From Paracidovorax avenae ATCC 19860 (GTDB lineage Bacteria; Pseudomonadota; Gammaproteobacteria; Burkholderiales; Burkholderiaceae_C): a stretch of 64,000 bases of DNA. The stretch covers positions 3,534,001 to 3,598,000 of the forward strand of contig NC_015138.1 in assembly GCF_000176855.2 (NCBI RefSeq). The letters are read 5' to 3'. Positions 1 to 64,000 of this stretch are shown here, one piece after another. Each line of letters begins with the position of its first letter. Position 1 is the stretch's first letter. The notes beneath the pieces were generated by a model. The model saw only the letters and a program-made list of their open reading frames with translations. It did not search any database and was not told the origin of the DNA. The translations under genes were made by a program, and so were the position numbers.

Positions 1-1038
1 CATTTCAACGGCTCCATGGGCGCGACGGGCTGGCACGTGCCGACAGGCGCCTGCGGAAATGTCTGCGTGGGAGGCTTCGTGCAGGGCGGGGGCTACGGCT
101 ACACCTCCCGGGCGTACGGCATCCAGAGCGACCTGGTGGAGTCGATGCGCGTGGCCCTGGCCGACGGCCGGATCGTGACGGCCAGCGCGACAGAGAACGC
201 CGAGCTGTACTGGGCCATGCGCGGCGGCACGGGCGGCAACTTCGGGGTGCTGCTGCAGGTCACCTACCGCATGGTGCGGCTGCCGAGCGTCTGGGCCTGG
301 GCCATTTCCTGGGAAGCCGCCGACGCCGCCGACGTGCTGGTGCTGCTGCAGGAGCAATTCATGCGCACCGGCGCTCCGGACGCGCTGGGCTACATGATGA
401 ACCTGGGCTTCCGCGACGGAAAGCCGGTGTTCATGATCCAGGGCATGTACTGCGGCTCCCGCGACGACGGCATGGCGGCCATCGCCCCGCTGATGAACTT
501 CCGGACGGCCCAGCTGCTCGTGAACCGCAGCGGCAGCTACCCCGCCATGAACCGGTACCTGGACGACCACCCCTACGACCTGCCCCAGGGCCTGACGGAG
601 GGCACCTGCGAAAGCAAGGCCTGCGGCTACCTGGACAGGCAGCTCACCAAGGCGCAATGGCAGTCGGTGATCGACTACTTCGCCACGTCGCCCAACACGT
701 ATTCGATGGCTTACCTGGAGCCCTATGGCGGGGCGATCGCGCGCTACCCGGTGGAGGACAGCGCCTTCATCCACCGCCACGTGGACGCGGATTTCGTGAT
801 GGACGTGTTCTGGACCCGACCGGAAGACCGCGAGGTGGTGCAGAACTGGCTGGCGGGATTCCAGGCGCTGATGCGTCCGATGCTGACCGGCAAGGTGTAC
901 CAGAACTACCCGGACGGCTCGCTGCAGAACTACGTGGATGCCTACTGGGGCCAGGATGTGTACGCCCGGCTCCAGAGGGTCAAGCGGGCCTACGATCCGG
1001 ACAACTTCTTCCACTTCGCGCAGAGCGTGAAGCCTTAG
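1..1038 (+). CDS. FAD-linked oxidase, berberine-bridge type (3' part)
   Basis: The frame is open from base 1, so the gene begins upstream of the window and only about the last 345 codons are seen. The visible part has the end of an FAD-binding PCMH-type domain, with the glycine-rich run GGFVQGGGYGYTSR and, about 55 residues later, a second run AMRGGTGGNFG. It ends in a typical BBE domain (NYVDAYWG, then RVKRAYDPDNFFHF near the stop). This family oxidises alcohols, sugars or amines with FAD that is often covalently bound. The His and Cys that would anchor FAD lie in or near the missing N-terminus, so bicovalent attachment cannot be judged. The substrate is unknown. It converges on the diguanylate cyclase gene with only 40 bases between the stops. 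Confidence 0.85.
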   Translation, partial: HFNGSMGATGWHVPTGACGNVCVGGFVQGGGYGYTSRAYGIQSDLVESMRVALADGRIVTASATENAELYWAMRGGTGGNFGVLLQVTYRMVRLPSVWAWAISWEAADAADVLVLLQEQFMRTGAPDALGYMMNLGFRDGKPVFMIQGMYCGSRDDGMAAIAPLMNFRTAQLLVNRSGSYPAMNRYLDDHPYDLPQGLTEGTCESKACGYLDRQLTKAQWQSVIDYFATSPNTYSMAYLEPYGGAIARYPVEDSAFIHRHVDADFVMDVFWTRPEDREVVQNWLAGFQALMRPMLTGKVYQNYPDGSLQNYVDAYWGQDVYARLQRVKRAYDPDNFFHFAQSVKP

Positions 1039-1047
1039 TCGCAGGCA

Positions 1048-1063
1048 CGGGGCAGGCGCCCCG
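1048..1063. terminator. Hairpin between convergent genes
   Basis: A perfect 6-bp stem (CGGGGC, loop AGGC, GCCCCG) lies in the 40-bp gap between the stops of the flavin oxidase and the diguanylate cyclase. No T-run follows on either strand, so it is not a classical intrinsic terminator. It could still act as a bidirectional 3' end structure. The assignment rests on position and symmetry only. Confidence 0.3.
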
Positions 1064-1078
1064 CCTTCCCCGCTTCGC

Positions 1079-2407
1079 TCAGCCCCGGCCGGCGTAGCGC
1101 ACGCAGCCGGGGCCAGAGCGCTTGGCGGCGTACATGGCCTGGTCGGCGCGGGTCATGAGCAGTTCGATGTCGCCCGCGAGCGGTGGATGCATGGCCACTC
1201 CGATGCTCGCGCCCACGCGCACGTCATGGCCCCCGACATCCATGGGCTCGGAGATGGCCGAGATGATGCGCGAGCCGATCTGACCGGCGAGGTCTTCCTG
1301 CACGTCGGTGTCGAGCATCACCAGGAATTCATCGCCGCCCAGGCGGGCCACGGTATCGTTGCCGCGCACGGCATGGGCCAGCCGGCGGGCCACGTAGCGC
1401 AGCACCTCGTCGCCGACCTTGTGGCCGTGCCCGTCGTTGATCTTCTTGAAGCCGTCGAGGTCGATGAACAGCAGGGCGACCGCGCCGCCGCGCGTGCGGA
1501 CCTCGGACAGCGAGCGCTCGAAGCGGTTGTGGAAGGCCGATCGGTTGTGCAGGCCCGTGAGCGAGTCATGGTTGGCCAGGTAGTGCTGCTGCCGCGATAT
1601 CTCCATCTTGGCCGAGATGTCCTGCACCAGCGACATGATCGAGGTTACGCGGCCGATCTCGTCGGTGAGCGCCGAATTGAACCACTCGCAATGCACCTCG
1701 GTGCCGTCCGCGCGCATCAGGCTCGATTCCACCCGGTTGCGGGTGGCACGGCCGGAACGCAGTTCGGAGAACGCCTGGGACAGGTGGTGGTCCATGGCGG
1801 AGGTGCCGGGCAGTTCGTGCAGGCGGCGGTGCTCGATCTGCACCAGGTCCTGCCAGCCCATGAGTTCGATGGCGCGGCGCGAGCAGCGCAGCACCCGGAG
1901 CTGGTCATCCATCTCGAGCACGGCCAGGGGGCTGTTGTCCATGTGGGAGGACAGCCGCTGGTTGGCCGCGCGCAGCGCGTTCATGGCGACCTGCAGCTCG
2001 TCCACGTCCAGCGCGGCCGTCACGAACCCGACGATGTCTCCGCGCATGTCCCGCCAGGGGGACAGGCAGATCGTGCGCCAGGATTCGCGACCTTCGGGGT
2101 CGAGCACCAGCCGCTGGTAGCTCACCCGCTCACCCAGCAGCACGCGCTGCACATAGGGCATGAAGCGGGAATGGTTGTATTCCCCGTAAAGCTCGAGCAG
2201 GGTCTTTCCGACGATGTCGGAGGGCGCTGCCCGGAACCAGCGGGCGTACTCGTCGTTGACATAGACGACGCGCTCTGCACGGGAAATGACGGCGACGGTG
2301 GCGCCCACATTGCGCGTGAGCAGGCTGAGCATGTCTGTGTCTGAAATGTCCGGCGCCATCCCGGCAACGGAAGACATGCCGTCCAGCGGCAATGGATTCG
2401 GCGTCAT
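1079..2407 (-). CDS. Diguanylate cyclase with two PAS domains
   Basis: This 442-residue protein makes the second messenger c-di-GMP from two GTP. Residues about 30-140 form one PAS domain (VISRAERVVYVNDEYARWF) with a PAC-like tail, and residues about 155-270 form a second. The GGDEF domain fills the C-terminus. The active-site motif is an intact GGDEF at residues 357-361. Five residues before it is RGND, a match to the RxxD inhibitory site, so product feedback is expected. There is no transmembrane segment and no EAL domain, so this is a soluble sensor cyclase; what the PAS domains bind is not visible. It is a single gene, transcribed away from an unusual inverted repeat at 2538-2581. The ATG at 2407 gives a full first PAS domain. 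Confidence 0.9.
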   Translation of the reverse strand: MTPNPLPLDGMSSVAGMAPDISDTDMLSLLTRNVGATVAVISRAERVVYVNDEYARWFRAAPSDIVGKTLLELYGEYNHSRFMPYVQRVLLGERVSYQRLVLDPEGRESWRTICLSPWRDMRGDIVGFVTAALDVDELQVAMNALRAANQRLSSHMDNSPLAVLEMDDQLRVLRCSRRAIELMGWQDLVQIEHRRLHELPGTSAMDHHLSQAFSELRSGRATRNRVESSLMRADGTEVHCEWFNSALTDEIGRVTSIMSLVQDISAKMEISRQQHYLANHDSLTGLHNRSAFHNRFERSLSEVRTRGGAVALLFIDLDGFKKINDGHGHKVGDEVLRYVARRLAHAVRGNDTVARLGGDEFLVMLDTDVQEDLAGQIGSRIISAISEPMDVGGHDVRVGASIGVAMHPPLAGDIELLMTRADQAMYAAKRSGPGCVRYAGRG

Positions 2408-2537
2408 GGTGGACAGCGGTTCCTCTACCGTCCGGCACCTGCCTCCGCATGCGCGGTACGGCCGGCAGGCCCGGACCCTGTCTGCGTCATCCCCCGTCGA
2501 ATGCAGCGCTACCAGGGGCCCTCGATAGCGCTCAGCT

Positions 2538-2581
2538 TATCACTTTCCTTTTCACATAGCAGCATGTGCTATGTAGTGATA
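2538..2581. repeat. Two-tier inverted repeat upstream of the cyclase gene
   Basis: The inner arms ACATAGCA (2554-2561) and TGCTATGT (2567-2574) pair perfectly around a 5-base loop. The outer arms TATCACT (2538-2544) and AGTGATA (2575-2581) also pair perfectly, with a 9-base bulge on the left side only. It lies in the 216-bp gap between uppP and the cyclase gene, in an AT-richer patch. There is no T-run beside it, so an operator or a structured leader for the cyclase gene is more likely than a terminator. No other distinct feature was seen in this gap. Confidence 0.5.
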
Positions 2582-2623
2582 TGAAACGGCACACGCACGC
2601 CTTCCGTGCCGCGGCGCGGAAAG

Positions 2624-3448
2624 TCATTCCGCCCAGTGTACCCAGCCGGTCCAGGCTGTGGCAAGCACCACGATGCCGAAAACGATGCGGTAGTAGGCGA
2701 AAGGCACGAAGCTGTGGGTGCTGATGTAGCGCAGCAGCCAGCGCACGCACAGCCAGGCGCTCACGAACGAGAACAGCAGGCCCACGGCGAACAGCGGCAG
2801 GTCGGACATCGACAGCAGGTGCCGCTCCTTGTAGAGGCTGTACACGCCCGCGCCGATCAGCGTGGGGATCGCCAGGAAGAACGAGAAATCGGTGGCAGCC
2901 TTGCGCGACAGGCCCAGCAGCATCCCGCCGATGATGGTGGCGCCGCTGCGGCTCGTACCCGGCACCATGGCCAGGCACTGCACCAGGCCCACTTTCAGTG
3001 CGTCCAGCGGGGTCATGTCGTCCACGGAGTCCACGCGTACGGCGCCGGGGGCCCGCCGTTCCGCCCAGAGGATGACGAAGCCGCCCAGGATGAAGGTGGA
3101 TGCCACGACCACCGGCGTGAAGAGGTGCTCCTTGATCGCCTTGCCGAAGATCAGCGCGAGCACCACGGCCGGCAGGAAGCCGATGAGCACGTTGAGCGCG
3201 AAGCGCCGGGCGCGGGGCTGGGTGGGCAGCGCCACCAGGGTTTCGCGGATTTTCTGCCAGTACACCAGCACGACCGCGAAGATCGCGCCGGTCTGGATGG
3301 CGATGTCGAATACCTTGGCCTTGTCGTCGTCGAAACCGAGCAGCGCGCCCGCGAGGATCAGGTGGCCGGTGGAGGAGATGGGAAGGAACTCGGTCAGGCC
3401 CTCGACCACGCCCATGACGGCGGCCTTGGCCAGCAAGATGAAATCCAC
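2624..3448 (-). CDS. uppP: Undecaprenyl-diphosphatase UppP (BacA)
   Basis: This 274-residue integral membrane enzyme removes one phosphate from undecaprenyl pyrophosphate, recycling the lipid carrier for peptidoglycan and other envelope glycans. Overproduction confers bacitracin resistance. The first family motif is intact ([14 protein letters not shown], with Glu16, Glu20 and His29), and so is the second (PGTSRSG, with Arg167). Length and multiple hydrophobic helices match the family. The start lies only 39 bp after the stop of the efflux outer-membrane gene on the same strand. Read-through from the efflux operon is therefore possible, although uppP normally has its own promoter. Confidence 0.95.
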
Positions 3449-3487
3449 GGAAATCCTTTTTCGTGTGGTGGGGAAAGCAGCCGCGGA

Positions 3488-4957
3488 TTATCGGGGCTCG
3501 GCAGCGCCCTGCCCGGCCGTGGCGGCGCCGCTTCCCTCCATCCAGGAGGCCTGCCAGCCGCCGCCCAGGGCCTGGATGAGCGATGCCACCGCGAGCTGGC
3601 GGTTCACCTGCAGCTGCAGCAATGCGCGCCGCGCCGACAGCGCAGCCACCTGGGCGGTGACCACGTCGGTATAGCTCACCTGCCCGGCGCGGTAGCGGTT
3701 GAGCATCTGCTCCTCCGTGCGCTGGGCGGCCGAGACGGCCTCCTGCCGCAGCGGCTCCTGCGCCTGCAGGGTGCGCACCGCCGTGAGCTGGTCTTCCACC
3801 GTCTGGAAGGCACCGAGCACCGTCTGGCGGTAGTTGGCCACGCGCGCGTCGCGGGCCGCGCGTGCCTGGTCCACGCGCGCGGCGATGGCACCGCCGTCGA
3901 ACACTGTCTGCGCGGCCGACAGGCCCAGCGACCACAGCGCACCGGAGGCGCTGAACAGGTCACCCAGGCTGGTGCCGCTGCGCCCCAGGGAGGCCGTGAG
4001 GCTGAAGCTGGGGAAATAGGCGGAGCGCTGCACGCCGATCTGCGCGTTGGCGGCGGCGACGGCGCGTTCGGCCGCGGCGATGTCCGGGCGGCGCTCGAGC
4101 AGGGTCGAGGGCAGCGCCGCAGGCACCGCGGGCACGCTGGCCACCCAGGTGCCGGCAGGCAGGCTGAATGCGGCCGGCGGCTGGCCGGCCAGCACGGCGA
4201 TGGCGTGCTCGTAGCCGGCACGGTTGCGCTGCGCGGTGGCGAGGTCGGCGCGGGCGTTGGCGAGCTGGGTGCGCGCCTGCAGCACGTCCGACTGCGCGGC
4301 CACGCCGGCGTCGTAGCGGTTCTGGGCGATGCGCAGGGCGCGTTCGTAGGCCTGCACCGTGTCGCCCAGCAAGGCGGCCTCGGCATCCGCCTCGCGCAGC
4401 TGGAAGTAGGCGGCCACGAGCGAGCCCACGGCGGAGAGCCGCGCCGCGGCCAGGTCCGCCTCGCTCGCCTGGGCACTGGCGCGGGCGCTGTCCACGGTGC
4501 TGCCCAGGCGGCCCCACACGTCCGGCGCCCAGGTCGCGCCCAATGCCGCCTGGGTAGTGGTGCCACGGCGCGCGGAGCCCTCGCCGCCCGCGCGGCTCTC
4601 GCTGGCCGACAGGCTCACGCCAGGCAGCAGCCCGGCGCGCTGCTCGCGCACCAGCCCCTGGGCCTGGGCATAGGCGGCCACGGCAGCGGCGATGTTCTGG
4701 TTCGATACCTGCACCTGGGCGGCGAGGCGGTTGAGTTCCTCGTCGCCGAACAGCGTCCACCAGTCGCCGCGGTCGGCGGCGTCGGCGGGCGCGGCCGGCT
4801 GCCAGAGCGCGCCCGCCTCCTTGAAGGCGGTGGGCATGGGGGTGGCGAGCGCCGGGGGCTGGTAGGGCGGCGCGACCGAGCAGGCGGCCAGCCAGGCCGG
4901 CAGCAGCGCCGCGGCGCAGGCGCGCAGCATGCGCGGGGTGGAAGGATCGAAGGTCAT
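3488..4957 (-). CDS. RND efflux outer-membrane factor lipoprotein (OprM/NodT type)
   Basis: This 489-residue outer-membrane channel belongs to the TolC/OprM superfamily. It has a signal peptide with a lipobox ending in LAAC, and the following region SVAPPYQPP is typical of NodT-family lipoproteins. Two outer-membrane efflux domains of long heptad-like helices follow. It should form the exit duct for the pump encoded just upstream. The ATG at 4957 overlaps the mdtC stop in an ATGA junction, which fixes the start although the frame stays open far upstream. As the last gene of mdtA-mdtB-mdtC-omf it completes a self-contained tripartite pump, unlike E. coli MdtABC, which borrows TolC. Confidence 0.93.
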   Translation of the reverse strand: MTFDPSTPRMLRACAAALLPAWLAACSVAPPYQPPALATPMPTAFKEAGALWQPAAPADAADRGDWWTLFGDEELNRLAAQVQVSNQNIAAAVAAYAQAQGLVREQRAGLLPGVSLSASESRAGGEGSARRGTTTQAALGATWAPDVWGRLGSTVDSARASAQASEADLAAARLSAVGSLVAAYFQLREADAEAALLGDTVQAYERALRIAQNRYDAGVAAQSDVLQARTQLANARADLATAQRNRAGYEHAIAVLAGQPPAAFSLPAGTWVASVPAVPAALPSTLLERRPDIAAAERAVAAANAQIGVQRSAYFPSFSLTASLGRSGTSLGDLFSASGALWSLGLSAAQTVFDGGAIAARVDQARAARDARVANYRQTVLGAFQTVEDQLTAVRTLQAQEPLRQEAVSAAQRTEEQMLNRYRAGQVSYTDVVTAQVAALSARRALLQLQVNRQLAVASLIQALGGGWQASWMEGSGAATAGQGAAEPR

Positions 4958-7900
4958 GGTTGTTGCGCGGGCACGGCGGGTGCCGTGTCGGCGGCGCGGC
5001 TGAGGTGTCGTTCGTTGCCGGAGGGGCGGCGGAGCCGGTCGAGCAGCACATAGACCACGGGCGTGGTCAGCAGCGTGAGCAACTGGCTGGCGATCAACCC
5101 GCCGATGATGGCCACGCCCAGGGGCTGCCGCAGTTCGGACCCCTGCCCGAAGCCGATGGCCAGCGGCAGCGCGCCCAGGGCGGCGGCCAGCGTCGTCATC
5201 AGGATGGGGCGGAAGCGCAGCATGCAGGCCTCGCGCACCGCCTGCGTGGCCGACAGGCCGCGCGCGCGCTCGGCCTCCAGCGCGAAGTCGATGATGAGGA
5301 TGGCGTTCTTCTTCACGATGCCGATCAGCAGGAATACGCCGATGAGCGCGATGATGGTGAACTGCATGTTGAACAGCAGCAGCGCGAGTACCGCGCCCAC
5401 GCCGGCCGAGGGCAGCGTGGTGAGCACGGTGACGGGGTGGATCAGGCTCTCGTAGAGGATGCCCAGCACGATGTAGATCACCACGATGGCCGCCAGGATC
5501 AGGAAGAACTGCTGCCCCTGCGTCTGCTGGAAGCTGCGCGCCGTGCCCTCGAAGCTGCCGCGCACGTTGGTGGGCATGGCGATGTCGGCCTCGGCCTGGG
5601 CAATGATCTGCCGCGCCTCGCCGAGCGAGGTGTTGCCGTCCAGGTTGAAGGAGATGGTGGTGGCCAGCTCGCCGTCCTGGTGGCTGATGGAGGTGGGCGA
5701 CGAGCGCTCCACCACCTTCGCGATGGCCGAGAGCGGCACCATGCTTTCCTGGGTGTTGGCCAGCACCTGCCCGGTGGACGCTCCGCGCTGGCCGGGGTTG
5801 GCCGGGGAACCGGTGGCGCCCGACGGGTTGGCCGGCACGAAGATGTCCTTGAGCGCTGGCGGGCCTCGCGTGTAGCCGGGGGCCCACTCCATGATGACCG
5901 AATACTGGTTCAGCTCGCTGTAGATGGTGGCCACGGACCGCTGGCCGAAGGCGTTGTAGAGCACCGCGTCGATGGCGGCCGCGCTCACGCCCAGGCGCGC
6001 GGCGCTGTCGCGGTCCACCTCCACGTAGGTTTCCGAGCCGTTGTCGGCCTGGTCGGTGTCCACGTCGGTGAGCAGCGTCTCCTGCTTCAGGCGCTCGGCC
6101 AGCTTGGTCGCCCAGACGCGCATGTCGGCGAGGTTGTCGCTCTTGAGCGTGTACTGGTAGGTGGAATTGCTGGAGCGCCCGCCCATGCGCAGGTCCTGCA
6201 CGGGCGAGAGGAAGACCTGCAGGCCGGTGAGCGCGGCGAGCTGCGGCCGCAGCCGGCCGACCACGGCCATGCTCGGGTCGCTGCGCTCGGACACGGGCTT
6301 GAGGTTGACGAACATGAAGCCGCCGCCCGCGCGCCCTCCCCCCGAGAACCCCACCACGGTGTCCACGGCCGGGTCCTTGCGGATGATGTCCACGGCCTGG
6401 CGCAGCTTGCCCGCCAGCGCCCCGGACGAAATGCTCTGGTCCGCGCGCAGCCCGGCCACGAGCTGGCCGTTGTCCTGCTGCGGGAAAAAGCCTTTGGGGA
6501 TGTGGCTGAACAGGTACACGTTGAGGCCGATCACCGCGAGCAGGATCACGATGACGAGCGCCTTGCTCGCCAGCGCCCAGTCCAGCGCATGGCCGTAGCC
6601 GCGCAGCACCGCATCCTGCGCGGCTACGGTCCAGCGGGCGAAGCGGCCCCGGGGCCGGAGCGGGGCGTCCGCGTGGCCGCCAGCACCGTCCGAGCGCAGC
6701 AGCCACGCGCACATCATCGGCGTGGTGGTGAGCGAGATCACCAGCGAGATCGCCACCGCCACGGAGAGCGTGACCGCGAACTCGCGGAACAGCCGGCCCA
6801 CCTGCCCGTCCATGAAGAGCAGCGGGATGAACACCGCCACGAGCGACAGGCTGATGGACAGCACGGTGAAGCCGACCTCGCGCGCGCCCTGCAGGGCCGC
6901 CTCCATGCGGTCCATGCCGGCCTCGATGTGGCGGCTGGTGTTCTCCAGCACCACGATGGCATCGTCCACCACGAAGCCGGTGGCCACCGTGAGGGCCATG
7001 AGGCTGAGGTTGTTCAGGCTGAAGCCCAGCAGGTACATGATGCCGAAGGTGCCCAGCAGCGAGACCACCGTGGCCACCGCCGGGATGACCGTGGCGCGGG
7101 CCTTGCGCAGGAACAGGCCCACCACCAGCACCACCAGCGCGATGGAGACCATCAGGGTGACCTCGATCTCGCGCAGCGAGGCACGGATGGAGTTGGTGCT
7201 GTCCGAGGCCACTGCGATGCGGATGTCCTGCGGCAGCTGCGCCTGCAGCGAAGGGATGAGCGCGCGCACGCCGTCCACCGTCTGGATGATGTTGGCGCCC
7301 GGCTGGCGCGTGATCAGCACGACGATGGCCGGCTCGCCGTTGAAGAGGCCGAGCGTGCGGGTGTTCTCCACGCCGTCGATCACCTGCGCCACGTCGCCCA
7401 GGCGCACCGGCGCGCCGTCGCGCCAGGCGATGACGAGGTCCGCGTAGTCGGCGGCGCGCCGCGACGGCGACGGGGTGTAGATCTGCATGCGGCGGCCGTC
7501 GCTCTCGATGGCGCCCTTGGGCCGGTTGGCGTTGGCCGCCTGGATGGCGGCGCGCACGTCCTCCGAGCCGATGCCGTAGCGGTTCAGCGCGAACGGCAGC
7601 AGTTCCACGCGCACGGCGGGCAGCGAGCCGCCGCCGATCTCCACGTCGCCCACGCCCTCCACCTGGGAGATCCGCTGGCTGACCACGTTGGAGACGGCAT
7701 CGTAGATCTCGCCCGGGGTGCGCGACCTGGAGGTGAGCGCGAGGATGATGACCGGCGAATCCGCCGGGTTGATCTTGCGGTAGGTGGGGTTGCTGCGCAG
7801 GGTGGCGGGCAGGTCCGCCCGCGAGGCGTTGATGGAGGCCTGCACTTCGCGCGCGGCGCTGTCGATCTTGCGATTCAGGTCGAACTGCAGGCTGATGCGC

Positions 7901-8166
7901 GCCGAACCGCTCGAGCTGGAGGACGTCATCTCGTTCACGCCCGCGATCACGCCCAGGCGCCGCTCCAGCGGCGTCGCCACGCTGGTGGCCATGGTCTCGG
8001 GGCTGGCGCCGGGCAGGCTGGCCGAGACGGAAATGGCCGGATAGTCCACCTGCGGCAGCGGCGCCACCGGCAGCAGGAAGAACGCCGCAATGCCCGCCAG
8101 CGCGATGCCGATGGTCAGCAGCACCGTCGCCACGGGCCGCTCGACGAAGGGGCGCGAGAGGTTCAC
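4954..8166 (-). CDS. mdtC: RND multidrug efflux permease, MdtC-like
   Basis: This 1070-residue inner-membrane RND transporter uses the proton gradient to expel hydrophobic drugs or bile-salt-like compounds. The N-terminus [19 protein letters not shown] is the usual first helix. The paired acidic residues of helix 4 are present ([13 protein letters not shown], Asp401 and Asp402, equivalent to AcrB Asp407/408). The length is normal. In the MdtABC system the B and C subunits form a heterotrimer; the tandem order here supports that assignment. The gene overlaps mdtB by an ATGA junction (8163-8166) and the outer-membrane factor by another (4954-4957), so translation is coupled. Confidence 0.93.
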
Positions 8167-11100
8167 GGGCGGCCCTCCCCGGCCGGTGCGGCCGGCGGCG
8201 CCAGGGCGGCGGGCACCTCGGGTGCCGCGGCCGTGCCCCGGCCCGTCCAGCGGCGGCCCAGCCGGTCGAAGGCGAGGTAGATCACCGGCGTGGTGAAGAG
8301 CGTGAGCAGCTGGCTCAGCACCAGCCCGCCGAAGATCGCCAGGCCCAGCGGCCGGCGCAGTTCAGCGCCCTCGCCCCAGCCCAGCATCAGCGGCAGCGCG
8401 GCGAACAGCGCGGCCAGCGTGGTCATGAGGATGGGACGGAAACGCAGCAGCGCGGCCTGGTGGATGGCCTCGTGCGGCGGCAGTCCCTGGCCACGCTCGG
8501 CGTCGATGGCGAAGTCGATCATCATGATCGCGTTCTTCTTGACGATGCCGATCAGCAGGATGATGCCGATGATGCCGATCACCCCGAGGTCGTTGCCCGT
8601 GAGCATGAGCGCGAGCAGCGCGCCCACGCCGGCCGAGGGCAGCGTCGAGAGGATGGTGAGCGGGTGCACGTAGCTCTCGTAGAGCACGCCCAGCACGATG
8701 TAGACGCAGACCATCGCGGCCAGGATCAGCCAGAGCTGGCTGGTGAGCGACTTCTCGTAGGCCCCGGCCGCGCCCTGGAACTGCATCGACAGGCCCGCGG
8801 GCATGCCGATCTCCTTCGCCGCGGCGCGGATCGCATCGACCGATTCGCCCAGGGAGGCACCATCGGCCCTGTCGAAGCCCAGCGTGGCCGCCGGGTATTG
8901 CGCCACGCGAGTGATCTGCAGGGGCGCCGGCTGCTCGCGGATGGTCGCGACGGCCGACAGCGGCGTGGGTGCCCCGCCGCCCGTGCGCAGCTGCAGCGTG
9001 CCCAGCGCCTCGGGGCTGGACAGCCCCTCCTTCTGCGCCTCCAGGATCACGCGGTACTGGTTGGTCTCGGTGAAGATGGTGGAGACGATGCGCTGTCCGA
9101 AGGCGCTGTAGAGGGTGTCGTCCACCGAACTGGCGGTGACCGAGAGGCGCGCGGCCGTGGCCCGGTCGATGTCCACGAAGGCTGAGAGACCCTGCGCGCC
9201 CGCGTCGGTGGTGGCGTTGCGCACCTGCGGCACCGTGCGCAGCCGCTCCACGAGCTTGTTCGTCCAGGCGTTCACCTCGGCGGAATCGACGCCGCCGATG
9301 GTGGCGCGGTATTCCGTGGGCCCGGTTTCCGCGTCGATGGTCAGGTCCTGCGTGGGCTGCAGGTACAGGGTGACGCCCGCCACGGCATTCACCCGGTCGC
9401 GCAGCCGCCGCATGACCACCTCCTGGCTGTCGCGCCCCTCCTTGAGGTTGATGAGCAGGCTGCCCGTGTTGAGCATGGCGTTGTTGGCGCCGTCCACCCC
9501 CACGAAGGAACTGAGCGAGGCCACGTCGGGGTCCTGCAGGATGGCGCGCACGGCCTCCTGCTGCAGCCCGCTCATGCGTTCGAACGAGACATCCTGCGCC
9601 GCCACCAGGCGGCCTTGCAGCTGGCCCGTGTCCTGCGTGGGAAACAGGCCCTTGGGGATGAAGATGTACAGCACCACGGTGAGCGCCAGCGTCAGCAGGG
9701 CCACGACGAGTGTCGCGCCTTGGCGGCGCAGCACCCACTGCAGCCAGACGTCGTAGCGGGCGATCACGCGGTCGAAACCGCGCTGGATGGCGCCGCCCAG
9801 CCCGCGCGGCGGGGTGTCGGGCACGGCGCGCAGCCAGCGCGCGGACATCATCGGCACCAGGGTGAGCGAGACCACCGCCGAGATCAGGATGGTGAGCGCC
9901 AGCGTCACCGCGAACTCGCGGAACAGGCGGCCCACCACGTCGCTCATGAACAGCAGCGGGATCAGCACCGCGATCAGCGACACCGTGAGCGAGATGATGG
10001 TGAAGCCGATCTGCGTGGCGCCCTTGAGCGCAGCCTGGAACGGCGGCTCGCCTTCCTCGATGTACCGGGCGATGTTCTCGATCATCACGATGGCATCGTC
10101 CACCACGAAGCCGGTGGCGATGGTGAGCGCCATCAGGCTCAGGTTGTTCAGGCTGTAGCCCAGCAGGTACATCACGCCGCAGGTGCCGATGAGCGAGATC
10201 GGCACGGCCAGGCTGGCGATGACCGTGGCGCGCAGGCTGTGCAGGAAGAAGAAAATCACCAGCACCACCATCAGCACGGCGAGCACCAGCTCCATCTCGA
10301 CGTGGTGGACGGATGCCCGGATGCCCGTGGTGCGGTCCGAGAGCACCTGCACGTCCAGGCCCGCGGGCAGTCCGGCCTGCAGTTCGGGCAGCTGGCGCTG
10401 GATGCTGTCCACCGTGGAAATCACGTTGGCGCCCGGCTGGCGCTGCACGTTCAAAATGATCGCAGGCGTCAATGTGGCCCCCACGCTCCCGGCTTCGCCT
10501 GGTTCGCTGCCCCCCGGGGGGGCGCTCGCCGCCTTGGGGCGGCCCGGCGGCGGCTCGGTGGCCCCCACGCTCCCGGCTTCGCCTGGTTCGCTGCCCCCCG
10601 GGGGGGCCTCCGCTTGCCTGGGGCGGCCCGGCGCGGCGCGGACGCCGGCCCATGCGCCCAGCCGGTCGTTCTCGGCGCCGTTCACCACGCGGGCGACATC
10701 GACCATGCGGACCGGCGCGCCGTTCTTCCAGGACACGATGAGCCGCTTGTAGTCGTCCACCGTGAGGAGCTGGTCGTTGGCGTTGATGGTGTAGGCGCGC
10801 TGCGGACCGTCGAAGCTGCCCTTGGCGCTGTTGGCGTTGGCCGCCGAGATGGCGGTGCGCAGCGTGTCCAGCCCGATGCCGTAGGAGGCCAGCGCCTTGG
10901 TGTCGGCCTGGATGCGCACGGCGGGCCGCTGTCCGCCGGCCAGGGTCACCAGGCCCACGCCCTGCACCTGGCTGATCTTCTGCGCCAGCCGCGTGTTCAC
11001 GAGGTTCTGCACTTCGGTGAGCGGCATGGTGTCGGAGCTGATCGCCAGCGTGAGCACCGGCGCGTCGGCCGGGTTCACCTTGGCATAGACCGGCGGGGCG

Positions 11101-11471
11101 GGCAGGTCGGTGGGCAGCAGCGAGGAGCCGGCATTGATGGCCGCCTGCACTTCCTGCTCGGCGATGTCGATGGCCAGGCCCAGGTCGAACTGCAGGGTGA
11201 CTATGGACACGCCCGCCGCGCTGGTGGAGGCCATGCGGGCCAGGCCCGGCATCTGCCCGAACTGCCGCTCCAGCGGCGCGGTGACGTTGCGGCTCATGAC
11301 CTCCGGGCTGGCGCCGGGATAGAGCGTCTGTACCTGGATGGTCGGGTAGTCCACCTGCGGCAGGGCCGACAGGGGCAGGAAGCGGAATCCCACCAGCCCC
11401 GCCAGCACGATGGCCAGCATGAGGAGCGCGGTGGCGACGGGCCGCTCGATGAAGGGACGCGAGGGACTCAT
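8163..11471 (-). CDS. mdtB: RND multidrug efflux permease, MdtB-like, with repeat-encoded insert
   Basis: This 1102-residue partner of MdtC has the standard RND fold with helix-4 acids at Asp458 and Asp459 ([13 protein letters not shown]). These acids lie 57 residues later than in the neighbouring MdtC. The offset is explained by a low-complexity insert at about residues 277-333 that contains two near-identical runs ending [13 protein letters not shown]. The insert is encoded by the tandem 84-bp DNA repeat at 10474-10641. It falls after LGAWA and before [14 protein letters not shown], by comparison with AcrB a beta-hairpin turn in the PN2 porter subdomain. The frame is kept, so the protein may still work with a bulky extra loop. 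The gene starts 21 bp after mdtA and overlaps mdtC by four bases. Confidence 0.92.
10474..10641. repeat. Tandem 84-bp GC-rich repeat inserted in frame in mdtB
   Basis: Two consecutive 84-bp units (10474-10557 and 10558-10641) are identical over about their first 50 bases and similar after that. Each contains a palindromic core of C and G runs (CCCCCCGGGGGGG) and the stretch CTCCCGGCTTCGCC. The character is that of short palindromic intergenic repeats of Comamonadaceae genomes, from general recollection rather than a search. 84 is a multiple of three and neither unit has a stop codon in the mdtB frame, so the insertion adds 56 residues without disrupting translation. No third copy was noticed in the window. 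Confidence 0.85.
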
Positions 11472-11492
11472 GGACGGGAAAGCGGGCGGGGA

Positions 11493-12977
11493 TCAGGAAC
11501 GGCTGGCAGGCGCCGACGCCGCCGCGGCGGCCGGGGCCGACGCGGCCGGCGACGCTTCACCGGCATCCGGGCGGTGCCGGCGGCGGTGCGGTGCGCCGTC
11601 GGAGCCGTCGGCACCGCCGCGCTCCGCCCCCGCCGGCCAGGACGCACCGGAAGCCCGCCCGCGCCGCCCCGGCGCGCCCTGGGCCCCTCCCGGTCCGCCG
11701 GGCTCCTGCAGCTGCACCCGCGCGCCGTCGCGCAGGCGGTCGCCGCCTTCGGTCACCACGCGCTCGCCGGGCTTCAGGCCTTCCGCGATCGCCACCCACT
11801 CCACCGTGGACTGGCCGCGCCGCACCTTGCGCAGCGTCACCGTGCGGTCGTCGTTGATCACGTACACGAAGTCGCCGTTCGCCCCGGTCCGCACCGCGGT
11901 CACGGGCACCACCAGGGCCTCCACCTCGCGCAGTTCCATCCGCACGTTCACGAACTGGCTGGGGAAGAGCCGGCCGTCGGCATTGGCGAAGCGCGCCTTG
12001 GCCTTCACGGTGCCGGTGGCGGTGTCCACCAGGTTGTCCAGGGTGGAGAAGCAGCCCTGGGCGAGGTCCGTGGTGCGGGTACGGTCCTTGGCCACCACCG
12101 GCAGCCCCGCGGTGCCTGCCTCGGCGGCGGCGGTCTGCACGTCGGCGACGCGGTCCTGCGGGATGGAGAACTGCACGTCGATCGGCGTGGTCTGGGTGAT
12201 GGTGGCCAGGCCCGTGGTATCGCCCGTGGTCACGTAGTTACCCGCATCCACGGAGCGCAGGCCGATGCGGCCCGCGGCCGGCGCCGTCACGCGCGTGTAG
12301 CCGAGGTTGAGGCGCGCGGTGCGCTCCTGCGCGCGGTCGGTCATCACGGTGCCTTCCAGCTGCTTGACCAGCGCGGCCTGCGTGTCCACGTCCTGCCGGG
12401 CGATGGAGTCCTGCGACAGCAGCGTGCGGTAACGCTCCAGGGTGATGCGCGCGTTCTCCAGCTGTGCCTCGTCGCGCCGCAGCGTGCCCTCTGCCTGCAT
12501 CAGCGCCTGCTCGTAGGGGCGCGCATCGATCTGGGCGAGCACCTGGCCCTTGCGCACCATCTGCCCTTCGGTGAACAGCACCTCGGTGAGCACGCCCGCC
12601 ACCTGGGGCCGGAGCGTGACGGTGGCGACCGGCGTCACCGTGCCCAGGGCCTCGATGGCCACCGGCAGGCGCATCTGGCGGACCGTCGCCTCGCCCACCG
12701 TGACCAGCAACCGGCCGCCGCCGGGCCCTGCCCCGCCACCGGCCGGCCGGGCCGGCCCTCCCGGTCCGCCCGCCGCGGGAAACCCCGGACCGGCCACGGG
12801 GGCCTTGGAGCGCTGCACCAGCCACCAGGCGCCCGCGCACAGCAGGGCGACGGCCAGCACCGCCACCACTGCGCCGAGCCATCGGGCGCGCCGGCCGGGC
12901 GGGCGCGGGCCTCCTTCAGGACCGGGCACGGGGGCGGCGGGCGGAGCGGCGTGGGGGTCGTTGGGGCTCATGGGCAT
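11493..12977 (-). CDS. mdtA: RND efflux periplasmic adaptor, MdtA-like
   Basis: This 494-residue membrane fusion protein couples the inner-membrane pump to the outer-membrane duct. A Pro/Gly-rich cytoplasmic start leads to one membrane anchor (about residues 33-53, ending WWLVQRSK). A lipoyl-like half motif (RPQVAGVLTEV), a helical hairpin, the second lipoyl half (TRVTAPAAGRIGLR) and beta-barrel and membrane-proximal domains follow. The last 70 residues are a Gly/Ala/Arg-rich low-complexity tail. Two starts are possible, ATG at 12977 or the ATG two codons on; neither has a strong Shine-Dalgarno. It is the first gene of the pump operon. The 245-bp gap to the divergent gene at 13223 should hold its promoter, but no clear hexamers or operator were recognised. 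Confidence 0.92.
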   Translation of the reverse strand: MPMSPNDPHAAPPAAPVPGPEGGPRPPGRRARWLGAVVAVLAVALLCAGAWWLVQRSKAPVAGPGFPAAGGPGGPARPAGGGAGPGGGRLLVTVGEATVRQMRLPVAIEALGTVTPVATVTLRPQVAGVLTEVLFTEGQMVRKGQVLAQIDARPYEQALMQAEGTLRRDEAQLENARITLERYRTLLSQDSIARQDVDTQAALVKQLEGTVMTDRAQERTARLNLGYTRVTAPAAGRIGLRSVDAGNYVTTGDTTGLATITQTTPIDVQFSIPQDRVADVQTAAAEAGTAGLPVVAKDRTRTTDLAQGCFSTLDNLVDTATGTVKAKARFANADGRLFPSQFVNVRMELREVEALVVPVTAVRTGANGDFVYVINDDRTVTLRKVRRGQSTVEWVAIAEGLKPGERVVTEGGDRLRDGARVQLQEPGGPGGAQGAPGRRGRASGASWPAGAERGGADGSDGAPHRRRHRPDAGEASPAASAPAAAAASAPASRS

Positions 12978-13222
12978 CGGATACGGTGGCGAGGACTGCG
13001 CCCCGATCGTAGAAGCTCAACGTGGCGTTTTGCCCGCTGCCATGCGAAGAAACGTAAATCCCCTACAACCACCGGGATACCGGCCACGCTGGCGGCGGCA
13101 GCCCGCGGGCCCGGAGCCGCGTTTCGCGCCGCTCCGCCGTCGGTCCGTCGCGCCGCGCTGTGCTGCCCGCCGGGGACGGGCCACAGTGGACTCCCTCCCG
13201 CCGTCCTTCCAGGAGCAACGAC

Positions 13223-13528
13223 ATGCATTCCCCCCGCCGCCCTGCAGCCGCCGGCGCCCCTCTCGCCGCCGATGCCGCCGAACGGCTTGCCCGCCGGCGC
13301 GCGAGTGCCAAACTGGGCTGGCTGGTCCACGCGGCCGTCTATGCCTGCGTGAACCTGGGCCTGGCCGCACTGTCGGTATCCCAGGGCCGCACTTGGGCGC
13401 TGTTCCCTGCGTTCGGCTGGGGCCTGGGCCTGCTGGCACACGGCCTGGCGGTGGCGCTGCCGGGACGCGCAGGCATCTACGGATACCTGCTGGCGCGCGA
13501 GCGGGCGGCGCTGCGCCGCCAGCCCTGA
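13223..13528 (+). CDS. Small two-helix membrane protein (2TM domain)
   Basis: This 101-residue protein is short, with a basic cytoplasmic start (ARRRASAKLG) and two hydrophobic helices (VHAAVYACVNLGLAAL and LFPAFGWGLGLLAHGLAVAL) followed by a short basic tail. This matches the 2TM-domain family, small proteins often found beside or fused to LytS-type kinases. The ATG at 13223 is chosen because AGGAG lies 7 bases upstream; the frame is open a further 21 codons. It is followed after 43 bp by the kinase gene, so the three genes may form a sensing unit. The molecular role is unknown. Confidence 0.75.
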   Translation: MHSPRRPAAAGAPLAADAAERLARRRASAKLGWLVHAAVYACVNLGLAALSVSQGRTWALFPAFGWGLGLLAHGLAVALPGRAGIYGYLLARERAALRRQP

Positions 13529-13571
13529 ACCGCATCGGCCGGGGCGCACAATCGGCCCCGGGTCGCCCACC

Positions 13572-14735
13572 ATGCAGGCCCTCCCCGCCACCATGACGCA
13601 TTTCCACTCGCGCCAGTTCCTTCTCCACGGCCTGATCGTCGCAGGCGTCTGCACGGCCATCGCCGCCATCCAGGCGGCCTATGGCCGTGGCCCGTGGCAT
13701 GCGCAACTGGTGTATTCGATGTCCATCGGCATGGTCAGCTGGCTGATGGTGGAGGTCGGGCGCCTCTGGCTGACCCGCGACGACACCATTCCCTGGCCCC
13801 TGGGCTGGCGGGGATGGATGCTGGTGGCCGTGAGCGGCACCATCGGTTTCCACGCCGGCTCGGCCATCGGGGATGCCTACTGCCGCGCACTGCAATTGCC
13901 ATCCCATGCGCCACCATCCGGCGACCCGGGGTCGGCCGTCCTCACCACGGTGCTCGCCTGCGTCGCGGTATCGCTTTTCTTCTATGCGCAGGGCAAGTCC
14001 CGGTACCTGGAGGGCCGTATCGCGCAGGCCCAGCGTGATACGGCCGAGGCCCGGCTCAAGCTCCTGCAGACCCAGCTCGAGCCGCACATGATGTTCAATA
14101 CCCTGGCGAACCTGCGGGCCCTGATCGGCGCCGACCCGCAGCAGGCGCAGGCCATGCTGGACCACTTCATCGCCTACCTGCGCGCCACCCTGGGCGCCTC
14201 GCGCGCGGCGGCCCACCCGCTTGCGGACGAGTTCGCCCTGCTGCGCGACTATCTGGAGCTCATGGCCGTGCGCATGGGACCGCGCCTGTCCTATGCGCTG
14301 GACCTGCCGGAATCGCTGGAAGCGGTGCCCGTGCCGCCCCTGCTGCTTCAGCCTCTGGTGGAAAACGCGATCCGCCATGGCCTGGAACCGCAGGTCGAGG
14401 GCGGCCGCATCGAAGTCACCGCGCGCCTCGCCCCCGGCCCGTCCCCGCGCCTGGAACTGAGCGTCCTCGACACCGGCGCCGGTCTCCGGCCGGACCGCGC
14501 CGGGCACGGTGCCGCCCCGGGCGCCGGCAGCCGCTTCGGGCTCACCCAGGTGCGCGAGCGGCTTGCCACCCTCGAAGGCCCTCGGGCCACGCTGGACCTG
14601 GTGCCCGGAGACGGCGGCCGGGGTGCCAGGGCCTGCATCTTCCTGCCGCTGGGCTTGCCCGCGGCCCCGGCCGGCGCTGCTGCCGGCACCGACCCTGAAA
14701 ACGCTTCCATGCCATGCAAGCCCCCCGTGCCCTGA
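13572..14735 (+). CDS. LytS/AlgZ-type membrane histidine kinase
   Basis: This 387-residue sensor kinase has four hydrophobic segments in the first 145 residues, starting with LLHGLIVAGVCTAIAAI, and no large periplasmic domain. The cytoplasmic part has the His_kinase motif LEPHMMFNTLANL with the phospho-acceptor His172, then an ATPase domain with the N-box LVENAIRHGLEP and a glycine box (RFGLTQVRERLATLEG). The signal is unknown; in this family it is usually sensed in the membrane. The start may be the ATG at 13572 or at 13593, and neither has a strong ribosome site. CACAAT at 13547-13552 is a possible -10 element and lies in the loop of a 7-bp inverted repeat (CCGGGGC and GCCCCGG). The gene overlaps the regulator gene by 22 bp. 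Confidence 0.88.
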   Translation: MQALPATMTHFHSRQFLLHGLIVAGVCTAIAAIQAAYGRGPWHAQLVYSMSIGMVSWLMVEVGRLWLTRDDTIPWPLGWRGWMLVAVSGTIGFHAGSAIGDAYCRALQLPSHAPPSGDPGSAVLTTVLACVAVSLFFYAQGKSRYLEGRIAQAQRDTAEARLKLLQTQLEPHMMFNTLANLRALIGADPQQAQAMLDHFIAYLRATLGASRAAAHPLADEFALLRDYLELMAVRMGPRLSYALDLPESLEAVPVPPLLLQPLVENAIRHGLEPQVEGGRIEVTARLAPGPSPRLELSVLDTGAGLRPDRAGHGAAPGAGSRFGLTQVRERLATLEGPRATLDLVPGDGGRGARACIFLPLGLPAAPAGAAAGTDPENASMPCKPPVP

Positions 14736-15583
14736 TCGCCGAAGACGAACCCCTGCTGGCCGCGGCCCTGCGCCAGGACCTCGCCCGCGCCTGGCCGGAA
14801 CTGCAGATCGCCGCCACCGTGGGCGACGGCGACAGTGCCGTGCACCAGGCCCTGGCGCTGCGCCCCGACGTGCTGTGGTTCGATATCCGCATGCCCGGCC
14901 GCAGCGGCCTGGACGCCGCGCTGGAGATCGCAGGCGCCTGGCCGCTGCAGGAGGCGCCCTTTCCGGCCCTGGTCTTCGTCACCGCCTACGACCAGTACGC
15001 CGTGCAGGCCTTCGAGGCGCAGGCACTCGACTACCTGCTCAAGCCCGTGCAGGCGCCCCGGCTGCTCAAGACCGTGCGGAAGATCCAGGCGGTGCTGGCG
15101 GCACGCGCCGGCAGGCCGGACGGCGGCACGGCTGCGGAAGCGGGCGCGCCGCCGCGGGACGAAGCCGGGCTCGAGGCCCTGGTGGAACGCCTGCGCGGCC
15201 TGCTGCCGGCCGCGGCCTTCCCCGCTGCGGGGGTGGCGCCACCACGGCCGGACGCGGCGCCGTTGACCGTCATCCAGGCCAGCAGCGGCACGCGGATCCA
15301 CCTCGTCCCCGTGGCGGACGTGCTGGTGTTCGAGGCTGCCGACAAATACGTGCGCGTGCTCACCGCCCGGCAGGAATACCTGATCCGCACCCCGCTCAAG
15401 GAACTGGCGGCGCAGCTCGAGCCCGAGGTGTTCTGGCAGATCCACCGCGGCACGCTGGTGCGTGCGTCGGGCATCGAATCGGTGGAGCGCGACGAGGCCG
15501 GCCGCCTGCACCTGCACCTGCGCGAGCGGCCCGGGCGCCTGCCCGTGAGCCGCCTGCACGCCCACCGCTTCAAGGCGATGTGA
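14714..15583 (+). CDS. LytTR-family response regulator
   Basis: This 289-residue partner of the upstream kinase has an N-terminal receiver (residues about 5-120) with acidic pocket AEDE, phospho-acceptor Asp57 in WFDIRMPG, and KP near the end (DYLLKPVQ). A linker of about 60 residues rich in Ala and Gly leads to a C-terminal LytTR DNA-binding domain (about 185-287), with motifs VFEAADKYVRVL, FWQIHRGTLVR and LPVSRLHAHRFKAM. AlgR- and LytR-type regulators control envelope, polysaccharide or virulence genes; the targets here are unknown. It ends 6 bp before the convergent exporter gene. Confidence 0.9.
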   Translation: MQAPRALIAEDEPLLAAALRQDLARAWPELQIAATVGDGDSAVHQALALRPDVLWFDIRMPGRSGLDAALEIAGAWPLQEAPFPALVFVTAYDQYAVQAFEAQALDYLLKPVQAPRLLKTVRKIQAVLAARAGRPDGGTAAEAGAPPRDEAGLEALVERLRGLLPAAAFPAAGVAPPRPDAAPLTVIQASSGTRIHLVPVADVLVFEAADKYVRVLTARQEYLIRTPLKELAAQLEPEVFWQIHRGTLVRASGIESVERDEAGRLHLHLRERPGRLPVSRLHAHRFKAM

Positions 15584-15589
15584 GGCCGT

Positions 15590-16234
15590 TCAGCGGTTGG
15601 CCGCCAGCAGCAGCCCGCCGGCCCCCATGAAGAATCCGCCCGTCGCCTTGTTGAGCCTGGCCACGCCGCGCTGCGAGCGGATCACCCGGCGGATCTGCCG
15701 GCCACAGCTGGCATAGACGGCGGTGGAGACGAACTCGGCCAGCAGGTACACCGAGCCCAGCACCAGGAACTGCCGCGCGGCGGGCTGCGCCGGATCGATG
15801 AACTGCGGAAAGATCGCCGCGAAGAGGATGATCGCCTTCGGGTTGGTGATGCCCAGCAGGAATTCCTGCGCGGCCAGGGCGCGCCAGGTGGGTACGGCCG
15901 CGCGTTGCGCGGGCGCGGCGGCCGCATCGCCGCCCTCCAGCAGGTCCAGCCCGCCGAACTCCCGGCTGTTCCAGGCCCGCCACCCCAGCCAGAACAGGTA
16001 GGCCGCGCCCACCCACTTCACGGTGGTGAAGGCGGCCTCGGAAGCCAGCAGCATGGCCCCCAGGCCCACGGCGGAGACGGTCAGGAAGATCGCGAACGCC
16101 GCCGCCCGCCCGATGGTGGCGAACATCGCCGCCCCCACCCCGGCGCGGATGCCGTTGTTCAGGCCGCAGAAATTGTTGGGGCCGGGCGTGAGCGCGATCG
16201 CCACGGCCACGGGAGCGAACAGGAGAGCGTCCAT
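15590..16234 (-). CDS. LysE/RhtB-family amino-acid exporter
   Basis: This 214-residue protein has six hydrophobic helices and the family signature near the start (AIALTPGPNNFCGLNNG). A second conserved stretch is FLLGITNPKAIILFAAIFPQF. Members export lysine, arginine, homoserine, threonine or cysteine metabolites; the substrate cannot be read from the sequence. The ATG at 16234 is chosen because AGGACC lies just upstream and it starts directly at the first helix; the frame is open for 97 more codons. Confidence 0.88.
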   Translation of the reverse strand: MDALLFAPVAVAIALTPGPNNFCGLNNGIRAGVGAAMFATIGRAAAFAIFLTVSAVGLGAMLLASEAAFTTVKWVGAAYLFWLGWRAWNSREFGGLDLLEGGDAAAAPAQRAAVPTWRALAAQEFLLGITNPKAIILFAAIFPQFIDPAQPAARQFLVLGSVYLLAEFVSTAVYASCGRQIRRVIRSQRGVARLNKATGGFFMGAGGLLLAANR

Positions 16235-16274
16235 GGGAGGTCCTGGAAAAGCCTTCGGATGATGTCCCGGGATA

Positions 16275-17057
16275 TTACGACCTTCCCGCCGGCGATGCTC
16301 CTGCCATGGATGCGCCCGCCGGTTCCACCGGCAGCCCGTGCGACGGGCTGGCCACACCGGCGTCCGGCCTTCGCTGCGGCGCAGCGGCCGGCCCTGCCGG
16401 CTCCCCGCCTGGTGCCCGGGCGCGGTCGCGCGCGAAGCTCCAGCCCAGCCACAGGGCCAGCACGGCGATCGCGGCTCCCATGACAGCCAGCACCAGGGAG
16501 GCGAGCGCGGCGGAACGGGAGGCATCCTGCACCAGCTTGTCCGCGAACTGCTTCTGCAACGCGCGGGAATCGTCCACCGACTGGAACATCAGGCTCTGCC
16601 GCGGGCGCACCTCGCCCAGCAGCACGACCCCGGCGGCGGAGCGCTCGCCCCGCTCCGCCAGGTCCACCACGCGCTCCAGGGCCATGTTGTACTCGGCGCG
16701 GTTTTGCCAGAGGGCATCCATCGACTTCCTGGCTTCCGGCTGCGTCACGGATGTGTCCAGGGACTGCAGGATTTTCTCGTTGGCCTCGCGCAGTTCGGCC
16801 AGCTTGCGCTTTTCTTCCCGCTGCACCGCGGTGTTGCCGGATATCACGATGTTGCGCGCATAGCGGGCGATGGCGTTCAGGTTGTCCTTCAGTTCGGTGA
16901 ACTGCGCCACCTTGGCCATCCGGTCCGCGGTGATCTCCTGCAGGTTCGCTGTCAGCGAGTGCAGGGCCACGGCGCCCAGGAGCGCGATCGCAATGCCGCT
17001 CGAGGCCACAGCGCCGAGGCCAATCGCCAGGCGGACGGGAATTTTCGGATGGGACAT
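16275..17057 (-). CDS. Chemoreceptor-like sensor lacking HAMP and signalling domains
   Basis: This 260-residue protein has a first membrane helix at about residues 10-32, then a four-helix-bundle ligand domain of the 4HB_MCP kind (NLQEITADRMAKVAQFTELKD, Ile-Ser-Gly motif VISGNTAV) and a second helix at about 185-206. Full chemoreceptors continue into HAMP and a long coiled-coil methyl-accepting domain. Here only 54 Pro/Ala/Gly-rich residues follow WSFARDRA before the stop. I looked in the other two frames for a displaced HAMP and saw none, so this is either a deletion derivative or a stand-alone sensor. An AT-rich stretch at 17104-17180 upstream could hold its promoter. It does not obviously belong with the exporter gene downstream. 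Confidence 0.75.
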   Translation of the reverse strand: MSHPKIPVRLAIGLGAVASSGIAIALLGAVALHSLTANLQEITADRMAKVAQFTELKDNLNAIARYARNIVISGNTAVQREEKRKLAELREANEKILQSLDTSVTQPEARKSMDALWQNRAEYNMALERVVDLAERGERSAAGVVLLGEVRPRQSLMFQSVDDSRALQKQFADKLVQDASRSAALASLVLAVMGAAIAVLALWLGWSFARDRARAPGGEPAGPAAAPQRRPDAGVASPSHGLPVEPAGASMAGASPAGRS

Positions 17058-17195
17058 GGGGCTGGCCTTCCACGGACTCGCGGGGCCTGCGGCCGCACGC
17101 AGTAGATGAATCCTATTAATTTGATCACATTGGAAGTATTTTTGCAGGATGAAGTGGCAACTTTCCATTTTCAAGCCACCCTCACGCCCTCCCGG

Positions 17196-17852
17196 TCAAT
17201 CGCCCAGTTCAACCACCTGGGCCCAGGGAACACTACCCAGCGCGTCGTAGTGCGCGACCACCACTCCCTGCGCCCGTGGCACACCGGCCCCCGGGAGGCC
17301 CGATAGCAGCTTGCGCAGATAGTCCACCGAAGGCCGGTCAAGCCCGGCGATCGGCTCGTCCACCAGCACGAGGGTGGCGCCGCAGGCGAAGCCCGCTGCC
17401 AGCAGGACCTTGCGGCGCGTGCCGGTGGACAGCTGTTCCATCCGCTTGCCGGTGTGTCCGGCCAGGCCGAACCCATCGATGTGCAGCGCCAGGGCCTGCG
17501 CGCTCCATTCCGGCCAGCGCTGCGCCTGCCCGGCCCACCAGTCCACCGGCGTGTCCTGTTCGGCGGGCAGTACCGGGCCATCGCCCCGGGGATCGGCCCA
17601 GAAAATGCCGCCGCCGCACGCCGCCACGCGCCCGGCCTGCGGACGCAGCGCGCCTGCGATGATCCGCAGCAGCGTGGTCTTGCCGCGCCCATCGCCACCC
17701 CGCAGCAGCGTGGCGCCCGGCCCGATGCGCAGGTCCATGCCATCGAACAGCGGTGCAGCGGCACCCGGCGGCGTGTGGCGCAGGCCCAGGCCTTCCCAGA
17801 GAATGGCTGCGGGGGCAGCGGTGCGGGGCGGATCGGGCGGCAGAATGGTCAT
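17196..17852 (-). CDS. Orphan ABC-transporter ATPase, CcmA-like
   Basis: This 218-residue single ATP-binding subunit has a Walker A of GGDGRGKTT, an ABC signature of LSTGTRRK (degenerate from LSGGQ) and a Walker B of LVLVDEPIAGLD. The short length and the wording of the signature region recall CcmA, the ATPase of the cytochrome-c haem exporter. However, no ccmB, ccmC or other permease gene is adjacent, so the partner is unknown. The frame is open 29 codons further upstream; ATG at 17852 starts at MTILPPD. The 152 bp between it and the divergent gene at 18005 should carry both promoters, but nothing specific was recognised. Confidence 0.75.
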   Translation of the reverse strand: MTILPPDPPRTAAPAAILWEGLGLRHTPPGAAAPLFDGMDLRIGPGATLLRGGDGRGKTTLLRIIAGALRPQAGRVAACGGGIFWADPRGDGPVLPAEQDTPVDWWAGQAQRWPEWSAQALALHIDGFGLAGHTGKRMEQLSTGTRRKVLLAAGFACGATLVLVDEPIAGLDRPSVDYLRKLLSGLPGAGVPRAQGVVVAHYDALGSVPWAQVVELGD

Positions 17853-18004
17853 GGCAGGCAGGTGCGGTACCGGAAACGGTCGGCCTACATTCTGTGGCAA
17901 TCTGCAGGACGCTCTGGCCGACAATCGGCCGCCGGGCACCGCCTGCCTGCCAGGTCGTGCCCGCCACGCACCCTTTCAATGACCAGTCCATCCACTCCCG
18001 GCCC

Positions 18005-18373
18005 ATGACCCTGCGTTACCTCGATTTCGACCACAGCGAAGACGGCGAAGGCGGCGGCACCTGGGACGCGATGGCCAGCGTCACGGGGGAGCACGTGGAG
18101 GCGCTGCATGCGGAAATCGCCGCCGTCCTGGACTGGGCCCACGGGCGGTTCGGCAGCCAGCGCGGCCCCATCGAAGAGGACGGGGAATGGGATTACGACC
18201 TGCAGGCCGTGGAGGAAACTTCCACCGGGCAATCGCTGCGCTACGACGAGGGGCTGCGCCGGGTGGTGGCCGAGCCGGGCGCCACGGGTGCGCCGCGCCA
18301 CACCGTCACCCTCTCGCTCTGCGGCACGCGGGCCTTCTGCGAGGCGTTCCGCGAGCGTTTCGGGCTGGAATAG
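18005..18373 (+). CDS. Conserved hypothetical protein, acidic
   Basis: This 122-residue soluble protein was not recognised. It starts MTLRYLDFDHSEDGEG, is strongly acidic in the first half (GPIEEDGEWDYDLQAVEE) and has a predicted mixed alpha/beta C-terminus (HTVTLSLCGTRAFCEAF). There is no signal peptide or membrane helix. The ATG at 18005 fits the start of the compact domain; the same frame is open for 84 codons before it, but that stretch overlaps the divergent ATPase gene. Codon usage is that of a real gene. The modE gene converges on it. Confidence 0.65.
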   Translation: MTLRYLDFDHSEDGEGGGTWDAMASVTGEHVEALHAEIAAVLDWAHGRFGSQRGPIEEDGEWDYDLQAVEETSTGQSLRYDEGLRRVVAEPGATGAPRHTVTLSLCGTRAFCEAFRERFGLE

Positions 18374-18412
18374 CCCGTCCTTGCGGCGGGCCGGCGCTCC
18401 GGCGCCTGCCGG

Positions 18413-19330
18413 CTATACGGCGTCCACCACCGCCAGCACGACGGCCGACTCGTCCACCGACATCACCACGCGGCGGCCCGCGCGCAGGCCAGACCCTGGC
18501 TCCGCGAAGCCCACCATGCGGACACCGGCATCCAGTTCGGCGGATACCTCGTCCCCCTGCGCGCCGCCGCGCGACAGGCGCACCACCCGGCCTGGCCACG
18601 CGTTGGAAGCCCCCTCTCCAGGGCCGCGCCGGGCAGCGGCGCGAACGGGTTGTGCGGGCTCTACGCGCACAGCCGTGGCCTTGCACAGCGCCAGCACCGC
18701 GGTGCCGGGCTGCAGGCCCAGCAGTTCGGCACTCTCGCGGGTGATGCGGGCACACAGGCGCAAGCCGCCCTCCGGCGGCATCGCGCCCTGCTCCGCCGCG
18801 GGTTCGCCCTGCAACCACACCCGCACCACGGGGCCCATCGGCTCCAGTGCCTGCACCACGCAGGGCCACTGGTTGCGCATGCTGGTGCGCAGCGCCAGGC
18901 CCGCGGCCGGACGCACGGCGCGGGATTGGCCGCCGGGACCGCCATGGCCACCCGGGTTGGACGCCTGCGCCCCGGACGTACTGGCTCTGGCCAGCACCCC
19001 GGCACGTGCCTGCGCCAGCGCATCCGCCGTGCGCAGCAGCGCATGCCCGGCCTCGGTCAGCCGCGCGCCACCACCGCCGGCCCCGCCCACCGCACGCTCC
19101 ACCAAAGGCACGCCGGCCAGGTTGGTGAGGGTGTCCACCGCCTGCCAGGCCGCCTTGTAGCTCACGCCCACCACACGGGCCGCCTGGGAAATCGAGCCGC
19201 CGGCACCGATCTCGCGCAGCACCGCCACCCGCCGGTCGGCCGGGCCGTGGGCCAGCGCATCGGACAGGGCGGCCGGCGCCAGGGGGGCAGCACGGGAAGA
19301 ACTCGGGAGATGCGGGGCACGGGAAGGCAT
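18413..19330 (-). CDS. modE: Molybdate-responsive transcriptional regulator ModE
   Basis: This 305-residue protein has an N-terminal winged helix (about residues 20-110) of the LysR-like ModE type (GGSISQAARVVGVSYKAAWQAVD, with GARLTEAGHALL). Two molybdate-binding TOBE/Mop repeats make up the C-terminal half (residues about 165-305, ARITRESAELLGLQPG and a second copy ending SVDESAVVLAVVDAV). ModE bound to molybdate represses modABC and tunes molybdoenzyme genes. It points away from modABC, the usual divergent arrangement, but a 5.2-kb rhs gene lies between them. A palindrome at the modA start (24690-24714) is a likely binding site. Confidence 0.93.
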   Translation of the reverse strand: MPSRAPHLPSSSRAAPLAPAALSDALAHGPADRRVAVLREIGAGGSISQAARVVGVSYKAAWQAVDTLTNLAGVPLVERAVGGAGGGGARLTEAGHALLRTADALAQARAGVLARASTSGAQASNPGGHGGPGGQSRAVRPAAGLALRTSMRNQWPCVVQALEPMGPVVRVWLQGEPAAEQGAMPPEGGLRLCARITRESAELLGLQPGTAVLALCKATAVRVEPAQPVRAAARRGPGEGASNAWPGRVVRLSRGGAQGDEVSAELDAGVRMVGFAEPGSGLRAGRRVVMSVDESAVVLAVVDAV

Positions 19331-19472
19331 GGGCCGATGATGCCGCAGCAGGCATGCTTACATGCCGACACAAAAACCCTCCCGTTGGATGATGCCGGCC
19401 CGGGCCGATCCTCCCTAGCATCTCCGACCTCTGGGCGGCCCGGCGCCCCCTCCCCAGGAAAGACAACACCAT

Positions 19473-22400
19473 ATGAGCGGCAAACCCGCGGCCCGGCAGG
19501 GCGACATGACGCAAAAGGGCGGCCCGATCGTCCAGGGCTCGGCGACGGTGCTGATCGGCTCTGCGGGGGGCGTGGCGTGCTCGGTGTGCCCCGGGGGCAT
19601 GGCGGTGGGCAACCCGGTGAACCCGGCGCTGGGCGCGAAGGTGCTGACCGGGGCCGATGAACTGGACTTCGCGCTGCCGGGGCCGCTGCCGCTGGCGTGG
19701 CAGCGGGTGTACAGCAGTTACGTGAACGTGGAGCATGGTGCGGCATGCGGGTTGCTGGGGTATGGGTGGAAGCTGCCGCTGGAACTGCGGTTGCGGCTTC
19801 AGGATGAGCGCGCAGTGCTTTTCGATGCATCCGGGCGGGCGATCACGTTCGACGAGGCGCTGCAGCCGGGGCAGGCGCTGTACAGCAGCAGCGAAGACCT
19901 GTGGCTGTTGCGGGGTGGGGGCATGGCGAACGCCCCTTCCGGTAGCACGGCATTCGCCACGGACCCGAACTCGCCCTCTACCCGGACCTCCACGCCGGCC
20001 GAACTGCTGCCCTGGGCGCAGCAACCGCGCTGGTCGCATGTGCCGGCCGTGCTGCGTGCGGACCCGGGCTGCGTCATCTCCGTGCCGGGCGCAGGCGGTG
20101 CAGGCGCGCCGGCCTGGGTGTTCCTGCCGGCAGGCGTATCGGGCGACCACGTCCTGCATGCGGTGATCGACCGCTTCGGCCGCAGCCAGCGCTACCTGTG
20201 GGGCGAGGAAGGCGAACAGCAGGGCCGCGTGGTCGGTATCACCGATGGCACCGGGCGCCGCTATGCGCTGCGCTACGAGCGCATCGCGCAGGATGCCGGA
20301 CCAGCACAGACAAGTGCCCATCCCCTGCTGCAACCCGACGATGGGGTGCGGCTGGTGGGCGTGGACTGCACATTCAATCCGCTAGATCCGAGCGTGGTTC
20401 CGGGTACGACCCCGCGCCCTCAACCGCTCGTGGGCTACCGCTACGACAGCGCAGGCAACCTGGCAGAGGTACTGGGCGCAGACGGCACGGTGCTGCGCCG
20501 CTTCGGCTACGACACGCTGCACCGCATGACGGAGCACCAGGTGCGCCAGGGTCCGAAGCACCGGTATGTCTATGAAGACCAGACCGCGCAGGGCCGTCGC
20601 CAGGGGTTGGTCGCACGCCCGGGTGCCCGCGTGGCCGAGCAACACAACGAAGAGGGGCTGTCGTACTTCTTCGAGTACAGCCAGGCGCCCGCGCAGGCAG
20701 CCCAGGGCCCGGAGGGTGGCCAGGATGGCCCTGCTCCGGCCACCGCGTCTTTACCCAGCACCAGCCAAAGCAGCACGGTGGTGCGCGACAGCCTGGGCCG
20801 GACTACCGCCTACCACTTCGAGGGCGAAGGCGGCCTCAAGCGCCTGGTGCGCCTCGTGGCCCCGGACGGGGCCGAACAAGGATTCCGATACGACAGCGCC
20901 GGCCGCCGCCTCTCTGCCACCGATGCGCTGGGCCGCACGACATGGTGGCGCTACGACGGCGCAGGCCGGCTGCTGGGCGTGCAGGGCCCGGACGGGCGCA
21001 GCACGCAACAGCACTGGGGCGCGGCGGGCAGCGCGCAGGACGGCCTGCTGCTGGCCAGCCAGGATGCGGCAGGGCTGCGCACGGACTTCCGGTACGACGA
21101 CTGGGGACGGCTGGTGGAGGTCGCGATGGCGCCTGCCGGGGGCGGGAACGGAGCGAGCGACACCCAGGCCCTCACCACCCGGTTCGAGTACGAGCAACCG
21201 CAAGATGACGGCACCGGCACCGTAGCCTTCCCACCACACGCACTCGCCTGGTGCGACCAGCCCGTGGCGATGATCGACGCCCAGGGCGGGCGCAGCCTCT
21301 ACGCCTACAACGCCTGCGGCCAACTCGCACGGCACACGGACTGCTCCGGCCGCAGCCAGTCCTGGCGCCACGGCGCCTGGGGCGAGGTGCTGGAGACCAC
21401 GGATGCGCTGGGCCAGCGCACCCAGTTGCACCACGTGCTGGAACATGGCGCCCTGCGGCTGGTGGGCGTGCAGCAGCCGGGCAACACGGCGGTGCGCCAC
21501 CGCTGGTCGGCCGCGGGCAAGCTGGAGGCGACCACCTACGGCACGCACGACGTGCTGGAGGGCACGGGCGAGCCCGCAGGCACCAGCACGACGGTCGCCT
21601 ACCGGCACGACCTCTGGGGCCGGGTGGTAGAGCAGGTGCAGGCGGGCCGGGGCGTGCAGTTGCGCTACGACGTGGCCGGGCGGCTGCAGGAGCTCGTCAA
21701 CGAGAACGGCGACGTGACCCGCTTCGTGCACGACGCGGCCGACCGGCTGGTGCAGGAAGTGGGCTTCGACGGGCGCAGCCAGGTGTATGGCTACGACGCG
21801 GCGGGCCAGCTCACGCACACGGGCGACGGGCACGGCGAAGGCCACCACCCGGGAGCGGCAGCGCGGCCGGAGTTGGGGGCGGTGGTGCGAACGCGGCTGC
21901 ACTACGACCTGGGGGGGCGCTTGGTGGCGCGCGTGGCCGTGCGGCTGCCTGCACCGGGAGCAGCGTCCGGTGTCGATGTATCCGACAACCCAGCGGCTGA
22001 ACCGCACGCCGTGCTGCAAATCCAGCGCTTCGAGCACACCCCGGCAGGCGCATTGCAGCAGACGCGCACCTGGGAGGCAGAACTGCCGCACGGGATCGAG
22101 CCCATGGCATTGCCTGTCAGCTCCGCACTCTCAGGAGCTGCCACGGATCGACCCATCCCCCTGGCCGAGCGCTGGCTGTCACTGGACACGCAGGTCCTGT
22201 TATCCCTGCTGGATCGCCCGGGCGACCCGGCCCAGGCTCCGGTGGTGGCCGCGCTACAGGCGCAGCGTCTGCAGCCGGAAGCCCGCGTGGCCCTGGCGCG
22301 CGATGCCTTCGGGCGCGTCTGCGGAGAGACGCAGACGCTGTACCGGCAGGCCATGCAGTTGCAGACACCCCATGCCGGGGGCGAGCCCCCCGTGGAGTTC

Positions 22401-24635
22401 GAGCACGCGATCACCCACACCCTGGGCCCGCTGGGCCAGCGCACGGCCACGCAGGCGCAAGGGCTGGGCACGCTGCAGTGGCTGGCCTACGGCTCGGGCC
22501 ACGTGCACGGGCTGCTGCTGGACGGCCAGCCGCTGGTGGATTGGGAGCGCGATGCGCTGCACCGAGAAGTGGGCCGCACGCTGCACCTGCTGGAAGGCCA
22601 GGACAACGCAGACCTGACGGCCATCGTGCATGCACGGCAGCTGGACCCGATGGGCCGGATGCTGCACCAGGACTGGCGCGGCCTGCGCCATGCGGCGCCC
22701 GTTGCTCCTGACTTGGCAAACGAATCTGAGACAGGTCCTTCGTCCGCCGCGGGCCGAATCGCTCCAGCCCTGGGTCCCCTCTCCACACTCGCCCAGCGCC
22801 GCTACTGGTACGACCCGCTGGGCCAACTGGTGGGCGTGCAGACACCGGGCGAGGCCACGCGCTACGGCTACGACGCCTGGCAGCGCCTGAGCGGGCTGCA
22901 CCGCGCGGGCCCGGGCTCGACGGAAATGCAGGCGCACTGGACGCTGGACGCAGCGGGCAACCGCCTGCCCGCGCCCGTGGAGGCGCGCGCGGCCGGGGTC
23001 TCCCATGCCGAGCGCCAGGACTGGGCGCGGCAGGTGCGCGAGAACCTGCACGATGCGGACTTCGACCTGCTGCGTGCGGGCGACGGGCCCGGCGAGGGAG
23101 CAGGCCCGGTCACGCGCTGGCCGGGCAACCGCATCGGATGGAACACGCCCGAACCGGACGCCGATGGAGCCGGTAGCGATGGCAACGACGGCAGCGCCGG
23201 CAAGGGCATCCTGATCCGCTACCGCTACGACGCCTTCGGCAACCGGGTGCAGGCGCTGCACACCGACGGCCGGGCGCAGCGGCTGCGCTATGACGCGCTA
23301 CACCGGCTGCGCGAGGTCTGGCAGCGCGAGGCAGCGGGTGGCGCCTGGCAGCGGGTGGCCTGCTACCGCTACGACCCCTTCGGGCGGCGGCTGGCCAAGA
23401 CCGTCTTCGGCCATGGCAACGACAACAGCAACGCAGCTGCGGAGCCTTCGACAACCACCTACGCCGGCTGGGACGGCGACCGCCTCGTGCACACCGAAGG
23501 CCCGCAGGGGCTGCAGCACGTGCTCTACGAGCCCGGCTCCTTCGCGCCGCTGCTGCGCCTGGAGCGCGAGCAGGCCATCCCCACGGCCATGCAGGCCATG
23601 CTCGCCGTGGAGGGGAGCGAAGGACTGGGCGAAGCGCAGGCGTTCTTCGCGGCGCTGCCGCCATCGCAGCGCGAAATGCTGCAGGATGCGCTGCACGGCG
23701 CCATGGGACCGGACGGCGAGCAGCTGATCGCGCGCGTGCAGGGCGTGCTTCCCGCCGAGGTGGCCACGCTGCTGGCATCCGGACTGCAGGAGGTCGGCAG
23801 GCGGCAGCAGTTCGCCGCCCGGTCCGCGCCCACGCGCATCCGCCATTTCCTGTGCGACCACCTGGGCACGCCCATCGCCCTGGTGGACGCCAACGGTCCG
23901 CAGGCGGGCCTGGTCACCTGGGCCGCCACGTACCACGCCTGGGGCGCTATACGAGAGGAATACGACCCGCACGGCATCGGCCAGCCCATCCGCTTCCAGG
24001 GTCAGCAGCTCGATGCGGAGACGGGGCTGCACTACAACCGGTTCCGGTACTACGACCCGATGCTGGGGCAGTATGTGACGCAGGATCCGATCGGGCTGGA
24101 GGGTGGATTGCATGCATCGATCTATCCGCTGTCTCCGACGACGGGAATCGATCCGCTCGGCCTGTTGGCATCGTCAACGGTCGACCTGAATTTCTTTCCA
24201 CACAATGACCCCCTCCGGGCCGCCGCGAACAAGCTCCGTGGTTCCGACACCCTGTACCTCATCGCTGGACACGGAAACAGGCAGGGCCTCCATGACGAAC
24301 ATGGCAAACTCATCCCGGTTGACAAGCTGGCTCAGATGATCCGCCGCGATCCGAATTACAAGCCTGGCATGCCCATCGCATTGCTTTCCTGCAATACCGG
24401 ATGGAAGAACAGTGCCTACGCGCAGGGGCTGGCCGACGCCATGAAGGCGATTGTCGTGGCGCCGGACACATACGTCTGGTACGACCTACAAACAGGGCGC
24501 ATGACGGAAATGGGGGGAAACATCATCACCACGCATAGTTTCGGCTTCGAATTCCAGAAGCTGGTGAAAGATCCGTCACGGCCAGGCAAATACAACGCAT
24601 TCTTCCCGGAGCGTCCCTCACAGCCCCAGCTTTGA
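19473..24635 (+). CDS. Rhs-family polymorphic toxin with PAAR-like N-terminus
   Basis: This 1720-residue protein begins with a PAAR-like segment (ARQGDMTQKGGPIVQGSATV) and a DUF6531-type region (GAKVLTGADELDFALPGPLP). More than a thousand residues of YD repeats follow (YDSAGRRLSA, YDALHRLREV and many others), then the Rhs core end (RFQGQQLDAETGLHYNRFRYYD, DPIGLEGG, and DPLGL). The repeats build a shell that encloses the variable C-terminal toxin; the PAAR tip links it to a type VI secretion spike. The last 156 residues form the toxin candidate, described separately. A clear AGGAAAG precedes the ATG at 19473. No immunity gene follows: modA begins 80 bp after the stop. The gene splits modE from modABC. 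Confidence 0.93.
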   Translation: MSGKPAARQGDMTQKGGPIVQGSATVLIGSAGGVACSVCPGGMAVGNPVNPALGAKVLTGADELDFALPGPLPLAWQRVYSSYVNVEHGAACGLLGYGWKLPLELRLRLQDERAVLFDASGRAITFDEALQPGQALYSSSEDLWLLRGGGMANAPSGSTAFATDPNSPSTRTSTPAELLPWAQQPRWSHVPAVLRADPGCVISVPGAGGAGAPAWVFLPAGVSGDHVLHAVIDRFGRSQRYLWGEEGEQQGRVVGITDGTGRRYALRYERIAQDAGPAQTSAHPLLQPDDGVRLVGVDCTFNPLDPSVVPGTTPRPQPLVGYRYDSAGNLAEVLGADGTVLRRFGYDTLHRMTEHQVRQGPKHRYVYEDQTAQGRRQGLVARPGARVAEQHNEEGLSYFFEYSQAPAQAAQGPEGGQDGPAPATASLPSTSQSSTVVRDSLGRTTAYHFEGEGGLKRLVRLVAPDGAEQGFRYDSAGRRLSATDALGRTTWWRYDGAGRLLGVQGPDGRSTQQHWGAAGSAQDGLLLASQDAAGLRTDFRYDDWGRLVEVAMAPAGGGNGASDTQALTTRFEYEQPQDDGTGTVAFPPHALAWCDQPVAMIDAQGGRSLYAYNACGQLARHTDCSGRSQSWRHGAWGEVLETTDALGQRTQLHHVLEHGALRLVGVQQPGNTAVRHRWSAAGKLEATTYGTHDVLEGTGEPAGTSTTVAYRHDLWGRVVEQVQAGRGVQLRYDVAGRLQELVNENGDVTRFVHDAADRLVQEVGFDGRSQVYGYDAAGQLTHTGDGHGEGHHPGAAARPELGAVVRTRLHYDLGGRLVARVAVRLPAPGAASGVDVSDNPAAEPHAVLQIQRFEHTPAGALQQTRTWEAELPHGIEPMALPVSSALSGAATDRPIPLAERWLSLDTQVLLSLLDRPGDPAQAPVVAALQAQRLQPEARVALARDAFGRVCGETQTLYRQAMQLQTPHAGGEPPVEFEHAITHTLGPLGQRTATQAQGLGTLQWLAYGSGHVHGLLLDGQPLVDWERDALHREVGRTLHLLEGQDNADLTAIVHARQLDPMGRMLHQDWRGLRHAAPVAPDLANESETGPSSAAGRIAPALGPLSTLAQRRYWYDPLGQLVGVQTPGEATRYGYDAWQRLSGLHRAGPGSTEMQAHWTLDAAGNRLPAPVEARAAGVSHAERQDWARQVRENLHDADFDLLRAGDGPGEGAGPVTRWPGNRIGWNTPEPDADGAGSDGNDGSAGKGILIRYRYDAFGNRVQALHTDGRAQRLRYDALHRLREVWQREAAGGAWQRVACYRYDPFGRRLAKTVFGHGNDNSNAAAEPSTTTYAGWDGDRLVHTEGPQGLQHVLYEPGSFAPLLRLEREQAIPTAMQAMLAVEGSEGLGEAQAFFAALPPSQREMLQDALHGAMGPDGEQLIARVQGVLPAEVATLLASGLQEVGRRQQFAARSAPTRIRHFLCDHLGTPIALVDANGPQAGLVTWAATYHAWGAIREEYDPHGIGQPIRFQGQQLDAETGLHYNRFRYYDPMLGQYVTQDPIGLEGGLHASIYPLSPTTGIDPLGLLASSTVDLNFFPHNDPLRAAANKLRGSDTLYLIAGHGNRQGLHDEHGKLIPVDKLAQMIRRDPNYKPGMPIALLSCNTGWKNSAYAQGLADAMKAIVVAPDTYVWYDLQTGRMTEMGGNIITTHSFGFEFQKLVKDPSRPGKYNAFFPERPSQPQL
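24165..24632 (+). other. Rhs C-terminal toxin candidate, caspase-like fold
   Basis: These are residues 1565-1720 of the Rhs protein, after the DPLGL boundary of the core. Two motifs stand out: YLIAGHGNRQG with His1600 and IALLSCNTGWKNS with Cys1640. A His in a GHG turn followed about 40 residues later by a Cys at the end of a hydrophobic strand (LLSCNTG) is the layout of caspase-fold peptidases of the CHAT and C80 groups (compare LSACETG in CHAT). Base composition is visibly less GC-rich than in the rest of the gene, as expected for an exchanged tip. The dyad and fold are inferred; a non-peptidase toxin is possible. Confidence 0.55.
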
Positions 24636-24681
24636 CGGCGCCACACCAATGCGCCCGCGGCAACCTTCGTTGATGCCCGCC

Positions 24682-25506
<825 letters not shown>

Positions 25507-25515
25507 CGCCGGGCC

Positions 25516-26193
25516 ATGCCGCTGTCGTCCGAAGACCTCGCCGCCATCGGGCTGACGCTGCGGCTGGCAGGGCTCACCACGCTGCTGCTGCTCGTGCTCT
25601 GCACGCCGCTCGCGTGGTGGCTGGCGCGCACGCGCTCGCGCTGGCGCGGCCCCGTGTCCGCCGTGGTGGCGCTGCCGCTGGTGCTGCCGCCCACGGTGAT
25701 CGGCTTCTACCTGCTGTTGCTGCTCGGGCCGCACGGGGCGGTCGGCCGGCTGATGCAGTCGCTGGGCCTGGCCACGCTGCCGTTCACCTTCGGCGGGCTG
25801 CTCGTGGGCTCGCTCGTGTACTCCCTGCCCTTCGCCGTGCAGCCCCTGCAGCGCGCCTTCGAGGCCGTGGGCGACCGGCCGCTGGAGGCCGCGGCGCTGC
25901 TGGGCGCGAGTCCGCTGGACCGGTTCTTCACCGTGGCGTTGCCGCTGGCGCGCAGCGGGTTCCTGACGGCGGGGGTGCTGAGCTTCGCCCACACGGTGGG
26001 CGAGTTCGGCGTGGTGCTCATGCTGGGGGGCAATATTCCCGGGGTGACGCGCGTGGTGTCGGTGCAGATCTACGACCACGTGGAAGCGCTGGAATACGCC
26101 CAGGCCCACTGGCTCGCGGGCGCCATGGTGGCCTTCTCGTTCGCGGTGCTGCTGGCGCTGCATGCCCTGCAGCCTGCCCGGAGGCGCGCATGA
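25516..26193 (+). CDS. modB: Molybdate ABC transporter permease ModB
   Basis: This 225-residue inner-membrane permease has five hydrophobic helices (LRLAGLTTLLLLVLCTPLAW, then LPLVLPPTVIGFYLLLLLG). The EAA loop that docks with the ATPase is present (AAALLGASPLDRFFTVALPLAR), and FAHTVGEFGVVLMLGGNIPG is the usual downstream signature of ModB. Length and topology are standard. Its TGA overlaps the modC ATG by four bases, so the two are translationally coupled. Confidence 0.95.
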   Translation: MPLSSEDLAAIGLTLRLAGLTTLLLLVLCTPLAWWLARTRSRWRGPVSAVVALPLVLPPTVIGFYLLLLLGPHGAVGRLMQSLGLATLPFTFGGLLVGSLVYSLPFAVQPLQRAFEAVGDRPLEAAALLGASPLDRFFTVALPLARSGFLTAGVLSFAHTVGEFGVVLMLGGNIPGVTRVVSVQIYDHVEALEYAQAHWLAGAMVAFSFAVLLALHALQPARRRA

Positions 26194-27302
26194 TCGCCTT
26201 CGCCCTGCCCCCGGTCGCCAGCGACACCATCGAAGTGCAGTTGCGCCTGCCACGGCCCGGCCGCTTCACGCTGGAGGCGGACCTGCACCTTCCAGGCCAG
26301 GGCATCACCGCGATGTTCGGCCCGTCCGGTTGTGGCAAGACCAGCCTGCTGCGTGCCATGGCAGGACTGGAGCGTGGTGCCGGCCGCGTGGCGGTGCCGG
26401 GGGAGGTCTGGCAGAACGACGCTCTTGGCCAGTGGCTGCCACCGCACCGGCGCGCCCTGGGCTATGTCTTCCAGGAGCCGGGCCTGTTCGCGCACCTGGA
26501 CGTGCGCGGCAACCTGGATTACGGCCTGCGGCGCACGCCCCCGGCGCGGCGGCGGGTGCCGCTGGAGCAGGCGGTGGAGCTGCTGGGCATCGGCCACCTG
26601 CTCGGGCGGCTCACCCATGCGCTGTCGGGCGGCGAACGCCAGCGCGTGGCGATCGCGCGTGCCCTGGCCGCGAGTCCCCGGGTACTGTTCATGGACGAGC
26701 CCCTGGCCGCGCTGGACGCGGAGCGCAAGGCCGAAGTCATGCCCTACCTGGAGCGGCTGCAGCGCGAACTCGACATCCCGGTGCTCTACGTGAGCCACGC
26801 ACTCGACGAAGTGGCGCGGCTGGCCTCGCACCTCGTGCTGCTGCGCGAAGGCGCCGTGCTCGCCAGCGGCCCCATCGCCACGCTCATGGCCCGACCCGAC
26901 CTGCCGCTGGCGCACGGCGAGTTCGCCGCGACCCTGGCCGAGGGTGTCGCCGACGGCTACGACGCCGCCGACCGCATCGCGACCGTGCGACTGCCGGGCG
27001 GACAGGCCCTGCTGCTGGCCGCGGACCACGCCCCGCCCCCGGGCACGCCGGTGCGGCTGCGCGTGCAGGCGCGCGACGTGAGCCTGGCACTGGCGCCACC
27101 GGCGGCCACCAGCGTGCTAAACCTGCTGCCGGCCCGCGTGCTGGCCCTGCACGACGAGCCCGCGGGCCAGGTGCTGGTGGCCCTGGATGCCGGGGGCACG
27201 CCGCTGCTGGCGCGCATCACCGGGCGGTCCGCGCGCGCGCTGGGCCTGGCGCCGGGGCTGGAGGTAGTGGCGCAGGTCAAGGGCGTGGCCCTGCTGGGCT
27301 GA
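26190..27302 (+). CDS. modC: Molybdate ABC transporter ATPase ModC
   Basis: This 370-residue ATPase has Walker A GPSGCGKTS, Q-loop FQEPGLF, signature LSGGERQR, Walker B VLFMDEPLAALD and switch His in YVSHALDE. Residues about 230-370 form a regulatory TOBE/Mop domain (LRVQARDVSLAL, SVLNLLPARVL), which in ModC can bind molybdate and inhibit the transporter. The ATG at 26190 is fixed by the four-base overlap with modB. It is the last gene of modABC; 107 bp without features separate it from the next gene. Confidence 0.95.
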   Translation: MIAFALPPVASDTIEVQLRLPRPGRFTLEADLHLPGQGITAMFGPSGCGKTSLLRAMAGLERGAGRVAVPGEVWQNDALGQWLPPHRRALGYVFQEPGLFAHLDVRGNLDYGLRRTPPARRRVPLEQAVELLGIGHLLGRLTHALSGGERQRVAIARALAASPRVLFMDEPLAALDAERKAEVMPYLERLQRELDIPVLYVSHALDEVARLASHLVLLREGAVLASGPIATLMARPDLPLAHGEFAATLAEGVADGYDAADRIATVRLPGGQALLLAADHAPPPGTPVRLRVQARDVSLALAPPAATSVLNLLPARVLALHDEPAGQVLVALDAGGTPLLARITGRSARALGLAPGLEVVAQVKGVALLG

Positions 27303-27409
27303 AGAGCAGGATTCATGGCAGGGATAAATGGATGCAGCGGCGGCAATGCCCGCAAAGCCCGGTTGCGCCCTGAGAATTCCGCGCTTCGCCATTGCCGGGG
27401 ATTCCCTCC

Positions 27410-28771
27410 ATGCCCGTTTCCGTTTTCGACATGCAGTCGCTCCAGCATCTCTGGAGCACGGACGAAGTCCGCGCCATCTTCGGAGAGGAGAACCGCGTGC
27501 AGAAGTGGCTCGACGTCGAGGCCGCGCTGGCCTCTGCCCAGGCCGACATGGGGATCATTCCCCGGGACGCGGCCCGCGAGATCGCCGACAAGGCCAGGGT
27601 CCGGCATATCGACATCGGCAGGATGTCCGCCGATATCCGGCGCATCAGGCATTCGCTGGTGCCCGCGCTGCGCCAGTTGCAGGCCGCATGCTCCGCCGAC
27701 CACGGCGAGTGGATCCACTACGGCGCCACGACCCAGGATGTGATCGATACCGGCGTCGCGCTGCAGCTCAAGGAATTCCACGCGGTCGCGCTGCGCGACA
27801 TGCGGGCCGTGGGGCGGGAACTGGCCCGCCTGGCGGTGGAGCACCGCGACACGCTGATGGCCGGGCGCACGCACGGCGTCCAGGCGCTGCCGATCACCTT
27901 CGGCCACAAGTGCGCCGTGTGGCTCGACGAACTCGGCCGCCACCACGAGCGGCTCGTGCAGGCCGCCCCGCGCGTGCTGGTGGGGATGCTGGCCGGGGCG
28001 GTGGGAAGCCAGGCGGCCTTCGGCCCCAACGCCGCGGAGCTGGAGGAGCGCGTGCTGCGCAGGCTGGGCCTGGGCGTGCCGCCGATCAGCTGGGCCCCGG
28101 CGCGCGACCGCTTCGCAGAGTACGCCAACCTGCTGGCGCTGATCGGCGGCACGCTGTCGAAGATCGGCAACGAGCTCTTCAACATGCAGCGCGACGAGTG
28201 CGACGAAGTGGAGGAAGGCTTCCCCGAGGGAAAGCTGGGCTCGTCCACGATGCCCCACAAGCGCAACCCCGTCTCGGCCGAGAACCTCGCCGGGCTCTCG
28301 CGGCCGCTGCGCTACAGCGCCGCCATGATGGTCGAGGGCATGGTGCAGGAAAGCGAGCGCGACGGCATCGCCTGGAAGGTGGAATGGAAGGCGCTTCCAG
28401 AGGCCTGCATGATCGCCGGGGCGATGCTGTTCCAGGCCAGGCACCTGCTGGCGGGGCTGAAGGTGAATGCCGCCGCGATGGCGGCCAACCTCGGCAGGAT
28501 GCACGGCTACCTGCTCTCCGAACGGGTGATGCTCGAACTCTCCGCCCGCGTGGGCAAGCAGACCGCCCACGAGTGGATTTACGAGGCATCGATGCACGGC
28601 ATCACCCACAAGCTCGGCTTCGCCGAAGCGATGCGCCACCACGAAAGCCTGGGCCGGCTCCTGACGGAGGACGAGATCCACGACCTGACGGATCCCGCCG
28701 GCTACCTGGGCCAGTGCGGGCCCGCGGTGGACCGCGTGGTGGCGGCGCACGGGGCGTGGCTGCAGGGGTGA
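27410..28771 (+). CDS. Fumarase/aspartase-superfamily lyase, adenylosuccinate-lyase-like
   Basis: This 453-residue enzyme belongs to the superfamily that eliminates fumarate or opens related carboxylates. The signature GSSTMPHKRNP is intact at residues 277-287, as are the other conserved blocks, HYGATTQDVIDTG and AGRTHGVQALPITFGHK. These blocks resemble both adenylosuccinate lyase and 3-carboxymuconate cycloisomerase. The gene is not beside purine or protocatechuate genes, so the exact substrate is open. It stands alone between modC and a BCCT carrier gene. The ATG at 27410 gives the normal N-terminus; a further ATG lies 6 codons upstream. The final codons shift towards G-ending forms. Confidence 0.8.
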   Translation: MPVSVFDMQSLQHLWSTDEVRAIFGEENRVQKWLDVEAALASAQADMGIIPRDAAREIADKARVRHIDIGRMSADIRRIRHSLVPALRQLQAACSADHGEWIHYGATTQDVIDTGVALQLKEFHAVALRDMRAVGRELARLAVEHRDTLMAGRTHGVQALPITFGHKCAVWLDELGRHHERLVQAAPRVLVGMLAGAVGSQAAFGPNAAELEERVLRRLGLGVPPISWAPARDRFAEYANLLALIGGTLSKIGNELFNMQRDECDEVEEGFPEGKLGSSTMPHKRNPVSAENLAGLSRPLRYSAAMMVEGMVQESERDGIAWKVEWKALPEACMIAGAMLFQARHLLAGLKVNAAAMAANLGRMHGYLLSERVMLELSARVGKQTAHEWIYEASMHGITHKLGFAEAMRHHESLGRLLTEDEIHDLTDPAGYLGQCGPAVDRVVAAHGAWLQG

Positions 28772-28838
28772 GCGCCGGCTCATCCGTTTCCGGCATCGGC
28801 TGACAGACCGGCGCTCTGCCGTCGCCCACACTGCGCGG

Positions 28839-30440
28839 ATGCAAGCCCCATCCGCCTCCCCTCCGCCTCCAGGGCGCCCCTCCCTCCTCGAGCGCGCCAG
28901 GAGCGCGGCGCTCGGCAACCTGCAACTCACGGTCTCGGCCGGGCTGATCGCGGCCGTGGTGCTCTGGGGGCTGGCATCCCCCGCCAGCCTCGGTACGTTC
29001 TTCGGCGCGCTGCTGTCGGACATCACCCGGAACTTCGGGTGGCTGTACCTGTGGGTGGTGCTGGCACTGGTCGTGCTGGCCCTCTTCCTCGCCCTCAGCC
29101 GCTACGGCGACCTGAAGCTGGGCGACGAGGACGAGGAACCCGAGTTCTCCACCGCGACGTGGTTCGCGATGCTCTTCGCGGCGGGCATGGGCATCGGCCT
29201 GGTGTTCTGGGGCGTGGCGGAGCCGGTCTCGCACTACGGGCTGCCGCCGCCCGGCATCGCCCCGCAAACGCCGGAGGCCGCGGGGGCCGCCATGCGCTAC
29301 GCCTTCTTCCACTGGGGCCTGCATCCCTGGGCCATCTACGGCATCGTCGGGCTGGCGATCGCCTTCTTCCAGTTCCGCCGGCAGGCCCCGGCCCTGGTGA
29401 GCTCCGCCACCGAATCGCTGCCCTGGCGCGGCATGCGCCACCTCTCGCCGCTGGTGAACGTGCTGGCGGTGGTGGCCACGGCGTTCGGGGTCGCCGCCTC
29501 GCTTGGCATGGGCGCCGCGCAGATCAACGGCGGCCTGCAGGCGGTGTTCGGCGTGCCGGTGGGCCCCTGGCCGCAGGCCGCCATCATCGTGGTGACGACG
29601 GCGCTGTTCATCACCTCGGCGGTGAGCGGCGTAGACCGGGGCATCAAGTGGCTCTCCAGCGCCAACCTGCTGCTCGCGGCCTTCCTGGCGCTGGCGGTGT
29701 TCCTGCTCGGACCCACGGTGTCGCTGGTGAACACCTTCACCAACACGCTCGGCGCCTACCTCAGCGAATTCGTGCGCACCAGCCTGCGCATGTCGCCGTT
29801 CCGGGACAGCACCTGGGTGGGCGACTGGACCATCTTCTACTGGTCGTGGTGGATCGCGTGGTCGCCGTTCGTGGGCCTGTTCATCGCGCGCGTCTCGCGT
29901 GGGCGCACGATCCGCGAATTCGTGCTGGGCACGGTGATCGCGCCCAGCCTGGTGGGCTTCCTGTGGTTCTCGATCTTCGGCGGCACCGCGCTGCACCTCG
30001 AGATTTTCCGCCAGATCCCCCTGGCCGCCGCGGCCCAGGCCGACCCGGCCACCGCGATGTTCGCCATGTTCGGCGCGATGCCGCTGGGGCTGGCGATGTC
30101 CATCGTGGCAACGGTGCTGGTGGTTGTGTTCTTCGTGACCTCGGGCGACTCGGCCACGCTGGTGCTGGGCACGATGAGCACCCGGGGCGACCCGGACCCG
30201 TCCGCACGCGTGAAGATCGTTTGGGGCCTGCTGGTGGCCGGCATCGCGCTGTCGCTGCTGTTCGCGGGCGGTCTGCAGGCGGTACAGACCGCCACCATCG
30301 TGTTCGCGCTGCCGTTCGCGCTGGTGCTGGTGCTGATGGCGGTGGCCCTGCTGCGCGCGGTGCGCGAGGACCACGAGGCCGAGCGCCAACGCGAACGCGC
30401 CCTGCGGCGCCGGATGCGCGAAATGGCGATGCGCGAATGA
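28839..30440 (+). CDS. BCCT-family osmolyte transporter
   Basis: This 533-residue secondary carrier of the betaine/choline/carnitine family has about twelve hydrophobic helices. The family signature GMGIGLVFWGVAEPVSHY is intact, as is the second conserved stretch WWIAWSPFVGLFIARVSRGR. The N-terminus carries a short Pro-rich cytoplasmic lead and the C-terminus is Arg/Glu-rich (QRERALRRRMREMAMRE), the place where BetP-like carriers sense osmotic stress. The likely role is sodium- or proton-coupled uptake of glycine betaine or a related quaternary amine. It is followed after 172 bp by the glucan genes. Confidence 0.92.
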   Translation: MQAPSASPPPPGRPSLLERARSAALGNLQLTVSAGLIAAVVLWGLASPASLGTFFGALLSDITRNFGWLYLWVVLALVVLALFLALSRYGDLKLGDEDEEPEFSTATWFAMLFAAGMGIGLVFWGVAEPVSHYGLPPPGIAPQTPEAAGAAMRYAFFHWGLHPWAIYGIVGLAIAFFQFRRQAPALVSSATESLPWRGMRHLSPLVNVLAVVATAFGVAASLGMGAAQINGGLQAVFGVPVGPWPQAAIIVVTTALFITSAVSGVDRGIKWLSSANLLLAAFLALAVFLLGPTVSLVNTFTNTLGAYLSEFVRTSLRMSPFRDSTWVGDWTIFYWSWWIAWSPFVGLFIARVSRGRTIREFVLGTVIAPSLVGFLWFSIFGGTALHLEIFRQIPLAAAAQADPATAMFAMFGAMPLGLAMSIVATVLVVVFFVTSGDSATLVLGTMSTRGDPDPSARVKIVWGLLVAGIALSLLFAGGLQAVQTATIVFALPFALVLVLMAVALLRAVREDHEAERQRERALRRRMREMAMRE

Positions 30441-30612
30441 CGGCGATCCCGGCGCGGCCGCCAAAGCGGCCCCGTCCTACAGGCCCCGTCGCCGCTGCCG
30501 CGCGAGCTCGACCGGCCGCCGCATGCGCCAATGGCTTGCAGCCGACACGGTCGTGCGGAAGCCGGCTTTCTTGTTGCGTTCCTTCTTCCCCGACCTTCTC
30601 CAGGATCCCACC

Positions 30613-32565
30613 GTGCCGTCCAACGACTCCTCCCTGCTGACCGCCCACGACGCCTACCTGCTGCGCGAGGGCACGCATGCCCGCCTCTACCAGTCGCTGG
30701 GCTGCCACCTGCGCCGCACGGCCGGCGTGCCTGCGCAGGAGGCGCGCGGCGCGGACTTCGCGGTCTGGGCCCCGAATGCGGCGTCGGTCTCGGTGATCGG
30801 GGACTGGAACGGCTGGAACCCGGAGGCCGACCCGCTGGCGCCGCGCGGCGACGACAGCGGCGTGTGGGAGGGCTTCGCGCCCCACGCGGCCCACGGGCAG
30901 GCCTACAAGTTCCGCATCGTGTCGCGCAACGGCGGCCGGGTGCTGGAAAAGGCGGATCCGCTGGCCATCTGCTCCGAGCTGCCGCCGCGCACCGCATCGC
31001 GCATCTGGGACCTCGACTACACCTGGAACGACGGCGAGTGGATGGCCTCGCGCGGCCCGCGCAATGCGCTGGGTGCCCCGATGTCGATCTACGAGGTGCA
31101 TGCGGGCTCCTGGCGCCGCAAGGATGGCCAGTTCATGGGCTACCGCGAACTGGCCCATGCGCTGGGCGAGTACGTTCAGTCGATGGGCTTCACCCACGTG
31201 GAGCTGATGCCCATCACCGAGCATCCGTTCTATGGCTCCTGGGGCTACCAGACCACCGGGTATTTCGCGCCCACGTCGCGCTACGGCACGCCGCAGGATT
31301 TCATGTACTTCGTGGACCACCTGCACCAGCGCGGCATCGGCGTGCTGCTGGACTGGGTGCCCTCGCACTTCCCGATGGACGGGCATGGTCTGGCGGAGTT
31401 CGACGGCACGCACCTGTACGAGCACGCCGACCCACGGCAGGGTTTCCATCCGGAGTGGAATTCGGCCATCTTCAACTACGGCCGCAACGAGGTGCGCAGC
31501 TTCCTCGTCTCCTCGGGCCTGTTCTGGCTCGACAAGTACCACCTGGACGGCCTGCGCGTGGACGCGGTGGCGTCCATGCTGTACCTGGACTACGCGCGCA
31601 AGCAGGGCGAATGGGTGCCCAACCGCCACGGCGGGCGCGAGAACCTGGAGGCGATCGAGTTCATGCGGCTGCTCAACCGCTCGCTCTACCGCGACCACCC
31701 GGACACAGTGAGCATCGCCGAGGAATCCACCGCCTGGCCCATGGTCTCGCGCCCCGTGGAAATGAACGGACTGGGCTTCGGCATGAAGTGGAACATGGGC
31801 TGGATGCACGACACGCTGTCGTACTTCAAGGAAGACCCGGTCCACCGCCGCTACCACCACCACAAGCTGACGTTCTCGCTGGTCTACGCCTTCAACGAGA
31901 ACTTCGTGCTGCCGCTCTCGCACGACGAGGTGGTCTATGGCAAGGGATCGCTCGTCAACAAGATGCCGGGCGACGAATGGCATCAGTTCGCCAACCTGCG
32001 CGCGCTGTTCGGCCTGATGTGGGCCCACCCCGGCAAGAAGCTGCTCTTCATGGGCGGCGAATTCGGCCAGCGCCGCGAATGGACGCACGAGGGCGAACTC
32101 GAGTGGTGGGTCTGCGACGGCCCGCTGCACGGCGGCCTGCAGCGCATGGTGCGCGAGCTCAACCGCGTGCTGCGCAGCGAGCCGGCCCTGCACGACATCG
32201 ATTTCTCCCCCGAGGGCTTCCAGTGGGTGGAGGCCGACGACGCCGGCCGCAGCGTGATCGCCTTCCTGCGCAAGCCCGGCGCCGAGGCCCAGCGCCAGGG
32301 TGCCACGCCGGTGCTGGTGGTCTGCAACATGACGCCGGTGCCGCGCGAGAACTACCTCGTGGGGGTGCCTTCCGCCGGCTACTGGCGGGAACTGTTCAAC
32401 AGCGATGCCCGCGAATTCGGCGGCGCCGGCTGGGGCAACCTGGGCGGCGTGGAAGCCGCGCCCGTGCGCTCGCACCACTGGGCGCAGTCGCTATGCCTCA
32501 CGCTGCCGCCGCTGTCCACCCTCATCCTCCGACAGGAGCCTGCACGCCATGCCTTCCCCGCCTGA
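30613..32565 (+). CDS. glgB: 1,4-alpha-glucan branching enzyme GlgB
   Basis: This 650-residue GH13 enzyme cuts alpha-1,4 chains and rejoins them as alpha-1,6 branches. An N-terminal CBM48 module (residues about 45-140, FAVWAPNAASVSVIGDWNGW) precedes the catalytic barrel. The active-site triad is complete: Asp317 (GLRVDAVASMLY), Glu370 (IAEEST) and Asp438 (LSHDEVV), with the same Asp-Glu and Glu-Asp spacing as E. coli GlgB. I place the start at the GTG at 30613, which has AGGA 7 bases upstream and gives the usual LTAHDAYLLREGTH beginning; an ATG 30 codons earlier lacks a ribosome site. The 3' end overlaps glgE by 17 bp. Confidence 0.93.
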   Translation: MPSNDSSLLTAHDAYLLREGTHARLYQSLGCHLRRTAGVPAQEARGADFAVWAPNAASVSVIGDWNGWNPEADPLAPRGDDSGVWEGFAPHAAHGQAYKFRIVSRNGGRVLEKADPLAICSELPPRTASRIWDLDYTWNDGEWMASRGPRNALGAPMSIYEVHAGSWRRKDGQFMGYRELAHALGEYVQSMGFTHVELMPITEHPFYGSWGYQTTGYFAPTSRYGTPQDFMYFVDHLHQRGIGVLLDWVPSHFPMDGHGLAEFDGTHLYEHADPRQGFHPEWNSAIFNYGRNEVRSFLVSSGLFWLDKYHLDGLRVDAVASMLYLDYARKQGEWVPNRHGGRENLEAIEFMRLLNRSLYRDHPDTVSIAEESTAWPMVSRPVEMNGLGFGMKWNMGWMHDTLSYFKEDPVHRRYHHHKLTFSLVYAFNENFVLPLSHDEVVYGKGSLVNKMPGDEWHQFANLRALFGLMWAHPGKKLLFMGGEFGQRREWTHEGELEWWVCDGPLHGGLQRMVRELNRVLRSEPALHDIDFSPEGFQWVEADDAGRSVIAFLRKPGAEAQRQGATPVLVVCNMTPVPRENYLVGVPSAGYWRELFNSDAREFGGAGWGNLGGVEAAPVRSHHWAQSLCLTLPPLSTLILRQEPARHAFPA

Positions 32566-34720
32566 CTCCGCGCCCTCCTCCCCCAACGCCCGGCCCGCGC
32601 CGTCCGCCGCGCCCGCCGGCCCCGGCCGCCGCCTGCCCCCCCCGGCCGCCACCGCGCAGGCCGTGCCGCGCGCTGCGCCCCCGCTGCCGGAGGACGGACG
32701 CGCGCGCGCGGTGATCGACGCGGTGCTGCCGGTGGTGGACGGCGGCCGCTTCGCGGTGAAGCGCGTGGCGGGCGAGGCGGTGCGCATCACCGCCCACTGC
32801 TTCACCGACGGGCACGACGTGCCCCGGGCGATGCTGCGGTGGTGGAAGGAGGAAGGCCCCGGTGCCCCGACCGCGCCGGCCGAGCTGCCCATGCACCCCG
32901 AGGTGAACGACGAGTGGTGGGCCGAATTCACGCCGCCCGACCCCGGGCTCTACCGCTACACGGTGGTCGCCTGGGTGGACGCCTTCGAATCCTGGCGGCA
33001 CGACATGCAGCGCCGCGTGGACCCGGCGGACATCCGCGTCGCGGCGCGCGTGGGCGCCGCCGACGCCCGGGCCGCCGCCATGCGGGCCGCGGCGCACCCT
33101 GCCCCGGCCGACGCCCGGCAGCTCGAAGAATGGGCGGAGGCGCTGGAACGCGGCGCCCGCGAGGACATCGGCGATGCGGCTCCGCTCAAGGCCCTGGCGC
33201 TGCAGGAAGCCGCCGCCGAGGCGATGCGCCGCCACCCCGACCGCAGCCTGGAAACCCGCCATCCGGTCGCGCTGCCACTGCGCGTGGACCGCGAGCGCGC
33301 GCGCTTCAGCACCTGGTACGAACTCTTTCCGCGCTCCACCGCGGCCGTACCGGGCATGCACGGCACCTTCCGCGATGTGGAGGGCCGGCTGGCCGACATC
33401 GCCGCCATGGGCTTCGACGTGCTGTACTTCCCGCCCATCCATCCCATCGGCCGGGTGCAGCGCAAGGGCCGCAACAACACGCTCACGGCCGCGCCCGGGG
33501 ACGTGGGCAGCCCCTGGGCGATCGGCGCCGACGAGGGCGGGCACAAGTCCATCCACCCGGAACTGGGCACGCCGGAGGACTTCCGCCGCCTCGTGGCGCG
33601 GGCCCGGGAACACGGCATCGAGCTCGCGCTGGACATCGCCTTCCAGTGCGCACCGGACCACCCCTACGTGCGCGAGCACCCGGACTGGTTCCGCTGGCGC
33701 CCCGACGGCACCGTGCAATACGCCGAGAACCCGCCCAAGAAGTACCAGGACATCTATCCCTTCCACTTCGAGTGCGAGGACTGGCAGGGCCTCTGGCAGG
33801 AACTGCGCAGCGTATTCGCGCACTGGATCGGCGAGGGCGTGCGCATCTTCCGCGTGGACAATCCGCACACCAAGGCTTTCGGTTTCTGGGAATGGGTGAT
33901 CGGCGACATCCAGCGCGAGCATCCCGACGTGCTCTTCCTGGCAGAGGCCTTCACGCGCCCCAAGGTGATGCATGGCCTGGCCAAGCGGGGCTATACCCAG
34001 TCCTATACCTACTTCACCTGGCGCAACACGCGCCAGGAACTGCAGGACTATTTCACCGAGCTCAACACCGCGCCCGGGCGGGATTACTTCCGCCCCAACG
34101 TGTGGCCCAACACGCCCGACATCCTGCACGCCCAGTTGCAGGGTGGCGAGCCCGCGATGTTCGCGCTGCGGCTGGTGCTGGCCGCCACGCTCTCGGCCAA
34201 CTACGGCATCTACGGGCCGGCCTACGAGCTGCTGGAGCACCTGCCGCGCGAGCCCGGCAGCGAGGAGTACCGCGACTCCGAGAAATACCAGCTGCGGCAC
34301 TGGGACCTGGAGCGGCCCGGCAACCTGCGGCCCCTCATCGCCCGCGTGAACCACATCCGCCGCGCCCACCCTGCCCTGCAGGCCGACCACAGCCTGCGCT
34401 TCCTGCCGGTGGACAACGACATGCTGCTGGCCTACCTCAAGCGGTCGCCGGAAGGACGCGACGTGATCGTGACGGTGGTCAACCTCGATCCGCACCACGC
34501 CCAGTCGGGCTGGATGCGGCTGTCCCCGGCCGACATCGCCATCGCGGCGGGCGACCCGCCCGCGGCCGACTGGCAGATGCACGACCTGCTGAGCCAGCAG
34601 CGCTTCCTCTGGCAGGGCGACACCCACTACGTGCTGCTGGATCCGCAGCGCGCGCCTGCCCACATCTTCGCCGTGCGGCGCCGCGTCGCGGGCGCCGGAG
34701 ACATCGACCCTTTCCAGTGA
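32549..34720 (+). CDS. glgE: Maltosyltransferase GlgE (maltose-1-phosphate dependent)
   Basis: This 723-residue GH13 subfamily 3 enzyme moves maltosyl units from maltose-1-phosphate onto the end of alpha-1,4-glucan. The nucleophile Asp437 (RIFRVDNPHTKAF) and acid/base Glu466 (LFLAEAFTRP) are 29 residues apart, as in Streptomyces GlgE. The N-terminal stretch is Pro/Ala-rich, then comes a beta-sandwich domain. The donor-site motif YFPPIHPIGR and the stretch ANYGIYGPAYEL are characteristic. The ATG at 32549 has GACAGGAG upstream and lies inside the last codons of glgB; treS follows after 4 bp. The gene order glgB-glgE-treS is that of the GlgE pathway, with no ADP-glucose route genes here. Confidence 0.95.
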   Translation: MPSPPDSAPSSPNARPAPSAAPAGPGRRLPPPAATAQAVPRAAPPLPEDGRARAVIDAVLPVVDGGRFAVKRVAGEAVRITAHCFTDGHDVPRAMLRWWKEEGPGAPTAPAELPMHPEVNDEWWAEFTPPDPGLYRYTVVAWVDAFESWRHDMQRRVDPADIRVAARVGAADARAAAMRAAAHPAPADARQLEEWAEALERGAREDIGDAAPLKALALQEAAAEAMRRHPDRSLETRHPVALPLRVDRERARFSTWYELFPRSTAAVPGMHGTFRDVEGRLADIAAMGFDVLYFPPIHPIGRVQRKGRNNTLTAAPGDVGSPWAIGADEGGHKSIHPELGTPEDFRRLVARAREHGIELALDIAFQCAPDHPYVREHPDWFRWRPDGTVQYAENPPKKYQDIYPFHFECEDWQGLWQELRSVFAHWIGEGVRIFRVDNPHTKAFGFWEWVIGDIQREHPDVLFLAEAFTRPKVMHGLAKRGYTQSYTYFTWRNTRQELQDYFTELNTAPGRDYFRPNVWPNTPDILHAQLQGGEPAMFALRLVLAATLSANYGIYGPAYELLEHLPREPGSEEYRDSEKYQLRHWDLERPGNLRPLIARVNHIRRAHPALQADHSLRFLPVDNDMLLAYLKRSPEGRDVIVTVVNLDPHHAQSGWMRLSPADIAIAAGDPPAADWQMHDLLSQQRFLWQGDTHYVLLDPQRAPAHIFAVRRRVAGAGDIDPFQ

Positions 34721-34724
34721 TGCC

Positions 34725-38153
<3,429 letters not shown>

Positions 38154-38202
38154 CGGCGCCGCTGCTTTCCCCGCCACCGACCGATCCCCAAGGCTTCTTC
38201 CC

Positions 38203-38922
38203 ATGGACAACCTATCCATCCACCTGGAACCGGCCCGCGCCTTCCTCTTCCAGTTGGGCGCCTACCTGCCGCGCCTGCTCTTCGCCCTGCTCATCCTCGC
38301 GGCCGGCTGGCTCGTGGCGAAGGCCGTGCGCTTCGCGGTCACGCGCGGGCTGCGGGCCATCAACTTCCACGTGCTCACCGAACGCGCGGGCCTGGACGAG
38401 TTCCTGCGGCAGGCCGGCTCGCGCCGCGACGCCACGGCCGTCTTCGGCCTGCTGGCGTACGGCCTGGTGCTGCTCGCGGCCCTGCTGGTCGCCTTCAACA
38501 GCCTGGGCCTGAGCTATGTCACCGCCCTGCTCAGCCGCGTGCTGTGGTTCATACCGAACCTTTTCGTCGCGCTGTTGATCCTGGTACTGGGCACGTATTT
38601 CGGCCGCGTGGTCGGCGAACTCGTCTCCGCCTACCTGCGCCGCGCCGGCATGGCCGACACGGTGCTGCCGGGCAAGGCGGCGCAGTACGCCATCGTGGTG
38701 TTCTCGGTGCTGATCGCGCTGGACCAGCTCGGCATCGGCGGCGACATCGTGCGCCAGAGCTTCCTCATCCTGCTCGCGGGCGTGGTCTTCGCGCTGGCCC
38801 TGGCCTTCGGCCTCGGGGGGCGGGACCGGGCCGCCGAGTACATCGAGCAGTGGTGGCCGCGCCGGAGGCGCGAACCGCCCGGGGGCGCGGACCGGCTGCC
38901 CCCGCGCGACCCGCGACCCTGA
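38203..38922 (+). CDS. MscS-related membrane protein with TM-helix repeats
   Basis: This 239-residue protein has five or six hydrophobic helices, including two related units (LLFALLILAAGWLVAKAV and NLFVALLILVLGTYFGRVV) typical of the conserved TM-helix repeat family related to mechanosensitive channels. The soluble MscS beta domain is absent; the sequence ends in a basic, Pro-rich tail. AAGG upstream of the ATG at 38203 is a modest ribosome site. It lies 49 bp after treS and before an intrinsic terminator, so it may be the last gene of the glucan operon. A role in osmotic release is suggested by family and neighbours but not shown. Confidence 0.78.
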   Translation: MDNLSIHLEPARAFLFQLGAYLPRLLFALLILAAGWLVAKAVRFAVTRGLRAINFHVLTERAGLDEFLRQAGSRRDATAVFGLLAYGLVLLAALLVAFNSLGLSYVTALLSRVLWFIPNLFVALLILVLGTYFGRVVGELVSAYLRRAGMADTVLPGKAAQYAIVVFSVLIALDQLGIGGDIVRQSFLILLAGVVFALALAFGLGGRDRAAEYIEQWWPRRRREPPGGADRLPPRDPRP

Positions 38923-38939
38923 ACGCGCTCCTGAACCTC

Positions 38940-38961
38940 GCCGGCCCCAGGCCGGCTTTTT
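38940..38961 (+). terminator. Rho-independent terminator after the glucan operon
   Basis: A perfect 7-bp stem GCCGGCC / GGCCGGC with a CCA loop is followed at once by five T. It lies 17 bp after the stop of the MscS-related gene and probably ends the glgB-glgE-treS transcript. The remaining 259 bp to the next gene should hold the TRAP operon promoter. TTTAAT at 39137-39142 is a possible -10, without a clear -35. Confidence 0.85.
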
Positions 38962-39220
38962 CATGCCCGTCGACACTCGGGCCAACCCGCCGAACCGCTG
39001 ATCCTGCCGCAGGGCGGAATTCGCCGGTACCCGCAGGCCACATCCATGTGCCGCAGCCTGCTGCGCACGTTCACGCACGGGAAAACCCCAGCCCCCCGCG
39101 TCAGCCTTTTCTCAGCCCAGGCGCCGTACGATCCGCTTTAATCCCGGGCGGGCGCGGCGCCGTGGTTTCTTCCTGCCGCGCGCATCCATCGAACAACGTG
39201 AACGACAGGAGACAGCAAGC

Positions 39221-39760
39221 GTGACAGGACTCCTCCAACTGGCCAGGGGCATGGACTGGGTTTCCACCAAGCTCAGCAAGGTCGCGGGCTGGGCCGTGCT
39301 GGCCGCCGCCCTGATTTCCGCGGGCAACGCCCTCGTGCGCTACGGGCTCGACATGAGCTCCAATGCGTGGCTCGAGATCCAGTGGTACCTCTTCGGCACC
39401 ACCGTGATGCTCGGCGCACCCGTGGTGCTCAAGCTCAACGAACACGTGCGCGTGGACATCATCTACGGCAAGCTGCGCGGCCGCGGGCCGGTCTTCGTCG
39501 ACCTGTTCGGCCTCATCTTCTTCCTGATGCCCGTGATGGGCCTGCTCACCTGGCTCACCTGGCCATTCTTCTGGAACATGTACGTCACCAAGGAGATGTC
39601 CGGCAACATCGGCGGCCTGATCCGCTGGCCCGCCGCGCTGCTGCTGCCCGTGGGCTTCGGCGCGGTCTTCCTGCAGGGCCTGGCCGAGATCGTCAAGCGC
39701 GTGGCCTACCTGACGGGTCACCTGCAGATCAGCACGCATTACGAGAAGCCGGTGCAGTAA
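39221..39760 (+). CDS. dctQ: TRAP transporter small membrane subunit (DctQ)
   Basis: This 179-residue protein has four hydrophobic helices and the DctQ-family stretch NAWLEIQWYLFGTTVMLG followed by NEHVRVDIIYGKL. It partners with the large subunit in sodium-driven uptake of a carboxylate captured by the periplasmic receptor. Translation starts at a GTG (39221) with AGGAGA 7-12 bases upstream; no ATG gives a full first helix. It is followed after 54 bp by dctM. The wording is closest to the FcbT2/TakQ type of TRAP systems (keto-acids, aromatic acids or similar). Confidence 0.9.
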   Translation: MTGLLQLARGMDWVSTKLSKVAGWAVLAAALISAGNALVRYGLDMSSNAWLEIQWYLFGTTVMLGAPVVLKLNEHVRVDIIYGKLRGRGPVFVDLFGLIFFLMPVMGLLTWLTWPFFWNMYVTKEMSGNIGGLIRWPAALLLPVGFGAVFLQGLAEIVKRVAYLTGHLQISTHYEKPVQ

Positions 39761-39814
39761 ACGCATCGACAAAAAAGCGCCGACCGACCCGACTTCTCCA
39801 GGAAGACTCTCCCC

Positions 39815-41404
39815 ATGCACATGGAAAACTTCGCCCCGATCATGTTCGCGGGGCTGATCGTGATCATGCTGATCGGCTTTCCGGTCGCGTTCTCGCTCGC
39901 GGCCCTGGGCCTGTTCAGCGGCTTCTTCGCCATCGAGATGGGCTGGTTCCCGGCCAACTTCATGGCCAACCTGCCGATCAACATGTTCGGCATCCTGTCG
40001 AACGACCTGCTGCTGGCCATCCCGTTCTTCACGCTGATGGGCGCGGTGCTCGAGAAATGCGGCCTCGCCGAGGACATGCTCGACTCCATGGGCCAGCTCT
40101 TCGGCCCGGTGCGCGGCGGCCTGGGCTACTCGGTCATCATCGTGGGCTTCATCCTGGGTGCCATCACCGGCACCGTGGCCGGCCAGGTGATCGCCATGGC
40201 CATGATCTCGCTGCCCGTGATGATGCGCTACGGCTACAACATGCGCTATTCCACCGGCGTGCTGGCCGCCTCGGGCACCATCACGCAGCTGGTGCCGCCC
40301 TCGCTGGTGCTGATCGTCATGGCCGACCAGCTCGGCCGCTCGGTGGGCGACATGTACAAGGGCGCCTGGGGCCCGGCCATCCTGCAGGTGCTGATCTTCG
40401 CGATCTACACCTTCATCCTGGGCCGTATCCGCCCCGAGTACGTGCCCGGCCTGCCCCGCACCGCGCGCACGCTGCACGGCTGGGCCCTGTGGGGCAAGTG
40501 CCTGCGCGGCATCATCCCCTCGGCCATCCTGATCTTCGCGGTGCTCGGCTCCATGGGGGGTTTGCCGTTCATGGACCATGCCATCGCCACGCCCACCGAG
40601 GCGGGCGCCATGGGCGCCGTGGGCTCGCTGATCCTTGCGGCCATCCACAAGCGCCTGACGTGGCAGCTCATCAAGGAAGCCATGGACGGCACCATGCGCC
40701 TCACGGCCATGGTGGTGTTCATCCTGATCGGCTCGCGCGTGTTCTCGCTGGTGTTCCAGGGCGTCGATGGCGCCATCTGGATCGAGCACATGCTCACCGA
40801 CCTGCCGGGCGGCCAGATCGGCTTCCTGATCGTCGTGAACATCTTCATCTTCTTCCTGGCGTTCTTCCTCGACTTCTTCGAGATCGCCTTCATCATCCTG
40901 CCGCTGCTGGGCCCTGTGGCGCACAAGCTGGGCATCGACCTCGTGTGGTTCGGCGTGCTGCTGTGCGTGAACATGCAGACCAGCTTCATGCACCCGCCCT
41001 TCGGCTTCGCCCTCTTCTACCTGCGCGGCATCGCCGACACGCTCTTCAAGGAAAAGCGCATCGACCGCCCGGTGAAATCGAGCGACATCTACATGGGCTC
41101 CATTCCCTGGGTGGTGATGCAACTGATCCTCGTGGGCATCGTGATCTTCTTCCCGCAGACCGTGACCATCTTCCTCGACAAGGAAAAGGTGGTCGATCTG
41201 GACAAGGTGCAGCTCGACATGCCCGCGGACAGCTCGGCGGAACCGTCCATCAACATGGACGACCCCTTCGGCACGGGCAACAAACCCGCTGACGGTGCCT
41301 CTGCGGCCCCGGGCGCGGAGCCCGCCATGCCGGTGCCGGAACCGATGCCCGAGCCGGCGACGCCGGAACCCGCGCCGGAAGGCGCAGCCAGCACCCCGCA
41401 ATGA
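39815..41404 (+). CDS. dctM: TRAP transporter large membrane subunit (DctM)
   Basis: This 529-residue permease has about twelve helices. Conserved motifs include NDLLLAIPFFTLMGAVLEKCG, TGTVAGQVIAMAMISLPVM, VPPSLVLIVMADQLG and HPPFGFALFYLRGIADTLF. The last 65 residues are an unusual Pro/Glu/Ala-rich cytoplasmic tail (MPVPEPMPEPATPEP) not needed by the family. It uses the sodium gradient to import the ligand handed over by DctP. It lies between dctQ and a small membrane protein gene that it overlaps by an ATGA junction. Confidence 0.92.
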   Translation: MHMENFAPIMFAGLIVIMLIGFPVAFSLAALGLFSGFFAIEMGWFPANFMANLPINMFGILSNDLLLAIPFFTLMGAVLEKCGLAEDMLDSMGQLFGPVRGGLGYSVIIVGFILGAITGTVAGQVIAMAMISLPVMMRYGYNMRYSTGVLAASGTITQLVPPSLVLIVMADQLGRSVGDMYKGAWGPAILQVLIFAIYTFILGRIRPEYVPGLPRTARTLHGWALWGKCLRGIIPSAILIFAVLGSMGGLPFMDHAIATPTEAGAMGAVGSLILAAIHKRLTWQLIKEAMDGTMRLTAMVVFILIGSRVFSLVFQGVDGAIWIEHMLTDLPGGQIGFLIVVNIFIFFLAFFLDFFEIAFIILPLLGPVAHKLGIDLVWFGVLLCVNMQTSFMHPPFGFALFYLRGIADTLFKEKRIDRPVKSSDIYMGSIPWVVMQLILVGIVIFFPQTVTIFLDKEKVVDLDKVQLDMPADSSAEPSINMDDPFGTGNKPADGASAAPGAEPAMPVPEPMPEPATPEPAPEGAASTPQ

Positions 41405-41895
41405 CGGACCATGGACTGCCCCCGCCCGGCAACGGCGGGGCCGCCATCGACATCGAAAGCGCCGCCTTCCCGCCCCTGGTGCGGCTGCTCGCCGTGGCCA
41501 TCGTGGGCGGGCTGGCGGCCTTCGCGCTCTGGTCCATCCCCGCGCTGCGCAGCGCGCAATGGACCTTTCCGGCCCTGGCGACCTTCGGCCTCGCGGCCGT
41601 GCTGATCGGCTGGATGGGCTGGTGGATGGTGTTCAGCCGCACGCGCTTTTCCAGCGAAGACGGCGGCGTGATCGTGCAGACCTGGCTCTGGGACAAGCGG
41701 GTGCGGGCGGCCGACGTGGCGAGCTTCAAGATCGTGCACTGGCCATGGTTCCGTGCCGTGATCGCGCCGCGCATCCTGCTGCGCCGCAAGGGCGGAGGGA
41801 TCACGTGGGTGCATGCGGCGGATGCGGGGGTGCTGGTGGCGTTCGGGGAGAGTGTGGTGAGGGTGGGGGCTGGGGCTGTACCCCAATCACGCTGA
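41401..41895 (+). CDS. Hypothetical membrane protein coupled to dctM
   Basis: This 164-residue protein has two hydrophobic helices (VRLLAVAIVGGLAAFALW and LATFGLAAVLIGWMGWWMVF), then a compact C-terminal domain of the bacterial PH-like kind (RFSSEDGGVIVQTWLWDKRV). The ATG overlaps the dctM stop by four bases, so it is translated with the TRAP genes and may be an accessory factor. The last 35 codons switch from C-ending to G- and T-ending codons (GGG, GTG, GCG, GAT, AGT), just before the 700-bp palindromic element that begins 21 bp after the stop. The function is unknown. Confidence 0.7.
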   Translation: MTDHGLPPPGNGGAAIDIESAAFPPLVRLLAVAIVGGLAAFALWSIPALRSAQWTFPALATFGLAAVLIGWMGWWMVFSRTRFSSEDGGVIVQTWLWDKRVRAADVASFKIVHWPWFRAVIAPRILLRRKGGGITWVHAADAGVLVAFGESVVRVGAGAVPQSR

Positions 41896-41915
41896 CGGAT
41901 GTGGTGACTTCCGGA

Positions 41916-42615
41916 GCCGGGATTTCGCCCCGGCGGGCGAGTCACTTTCTTTCGCTTCGCCGAAAGAAAGTAACCAAAGAAAGGGCGACCCTGCTGGATG
42001 CGACCCCGTTTGCCCGCAGGGCGAACGGGGCAACCTGGGGTGCTCGGGGGTGGGGTGTGCCGTGGAACTCGCTTCGCGCTGCGCGCTACGCTCGGACAAC
42101 CACGGCAAGTCAGTTCACGAAGCGGACGTGTCCTGCGGCACGCCCGCCACCCCACCCCCTGCGCGCCCCAAGCGCATCCAGAAGGGGTGATCCGGGCCTT
42201 CGCGTTGCTCGGCCCCAAAGCCTTCGCTGCGCTCGGCAAAAAACCCAACGCTCCGCTCCAAGGAAAACGGTGCGCGGTGCGTAGCACTCGCGCACCCCAG
42301 GCCGAGCGAAGCAATGGCCCGTGTGCTGCCCCCCGCCCTCGTGGCTGCGCCGAGGAGCGCAGGGCGCGGGGCGGGCAGGCGTGCCGCAGGACACGCCTGC
42401 TTCGTGATCTGGCTCGCCGTGGTTGTCCGAGCGCAGCGCGCAGCGCGAAGCGAGTTCCACGGCGCCGCCCCGCGACCGAGCACCACAGGCTGCCCCCTTC
42501 GCCCAACAGGGCGAAGGGGGACGCAGACACCAGGGCTCGCCTTTTCTTTGCCTACTTTCTTTTGGCGAAGCAAAAGAAAGTAGGTGCGCCGCCGGGCGCA
42601 CATCCCGGCCCCGGG
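41916..42615. repeat. 700-bp palindromic element, copy 1
   Basis: This non-coding stretch fills almost the whole gap between the stop at 41895 and the dctP stop at 42704. Left and right halves are imperfect inverted copies of each other, with arms of about 300 bp around an apex at about 42215-42299. Each arm is itself made of hairpins: 41944-41971 (11-bp stem ACTTTCTTTCG, loop CTTCGC), 42493-42520 (12-bp stem CCCCCTTCGCCC, loop AACA) and 42552-42583 (12-bp stem CTACTTTCTTTT). The apex hairpin at 42269-42296 has stems GGTGCGCG and GTGC with loop GTA. The second copy at 61965-62662 is alignable over its full length. Open frames crossing it are by-products of high GC. Confidence 0.9.
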
Positions 42616-42703
42616 AAAAAACCACCCCCAAAAAAAGAAAAAAGGCGACCCCAAGGCCGCCCCAAAGAAACACGCAGCTTCTTCTTGTACCCAGCCAACC
42701 CGC

Positions 42704-43783
42704 TCAGAGCTTCTGCGCCTGCATGAACCGGTCGAACGTCCCTTCCGTGAACCGGAACCACGCGTTCTCGTCCGCCAGGAACTTCGCGTAGTCCGTATAG
42801 ACCTTCTTCCACTCCGGATTGGTATTGTTCAGGTCCGCATAGATCTGCTGCGCCGACTTGAACGCCGCATTCATCACATCCTGCGTGAACGGCCGCAGCT
42901 TGGTGCCCGAGCCCACGAGCTGCTTGATCGCCACGGGGTTGCGCGCGTCGTACTTGGACAGCATCGTGACGTGGGCGTGCGAGGCGGCAGCCTCCACCAC
43001 GGCCTTGTATTCGGCCGGCAGGCCTTCCCAGGCCTTGGTGTTGATGTAGAAGTCCAGCTGCGGGCCGCCTTCCCACCAGCCGGGGTAGTAGTAGAACGGC
43101 GCGACCTTGTTGAAGCCCAGCTTCTGGTCGTCGTACGGGCCCACCCACTCCAGCGCGTCGATCGTGCCCTTCTCCAGCGCGGGATACAGGTCGGCGCCGG
43201 GGATGGATTGCGGGATCACGCCGAAGGGTTCCAGCACCTTGCCCGCGAACGGGTTGGTGCGGAACTTCAGGCCCTTGAGGTCGGCGACGGACTTGATCTC
43301 CTTGCGGAACCAGCCGCCCATCTGCGCGCCCGTGTTGCCGCCGGGGAAGCTGATGATGTTGTACTTGGCGTAGAACTCGCGCATCAGCTTCAGGCCGTTG
43401 CCCTCGTACATCCACGCGTTCATCTGCCGCGCGTTCAGGCCGAAGGGCACGGCGCAGCCGAGGCAGAACGTCGGGTCCTTGCCGTAGAAGTAGTAGGGCG
43501 CCGTGTGCGCCATCTCGACGGAGGCGTTCTGCACGCCGTCCACCACGCCGAAGGCCGGCATCAGTTCGCCGCCGGCATGCACCGAGATCTGGAACTTGCC
43601 GCTGGTGGCTTCGCTGACCTTCTTGGAGAACACTTCCGCCGTGCCGTAGATGGTGTCCAGCGATTTCGGGAAGCTGGACGCAAGGCGCCAGCGGATGCTG
43701 GCCTGGGCGTGCACAGCGGGGGCTGCGCCGGCCGCCAGCACGCCGGCGATGCCAGCGTGCCTGAGGATGGAACGACGATCCAT
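42704..43783 (-). CDS. dctP: TRAP transporter substrate-binding protein (DctP)
   Basis: This 359-residue periplasmic receptor has a twin-arginine-type signal (MDRRSILRHAG then GVLAAGAAPAVHAQ). Mature motifs such as RLASSFPKSLDTIYG, QNASVEMAHTAPYYFYGK and GGWFRKEIKSVADLKGLKFR match the FcbT1/TakP group, which binds 2-keto acids or aromatic and sugar-acid ligands and often dimerises. The ATG at 43783 is chosen for GGAGAC just upstream and because it starts the signal peptide. It converges on dctQM across the palindromic element; normally the three genes are co-oriented in one operon. Confidence 0.92.
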   Translation of the reverse strand: MDRRSILRHAGIAGVLAAGAAPAVHAQASIRWRLASSFPKSLDTIYGTAEVFSKKVSEATSGKFQISVHAGGELMPAFGVVDGVQNASVEMAHTAPYYFYGKDPTFCLGCAVPFGLNARQMNAWMYEGNGLKLMREFYAKYNIISFPGGNTGAQMGGWFRKEIKSVADLKGLKFRTNPFAGKVLEPFGVIPQSIPGADLYPALEKGTIDALEWVGPYDDQKLGFNKVAPFYYYPGWWEGGPQLDFYINTKAWEGLPAEYKAVVEAAASHAHVTMLSKYDARNPVAIKQLVGSGTKLRPFTQDVMNAAFKSAQQIYADLNNTNPEWKKVYTDYAKFLADENAWFRFTEGTFDRFMQAQKL

Positions 43784-44007
43784 GGATGGGTCTCCGGTAA
43801 TGATTTGCGAGCGAACGGCCGCGGGGCTCCGGATCACGGGGCGGCCGGGACGGACTGTTTCAGCCGGAAACGATTGTAGGAATGGGCCACTCCGGCCCGT
43901 TGGGGGTTTTCCCGCGAAAGAAAAACACCGCGCGCACGGCACTCAGCCTTCTGCAAGCTTGCCGCGCGCTCCGGGCCCGGCCGTGCGGCCGGGCGCCCTG
44001 CAGGACA

Positions 44008-45876
44008 TCAGCCCGCGGCGGGACCGAAGCGTGCCGTGATGGACCGCACGATGCCCTCGGCATCGAGGCCCTGCAGCGCGAGCAGGCGGGCCGGGTCGCC
44101 GTGCTCGATGAACACGTCCGGCAGGCCGAGCTGCAGCACGGGCTTCTGGATGCCGGCGGCGTTCAGCGCCTCGCACACGGCGCTGCCGGCACCGCCCAGC
44201 ACGGCGCCCTCTTCCACCGTCACCAGGGCGTCGTGCCCGGCCGCGATCTCCAGCAGCAGCGCGGTGTCCAGCGGCTTGGCCCAGCGCATGTTGGCCACCG
44301 TGGCGTCCAGCGTTTCGGCGGCCTGCAGCGCGGGGTACAGCAGCGTGCCGAATGCCAGGATCGCGATGCGTTGTCCCGCGCGGCGCACTTCGCCTTTGCC
44401 GAAGGGCAACCCCTCCAGTCCCGGCAGGGGAGCAACGCCCGCGCCGCTGCCGCGCGGATAGCGCACGGCCACGGGGTGGTCCTGTTCGTAGGCGGTGGAC
44501 AGCAATTGCCGGCACTCGCGCTCGTCCGCCGGGCAGGCGATGCTCATGTTGGGAATGCAGCGCACGAAGGGGATGTCGTAGGCGCCCGCATGCGTGGCGC
44601 CGTCGGCGCCGACGAGGCCCGCGCGGTCCAGTGCGAACACCACCGGCAGGTTCTGCAGTGCCACGTCGTGGATGAGCTGGTCGTAGGCGCGCTGCAGGAA
44701 GGTGGAGTAGATCGCCACCACGGGCTTCACGCCCTCGCAGGCCATGCCCGCGGCGAAGGTCACGGCATGCTGCTCTGCGATGCCCACGTCGTAGTAGCGG
44801 CCCGGAAAACTCTTCTCGAACTCCACCATGCCCGAGCCCTCGCGCATGGCCGGTGTGATGCCCACGAGCCGCTCGTCCTGCGCGGCCATGTCGCAGAGCC
44901 ACTGCCCGAACACCTGCGTGAAGGTCTGCTTCGGTGGCGTGGCGGGCGGGGTGATGCCGACGCTGGGATCGAACTTGCCCGGGCCGTGGTAGGCAACCGG
45001 GTCGGCCTCGGCCAGCTTGTAGCCCTGCCCCTTCTTCGTGACCACGTGCAGGAACTGCGGCCCTTTCAGGCCCTTGATGTTCTCCAGCGTGGGAATGAGC
45101 GAATCCAGGTCGTGCCCGTCGATCGGGCCGATGTAGTTGAAGCCGAACTTCTCGAACAGCGTGGCGGGCACCACCATGCCCTTGGCCTGCTGCTCGAAGC
45201 GCTTGGCGAGCTCGAGCAGCGGCGGCACGGGTTTGAGCACCGTCTTGCCGACATTCTTCGCGGCGGCGTAGAAGTGCCCGCTCATGAGCTGCGCCAGGTA
45301 GCGGTTGAGCGCGCCCACGGGCGGGCTGATGCTCATGTCGTTGTCGTTGAGGATGACCAGCAGGTCGGCATCGGCCACCCCCGCGTTGTTCAGCGCCTCG
45401 AAAGCCATGCCGGCGGTCATGGCGCCGTCGCCGATGATGGCCACGGCGCGGCGGTCCTCGCCCCGCTGGCGTGCGGCCAGCGCCATGCCCAGGGCCGCGG
45501 AGATGCTGGTGCTCGAATGCGCGGTGCCGAACGTGTCGTACTCGCTTTCCGTGCGCTGGGGAAAGCCCGAGAGCCCGCCCAGCTGGCGCAGAGTGGGCAT
45601 GCGGTCGCGCCGGCCGGTGAGGATCTTGTGCGGATAGGTCTGGTGGCCCACGTCCCACACCAGCCGGTCGCGCGGGGTATCGAACACGGCGTGCAGCGCC
45701 ACCGTGAGTTCCACCGTCCCGAGGTTGGAACTGAGATGCCCCCCCGTCTTGGACACGCTGTCCAGCACGAATGCGCGCAGCTCCGCGGCCAGCTCTTTCA
45801 GCTGGGCGCGCGACATGCGGCGCAGGTCGGCCGGGTCGTTCACGGTCTGCAGGAGAGGGAAGGAATTCGTGGACAT
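44008..45876 (-). CDS. dxs: 1-deoxy-D-xylulose-5-phosphate synthase
   Basis: This 622-residue thiamine-diphosphate enzyme condenses pyruvate and glyceraldehyde-3-phosphate in the first step of the MEP isoprenoid pathway, also feeding thiamine and pyridoxal synthesis. Conserved features include [25 protein letters not shown], the cofactor motif [23 protein letters not shown], and [15 protein letters not shown] in the transketolase pyrimidine domain. A transketolase C-terminal domain follows. Length is standard. It is the last gene of xseB-ispA-dxs, 76 bp after ispA. Confidence 0.97.
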
Positions 45877-45952
45877 ATTGCTCTTGGTTGGGTGGCGCCG
45901 GCACGCTTGCGCCGGGGAACGGGGCGGGACGCGCGCGGTCCGGCCCCCAGTC

Positions 45953-46873
45953 TCAGCGGGATCGGTCGATCACCATGTCGGCCAGCGCCGCCAGCACGCG
46001 CGTGCCCGCCAGGCCGCTGCCCTGCAGGGCGGCATGCGCCTCGTCGCGCAGGGCGGCCGCATAGGCGCGTGCCTGGTCCAGCCCGAGCAGCGAGACATAG
46101 GTAGGCTTGTCGCTGGCCGCGTCCTTGCCGGCCGTCTTGCCCAGCGTGGCGGAATCGGCCACCACGTCCAGCACGTCGTCCACCACCTGGAAGGCGAGCC
46201 CCAGGGCCGCGCCGTAGCGCGACAGGGCGTCCCACGCCGCGGGGGCCGCCGCTCCGCAGGCCGCGCCCATCAGCACGCTGGACTGCAGCAGCGCCCCGGT
46301 CTTGAGGCGGTGCATGCGGCGCAGTTCGTCCTCCGACAGCGCGATGCCCACGCTGGCCAGGTCGATCGCCTGCCCGCCGGCCATGCCGTCGGCGCCCGCG
46401 GCCCGTGCCAGCAGGCGGCACAGCCGGGCCTGCATGGCCTCGGGCACGTCGTCCTCGGGCGTGAGCAGCTCGAACGCCAGGGCCTGCAGCGCATCGCCCG
46501 CAAGCAGCGCCTGGGCCTGGCCGAACTGCACGTGCACCGTGGGCTTGCCGCGGCGCAGCACGTCGTTGTCCATGCAGGGCATGTCGTCGTGCACCAGCGA
46601 ATAGGCGTGGATCAGCTCCACCGAGCAGGCCGCGCGCAGCGCCGCGCCAGCGTGGCCCGACACGGCCTCGGCCGCGGCGAGCACCAGCAGCGGGCGCAGG
46701 CGCTTGCCGGCGCCCAGCACCGCGTAGCGCATGGCATCGCCCAGGCCGCCCGGGGCATCGGCGGGCACCCAGGCCTCCAGGGCTTCCTCGACGCGCTGCA
46801 GCGCCTGCGCGCTCCATGCGGAAAGGTCGAAGCCGGCGTCGCCGGCGTGCGGGGAAAGCGCAGCGGTGCCCAT
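45953..46873 (-). CDS. ispA: Farnesyl diphosphate synthase (polyprenyl synthetase)
   Basis: This 306-residue enzyme joins isopentenyl diphosphate units to make farnesyl (or geranyl) diphosphate. The first Asp-rich motif is [11 protein letters not shown] and the second [17 protein letters not shown] and [10 protein letters not shown] are also present. These assign it to the short-chain IspA group. The ATG at 46873 shares one base with the xseB stop (TGATG), so translation is coupled. The frame is open 159 codons further, but that stretch is antisense to nothing known and overlaps xseB. Confidence 0.95.
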
Positions 46874-47121
46874 CAGTCTTGCGTCCACGGTTGCAGCGTG
46901 CCGTTCTCCAGCACCTTGATCTGGTCCTGCACGGCCTCCAGGCGGCCACGGCAGAACGCCAGCAGCTCCGCGCCGCGCTGGTAGCCGGCCAGCATCTGCT
47001 CGAGCGGCAGCTGGCCCGACTCGATGCGGCCCACCAGCTGTTCCAGCTCCTCGAGCGCAGCTTCGTAGCTCGCGGGCTCGGCGGACGGGGGGGCGGAAGC
47101 GGGAGGAGAGGCCTTGGGCAT
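46873..47121 (-). CDS. xseB: Exodeoxyribonuclease VII small subunit
   Basis: This 82-residue protein forms exonuclease VII with XseA. The family core is clear ([32 protein letters not shown], then [19 protein letters not shown]), after a short Pro/Ala/Ser-rich start. The large subunit is not in the window, as usual. It heads the xseB-ispA-dxs operon, an arrangement common to many Proteobacteria. No clear promoter was seen in the 263 bp to the divergent Rieske gene on the xseB side. Confidence 0.93.
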
Positions 47122-47265
47122 GGAAAGCAGCCGCGCCGGCGGGCGCAGGTAAAACGGGCCATTTTAGGCGCATGGCCGGGCCTGCAGCGTCGCGCATGCG
47201 GCCTTCGCACACCGGCCACGAAAACCCAATACACGCACACGGGGCGCGGAAATAACCCCATTGGC

Positions 47266-47326
47266 TACAATCCCATTTCTTCGTCGAACCGGCTGTGGGT
47301 ACTTTGCTCGGCCGGTTTCGTTTTTT
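47266..47326 (+). promoter_or_regulatory. Promoter and terminator-like hairpin in the leader of the Rieske gene
   Basis: TACAAT at 47266-47271 is a -10 hexamer candidate; no -35 was found. About 15 bases downstream, AACCGGC (47287-47293) and GCCGGTT (47311-47317) form a perfect 7-bp stem with a 17-base loop, followed by TCG and six T (47321-47326). The arrangement is that of an intrinsic terminator inside the 5' leader, 58 bp before the ATG at 47385. It could be an attenuator or the end of a small transcript of about 50 nucleotides. No known riboswitch class was recognised. Confidence 0.55.
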
Positions 47327-47384
47327 CCACGTCCCCGTGCGCACGCGCACCCTCCCTGTGGGGAGTCTTTAGGTCAGGTCACCC

Positions 47385-48524
47385 ATGTCTGATTTAAGTC
47401 TTCAACTGCAGCAGGCCGCAAGCCAACTACCAGTTTCAAGCTATTTCGATGATGCGCTGTTCCGGCGCGAGCTGGACACCATCTTTCAGCGCGGGCCCCG
47501 CTATGTGGGGCACCAGCTGAGCGTGCCCGAACCGGGCGATTATTACGCGCTGCCGCAGGAAGGACAGGGCCGTGCCCTGGTGCGCAACGCGCAGGGCGGC
47601 ATCGAACTGGTCTCCAACGTGTGCCGCCACCGCCAGGCGGTGATGCTGCAGGGCCGGGGCAACCTGCGCACGAACGGCAAGGGCCACGCCGCGGGCAACA
47701 TCGTCTGCCCGCTGCACCGCTGGACGTACTCGCCCCAGGGCGAGCTGCTGGGCGCGCCGCACTTCTCGCACGACCCCTGCCTGAACCTGAACAACTACGC
47801 GCTGCGCGAGTGGAACGGCCTCCTCTTCGAGGACAACGGCCGCGACATCGCCGCCGACCTCGCCGGCATGGGCCCGCTCGCGGAGCTCTCGTTCGACGGC
47901 TATGTGCTCGACAAGGTCGAGCTGCACGAGTGCAACTACAACTGGAAGACCTTCATCGAGGTCTACCTCGAGGACTACCACGTGGGCCCGTTCCACCCGG
48001 GGCTGGGCAACTTCGTCACCTGCGACGACCTGCGCTGGGAGTTCCAGAAGCACTATTCCGTGCAGACCGTGGGCGTGGCCTCCACCTTCGGCAAGCCCGG
48101 CTCGGATGTGTACCGCAAGTGGCACGAGGTGCTGCTGAACTACCGCGAGGGCCGCATGCCCGAGCGCGGCGCGATCTGGCTCACCTACTACCCCCACATC
48201 ATGGTGGAGTGGTATCCGCACGTGCTCACCGTGTCCACGCTGCACCCCATCAGCCCGACGCGCACGCTCAACATGGTCGAGTTCTACTACCCCGAGGAGA
48301 TCGCCGCCTTCGAGCGTGAATTCGTCGAGGCCCAGCAGGCCGCCTACATGGAGACCTGCATCGAGGACGACGAGATCGGCGAGCGCATGGACGCGGGCCG
48401 CAAGGCCCTGCTGGCGCGCGGCGACAACGAGGTCGGCCCCTACCAGAGCCCGATGGAAGACGGCATGCAGCACTTCCACGAGTGGTACCGCGACGCCATG
48501 GGCGCCGCCGTGCCGCGCGGCTGA
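47385..48524 (+). CDS. Rieske-type ring-hydroxylating oxygenase, large subunit
   Basis: This 379-residue protein has an N-terminal Rieske [2Fe-2S] domain with the ligands Cys80, His82, Cys108 and His111 (VCRHRQAVM and CPLHRWTYS). The catalytic domain carries the mononuclear iron site (EDYHVGPFHPG, His199 and His204). Such enzymes insert oxygen into or demethylate aromatic or quaternary-amine substrates with electrons from a reductase. No reductase or small subunit is adjacent. Length and single-gene layout resemble GbcA-like and related alpha-3 oxygenases more than dioxygenase alpha subunits; the substrate is unassigned. The leader upstream contains a terminator-like hairpin. Confidence 0.88.
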   Translation: MSDLSLQLQQAASQLPVSSYFDDALFRRELDTIFQRGPRYVGHQLSVPEPGDYYALPQEGQGRALVRNAQGGIELVSNVCRHRQAVMLQGRGNLRTNGKGHAAGNIVCPLHRWTYSPQGELLGAPHFSHDPCLNLNNYALREWNGLLFEDNGRDIAADLAGMGPLAELSFDGYVLDKVELHECNYNWKTFIEVYLEDYHVGPFHPGLGNFVTCDDLRWEFQKHYSVQTVGVASTFGKPGSDVYRKWHEVLLNYREGRMPERGAIWLTYYPHIMVEWYPHVLTVSTLHPISPTRTLNMVEFYYPEEIAAFEREFVEAQQAAYMETCIEDDEIGERMDAGRKALLARGDNEVGPYQSPMEDGMQHFHEWYRDAMGAAVPRG

Positions 48525-48675
48525 ACGGCCCGGCGGCGGCACGGGGCGCCCGGGCCGGCCGCCGCGAATCCCGGAAGGTGGGCTTTCGCGGGCCCTCTTT
48601 CCGGACCGGGCCCTGCAGCCTGGCCTAACATCGGCGGGACGCCCCCGCCCGCCCCTCATCTTCCGCTCCACGCCC

Positions 48676-49593
48676 ATGCAAGCCCTCTGGATGGTCCTCG
48701 CCGCATTCCTCTTCGCGAGCATGGGGGTCTGCGTGAAGCTGGCATCGGCCCATTTCAACGCGGCCGAGCTGGTGTGCTACCGGGGCATCATCGGCATGGC
48801 CATCCTCTGGGCGCTGGCGCGGCGCCAGGGCGTGGGGCTGGGCACGCGCTACCCGGGCATGCATGCCTGGCGCAGCCTGATCGGCGTGGCCTCCCTGGGC
48901 GCCTGGTTCTATGCCATCGCGCACCTGCCGCTCGCCACCGCCATGACGCTCAACTACATGAGCAGCGTGTGGATCGCCGCCTTCATCGTGGGCGGTGCCC
49001 TGCTGGCGTGGCGGCCTTCGGGCGGTGCCGGCGGCACGCGCCCGCCCCTGCAGGCGCCGCTGGTGCTGACGGTGATGGCCGGCTTCGCCGGCGTGGTCAT
49101 GATGCTGCGCCCCAGTATTGGTGCCAACGAGATGTTCGCCGGCCTGATCGGGCTGCTCTCGGGCCTGTCCGCCGCCTTCGCCTACATGCAGGTGATGGCG
49201 CTGTCGCGCATCGGCGAGCCGGAGACGCGCACGGTGTTCTATTTCGCGGTCGGCTCGGCCGTGGCGGGCGGCGCGGCCATGCTGCTCACGGGCGCCTCGG
49301 CGTGGCCGGGCTGGCCCGGCCTGTGGCTGCTGCCCATCGGCATCCTCGCCGCCGCGGGCCAGCTCTGCATGACGCGCGCCTATGCGCGGGCGGGCTCGCA
49401 GCGCGGCACCCTGGTGGTTGCCAACCTGCAGTATTCCGGGATCGTGTTCGCGGGGGTGTACAGCGTGGTGCTGTTCGGCGACGACATTCCCCCCATCGGC
49501 TGGGCCGGCATGGCGCTGATCATCGTGAGCGGGATCGTCGCCACCGTATTGCGCGCGCGTGCGGCACCCGGCGCGCCGGCGGAAGAGCACTGA
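48676..49593 (+). CDS. DMT-superfamily exporter (EamA family)
   Basis: This 305-residue membrane protein has ten hydrophobic helices in two EamA repeats, beginning MQALWMVLAAFLFASMGVCV. The conserved turn YRGIIGMAILWALARR follows, as does the second-repeat motif QLCMTRAYARAGSQRGTLV. It is a probable exporter of a small metabolite such as an amino acid or a nucleobase derivative; the substrate cannot be read. The ATG at 48676 starts directly at helix 1, although the frame is open for 120 codons upstream, overlapping the Rieske gene. Confidence 0.85.
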   Translation: MQALWMVLAAFLFASMGVCVKLASAHFNAAELVCYRGIIGMAILWALARRQGVGLGTRYPGMHAWRSLIGVASLGAWFYAIAHLPLATAMTLNYMSSVWIAAFIVGGALLAWRPSGGAGGTRPPLQAPLVLTVMAGFAGVVMMLRPSIGANEMFAGLIGLLSGLSAAFAYMQVMALSRIGEPETRTVFYFAVGSAVAGGAAMLLTGASAWPGWPGLWLLPIGILAAAGQLCMTRAYARAGSQRGTLVVANLQYSGIVFAGVYSVVLFGDDIPPIGWAGMALIIVSGIVATVLRARAAPGAPAEEH

Positions 49594-49595
49594 GC

Positions 49596-49623
49596 CGGCA
49601 CGGCACGGCACGGCACGGCACGG
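49596..49623. repeat. CGGCA pentanucleotide tandem repeat
   Basis: Five perfect CGGCA units (49596-49620) plus CGG lie immediately after the stop of the EamA exporter. Such short tracts change copy number by slippage. It is outside any gene, 159 bp before the sulfurtransferase ATG. Confidence 0.85.
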
Positions 49624-49781
49624 TGGCGGCACGCCGATGGCCGTGCCACGCGGTTGGCGGCCTGCGCCGACGCCGGGCGCGCCCCGCACGCAGCACAATC
49701 CGCACCATGGGAGCCTGCCCGGCCGCACCTTCCGGGAACGCCGGCCTCCCATTCCCTCACGCTCCATCGACTGAACACGCC

Positions 49782-50681
49782 ATGGCCTATACCACCCTCA
49801 TTTCCGCCGACGAACTCAAGGCGCTGCGCGCGAGCGGCGCGCCGCTGATGGTCTTCGACTGCAGCTTCGACCTGGCGCACCCTTCGCGCGGGCAGCAGCA
49901 ATACCTCGAGTCGCACATCCCAGGAGCGGTGTACGCGCACCTCGACGAATCGCTCAGCGCCCGGCACGGCGTGCCCGGCGCGGGCGGCACCATCGTGGCG
50001 AAGGAAGGCGAAATGCCGTCGTCGGGCGGCCGGCACCCGCTGCCCCATCCCGAGCGCTTCGCCGCCTGGCTCTCCTCGGTGGGCTTTTCCAATGCGATGC
50101 AGGCGGTGGTGTACGACCGCAACGGCACCAACTTCTGCGGGCGCCTGTGGTGGATGCTGCAGTGGGCAGGCCACGAAGCCGTGGCGGTGCTCGACGGCGG
50201 ACTGCAGGCCTGGGAGCAGGCCGGCGGCGAACTCGCACACGGCGAGGAGCCCGCGCACTTCCAGGCGAACTTCGCCCTGGGCGAGCCCCTGCAGCGGCTG
50301 GCCACGGCCGCCGAGGTCCAGGCCGCGCTGGGCCGGCCAGGCCAGACGGTGGTGGATGCACGCGCGCCCGCGCGCTACCGCGGCGAGGTGGAGCCGCTCG
50401 ATCCGGTCGCCGGCCACATTCCCGGCGCGCTGAACCGCCCGTTCTCCGACAACCTCGGGCCCGACGGCCGCTTCAAGCCGGCCGCGCAGCTGCGGGCCGA
50501 ATTCGAATCGCTGCTAGCGGGCCGTGATCCCTCCACCGTGGTGCACCAGTGCGGCAGCGGCGTGAGCGCCACGCCCAACGTGCTGGCCATGCAGGTCGCC
50601 GGGCTGGGCAGGACCGCGCTGTTCGCGGGCAGCTGGAGCGAGTGGTGCAGCGATCCGTCCCGCCCCGTCGAGCGCGGCTGA
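49782..50681 (+). CDS. 3-mercaptopyruvate/thiosulfate sulfurtransferase
   Basis: This 299-residue protein has two tandem rhodanese domains. The N-terminal domain is inactive (FDCSFDLAHPSRGQQQYLESHIPGA, with YDRNGTN in place of the catalytic loop). The C-terminal domain has the active-site loop QCGSGVSAT with Cys257; CGSGVS is the mercaptopyruvate-type loop. It would move sulfane sulfur from mercaptopyruvate or thiosulfate to cyanide or thiol acceptors. The ATG at 49782 starts the usual N-terminus; another in-frame ATG at 49707 would add 25 residues, with CACAAT just before it. It leads a run of sulfur-related genes. Confidence 0.88.
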   Translation: MAYTTLISADELKALRASGAPLMVFDCSFDLAHPSRGQQQYLESHIPGAVYAHLDESLSARHGVPGAGGTIVAKEGEMPSSGGRHPLPHPERFAAWLSSVGFSNAMQAVVYDRNGTNFCGRLWWMLQWAGHEAVAVLDGGLQAWEQAGGELAHGEEPAHFQANFALGEPLQRLATAAEVQAALGRPGQTVVDARAPARYRGEVEPLDPVAGHIPGALNRPFSDNLGPDGRFKPAAQLRAEFESLLAGRDPSTVVHQCGSGVSATPNVLAMQVAGLGRTALFAGSWSEWCSDPSRPVERG

Positions 50682-50815
50682 CGGCACCACGGCGGCAGGC
50701 CTGCGCCGCCGCCGCGTTCGCGGAGAAAAACGCATAAGCTAGTCCGCAAATCTTCGTTCCCGTGCGGTGGGGCCGGTCCCGAGAATGGCCGCATCACCTG
50801 CCCGAGGACCGAAGA

Positions 50816-51646
50816 ATGACCGCATCCGTTTCACGCCGCCGCCTGCTCGCTGCCGCCGCCACTGCGCCACTGGGGCTGGGCGCGCTCCCCCTCGCATTCG
50901 CGGCCGACCGCCTGCGCATCGGCGTGGTGCCTGGCGCCTACGCGGACTCCGTCAACGTGGCGGCAAAAGAAGCCCGGGCCCAGGGCCTGCAGGTCGAGGT
51001 GATCGAGTTCACCGACTGGACGACGCCGAACGTGGCGCTGAACGCGGGCGACATCGACATCAACTATTTCCAGCACCAGCCCTTCCTCGCCAACGCGATC
51101 AGGAAGCAGGGTTTCCAGCTCGCGAGCGCGGGCACCGGCATCCTGGCCAACGTGGGCCTGTATTCGCTGAAGCACAAGAAAGTGGAGGACGTGCCCGCCG
51201 GCGGCAAGGTGGGCATGGCCAACGACCCGGTCAACCAAGGCCGCGGCCTGTTGCTCCTGCAGAAAGTGGGCCTCGTCCGGCTCAAGCCCGACGTGGGCTA
51301 CCTCGGCACGCTGGCCGACATCGTGGACAACCCGAAGAAGCTCCGCTTCGTGGAAGTCGAAGGCCCGCAGCTGGTGCGCATCACGCCCGATGTGGACATC
51401 GCCCAAGGCTATCCGCATTTCATCGTGGCGGCCAAGGCGTTCGACCCGTCCAGCGGCCTGGCCTACTCGGGCATCGAGGACGCGCAGTTCGCGATCCAGT
51501 TCGTGGTCCGGCAGGACCGCGTGAACGATCCGGTGGTGCAGCGTTTCGTGCGCCTCTACCAAAACTCGCCGGCGGTGAAGAGCGAGACGCGGCGCGCGTT
51601 CGCCAACGACGACCGGCTCTACACGCTGGCCTGGGCCCGTTCGTGA
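50816..51646 (+). CDS. metQ: Methionine ABC transporter substrate-binding protein MetQ
   Basis: This 276-residue NlpA-family receptor carries [15 protein letters not shown], a twin-arginine-type signal instead of the usual lipoprotein signal, with cleavage probably after PLAFA. Mature motifs are [31 protein letters not shown] and [14 protein letters not shown]. It binds methionine or a related thioether or organosulfur compound for the MetNI transporter. GAGGACCGAAG precedes the ATG. It is the first gene of metQ-metN-metI, an inverted order compared with E. coli metNIQ. Confidence 0.9.
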
Positions 51647-51663
51647 GGCAAGAGGTGCTCCGC

Positions 51664-52929
51664 ATGGCCTTTGCCTCCGTGCTGCGCTGCGCTCCAGCGT
51701 TCCCAGGTCCTGGCGGGCCTCGGGCCACCGTCCTGCTGCGCACCGGCGTCGCGGCATCGGCCGCCGTGCCCTCCTTTCCCGGCGCGGACGCAGCCCCGGC
51801 GGCCGACGGCACGGCTGCGCCGCGGGGCACCGTCGCCCTGCGCGGCGTCGGCAAGATCTACGCGTCTCCCGCTGGCGACGTGGCCGCGCTGCAGGAGATC
51901 GACCTGGACATCCCGGCCGGCAGCATCTTCGGCATCATCGGCCGCAGCGGCGCGGGCAAGTCCAGCCTGCTGCGCACCATCAACCGGCTGGAGACGCCGT
52001 CGCACGGGCAGGTGCTCATCGACGGCGTGGACATCGGCACGCTGGACGACGACGGCCTGGTCGCGCTGCGCCGCCGCATCGGCATGGTCTTCCAGCATTT
52101 CAACCTGCTGTCCGCCAAGACGGTGTTCGACAACATCGCCCTGCCGCTGCGCGTGGCGGGCGCCCGCCCTGCGGAGGTCACGCGGCGGGTGAACGAACTC
52201 CTGGAACTCGTGGGCCTGCAGGACAAGCACCGCAGCCACCCGGGCCGGCTGTCCGGCGGACAGAAGCAGCGCGTGGGCATCGCGCGCGCCCTGGCCACCG
52301 ACCCGGAGATCCTGCTGTGCGACGAGGCCACTTCGGCCCTGGACCCGGAAACCACGCACGCCATCCTGCAACTGCTGAAGGACATCAACCGGCGCCTGGG
52401 CATCACCGTCATCCTGATCACACACGAGATGCGCGTGATTCGCGAGATCGCCGACCAGGTGGTGGTGCTCGAGCGAGGACGCATCGCCGAACAGGGCCCC
52501 GTCTGGCAGGTGTTCGGCGCGCCGCGCCACGATGCCACGCGGGCGCTGCTGGCCCCGCTGCGCCAGGGCCTGCCTCCGGACCTGCGCGCACGGCTGCAGG
52601 CGCATCCACCGCAGGGCGGCCCGTTCGCGGCCATCGTGCAGCTCGGCTACAGCGGCGAAGGCGGCCTCGAGCCCGATCTCGCGCGCATCGCCGCCGCCCT
52701 GCGCCCCGGCGCACGGCTGGTGCACGGCGGCGTGGACCGCATCCAGGGGCATGCGCAGGGCGAGCTGGTGCTGGCCGTGGACGGCGGCGCCGCACTGGCC
52801 GACCTCGCCCCGCTCACCACCGGCCCCGACGCGATCGCCCACTCCGTCCAGGTGATCGGCTACCTGCCCCACGGCCCGTCGCAGCCTCCGGCAGCACATC
52901 CATCCACGCATCCACCCGCCCACCCATGA
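51664..52929 (+). CDS. metN: Methionine ABC transporter ATPase MetN, with N-terminal extension
   Basis: This 421-residue ATPase has Walker [13 protein letters not shown]-loop [15 protein letters not shown], signature [15 protein letters not shown], Walker [17 protein letters not shown] and switch His (ITHEMRVI). A C-terminal NIL domain (about residues 330-405) allosterically binds methionine. The family usually has about 340 residues; here some 55 Ala/Pro-rich residues precede the ATPase core ([10 protein letters not shown]), and there is a Pro/His-rich tail. No internal ATG would remove the extension, so it may be real or the true start may be a GTG/TTG. It overlaps metI by four bases. Confidence 0.9.
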
Positions 52930-53588
52930 GCCTTTCGCTGTCCATTCCCGCCGAACGCTACGGCCAGGCGCTGGCCGACACCCTGCTGATGGTCGGTGTC
53001 TCCGGCACGGCCGCATTCCTCGCCGGCATCCCGCTGGCCCTGCTGCTCATCGTGACGGCTCCCGGCGGCTTTCTCGCCTCGCCCCGCGTGCACCGCGTGG
53101 CCGGCAGCGTGATCAACGGCTTCCGGGCCACGCCCTTCATCGTGCTGCTGGTGGCGCTCATTCCCTTCACGCGCCTCGTGGCCGGCACCACCATCGGCGT
53201 CTGGGCAGCGATCGTGCCGCTGTCGATCAGCGCCACGCCGTTCTTCGCGCGCATCGCGGAAGTCAGCCTGCGCGAGGTGGACCGCGGCCTGGTCGAGGCC
53301 GCGCAGGCCATGGGCTGCCGCAAGTGGCACATCGTGCGGCACGTCTATCTGCCGGAGGCGCTGCCCGGCATCGTGGGCGGCTTCACGATCACGCTGGTGG
53401 CGCTGATCGGCGCCTCCGCCATGGCCGGCGCGGTGGGCGCTGGCGGCCTGGGCGACCTGGCGATCCGCTATGGCTACCAGCGCTTCGACACCCAGGTGAT
53501 GGTGATCGTGATCGCCGTGCTGATCGCGCTGGTCACCGCGGTGCAGTCCGCTGGCGACTTCTGCGTGCGGCGCCTGCGCGATCGCTGA
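52926..53588 (+). CDS. metI: Methionine ABC transporter permease MetI
   Basis: This 220-residue permease has five hydrophobic helices. The EAA motif is [22 protein letters not shown], and further conserved stretches are [18 protein letters not shown] and [26 protein letters not shown]. It forms the membrane channel with MetN. The ATG at 52926 overlaps the metN stop in an ATGA junction. It is followed after 38 bp by the first SfnB-like gene, so the whole set may be one transcript. Confidence 0.93.
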
Positions 53589-53626
53589 GCCCCGCCCTCT
53601 GCCCCGATCCCAAGGAACCCCCACCC

Positions 53627-54877
53627 ATGGAAGCCCCTTCCTCCGAAGGCCCCGCCGCCACCACCCGCCTGCCCCTGCCGCCGCGCACGCCGCACCGCAT
53701 CGCCAGCGAGGCCGAAGCACTCGACATCGCCCGCGCACTGGCGCGCGAATTCCGCCAGGACGCGGCATCGCGCGACCGCGAGCGCCGCCTGCCCAGGGAC
53801 GAGATCGAGCAATACACCGCGAGCGGCCTCGGCGGCATCGGCGTGCCGCGCGCCCACGGCGGCATCGGCGCCTCGTTCCGCACGCTGATGGAGGTGTTCG
53901 CCATCCTGTGCGCGGCCGACCCGTCGCTGGGGCAGATTCCGCAGAACCACCACGCGCTCATCCGCCACCTGGTGGAGTTCGGCAACCCGTCGCTGCAGCG
54001 CCGCATCTTCGCGGACGTGCTGGCGGGGCACCGGCTGGGCAATGCCGGCCCGGAGCGCAAGGCCCGCGCCGCCGCGGTCCACCACGCCACGGCGCGGCTG
54101 CGGCGGGATGCGCAGGGAACGCTGCGCGCCAGCGGCACGCGCCACTATTCCACCGGGGCGCTGTTCGCGCACTGGGTGCCCTTCCGCGCGGAAGACGAGC
54201 ACGGCCGCCCGGTGCAGGTCTGGGTGCGCCGCACGGCGCCCGGGCTGCAGGTGATCGATGACTGGGACGCCTTCGGCCAGCGCACGACGGCCAGCGGCAG
54301 CGTCGTGCTGCAGGACGTACCCGTGGAAGACGACGACGTGGTCGCCCTCCACGCCGCGCAGGACCGGCCCACGCTGACAGGGCCGTTCTCGCAACTGCTG
54401 CAGGCCTCCATCGACCTGGGGATCGCCGAGGGTGCCCTGGAGGACGCGCTCGCCTACGTGCGCGAGAAGACCCGGCCCTGGGTGGATTCCGGCGTGGAAC
54501 ACGCCTACGACGATCCGCACATCCTGCGCGAGGTCGGCGAACTGGCCATCGACGTGCATGCGGCCCGCGAGATGTTGGCCGAGGCCGCGGACCTGCTGGA
54601 TGCATCGGCCCGGGCACCGCTCACGGACGCCGCCAGCGCCGAGGCCTCGGTGGCGGTCGCGCGCGCGAAGGTGCTGACCACGGAGGCCGCGCTGCGCGCC
54701 GGCGAGCACCTGCTGGAGCTGGCCGGCACCTCGGCATCGCGCACCGTCCACAACCTCGACCGGCACTGGCGCAATGCGCGCGTCCACACGCTGCACGACC
54801 CCGTGCGCTGGAAATACCACCTCATCGGCCGCTACGTGCTGAACGGCCAGGCGCCACGCCGCCACCAGTGGAACTGA
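53627..54877 (+). CDS. SfnB-family acyl-CoA dehydrogenase-like flavoprotein, copy 1
   Basis: This 416-residue protein has an N-terminal acyl-CoA dehydrogenase domain (EIEQYTASGLGGIGVPRAHGG, SLGQIPQNHHALI), a middle beta domain (GTRHYSTGALFAHWVPFRA) and a C-terminal helical domain ending NARVHTLHDPVRWKYH. This is the SfnB / DszC-like branch, flavin enzymes linked to dimethylsulfone and other organosulfur use rather than fatty-acid oxidation. AAGGAA lies upstream of the ATG at 53627. It is closely similar to the next gene, from which it is 12 bp away, so the pair looks like a tandem duplication that has diverged. Confidence 0.87.
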   Translation: MEAPSSEGPAATTRLPLPPRTPHRIASEAEALDIARALAREFRQDAASRDRERRLPRDEIEQYTASGLGGIGVPRAHGGIGASFRTLMEVFAILCAADPSLGQIPQNHHALIRHLVEFGNPSLQRRIFADVLAGHRLGNAGPERKARAAAVHHATARLRRDAQGTLRASGTRHYSTGALFAHWVPFRAEDEHGRPVQVWVRRTAPGLQVIDDWDAFGQRTTASGSVVLQDVPVEDDDVVALHAAQDRPTLTGPFSQLLQASIDLGIAEGALEDALAYVREKTRPWVDSGVEHAYDDPHILREVGELAIDVHAAREMLAEAADLLDASARAPLTDAASAEASVAVARAKVLTTEAALRAGEHLLELAGTSASRTVHNLDRHWRNARVHTLHDPVRWKYHLIGRYVLNGQAPRRHQWN

Positions 54878-54889
54878 CCAGGACCGCCC

Positions 54890-56167
54890 ATGACCGCACA
54901 CACCCCGCAAGAACGGCACTCCCTGCAGCAGGCAGCCCCTACCCTGCCGGCATCACCCGTGCCGCCACCGCCCGCACGCCGGCCGCCCGTGCTGGCCACG
55001 CCCGGGCAGATCCTCGGCGCCGCCGCCGCGCTCGCCCGCGAATGGGCGCCCCAGGCGCCCGCGCGCGACCGGGAGCGACGGCTGCCATGGACGGAAATCG
55101 AGGCCTACAGCGCCAGCGGGCTCTGGGGCATCACCGTGCCGCAGGCCCACGGCGGCCCGGGCGCCGACGCCTGGACGCTCGCGCAGACCATCGCCACGGT
55201 CTCGGCGGCGGACGGATCGCTGGGCCACATCCCGCAGAACCATTTCTACGCCCTCGAAGTGCTGCGCGTGGGCGGCACCGAGGCCCAGCAGCGCTTCTTC
55301 CACGGGCGCGTGCTGCAGGGCGAGCGCTTCGGCAACGCCCTGTCCGAAACTGGCCACCGCGACTACCGGCGCCGTACCCGCCTGGAGCGCTCCGGCAGCG
55401 GCTGGGTGCTGCACGGGCGCAAGTCCTACTGCACCGGCGCGATCTTCGCGCACTGGATTCCCACGCAGGCCATGCAGCAGTTGGATGACGGCCGCGAGGC
55501 GAGCGTGATCGCCTTCGTGCCGCGCCATGCGCCCGGCGTCACGGTGGAGGACGACTGGGACGGCATGGGACAGCGTGTGACGGGCAGCGGATCGGTGGCG
55601 CTGGACGGCGTGCGGGTGGAGCCCGAATGGATCGTGCCGTTCCAGGCCAGCTTCGAGCGGCCCACGGCCATCGGGCCGTTCGCCCAGATCATGCATGCCG
55701 CCATCGACCTCGGCATCGGCGAGGGGGCGCTGCAGGCTGCCCTGCCCTTCATCCGCACCCGGGCGCGCCCCTGGATCGACGCCCAGGTGGAACATGCCAC
55801 GGACGACCCCCTCACCCTGCATGCCGTGGGCGACGTGGACCTGCGCCTGCGCGCGGCCCGGGCGATGCTGCGCCGGGCCGCGCGCTTCGTCGATACCGCC
55901 CGGCACGCACCCGATGAAGACGCCGTGGCCGCCGCATCGGTGGCCGTGGCCGAGGCCCGTGCGCTCGCCCACCGCGCAGGCCTGCTGGCCGCCAACAAGC
56001 TGCTGGAGCTGGGCGGCACCTCCGCCACCGCGGCGGAACACGGCTTCGATCGCTTCTGGCGCAACGTGCGCACCCACACCCTGCACGATCCGGTGCGGTG
56101 GAAGTACCACGCCGTGGGCAACTACCTGCTCAACGGCACCCGGCCTCCGCGCCACGGAGCCCTGTGA
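54890..56167 (+). CDS. SfnB-family acyl-CoA dehydrogenase-like flavoprotein, copy 2
   Basis: This 425-residue paralogue of the preceding protein has the same order of blocks: EIEAYSASGLWGITVPQAHGG, SLGHIPQNHFYALE, GRKSYCTGAIFAHWIP and the end RTHTLHDPVRWKYHAVGNYL. It starts with 40 Pro/Ala-rich residues that lack a counterpart in known members. It is likely a reduced-flavin-dependent monooxygenase or dehydrogenase acting on a sulfur compound. Its TGA shares one base with the ATG of the monooxygenase gene (TGATG), showing coupling. Confidence 0.87.
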   Translation: MTAHTPQERHSLQQAAPTLPASPVPPPPARRPPVLATPGQILGAAAALAREWAPQAPARDRERRLPWTEIEAYSASGLWGITVPQAHGGPGADAWTLAQTIATVSAADGSLGHIPQNHFYALEVLRVGGTEAQQRFFHGRVLQGERFGNALSETGHRDYRRRTRLERSGSGWVLHGRKSYCTGAIFAHWIPTQAMQQLDDGREASVIAFVPRHAPGVTVEDDWDGMGQRVTGSGSVALDGVRVEPEWIVPFQASFERPTAIGPFAQIMHAAIDLGIGEGALQAALPFIRTRARPWIDAQVEHATDDPLTLHAVGDVDLRLRAARAMLRRAARFVDTARHAPDEDAVAAASVAVAEARALAHRAGLLAANKLLELGGTSATAAEHGFDRFWRNVRTHTLHDPVRWKYHAVGNYLLNGTRPPRHGAL

Positions 56168-57570
56168 TGCCCGGCACGCAACGCTCCCGCCCCATCATCC
56201 TCAACGCGTTCAGCATGAACACGGTGGGGCACATCAACCACGGCCTCTGGACGCATCCCCGCGACCGGTCGGGCGAATACCACTCGCTGGACTATTGGAC
56301 CGGGCTCGCGCGCGAACTGGAGCGCGGCCTGTTCGACGGCCTCTTCCTGGCCGACATCGTCGGCGTGTACGACACCTACGGCCAGTCGGCAGACGTTACC
56401 CTGCGCGAATCGGTGCAGTTGCCGGTGAACGACCCCGTGCTGGTCGTGCCCGCCATGGCCGCCGCCACGCGGCACCTGTCGTACGGCGTCACCGTGAACC
56501 TGAGCTACGAGCAACCCTACCTGCTGGCACGGCGGTTCTCGACGCTGGACCACCTCACGTGCGGCCGCGTGGGCTGGAACATCGTCACCGGCTACCTCGA
56601 TTCGGCCGCGCGCGCCATGGGCGTGGCGCAGCAGATGCCGCACGACGAGCGCTACGACCGGGCCGACGAATTCATGGACGTGGCCTACCAGCTCTGGGAA
56701 GGCAGCTGGGACGACGACGCCGTCCTGCGCGACCGCGCCCGGCGCATCTATGCCGATCCGGCCCGCGTGCGGCCGGTGCGCCACCACGGCACGCACTACC
56801 GGGTCGAGGGCTACCACCTCTGCGAGCCGTCTCCACAGCGCACGCCGGTGCTCCTGCAGGCCGGCAGCTCCGGCCGCGGGCTGCGTTTCGCCGCCCGGCA
56901 CGCGGAGTGCGTGTTCATGTCCACCCAGGACAAGGCCTCCACGCGGGAACTGGTCCGCGCCCTGCGCGCGGAGGTGGTCCGCGCGGGCCGCCATCCCGAT
57001 GACGTGAAGGTGGTGGTGGGGCTCACCGCCGTACCCGGCGCCACCCGCCGCGAAGCCGAGGACAGGTACCAGGACTACTGCCGCCATGCCAGCCCGGAGG
57101 CGGCGCTCGCCCACCTCTCGGCCGGGGCGGGCATCGATTTCTCCACGTACCGGCAGGACATGCCCCTGCTGGGCCAGCACCGCAGCAACGGCATCGAGAA
57201 CAGCCTGCGGCGCCTGGCCAACGGGCGCGCCCACTACACCCTGGGCGACCTCCTGGAGGAGCTGGCCCTGGGCGGCCGCTACGCCACCGTGGTCGGCTCG
57301 CCGCAGGACATCGCCGACGAAATGCAGTCCTGGCTGGACGAGGCCGGGGTGGACGGGTTCAACCTCGCGCGCACCGTGGTACCCGAGAGCTACACGGACT
57401 TCATCGACCTCGTGGTGCCCGAACTGCAGAACCGCGGCCTGCACAAGACCGCCTACGCCGAAGGCACGCTGCGCCACAAGCTGGCCGGCCGGGGCGACCG
57501 GCTGGCGCCGACACACCACGGGGCGGGCTTTCGCCCTGCCCCCGGGACACGCGCCGTGCGCGCGGCGTAG
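56167..57570 (+). CDS. FMN-dependent monooxygenase, NtaA/SnaA/DszA type
   Basis: This 467-residue protein belongs to the luciferase-like superfamily. Diagnostic blocks are ILNAFSMNTVGHINHGLWTH, RELERGLFDGLFLADIVGVYD, RFSTLDHLTCGRVGWNIVT and QAGSSGRGLRFAARHAE. Members use FMNH2 from a separate reductase to oxidise nitrilotriacetate, sulfones or similar compounds. With the two SfnB-like genes and metQNI it suggests cleavage of an imported organosulfur compound. The start is fixed by the one-base overlap with the upstream gene. The last 30 residues are basic and Pro-rich, outside the normal fold. Confidence 0.88.
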   Translation: MPGTQRSRPIILNAFSMNTVGHINHGLWTHPRDRSGEYHSLDYWTGLARELERGLFDGLFLADIVGVYDTYGQSADVTLRESVQLPVNDPVLVVPAMAAATRHLSYGVTVNLSYEQPYLLARRFSTLDHLTCGRVGWNIVTGYLDSAARAMGVAQQMPHDERYDRADEFMDVAYQLWEGSWDDDAVLRDRARRIYADPARVRPVRHHGTHYRVEGYHLCEPSPQRTPVLLQAGSSGRGLRFAARHAECVFMSTQDKASTRELVRALRAEVVRAGRHPDDVKVVVGLTAVPGATRREAEDRYQDYCRHASPEAALAHLSAGAGIDFSTYRQDMPLLGQHRSNGIENSLRRLANGRAHYTLGDLLEELALGGRYATVVGSPQDIADEMQSWLDEAGVDGFNLARTVVPESYTDFIDLVVPELQNRGLHKTAYAEGTLRHKLAGRGDRLAPTHHGAGFRPAPGTRAVRAA

Positions 57571-57987
57571 CAAGACCGCACACATGCCCCCCAGCGGATC
57601 CGGCCGGCGAAGCGTGCGGCGCGACCGGCCGCTGCCAGCCGCACCCTCACGATCAGGCGGCGGACATGCCCTGACCGGCGTGCAGCGGGCCACGGCCGGG
57701 CCACGGCTGAGCCATAGGCAGCCCGTATCCACCCGATAGCCGTGCCTGCCACCCCGGCGGCGTACTGCGCCCCTCCACAGCACGCCGTCCCTCGCATTCG
57801 CCGTTCCGCCCCTGGCGGGCCTGTAAGGCAAATTCCTACATGCCCGGCTTGCCGACGAGACACGACGCACCTCCAAACCCCGACTTAATTTCCGATTGGA
57901 CCGAATTCACAATCCATTTCAACGGATCGCGACACACCTGCACACCGCCAGGGGCCTCGGGATCTGCTAACGGAAAAGGAATGCACC
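57571..57987 (+). promoter_or_regulatory. flhDC upstream region with Rcs-box-like palindrome
   Basis: This 417-bp stretch has no gene. It becomes AT-richer towards flhD. At 57822-57840 is a near-perfect palindrome TGTAAGG-CAAATT-CCTACA (one extra base in the left arm), whose core TAAGGCAAATTCCTA resembles the RcsAB box TAAGAATATTCCTA. RcsB represses flhDC in enterobacteria. The site is only a candidate, and conventional -35/-10 pairs were not convincing. AAGGA at 57976-57980 is the flhD ribosome site. Confidence 0.4.
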
Positions 57988-58317
57988 ATGACCTCGGAAC
58001 AACTTCTCGCTGAAATCCGCGAAGCCAACCTCACCTACCTGATGCTGGCCCAGACGCTGATCCGCCAGGACAAGGCCGAAGCCGTGTTCCGCCTGGGCAT
58101 CAACGAAGACGCCGCGGACATCCTGGCCTCCCTCTCGGCGGCCCAGGTGCTCAAGCTGGCCTCCCGCAACACCCTGCTGTGCAGCTTCCGCGTGGACGAC
58201 AACCTCGTCTGGAGCCTGCTCACCAACCACAACACGCCCAAGAAGGTCGGCAACGAAGCCACCAACACGCTGCACGCCAACATCCTCATGGCCAGCCGCG
58301 TGTCGGAAGTGCTCTGA
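57988..58317 (+). CDS. flhD: Flagellar master regulator subunit FlhD
   Basis: This 109-residue helical protein with FlhC forms the FlhD4C2 activator of class II flagellar genes. The start SEQLLAEIREANLTYLMLAQ is the family signature, and Cys65 (NTLLCSF), which forms the inter-subunit disulfide in E. coli FlhD, is in the same position. AAGGA precedes the ATG by 7 bases. flhC follows after 53 bp. Confidence 0.95.
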   Translation: MTSEQLLAEIREANLTYLMLAQTLIRQDKAEAVFRLGINEDAADILASLSAAQVLKLASRNTLLCSFRVDDNLVWSLLTNHNTPKKVGNEATNTLHANILMASRVSEVL

Positions 58318-58370
58318 TCCTTCCCCCCGCAGTCCGACCTTCCCGCCCCTTCCGCCCCCGAAAGACCGCC

Positions 58371-58922
58371 ATGACCGCAGCTGCCGCCCCCGTGAAGAGC
58401 GTCCTGAACGAATCCAAGCAGATCGAGCGCGCCGCCATGCTGATCCAGATGGGCGCCCGCATGCAGGTGCTGGAGTCGGAGACCTCCTTGTCGTACGAGC
58501 GGCTGATCCGGCTCTACAAGGAAATCGCGGGCAAGTCGCCTTCCAAGGGCCAGCTGCCGTTCTCCACCGACTGGTTCCTCACCTGGCAGGAGAACGTCCA
58601 CAGCTCCCTGTTCCTGAACATCTACGAATACCTGTCCAAGGGCGTGAGCCTGGACTCCGTGGAGCTGCTCACCAAGGCCTACCGGCTCTACAGCGAGCAG
58701 GTCGCCACGGCCGAGATCGAACCCCTGCTGTCCTTCACCCGCGCATGGCGCCTCGTGAAGTTCGTGGATGCCGGTATGCTCACGCGCACCAAGTGTTCGC
58801 AGTGCGGCGGCCATTTCGTCACTGAAATGTACGAAAATCCCCGCGCCTACACCTGCGGGCTGTGCAATCCTCCGGCCCGCGCCGGCAAGAGCAAGTCGGC
58901 CGGCGCCCTGATGCTGCACTGA
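58371..58922 (+). CDS. flhC: Flagellar master regulator subunit FlhC
   Basis: This 183-residue protein is the DNA-contacting partner of FlhD. Motifs are QIERAAMLIQMGARMQVLE, YERLIRLYKEI and LPFSTDWFLTWQENVHSSLF. The zinc site is complete, with Cys142, Cys145, Cys162 and Cys165 (CSQC and CGLC). The ATG at 58371 gives this canonical start. An intrinsic terminator at 59031-59056 closes the operon. The flagellar structural genes lie outside the window. Confidence 0.96.
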   Translation: MTAAAAPVKSVLNESKQIERAAMLIQMGARMQVLESETSLSYERLIRLYKEIAGKSPSKGQLPFSTDWFLTWQENVHSSLFLNIYEYLSKGVSLDSVELLTKAYRLYSEQVATAEIEPLLSFTRAWRLVKFVDAGMLTRTKCSQCGGHFVTEMYENPRAYTCGLCNPPARAGKSKSAGALMLH

Positions 58923-59030
58923 TGCATTCCCGTGGCCCGGCGGCGCCCGCCGGCCACCCCTATGACCCGCCGCAGTGCCCTCCGTGGCGCACCCTGCGGT
59001 GCACCTTTTCCAATAGCGAGTTCCCCTTGT

Positions 59031-59056
59031 CCCGGCCTTGTGCCGGGATTTTTTTT
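59031..59056 (+). terminator. Rho-independent terminator of flhDC
   Basis: A 6-bp stem CCCGGC / GCCGGG with a CTTGT loop is followed by A and eight T. It lies 109 bp after the flhC stop and 5 bp before the end of the convergent gene. Confidence 0.88.
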
Positions 59057-59061
59057 GGGGC

Positions 59062-59694
59062 TCAGCGCATGGACAGCAGGATGCGCACGTTGTCGTCCAC
59101 CGGCACCACGTAGTCGTGGGCGGCGAGCACGGCATTGCCCTCCGGCCCCACCAGCTTCAGGCTCACGAACACCGATTGCGCCGTGGCGGCATAGGTTCCC
59201 ACGACCACGGCCTGCGCGGCCTGCGCACGGCTCACGTCCCGCACCTCGCGCGACAGCAGCAGCTCACCCTGCCCGGGCACCATCACGAGGTTCTGCCGCA
59301 ATTTCAGTTCGGTCACCCGCACGCCGCGCTGCACCAGCCGCCCGGCGATCTGCTCGGAGAAAAGGCGCCCCAGGCGCGACGCCTCGTCCAGCCGGTCGAT
59401 GTGCACCAGCGTCGCCACCAGCACGGGCTGGCGCGGGTCGAGCTGCGGCACCTGCCGCAGCAGCGCATCGGCCGCGGCCTGGTTGGTCTCCAGCAGCGAT
59501 TCCGCCGGCGAGCCGCCCATGCCCAGCGCGCCCATCACACCGCCACCCGACGGCGGCGCAGCCGCGGCGCCATAGTAGTAGCGGGCGCAGCCCGGCAGGC
59601 AGGCAACGGCGGCCAGGCCCAGGCCGCCCCTCAGGCCCATCCGCAGCCAGGCGCGCCGCGGAATCTGCCGCTGGATGGAATCTTCGTTCTTCAT
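59062..59694 (-). CDS. FlgO-family outer-membrane lipoprotein
   Basis: This 210-residue protein has a signal peptide with twin arginines (IPRRAWLRMGLRGGLGL) and a lipobox (CLPGCARYYYG). The mature domain is of the FlgO kind: residues about 65-205 include SEQIAGRLVQRGVRVTELKL and AQAVVVGTYAATAQSVFVSL. In vibrios FlgO and FlgP sit in the outer membrane around the flagellum. The neighbouring flhDC fits this. The ATG overlaps the stop of the upstream lipoprotein gene by four bases. Confidence 0.75.
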   Translation of the reverse strand: MKNEDSIQRQIPRRAWLRMGLRGGLGLAAVACLPGCARYYYGAAAAPPSGGGVMGALGMGGSPAESLLETNQAAADALLRQVPQLDPRQPVLVATLVHIDRLDEASRLGRLFSEQIAGRLVQRGVRVTELKLRQNLVMVPGQGELLLSREVRDVSRAQAAQAVVVGTYAATAQSVFVSLKLVGPEGNAVLAAHDYVVPVDDNVRILLSMR

Positions 59695-60452
59695 GGCGCC
59701 ACCACCTGCCAGGTCCTGACCCCGGCCGTCGCCGGAATGCCCACCGCCGCAGGGGCCAGGGGCACGGGCGGCGGCGGCAGGTACAGCGCCGCGTCGGCCT
59801 GGTCGATGAAATAGACGTCGCTCGTGCGGGCCAGGTAGCGGCCTTCGCTCTCCAGCGAAGTGGTGACCAGGATTTCGGTACGCGCCGGCACGCGCACCAG
59901 GCCCTGCGGCGTGGAACGCGTGGCCGCAGGCACCAGCACCGGCTGCGCCGCCAGCAGGTAGTCGCCGTTTTCCATGGAGGCATCCCGCGCCACGCGCACG
60001 CCATCGCCGAGCAGCACCGGCCGCGCGCCGTCGCCGGGCGGCGCCACGTGCTGCACGAGCTGGACGTCCACGGCGAGCCGCACGCCGGAAGGCTGCGTGG
60101 ACAGCGCCAGGCCGCGCTCGACCAGGTGGGTGATCAGCAGCGTCCGGAAGCCAGCGACGAAGCCGGGCACGTCCGGGCCATCGGACGCCGGCACCACGTA
60201 GATCGGATGCGCTCCCGCGGGCCATTCGCGCAGCTTCACGGCCGTGCGCTCCGCGACGTCCGCGGCCAGTACGTCCCAGTGGTGCACGGCCCGTGCCGTC
60301 TTCTGCGTGGACGGGGCGTGCGCCACCGGTTGCGGCAGGTCCGCAGGCGCCGCGCAGCCGGCCAGCCCCGCAGCGCACAGCAGCACGGCCGCCAGCGCCG
60401 GAGCGCTCCGGCGGGCGTTCGAAAACGGCGGAAATTCCGCAACGGGGGTCAT
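59691..60452 (-). CDS. Lipoprotein, probable FlgO/FlgP partner
   Basis: This 253-residue protein has the lipobox AAGLAGCAA at the end of a hydrophobic signal. The mature part has the pattern of FlgO-related or TolB-N-like lipoproteins (TLLITHLVERGLALSTQ, VRLAVDVQLVQHVAP, TEILVTTSLESEGRYLART). The ATG at 60452 is preferred because GGAAAGG lies upstream; an earlier ATG at 60479 has no ribosome site. It heads a two-gene unit with the FlgO-like gene. The precise function is not known. Confidence 0.65.
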   Translation of the reverse strand: MTPVAEFPPFSNARRSAPALAAVLLCAAGLAGCAAPADLPQPVAHAPSTQKTARAVHHWDVLAADVAERTAVKLREWPAGAHPIYVVPASDGPDVPGFVAGFRTLLITHLVERGLALSTQPSGVRLAVDVQLVQHVAPPGDGARPVLLGDGVRVARDASMENGDYLLAAQPVLVPAATRSTPQGLVRVPARTEILVTTSLESEGRYLARTSDVYFIDQADAALYLPPPPVPLAPAAVGIPATAGVRTWQVVAP

Positions 60453-60640
60453 GCGCTCGCACCTTTCCTCGGAATGCATGGCTGGATGCTAACGGCCGCG
60501 CGCCCGGCGAATGGGCGGAACAACGGCGCTTTCCCTGCCCAGTCCGGCGCCTGTTCGTCCCCGCCGACGGCGCCCCGCCGATGCCATGGCCGGGTGCCCG
60601 CCTACGCCCGCACGGGCTCCGGCCACGCCACAATCCGCGC

Positions 60641-61945
60641 ATGCAGCTTTCCGCCCCCGCCCCGGACTCCCCGCCCGACACCACCGCCACGCGTGCCTCG
60701 GCACCTCCGCCCGCGGGTGACCCGCCTGCCGAACCACCGCCCGCCGGGGACCCACCGCCGACCTCGCCCCCTGCAGGCGACCCGCCCGCGCCGCCTCCCG
60801 GCCCGGCAGAGCCTCCACCGCCGCCCACGGACGCATCGCCGCCGTCCCCCTTCGTGCTGCAGATGCCCGTGGACGTGCGCAACCTCTCGCTCGCCCTGCT
60901 GGCTCTCTTCGCCGCCGTGGCCCTGCTGCACTGGGCCAGCGCCGTCTTCATTCCGCTGATGCTGAGCGTGCTGCTCACCATCGCACTCCAACCCATCGTG
61001 ACCGCGCTGCGGCGCTGGTACATCCCGCGCTGGCTCGGCGCCGGTGTGCTGCTGCTGGGCATCGTGGGCGGCCTCGGCGGCACGGCCTGGTCGCTCTCCG
61101 ACGGCGCGGCCGAGCTGGTGGACTCCCTGCCCGTCGCCGCCCGCAAGGTGCGCGATGCCATGCGCATGAACATGCGCGGACCGAGCCCGCTCGACACCAT
61201 GCAGAAAGCCGCCAGCCAGATCGAGCAGGCCGCCACCGAAAGCATCCCGCCCCAGACGCGGCGGGGCGTGCAGCGCGTGGTGATCGAGCGCGCGCCCTTC
61301 AACATCCGCGATTACGTATGGACCGGCACCATGGGCCTGGTATCGGCCGCCGGCCAGCTCACCGTGGTGGTCTTCCTCACCTTCTTCTCGCTCGCCTCGG
61401 GCAACCTCTTTCGCCGCAAGCTGGTGCGCATCGCGGGCCAGAGCCTCGAGCGCCGCAAGATCACCATGGAAGTGCTCGACGACATCACCGGCCAGATCCA
61501 GCGCTACCTGCTCGTGCAGGTGGCCACCAGCGTGCTGGTGGGCATCGGCACCGGCGTGGCCTACGCGCTGCTCGGGCTGGAGAACGCGGCCGTCTGGGGC
61601 GTCGTGGCCGGCGTGCTCAACCTCGCCCCGTACGTCGGCTCCATCGTCGTCACGGGCGCCTCCGCCCTCGTCGCCTTCCTGCAGTTCGGCACCGTGGACA
61701 TGGCCCTGGCCGTCGGCGGCGCCTCCCTGCTCATCCACACCATCGTGGGCAATCTGCTCACCCCGTGGCTCACCAGCCGCACCAGCCGCATGAGCCCTGT
61801 CGCGGTGTTCGTCAGCGTGCTGGCCTGGGGATGGCTGTGGGGGCTGTGGGGGGTGTTGCTGGGGATTCCGGTGATGATGGTGGTGAAGGCGGTGTGCGAC
61901 CGGGTGGAGGATTTGAGGCCTATCGGGGAGTTGTTGGGGGATTGA
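60641..61945 (+). CDS. AI-2E-family permease with Pro-rich N-terminus
   Basis: This 434-residue membrane protein of the AI-2E transporter family (PerM/TqsA-like) has about eight helices. Motifs are VFIPLMLSVLLTIALQPIV, GVVAGVLNLAPYVGSIVV and WGLWGVLLGIPVMMVVKAV. Before helix 1 there are some 75 residues of Pro-rich repeats based on PPAGDPP. CACAAT at 60629-60634 ends 6 bases before the ATG, so the transcript may be leaderless; no ribosome site is present. The last 35-40 codons change abruptly to G- and T-ending codons. The solute is unknown; members include sodium/proton antiporters and AI-2 exporters. Confidence 0.85.
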   Translation: MQLSAPAPDSPPDTTATRASAPPPAGDPPAEPPPAGDPPPTSPPAGDPPAPPPGPAEPPPPPTDASPPSPFVLQMPVDVRNLSLALLALFAAVALLHWASAVFIPLMLSVLLTIALQPIVTALRRWYIPRWLGAGVLLLGIVGGLGGTAWSLSDGAAELVDSLPVAARKVRDAMRMNMRGPSPLDTMQKAASQIEQAATESIPPQTRRGVQRVVIERAPFNIRDYVWTGTMGLVSAAGQLTVVVFLTFFSLASGNLFRRKLVRIAGQSLERRKITMEVLDDITGQIQRYLLVQVATSVLVGIGTGVAYALLGLENAAVWGVVAGVLNLAPYVGSIVVTGASALVAFLQFGTVDMALAVGGASLLIHTIVGNLLTPWLTSRTSRMSPVAVFVSVLAWGWLWGLWGVLLGIPVMMVVKAVCDRVEDLRPIGELLGD

Positions 61946-61964
61946 TTTTTTTTGGGGTGCGGGG

Positions 61965-62662
61965 GCCGGGTCTCGCCCCGGCGGGCGAGCTACTTTTCTT
62001 TGCTTCGCCAAAGAAAAGTAGCCAAAAGAAAGGCGACCCTGCTGGATGCGACCCCGGTCGCCCGAGAGGCGAACGGGGCAACCTGGGGTGCTCGGGGGGG
62101 GGGTGCCGTGGAACTCGCTGCGCGCTTGCGCGCTACGCTCGGACAACCACGGCAAGTCAGTTCACGAAGCGGGCGTGTCCTTCGGCACGCCCGCCACCCC
62201 CCCCCCTGCGCGCCCCAGGCGCATCCAGAAGGGGTGACTCGGGCCTTCGCGTTGCTCGGCCTCCAAGCCATCGCTACGCTCGGCCAAAGCCCCGGCGCTC
62301 TGCCCCAAAAAAACGGTGCGCGGTGCAACGCACTCGCGCACCCCAGGCCGAGCGAAGCAATGGCCCGTATGCTGCACCCCGCCCTCGTGTCTGCGCCGAG
62401 GAGCGCAGGGCGCGGGGCGGGCAGGCGTGCCGCAGGACACGCCTGCTTCGTGAACTGACTCGCCGTGGTTGTCCGAGTGCAGCGCGCCAGCGCGAAGCGA
62501 GTTCCACGGCGCCGCCCCGCGACCGAGCACCGCAGGCTGCCCCCTTCGCCCCTCCGGGGCGAAGGGGGTCGCAGACACCAGGGCTCGCCTTTTCTTTGCC
62601 TACTTTCTTTTGGCGAAGCAAAAGAAAGTAGGTGCGCCGCCGGGCGCACACCCCGGCCCCGG
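61965..62662. repeat. 700-bp palindromic element, copy 2
   Basis: This 698-bp element lies between the stops of the AI-2E permease (61945) and the FUSC gene (62670). It aligns along its whole length with copy 1 at 41916-42615. Hairpins at matching places include 61990-62021 (13-bp stem CTACTTTTCTTTG, loop CTTCGC), the CCCCCTTCGCCCC stem with loop TCC near 62539-62567, and the apex 62315-62342 (loop AAC). Stem bases differ from copy 1 but pairing is kept. Both outer ends are followed by T-runs read outward to inward, and homology continues into the 3' ends of both flanking genes. Confidence 0.9.
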
Positions 62663-62669
62663 AAAAAAA

Positions 62670-64000
62670 TCACCCCAACAACTCCCGCGCAGCCCCCTCG
62701 ATCACACCGATCTGCCGGCACACCAGCGCCAGCTGCGTCTGCAGAATCCGCAACGTCTCCGCCGACACCTCCCCCGCACCACCATCCCCTCCCAGCGCCA
62801 TGGCATCCGCCGCCTGCTCCAGCGCGGCCGCCAGCGCCTGCGCGCGTCCGGCATCCTCCAGCGCCGCGCCTTCCTGGCGGCGCAGTGCCGCCGCCAGAGA
62901 CTCCAGCCGCTCGGCCGCGTGCGCCCCGGCCTCCTGGGCCAGGTCCGCGGCAGGGCCCGCAGGCCCCGCCCGGTGCGCGCCCAGGGCGGAGAGATAGCTC
63001 AGCAAGGTGTGCGAAGCCACCAGCATGCGCATGCCGGCCAGCGAATGCGAGCGCACGTGCCGCGGCTCCTGCAGCAGGTGCGAGAGCGTGGTGGAGAACG
63101 CCGCATCCGCGTTGTGCGCATTGCGCCGCGCGAGCCGGTAGTCCAGGTCGTCGGCCTTGCCGGTGGCGTACTGCGAGAGGATCTCGCGCAGGTAATGGGC
63201 ATGCGCGGCCAGGGCCTGGGCCGCCACGGCTGCCAGGCGGCGGCCCTGCCAGTCCGGCAGCACCCACAGCATCGCCACCGCGGCGATGGCGCTGCCGATC
63301 ATCGTGTCCAGCAGGCGCGGCAGGATCAGCCCGTGCGCCGCGCCGGTGGCCTGGTTGAAGCACATGAGCACCAGCAGCGTGATGGCCGCCGTGGCCGTGA
63401 GGTAATGGGTGGTCCGGGTGACGAAGAACAGCACCCCCGCCGCCACCGCGAAGAGCGCCTGCAGCGGCAGGCTCGGGAACAGCCGCAGCAGCGCCCAGCC
63501 CACGACCAGGCCGACGGCCGTGCCGGCGATGCGCTGCGCCACGCGCGCCAGGGTCGCGCCGTAGGTGGGCTGGCACACGAACAGCGTGGCCAGCGGAATC
63601 CAGTAGCCGTGCACGGGATCGATCAGCTGCATCACGCCGTGGCCCGCCGCCAGCGCCAGGGACAACCGCGCCGCGTGCCGGAACAGCGGCGAGCCGCGGT
63701 GCAACTGCGCCCGCACCCGGCCCCAGGCGTCGGCCAGCGAACGCGGCGAGCGGTCCAGCAGGCTGCTGTCTCCCACCCGCTCCCCGCCGTCGGGATGGGT
63801 CGCAGCGTCGAGCTGCGCATCGAGGGTGGCGAGGTTGCGCGCCAGCGCGCGCAGGCTGCGCAGGGGGCGTTGCCATTCGGTCCGGCCCTGGACTTCCAGG
63901 TAGGCGACCGCGTCGCGCAGGTCGGCCATGGCCCGCGCCACGGCACCGTCCCGCTCGAAGGGCTGGTGCATCTGCAGCGCCTGGGCGATGCGCGCGCATT
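62670..64000 (-). CDS. FUSC/YccS-family membrane protein (C-terminal part)
   Basis: The frame is open to the right edge (ARIAQALQ precedes the first internal Met), so the start lies outside; at least 443 residues are seen. A soluble N-terminal stretch precedes five or six helices of the fusaric-acid-resistance-like domain (HGYWIPLATLFVCQPTYGATLARVAQRIAG, then VGLVVGWALL and TATAAITLLVLMCF). A long cytoplasmic helical domain follows. These proteins resemble efflux pumps for aromatic acids but the substrate is unknown. The last 40 codons are G/T-ending, unlike the rest, and the gene ends ELLG within sequence matching the permease on the other side of the palindromic element. Confidence 0.85.
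   Translation of the reverse strand, partial: CARIAQALQMHQPFERDGAVARAMADLRDAVAYLEVQGRTEWQRPLRSLRALARNLATLDAQLDAATHPDGGERVGDSSLLDRSPRSLADAWGRVRAQLHRGSPLFRHAARLSLALAAGHGVMQLIDPVHGYWIPLATLFVCQPTYGATLARVAQRIAGTAVGLVVGWALLRLFPSLPLQALFAVAAGVLFFVTRTTHYLTATAAITLLVLMCFNQATGAAHGLILPRLLDTMIGSAIAAVAMLWVLPDWQGRRLAAVAAQALAAHAHYLREILSQYATGKADDLDYRLARRNAHNADAAFSTTLSHLLQEPRHVRSHSLAGMRMLVASHTLLSYLSALGAHRAGPAGPAADLAQEAGAHAAERLESLAAALRRQEGAALEDAGRAQALAAALEQAADAMALGGDGGAGEVSAETLRILQTQLALVCRQIGVIEGAARELLG

Follow-up and report, generated by a model that had tools for sequence, protein, structure and literature searches.

The window analysed here, a stretch of 64,000 nucleotides from the chromosome of Paracidovorax avenae ATCC 19860, contains two near-palindromes of about 700 bp. 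Re-reading of the sequence confirmed that both lie at the positions where an earlier note had placed them. The two copies, their parts and the adjacent genes are as follows; boundaries of the elements are profile boundaries, pseudoknot strands and terminal hairpins were read off the sequence, and R1 denotes a covariance model described below.

41401..41895, plus strand: open frame adjoining copy 1 on the left (164 aa, without a Pfam match) and directed at the element
41909..42618, no strand assigned: element copy 1, a centre with one outward-pointing unit on each side; genus site C, flanked by convergent genes
41941..41974, minus strand: copy 1 left-unit hairpin H1, loop 41957-41961 being GGCGA on minus
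41984..41988, minus strand: copy 1 left-unit pseudoknot strand a, TCGCC on minus
42025..42182, minus strand: copy 1 left core domain, three-way junction, R1 score 160.5 bits on minus and 17.5 on plus
42183..42339, no strand assigned: copy 1 centre between the core domains, including a long central hairpin
42340..42498, plus strand: copy 1 right core domain, R1 score 144.9 bits
42537..42541, plus strand: copy 1 right-unit pseudoknot strand a, TCGCC, which can pair with GGCGA at 42564-42568
42551..42584, plus strand: copy 1 right-unit hairpin H1 with pseudoknot loop
42585..42600, plus strand: copy 1 right-unit terminal GC hairpin H2, a terminal stem in the cross-genus alignment
42704..43942, minus strand: neighbour right of copy 1, DctP solute-binding protein gene, pointing toward the element
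60293..61945, plus strand: neighbour left of copy 2, AI-2E family transporter gene
61957..62666, no strand assigned: element copy 2; genus site D, between the convergent AI-2E transporter and FUSC genes
61989..62022, minus strand: copy 2 left-unit hairpin H1
62032..62036, minus strand: copy 2 left-unit pseudoknot strand a
62073..62229, minus strand: copy 2 left core domain, R1 score 151.3 bits on minus and 19.2 on plus
62230..62385, no strand assigned: copy 2 centre
62386..62545, plus strand: copy 2 right core domain, R1 score 146.5 bits
62585..62589, plus strand: copy 2 right-unit pseudoknot strand a
62599..62632, plus strand: copy 2 right-unit hairpin H1
62670..63971, minus strand: neighbour right of copy 2, FUSC family gene

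The left half of each copy had been described as an imperfect reverse complement of the right half, and a repeat search indeed detected inverted arms within both: 102, 81 and 52 nt in copy 1 (88, 79 and 75% complementary) and 110, 80 and 48 nt in copy 2 (87, 78 and 79%). The symmetry of copy 1 is far above chance, since its folds as RNA (−546 kcal/mol, z −27.6) and as DNA (−312 kcal/mol, z −23.6) both lie far below those of 20 shuffled sequences. The source of the symmetry is one stranded unit of about 290 nt that is present as two inverted copies per palindrome. In sequence terms two such units, set head to head, make up the palindrome, and the anatomy is well supported. As the whole element is an inverted pair, it carries the terminal inverted repeats expected of a MITE or an IS remnant; no protein of its own was seen in it.

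Two full-length copies had been reported, which holds for the window; the whole genome (one contig of 5482170 bp) has five, at 3351938, 3449883, 3575916, 3595965 and 3845372. The five listed copies span no more than 0.5 Mb and were all called in the same orientation both here (G000, 3.35–3.85 Mb) and in a second one-contig genome (G006, 3.56–4.04 Mb), whereas the copies of G008 are dispersed along the genome. Copy numbers and positions vary among species, which leaves little support for the proposed chromosome-architecture site, and we rejected this reading. In loci found by a core pattern, 49 of 56 pairs of neighbouring units were ordered (−)(+), that is outward, as opposed to the tandem arrays of BRE repeats; the others were (+)(+) in five cases and (−)(−) and (+)(−) in one each. 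Single units also exist: the 120 pattern-found loci comprised 45 outward pairs, 55 single units (some of them near the edge of the locus), six other arrays and 14 loci with no unit at the threshold. Across all loci 164 of 175 neighbours were (−)(+), most of these loci having been found by a two-unit query and some places fetched twice, and the same order occurs at three places in G631, a genome of another family. At L347, L356, L129 and G143:C1:187026-187866 further units or partial copies adjoin the outward pair, in rows of up to three units or more.

Read in the sense direction, the unit consists of a closing stem, a three-way junction, a linker, a hairpin (H1) and a terminal GC hairpin (H2). 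The long arm of the junction bears a conserved internal loop, TTGTYTGA / GTGAGTTC, and the loop of H1 can pair back to the linker to give an H-type pseudoknot. An alignment of 20 copies from six genera contains 185 pairs, 78 of them with double changes. Pair prediction on both strands from 50 copies yielded 216 pairs in which the left domain, the centre, the right domain and the end hairpins are separate, together with some stems joining the halves. The left and right domains are reverse-complement homologues, and 44 domain copies (23 right and 21 left) could be aligned in one orientation. Their 160-nt core is the three-way junction, with 45 pairs, 30 of which show compensatory double changes; 98.2% of cells are paired, compared with 83.5% after shuffling and at most 51.8% when the alignment is slid, and a large number of loop residues vary little or not at all.

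Departures from Watson-Crick pairing were counted in a strand-neutral set of pairs, predicted from both strands. With the left domain read on minus and the right on plus, G-U outnumbers A-C in the domains by 90 to 30 when each is counted once per column, type and genus, and by 35 to 11 by column, although nominal p-values of this excess overstate it because the sequences are related. In the stems outside the domains the ratio is 77:92 in alignment orientation. The strand-bias set was limited to 50 of the 94 aligned copies because most copies from the genus are ambiguous in orientation. The covariance model R1, built from copies other than those of the window, scored the four window domains at 145–160 bits in sense, and the two antisense matches reported reached 17.5 and 19.2 bits.

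The pseudoknot strands vary in sequence while remaining complementary: linker and loop read TCGCC:GGCGA, GCGCG:CGCGC, GCACG:CGTGC, CGCAC:GTGCG, CCGCC:GGCGG, TCGGC:GCCGA and others in single units. At least five consecutive Watson-Crick pairs are possible in 106 of the 114 units with a detected H1 (four of 118 segments were dropped, as H1 was not detectable, and several two-unit elements share a genome). Counting distinct linker/loop combinations, 76 of 83 have at least five such pairs, compared with a mean of 35.3 and a maximum of 46 in 2000 shuffles. Both local pseudoknots reach at least five pairs in 42 of 47 two-unit elements. In 17 of the 47 the strands of one half could not stand in for those of the other; in 12 of these both halves keep at least five local pairs, and four more keep at least four. 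The very long hairpin envisaged in the earlier note is preferred by the single-sequence fold, but the pairing best supported across genera lies within each half. We rejected a single hairpin of about 300 bp as the conserved structure because halves that differ in pseudoknot or stem sequence keep their local pairing. Covariation, pseudoknot and strand bias together support another suggestion of that note, that the element may encode a large structured RNA. By eye, linker and loop are likewise complementary in distant families among the matches listed. An element in Pasteurella multocida (L410:1100-1560, NZ_CP020346.1) has an architecture that looks alike by eye, with pseudoknot strands that differ between its halves; it sits between dapF and a DUF484 gene, and the record is labelled a plasmid, yet carries housekeeping genes. 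In one distant family (L246, G567) an open frame that by eye resembles an IS110-type transposase ends a few hundred bases ahead of a unit, a single case.

With copy 1 as BLAST query, 239 of 399 genomes of the family gave a match (two candidates scored per genome). All 17 genomes of the genus have matches. The covariance-model search of relatives that had been suggested found R1 matches in 212 of the 399 family genomes and 79 of 141 genera and, under strict filters, no match in the other 187. Beyond this, R1 matched nine of 274 genomes sampled from the class, and the seven outside the family were weak (E 2e-8 to 2e-4). Twelve chosen genomes contain 2 to 32 domain matches each, counting weak opposite-strand matches at the same places. 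Acidovorax, Pseudacidovorax, Delftia, Comamonas, Simplicispira, Rubrivivax, Rhodoferax, Aquabacterium, Ottowia and Ramlibacter are carriers among the matches listed. None of 50,697 phage records and five of 72,556 plasmid records matched copy 1 as a single, insensitive query, which is thin for an active mobile element. Rfam 15 gave no match at the gathering score in the window or in four further loci, and a loose threshold applied to seven loci returned chance matches only, none of them credible. Literature searches found no description of the element among the matches listed, and searches with sequence words were likewise without a match.

In order to define orthologous sites, 60 copies from the genus were fetched and compared by their flanks. 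Site A is occupied in 12 genomes, site B in 11, sites C and D in seven each and site E in five, other sites being rarer; A and B lie within runs of genes in the same direction, and C, D and E between convergent genes. Site A separates two ABC-transporter ATPase genes that we read as livG and livF from Pfam domains and gene order. A livG query placed the element between them in 12 of 17 genomes; in four the contig ends within the element right after livG, and in G009 (L155) a short remnant is left. At site B, between genes read as nirD and nasA, the order nirD-element-nasA occurs in 10 of 17 genomes. The contig ends in the element in G014, 150 bp without the element separate the genes in G009, only the right end remains, joined to other sequence, in G005 (L183), and four genomes have no nirD upstream of nasA. 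The remnant at site A of G009, left by a deletion, and the junction at site B of G005 look like traces of the repeat acting as a site of genome instability. The site D copy of G005 (L086:3047-5064) is split by about 1.4 kb of other sequence.

The copies at these sites appear to evolve in concert. A tree of the 50 near-full copies among the 60 (600–760 bp) groups them mostly by genome or near relatives, not by site. In the seven genomes with full copies at both A and B, identity between the two within a genome is 82.8–99.7% (the lowest value being that of G010), compared with a median of 78.3% (range 71.9–94.0) between different genomes at site A. A genome's own A-B identity is the higher in 39 of 42 comparisons with its A-A identity to another genome, although the sites are orthologous. 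Copies in draft assemblies could be misassembled repeats, and the compared set includes G000, G010 and G011, which are in one or two contigs. Homogenisation is incomplete, as G008, G013 and G016 hold two classes of copy.

Gene context was counted with one locus per genus site and duplicates removed, whereas the background gaps, taken from the same loci, include orthologous duplicates. Of the two-unit elements 90 were resolved (nine unresolved), 39 of them in convergent, 46 in tandem and five in divergent gaps, compared with 42, 283 and 97 among 422 background gaps; single units lie in 23 convergent, 20 tandem and three divergent gaps (46 resolved, eight unresolved). Copies thus favour the 3′ ends of genes. 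In tandem gaps single units showed no orientation preference in a small sample (nine sense, 11 antisense). The gene caller was checked on the known sites and was correct at all A, B and C loci, at four of seven D loci and at three of four E loci; at the three D loci that it got wrong the left gene had been overlooked, and these loci would drop out at the 500-bp limit. An initial count (15 convergent, 40 tandem, 27 divergent) was discarded because the caller had taken antisense frames as genes and misjudged known sites.

Empty sites, which the earlier note had advised mapping, exist: in G008 about 0.8 kb including the element part two genes that are 21–33 bp apart in G010, G011, G012 and G015. 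An insertion in the G008 lineage is most simply assumed, with loss in the four relatives as the alternative. By eye, no target-site duplication is evident against the four empty relatives, and the flanks carry another short repeat. This repeat, with TGATAGCT ... AAGCGCT-like blocks, adjoins the element at L054:2916-2997 and 3640-3715 and also in L161 and L157; at the G008 site inverted copies of it flank the element. Possibly it is a dispersed repeat in its own right, or else a piece of the inserted unit. At 24 loci from other genera, taken with 1.5-kb flanks, none of the proteins adjoining the genus sites turned up, save for a 38% identical ABC-ATPase stretch in L140. Placement in the gaps, the G008 site and the unshared sites of other genera together suggest that the element has relocated on rare occasions, into gene runs or gene ends or next to them. 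The empty site and the differences in sites between species and genera also speak for the non-autonomous mobile element that the earlier note had offered as a possibility.

We consider it probable, with some reserve, that the palindromes belong to a dispersed, non-autonomous element, that a structured RNA is the product maintained, and that recombination keeps the copies alike. Because it is folded, scattered through relatives and alike within each genome, the unit is a strong candidate for a new and apparently undescribed family of RNA-encoding repeat. The unit would act as an RNA made either from a weak promoter of its own or by read-through from neighbouring genes, and the folded RNA would be recognised by a factor of the host or of a mobile element; neither a promoter nor a mobilising enzyme was identified for the element. 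The element would be dispersed non-autonomously, new insertions being rare and most copies staying where they already are, near the 3′ ends of genes, with gene conversion between copies keeping them alike within a genome. Given two inverted units, transcription from either side would read one of them in sense, a possible reason for the frequency of pairs.

The preference for gene ends could also mean that the element works in cis, as a structure at mRNA 3′ ends that would mark or stabilise the ends of adjacent transcripts or insulate them, a role also proposed for REP-type repeats; it would be kept because the adjacent genes benefit from a protected 3′ end or from a block to converging transcription. 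The placement of both two-unit elements and single units would fit this, and so would the position of sites A and B inside one-direction gene runs. However, single units in tandem gaps were nearly balanced between sense and antisense in that small sample, the sequence after the right end of both window copies is A-rich and lacks the U-tract of an intrinsic terminator, the genus sites were not found at the 24 other-genus loci, and avoidance of promoters alone could yield the same placement. We regard this explanation as unlikely, if worth keeping. Less probable still is a trans-acting regulatory or protein-titrating RNA, that is, a set of multi-copy small-RNA genes binding a conserved protein through the TTGTYTGA/GTGAGTTC loop. 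The nearly invariant loop residues of the 44 core copies and the homogenisation within genomes, as in multi-copy RNA genes, would fit; the 187 family genomes without a match under strict filters, copy numbers and sites that differ between species and the lack of an identified promoter do not, and we hold this reading to be very doubtful.

An equally doubtful reading places the function at the DNA level: a giant REPIN-like hairpin, active as single-stranded DNA and mobilised in trans by a single-copy Y1 (RAYT-type) transposase. Each of the 17 genus genomes has exactly one Y1_Tnp match, RAYT homologues are found in 372 of 399 family genomes, and a GTAG or near-GTAG adjoins the terminal hairpins of the window copies, as in the GTAG-tagged REPs described in PMC3733652. 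Like REP, BIME and REPIN sequences, the element is intergenic, palindromic and depleted from divergent gaps, its units are inverted, no protein of its own was seen, and most of the genomes possess a RAYT-type gene. However, the tetranucleotide at the GTAG position varies among genera, and 11 of the 20 listed among the 27 family genomes without a RAYT match at E ≤ 1e-10 carry the core, including the one-contig genomes G283 and G345; a GTAG-tagged REPIN was rejected on these two grounds. The single-copy RAYT-type gene of the genome under study (L104:1462-2166, G000:C1:1096042-1096743), the one RAYT locus examined, has neither a copy of the element nor a repeat of its own within the surrounding 3.3 kb; the gene right after it is presumably glutamate-synthase-like. 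Moreover, units of about 290 nt in pairs of about 700 bp and in few copies, with a multi-helix junction and a pseudoknot, are unlike the 20–40 bp units of REPs (size from PMC3733652), and neither a covarying pseudoknot nor a sense-strand excess of G-U is expected of a DNA hairpin.

A different speculation, improbable in our view, is a selfish RNA, which would depend on a trans-acting enzyme either to be copied through an RNA intermediate or to guide recombination into the places it already occupies. Renewal of copies at fixed sites would then produce concerted evolution without frequent jumps. If true, the outward pair would put the RNA 3′ end at both borders with the target, and the element would be a bacterial counterpart of short non-autonomous retroelements, with no known partner. 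The guide RNA of a TnpB nuclease (omega RNA) was rejected, since the TnpB-type nuclease domain PF07282 is absent from all 17 genus genomes while six of 14 controls were positive.

Returning to the favoured reading of a dispersed RNA-encoding repeat, some described repeats come close. The excerpted description of bcr1–bcr18 from the Bacillus cereus group (PMC3446304) lists intergenic repeats, some with conserved secondary structure, about half of which are transcribed in UTRs, in operon gaps or alone. The present element resembles them as an intergenic interspersed repeat with conserved secondary structure, but it has another host, and that excerpt speaks neither of outward pairing nor of a pseudoknot; the two are set apart by description only. 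According to PMC3110155, BRE of Bordetella is a chromosomal repeat of Betaproteobacteria including Acidovorax and Delftia, lies within a small RNA locus, appears mobile-like and measures 75–91 bp in tandem arrays. Our element is larger and forms outward pairs; as the distinction is again one of description, BRE may share part of the unit. With the large structured bacterial RNAs of Rfam the element has in common its length, covariation, junction and pseudoknot; unlike them it is multi-copy, dispersed and mostly arranged in inverted pairs, and has no Rfam match.

If an RNA of this size that covaries and is present in about half of the family genomes sampled matches nothing in Rfam, RNA annotation would have a real gap. 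The outward inverted pairing illustrates that an RNA element can resemble a DNA palindrome and be dismissed as a MITE. The covariance model renders transcription, a binding partner and mobility directly testable, and fixed sites combined with homogenisation within genomes would make the element a natural system in which to measure gene conversion in bacteria.
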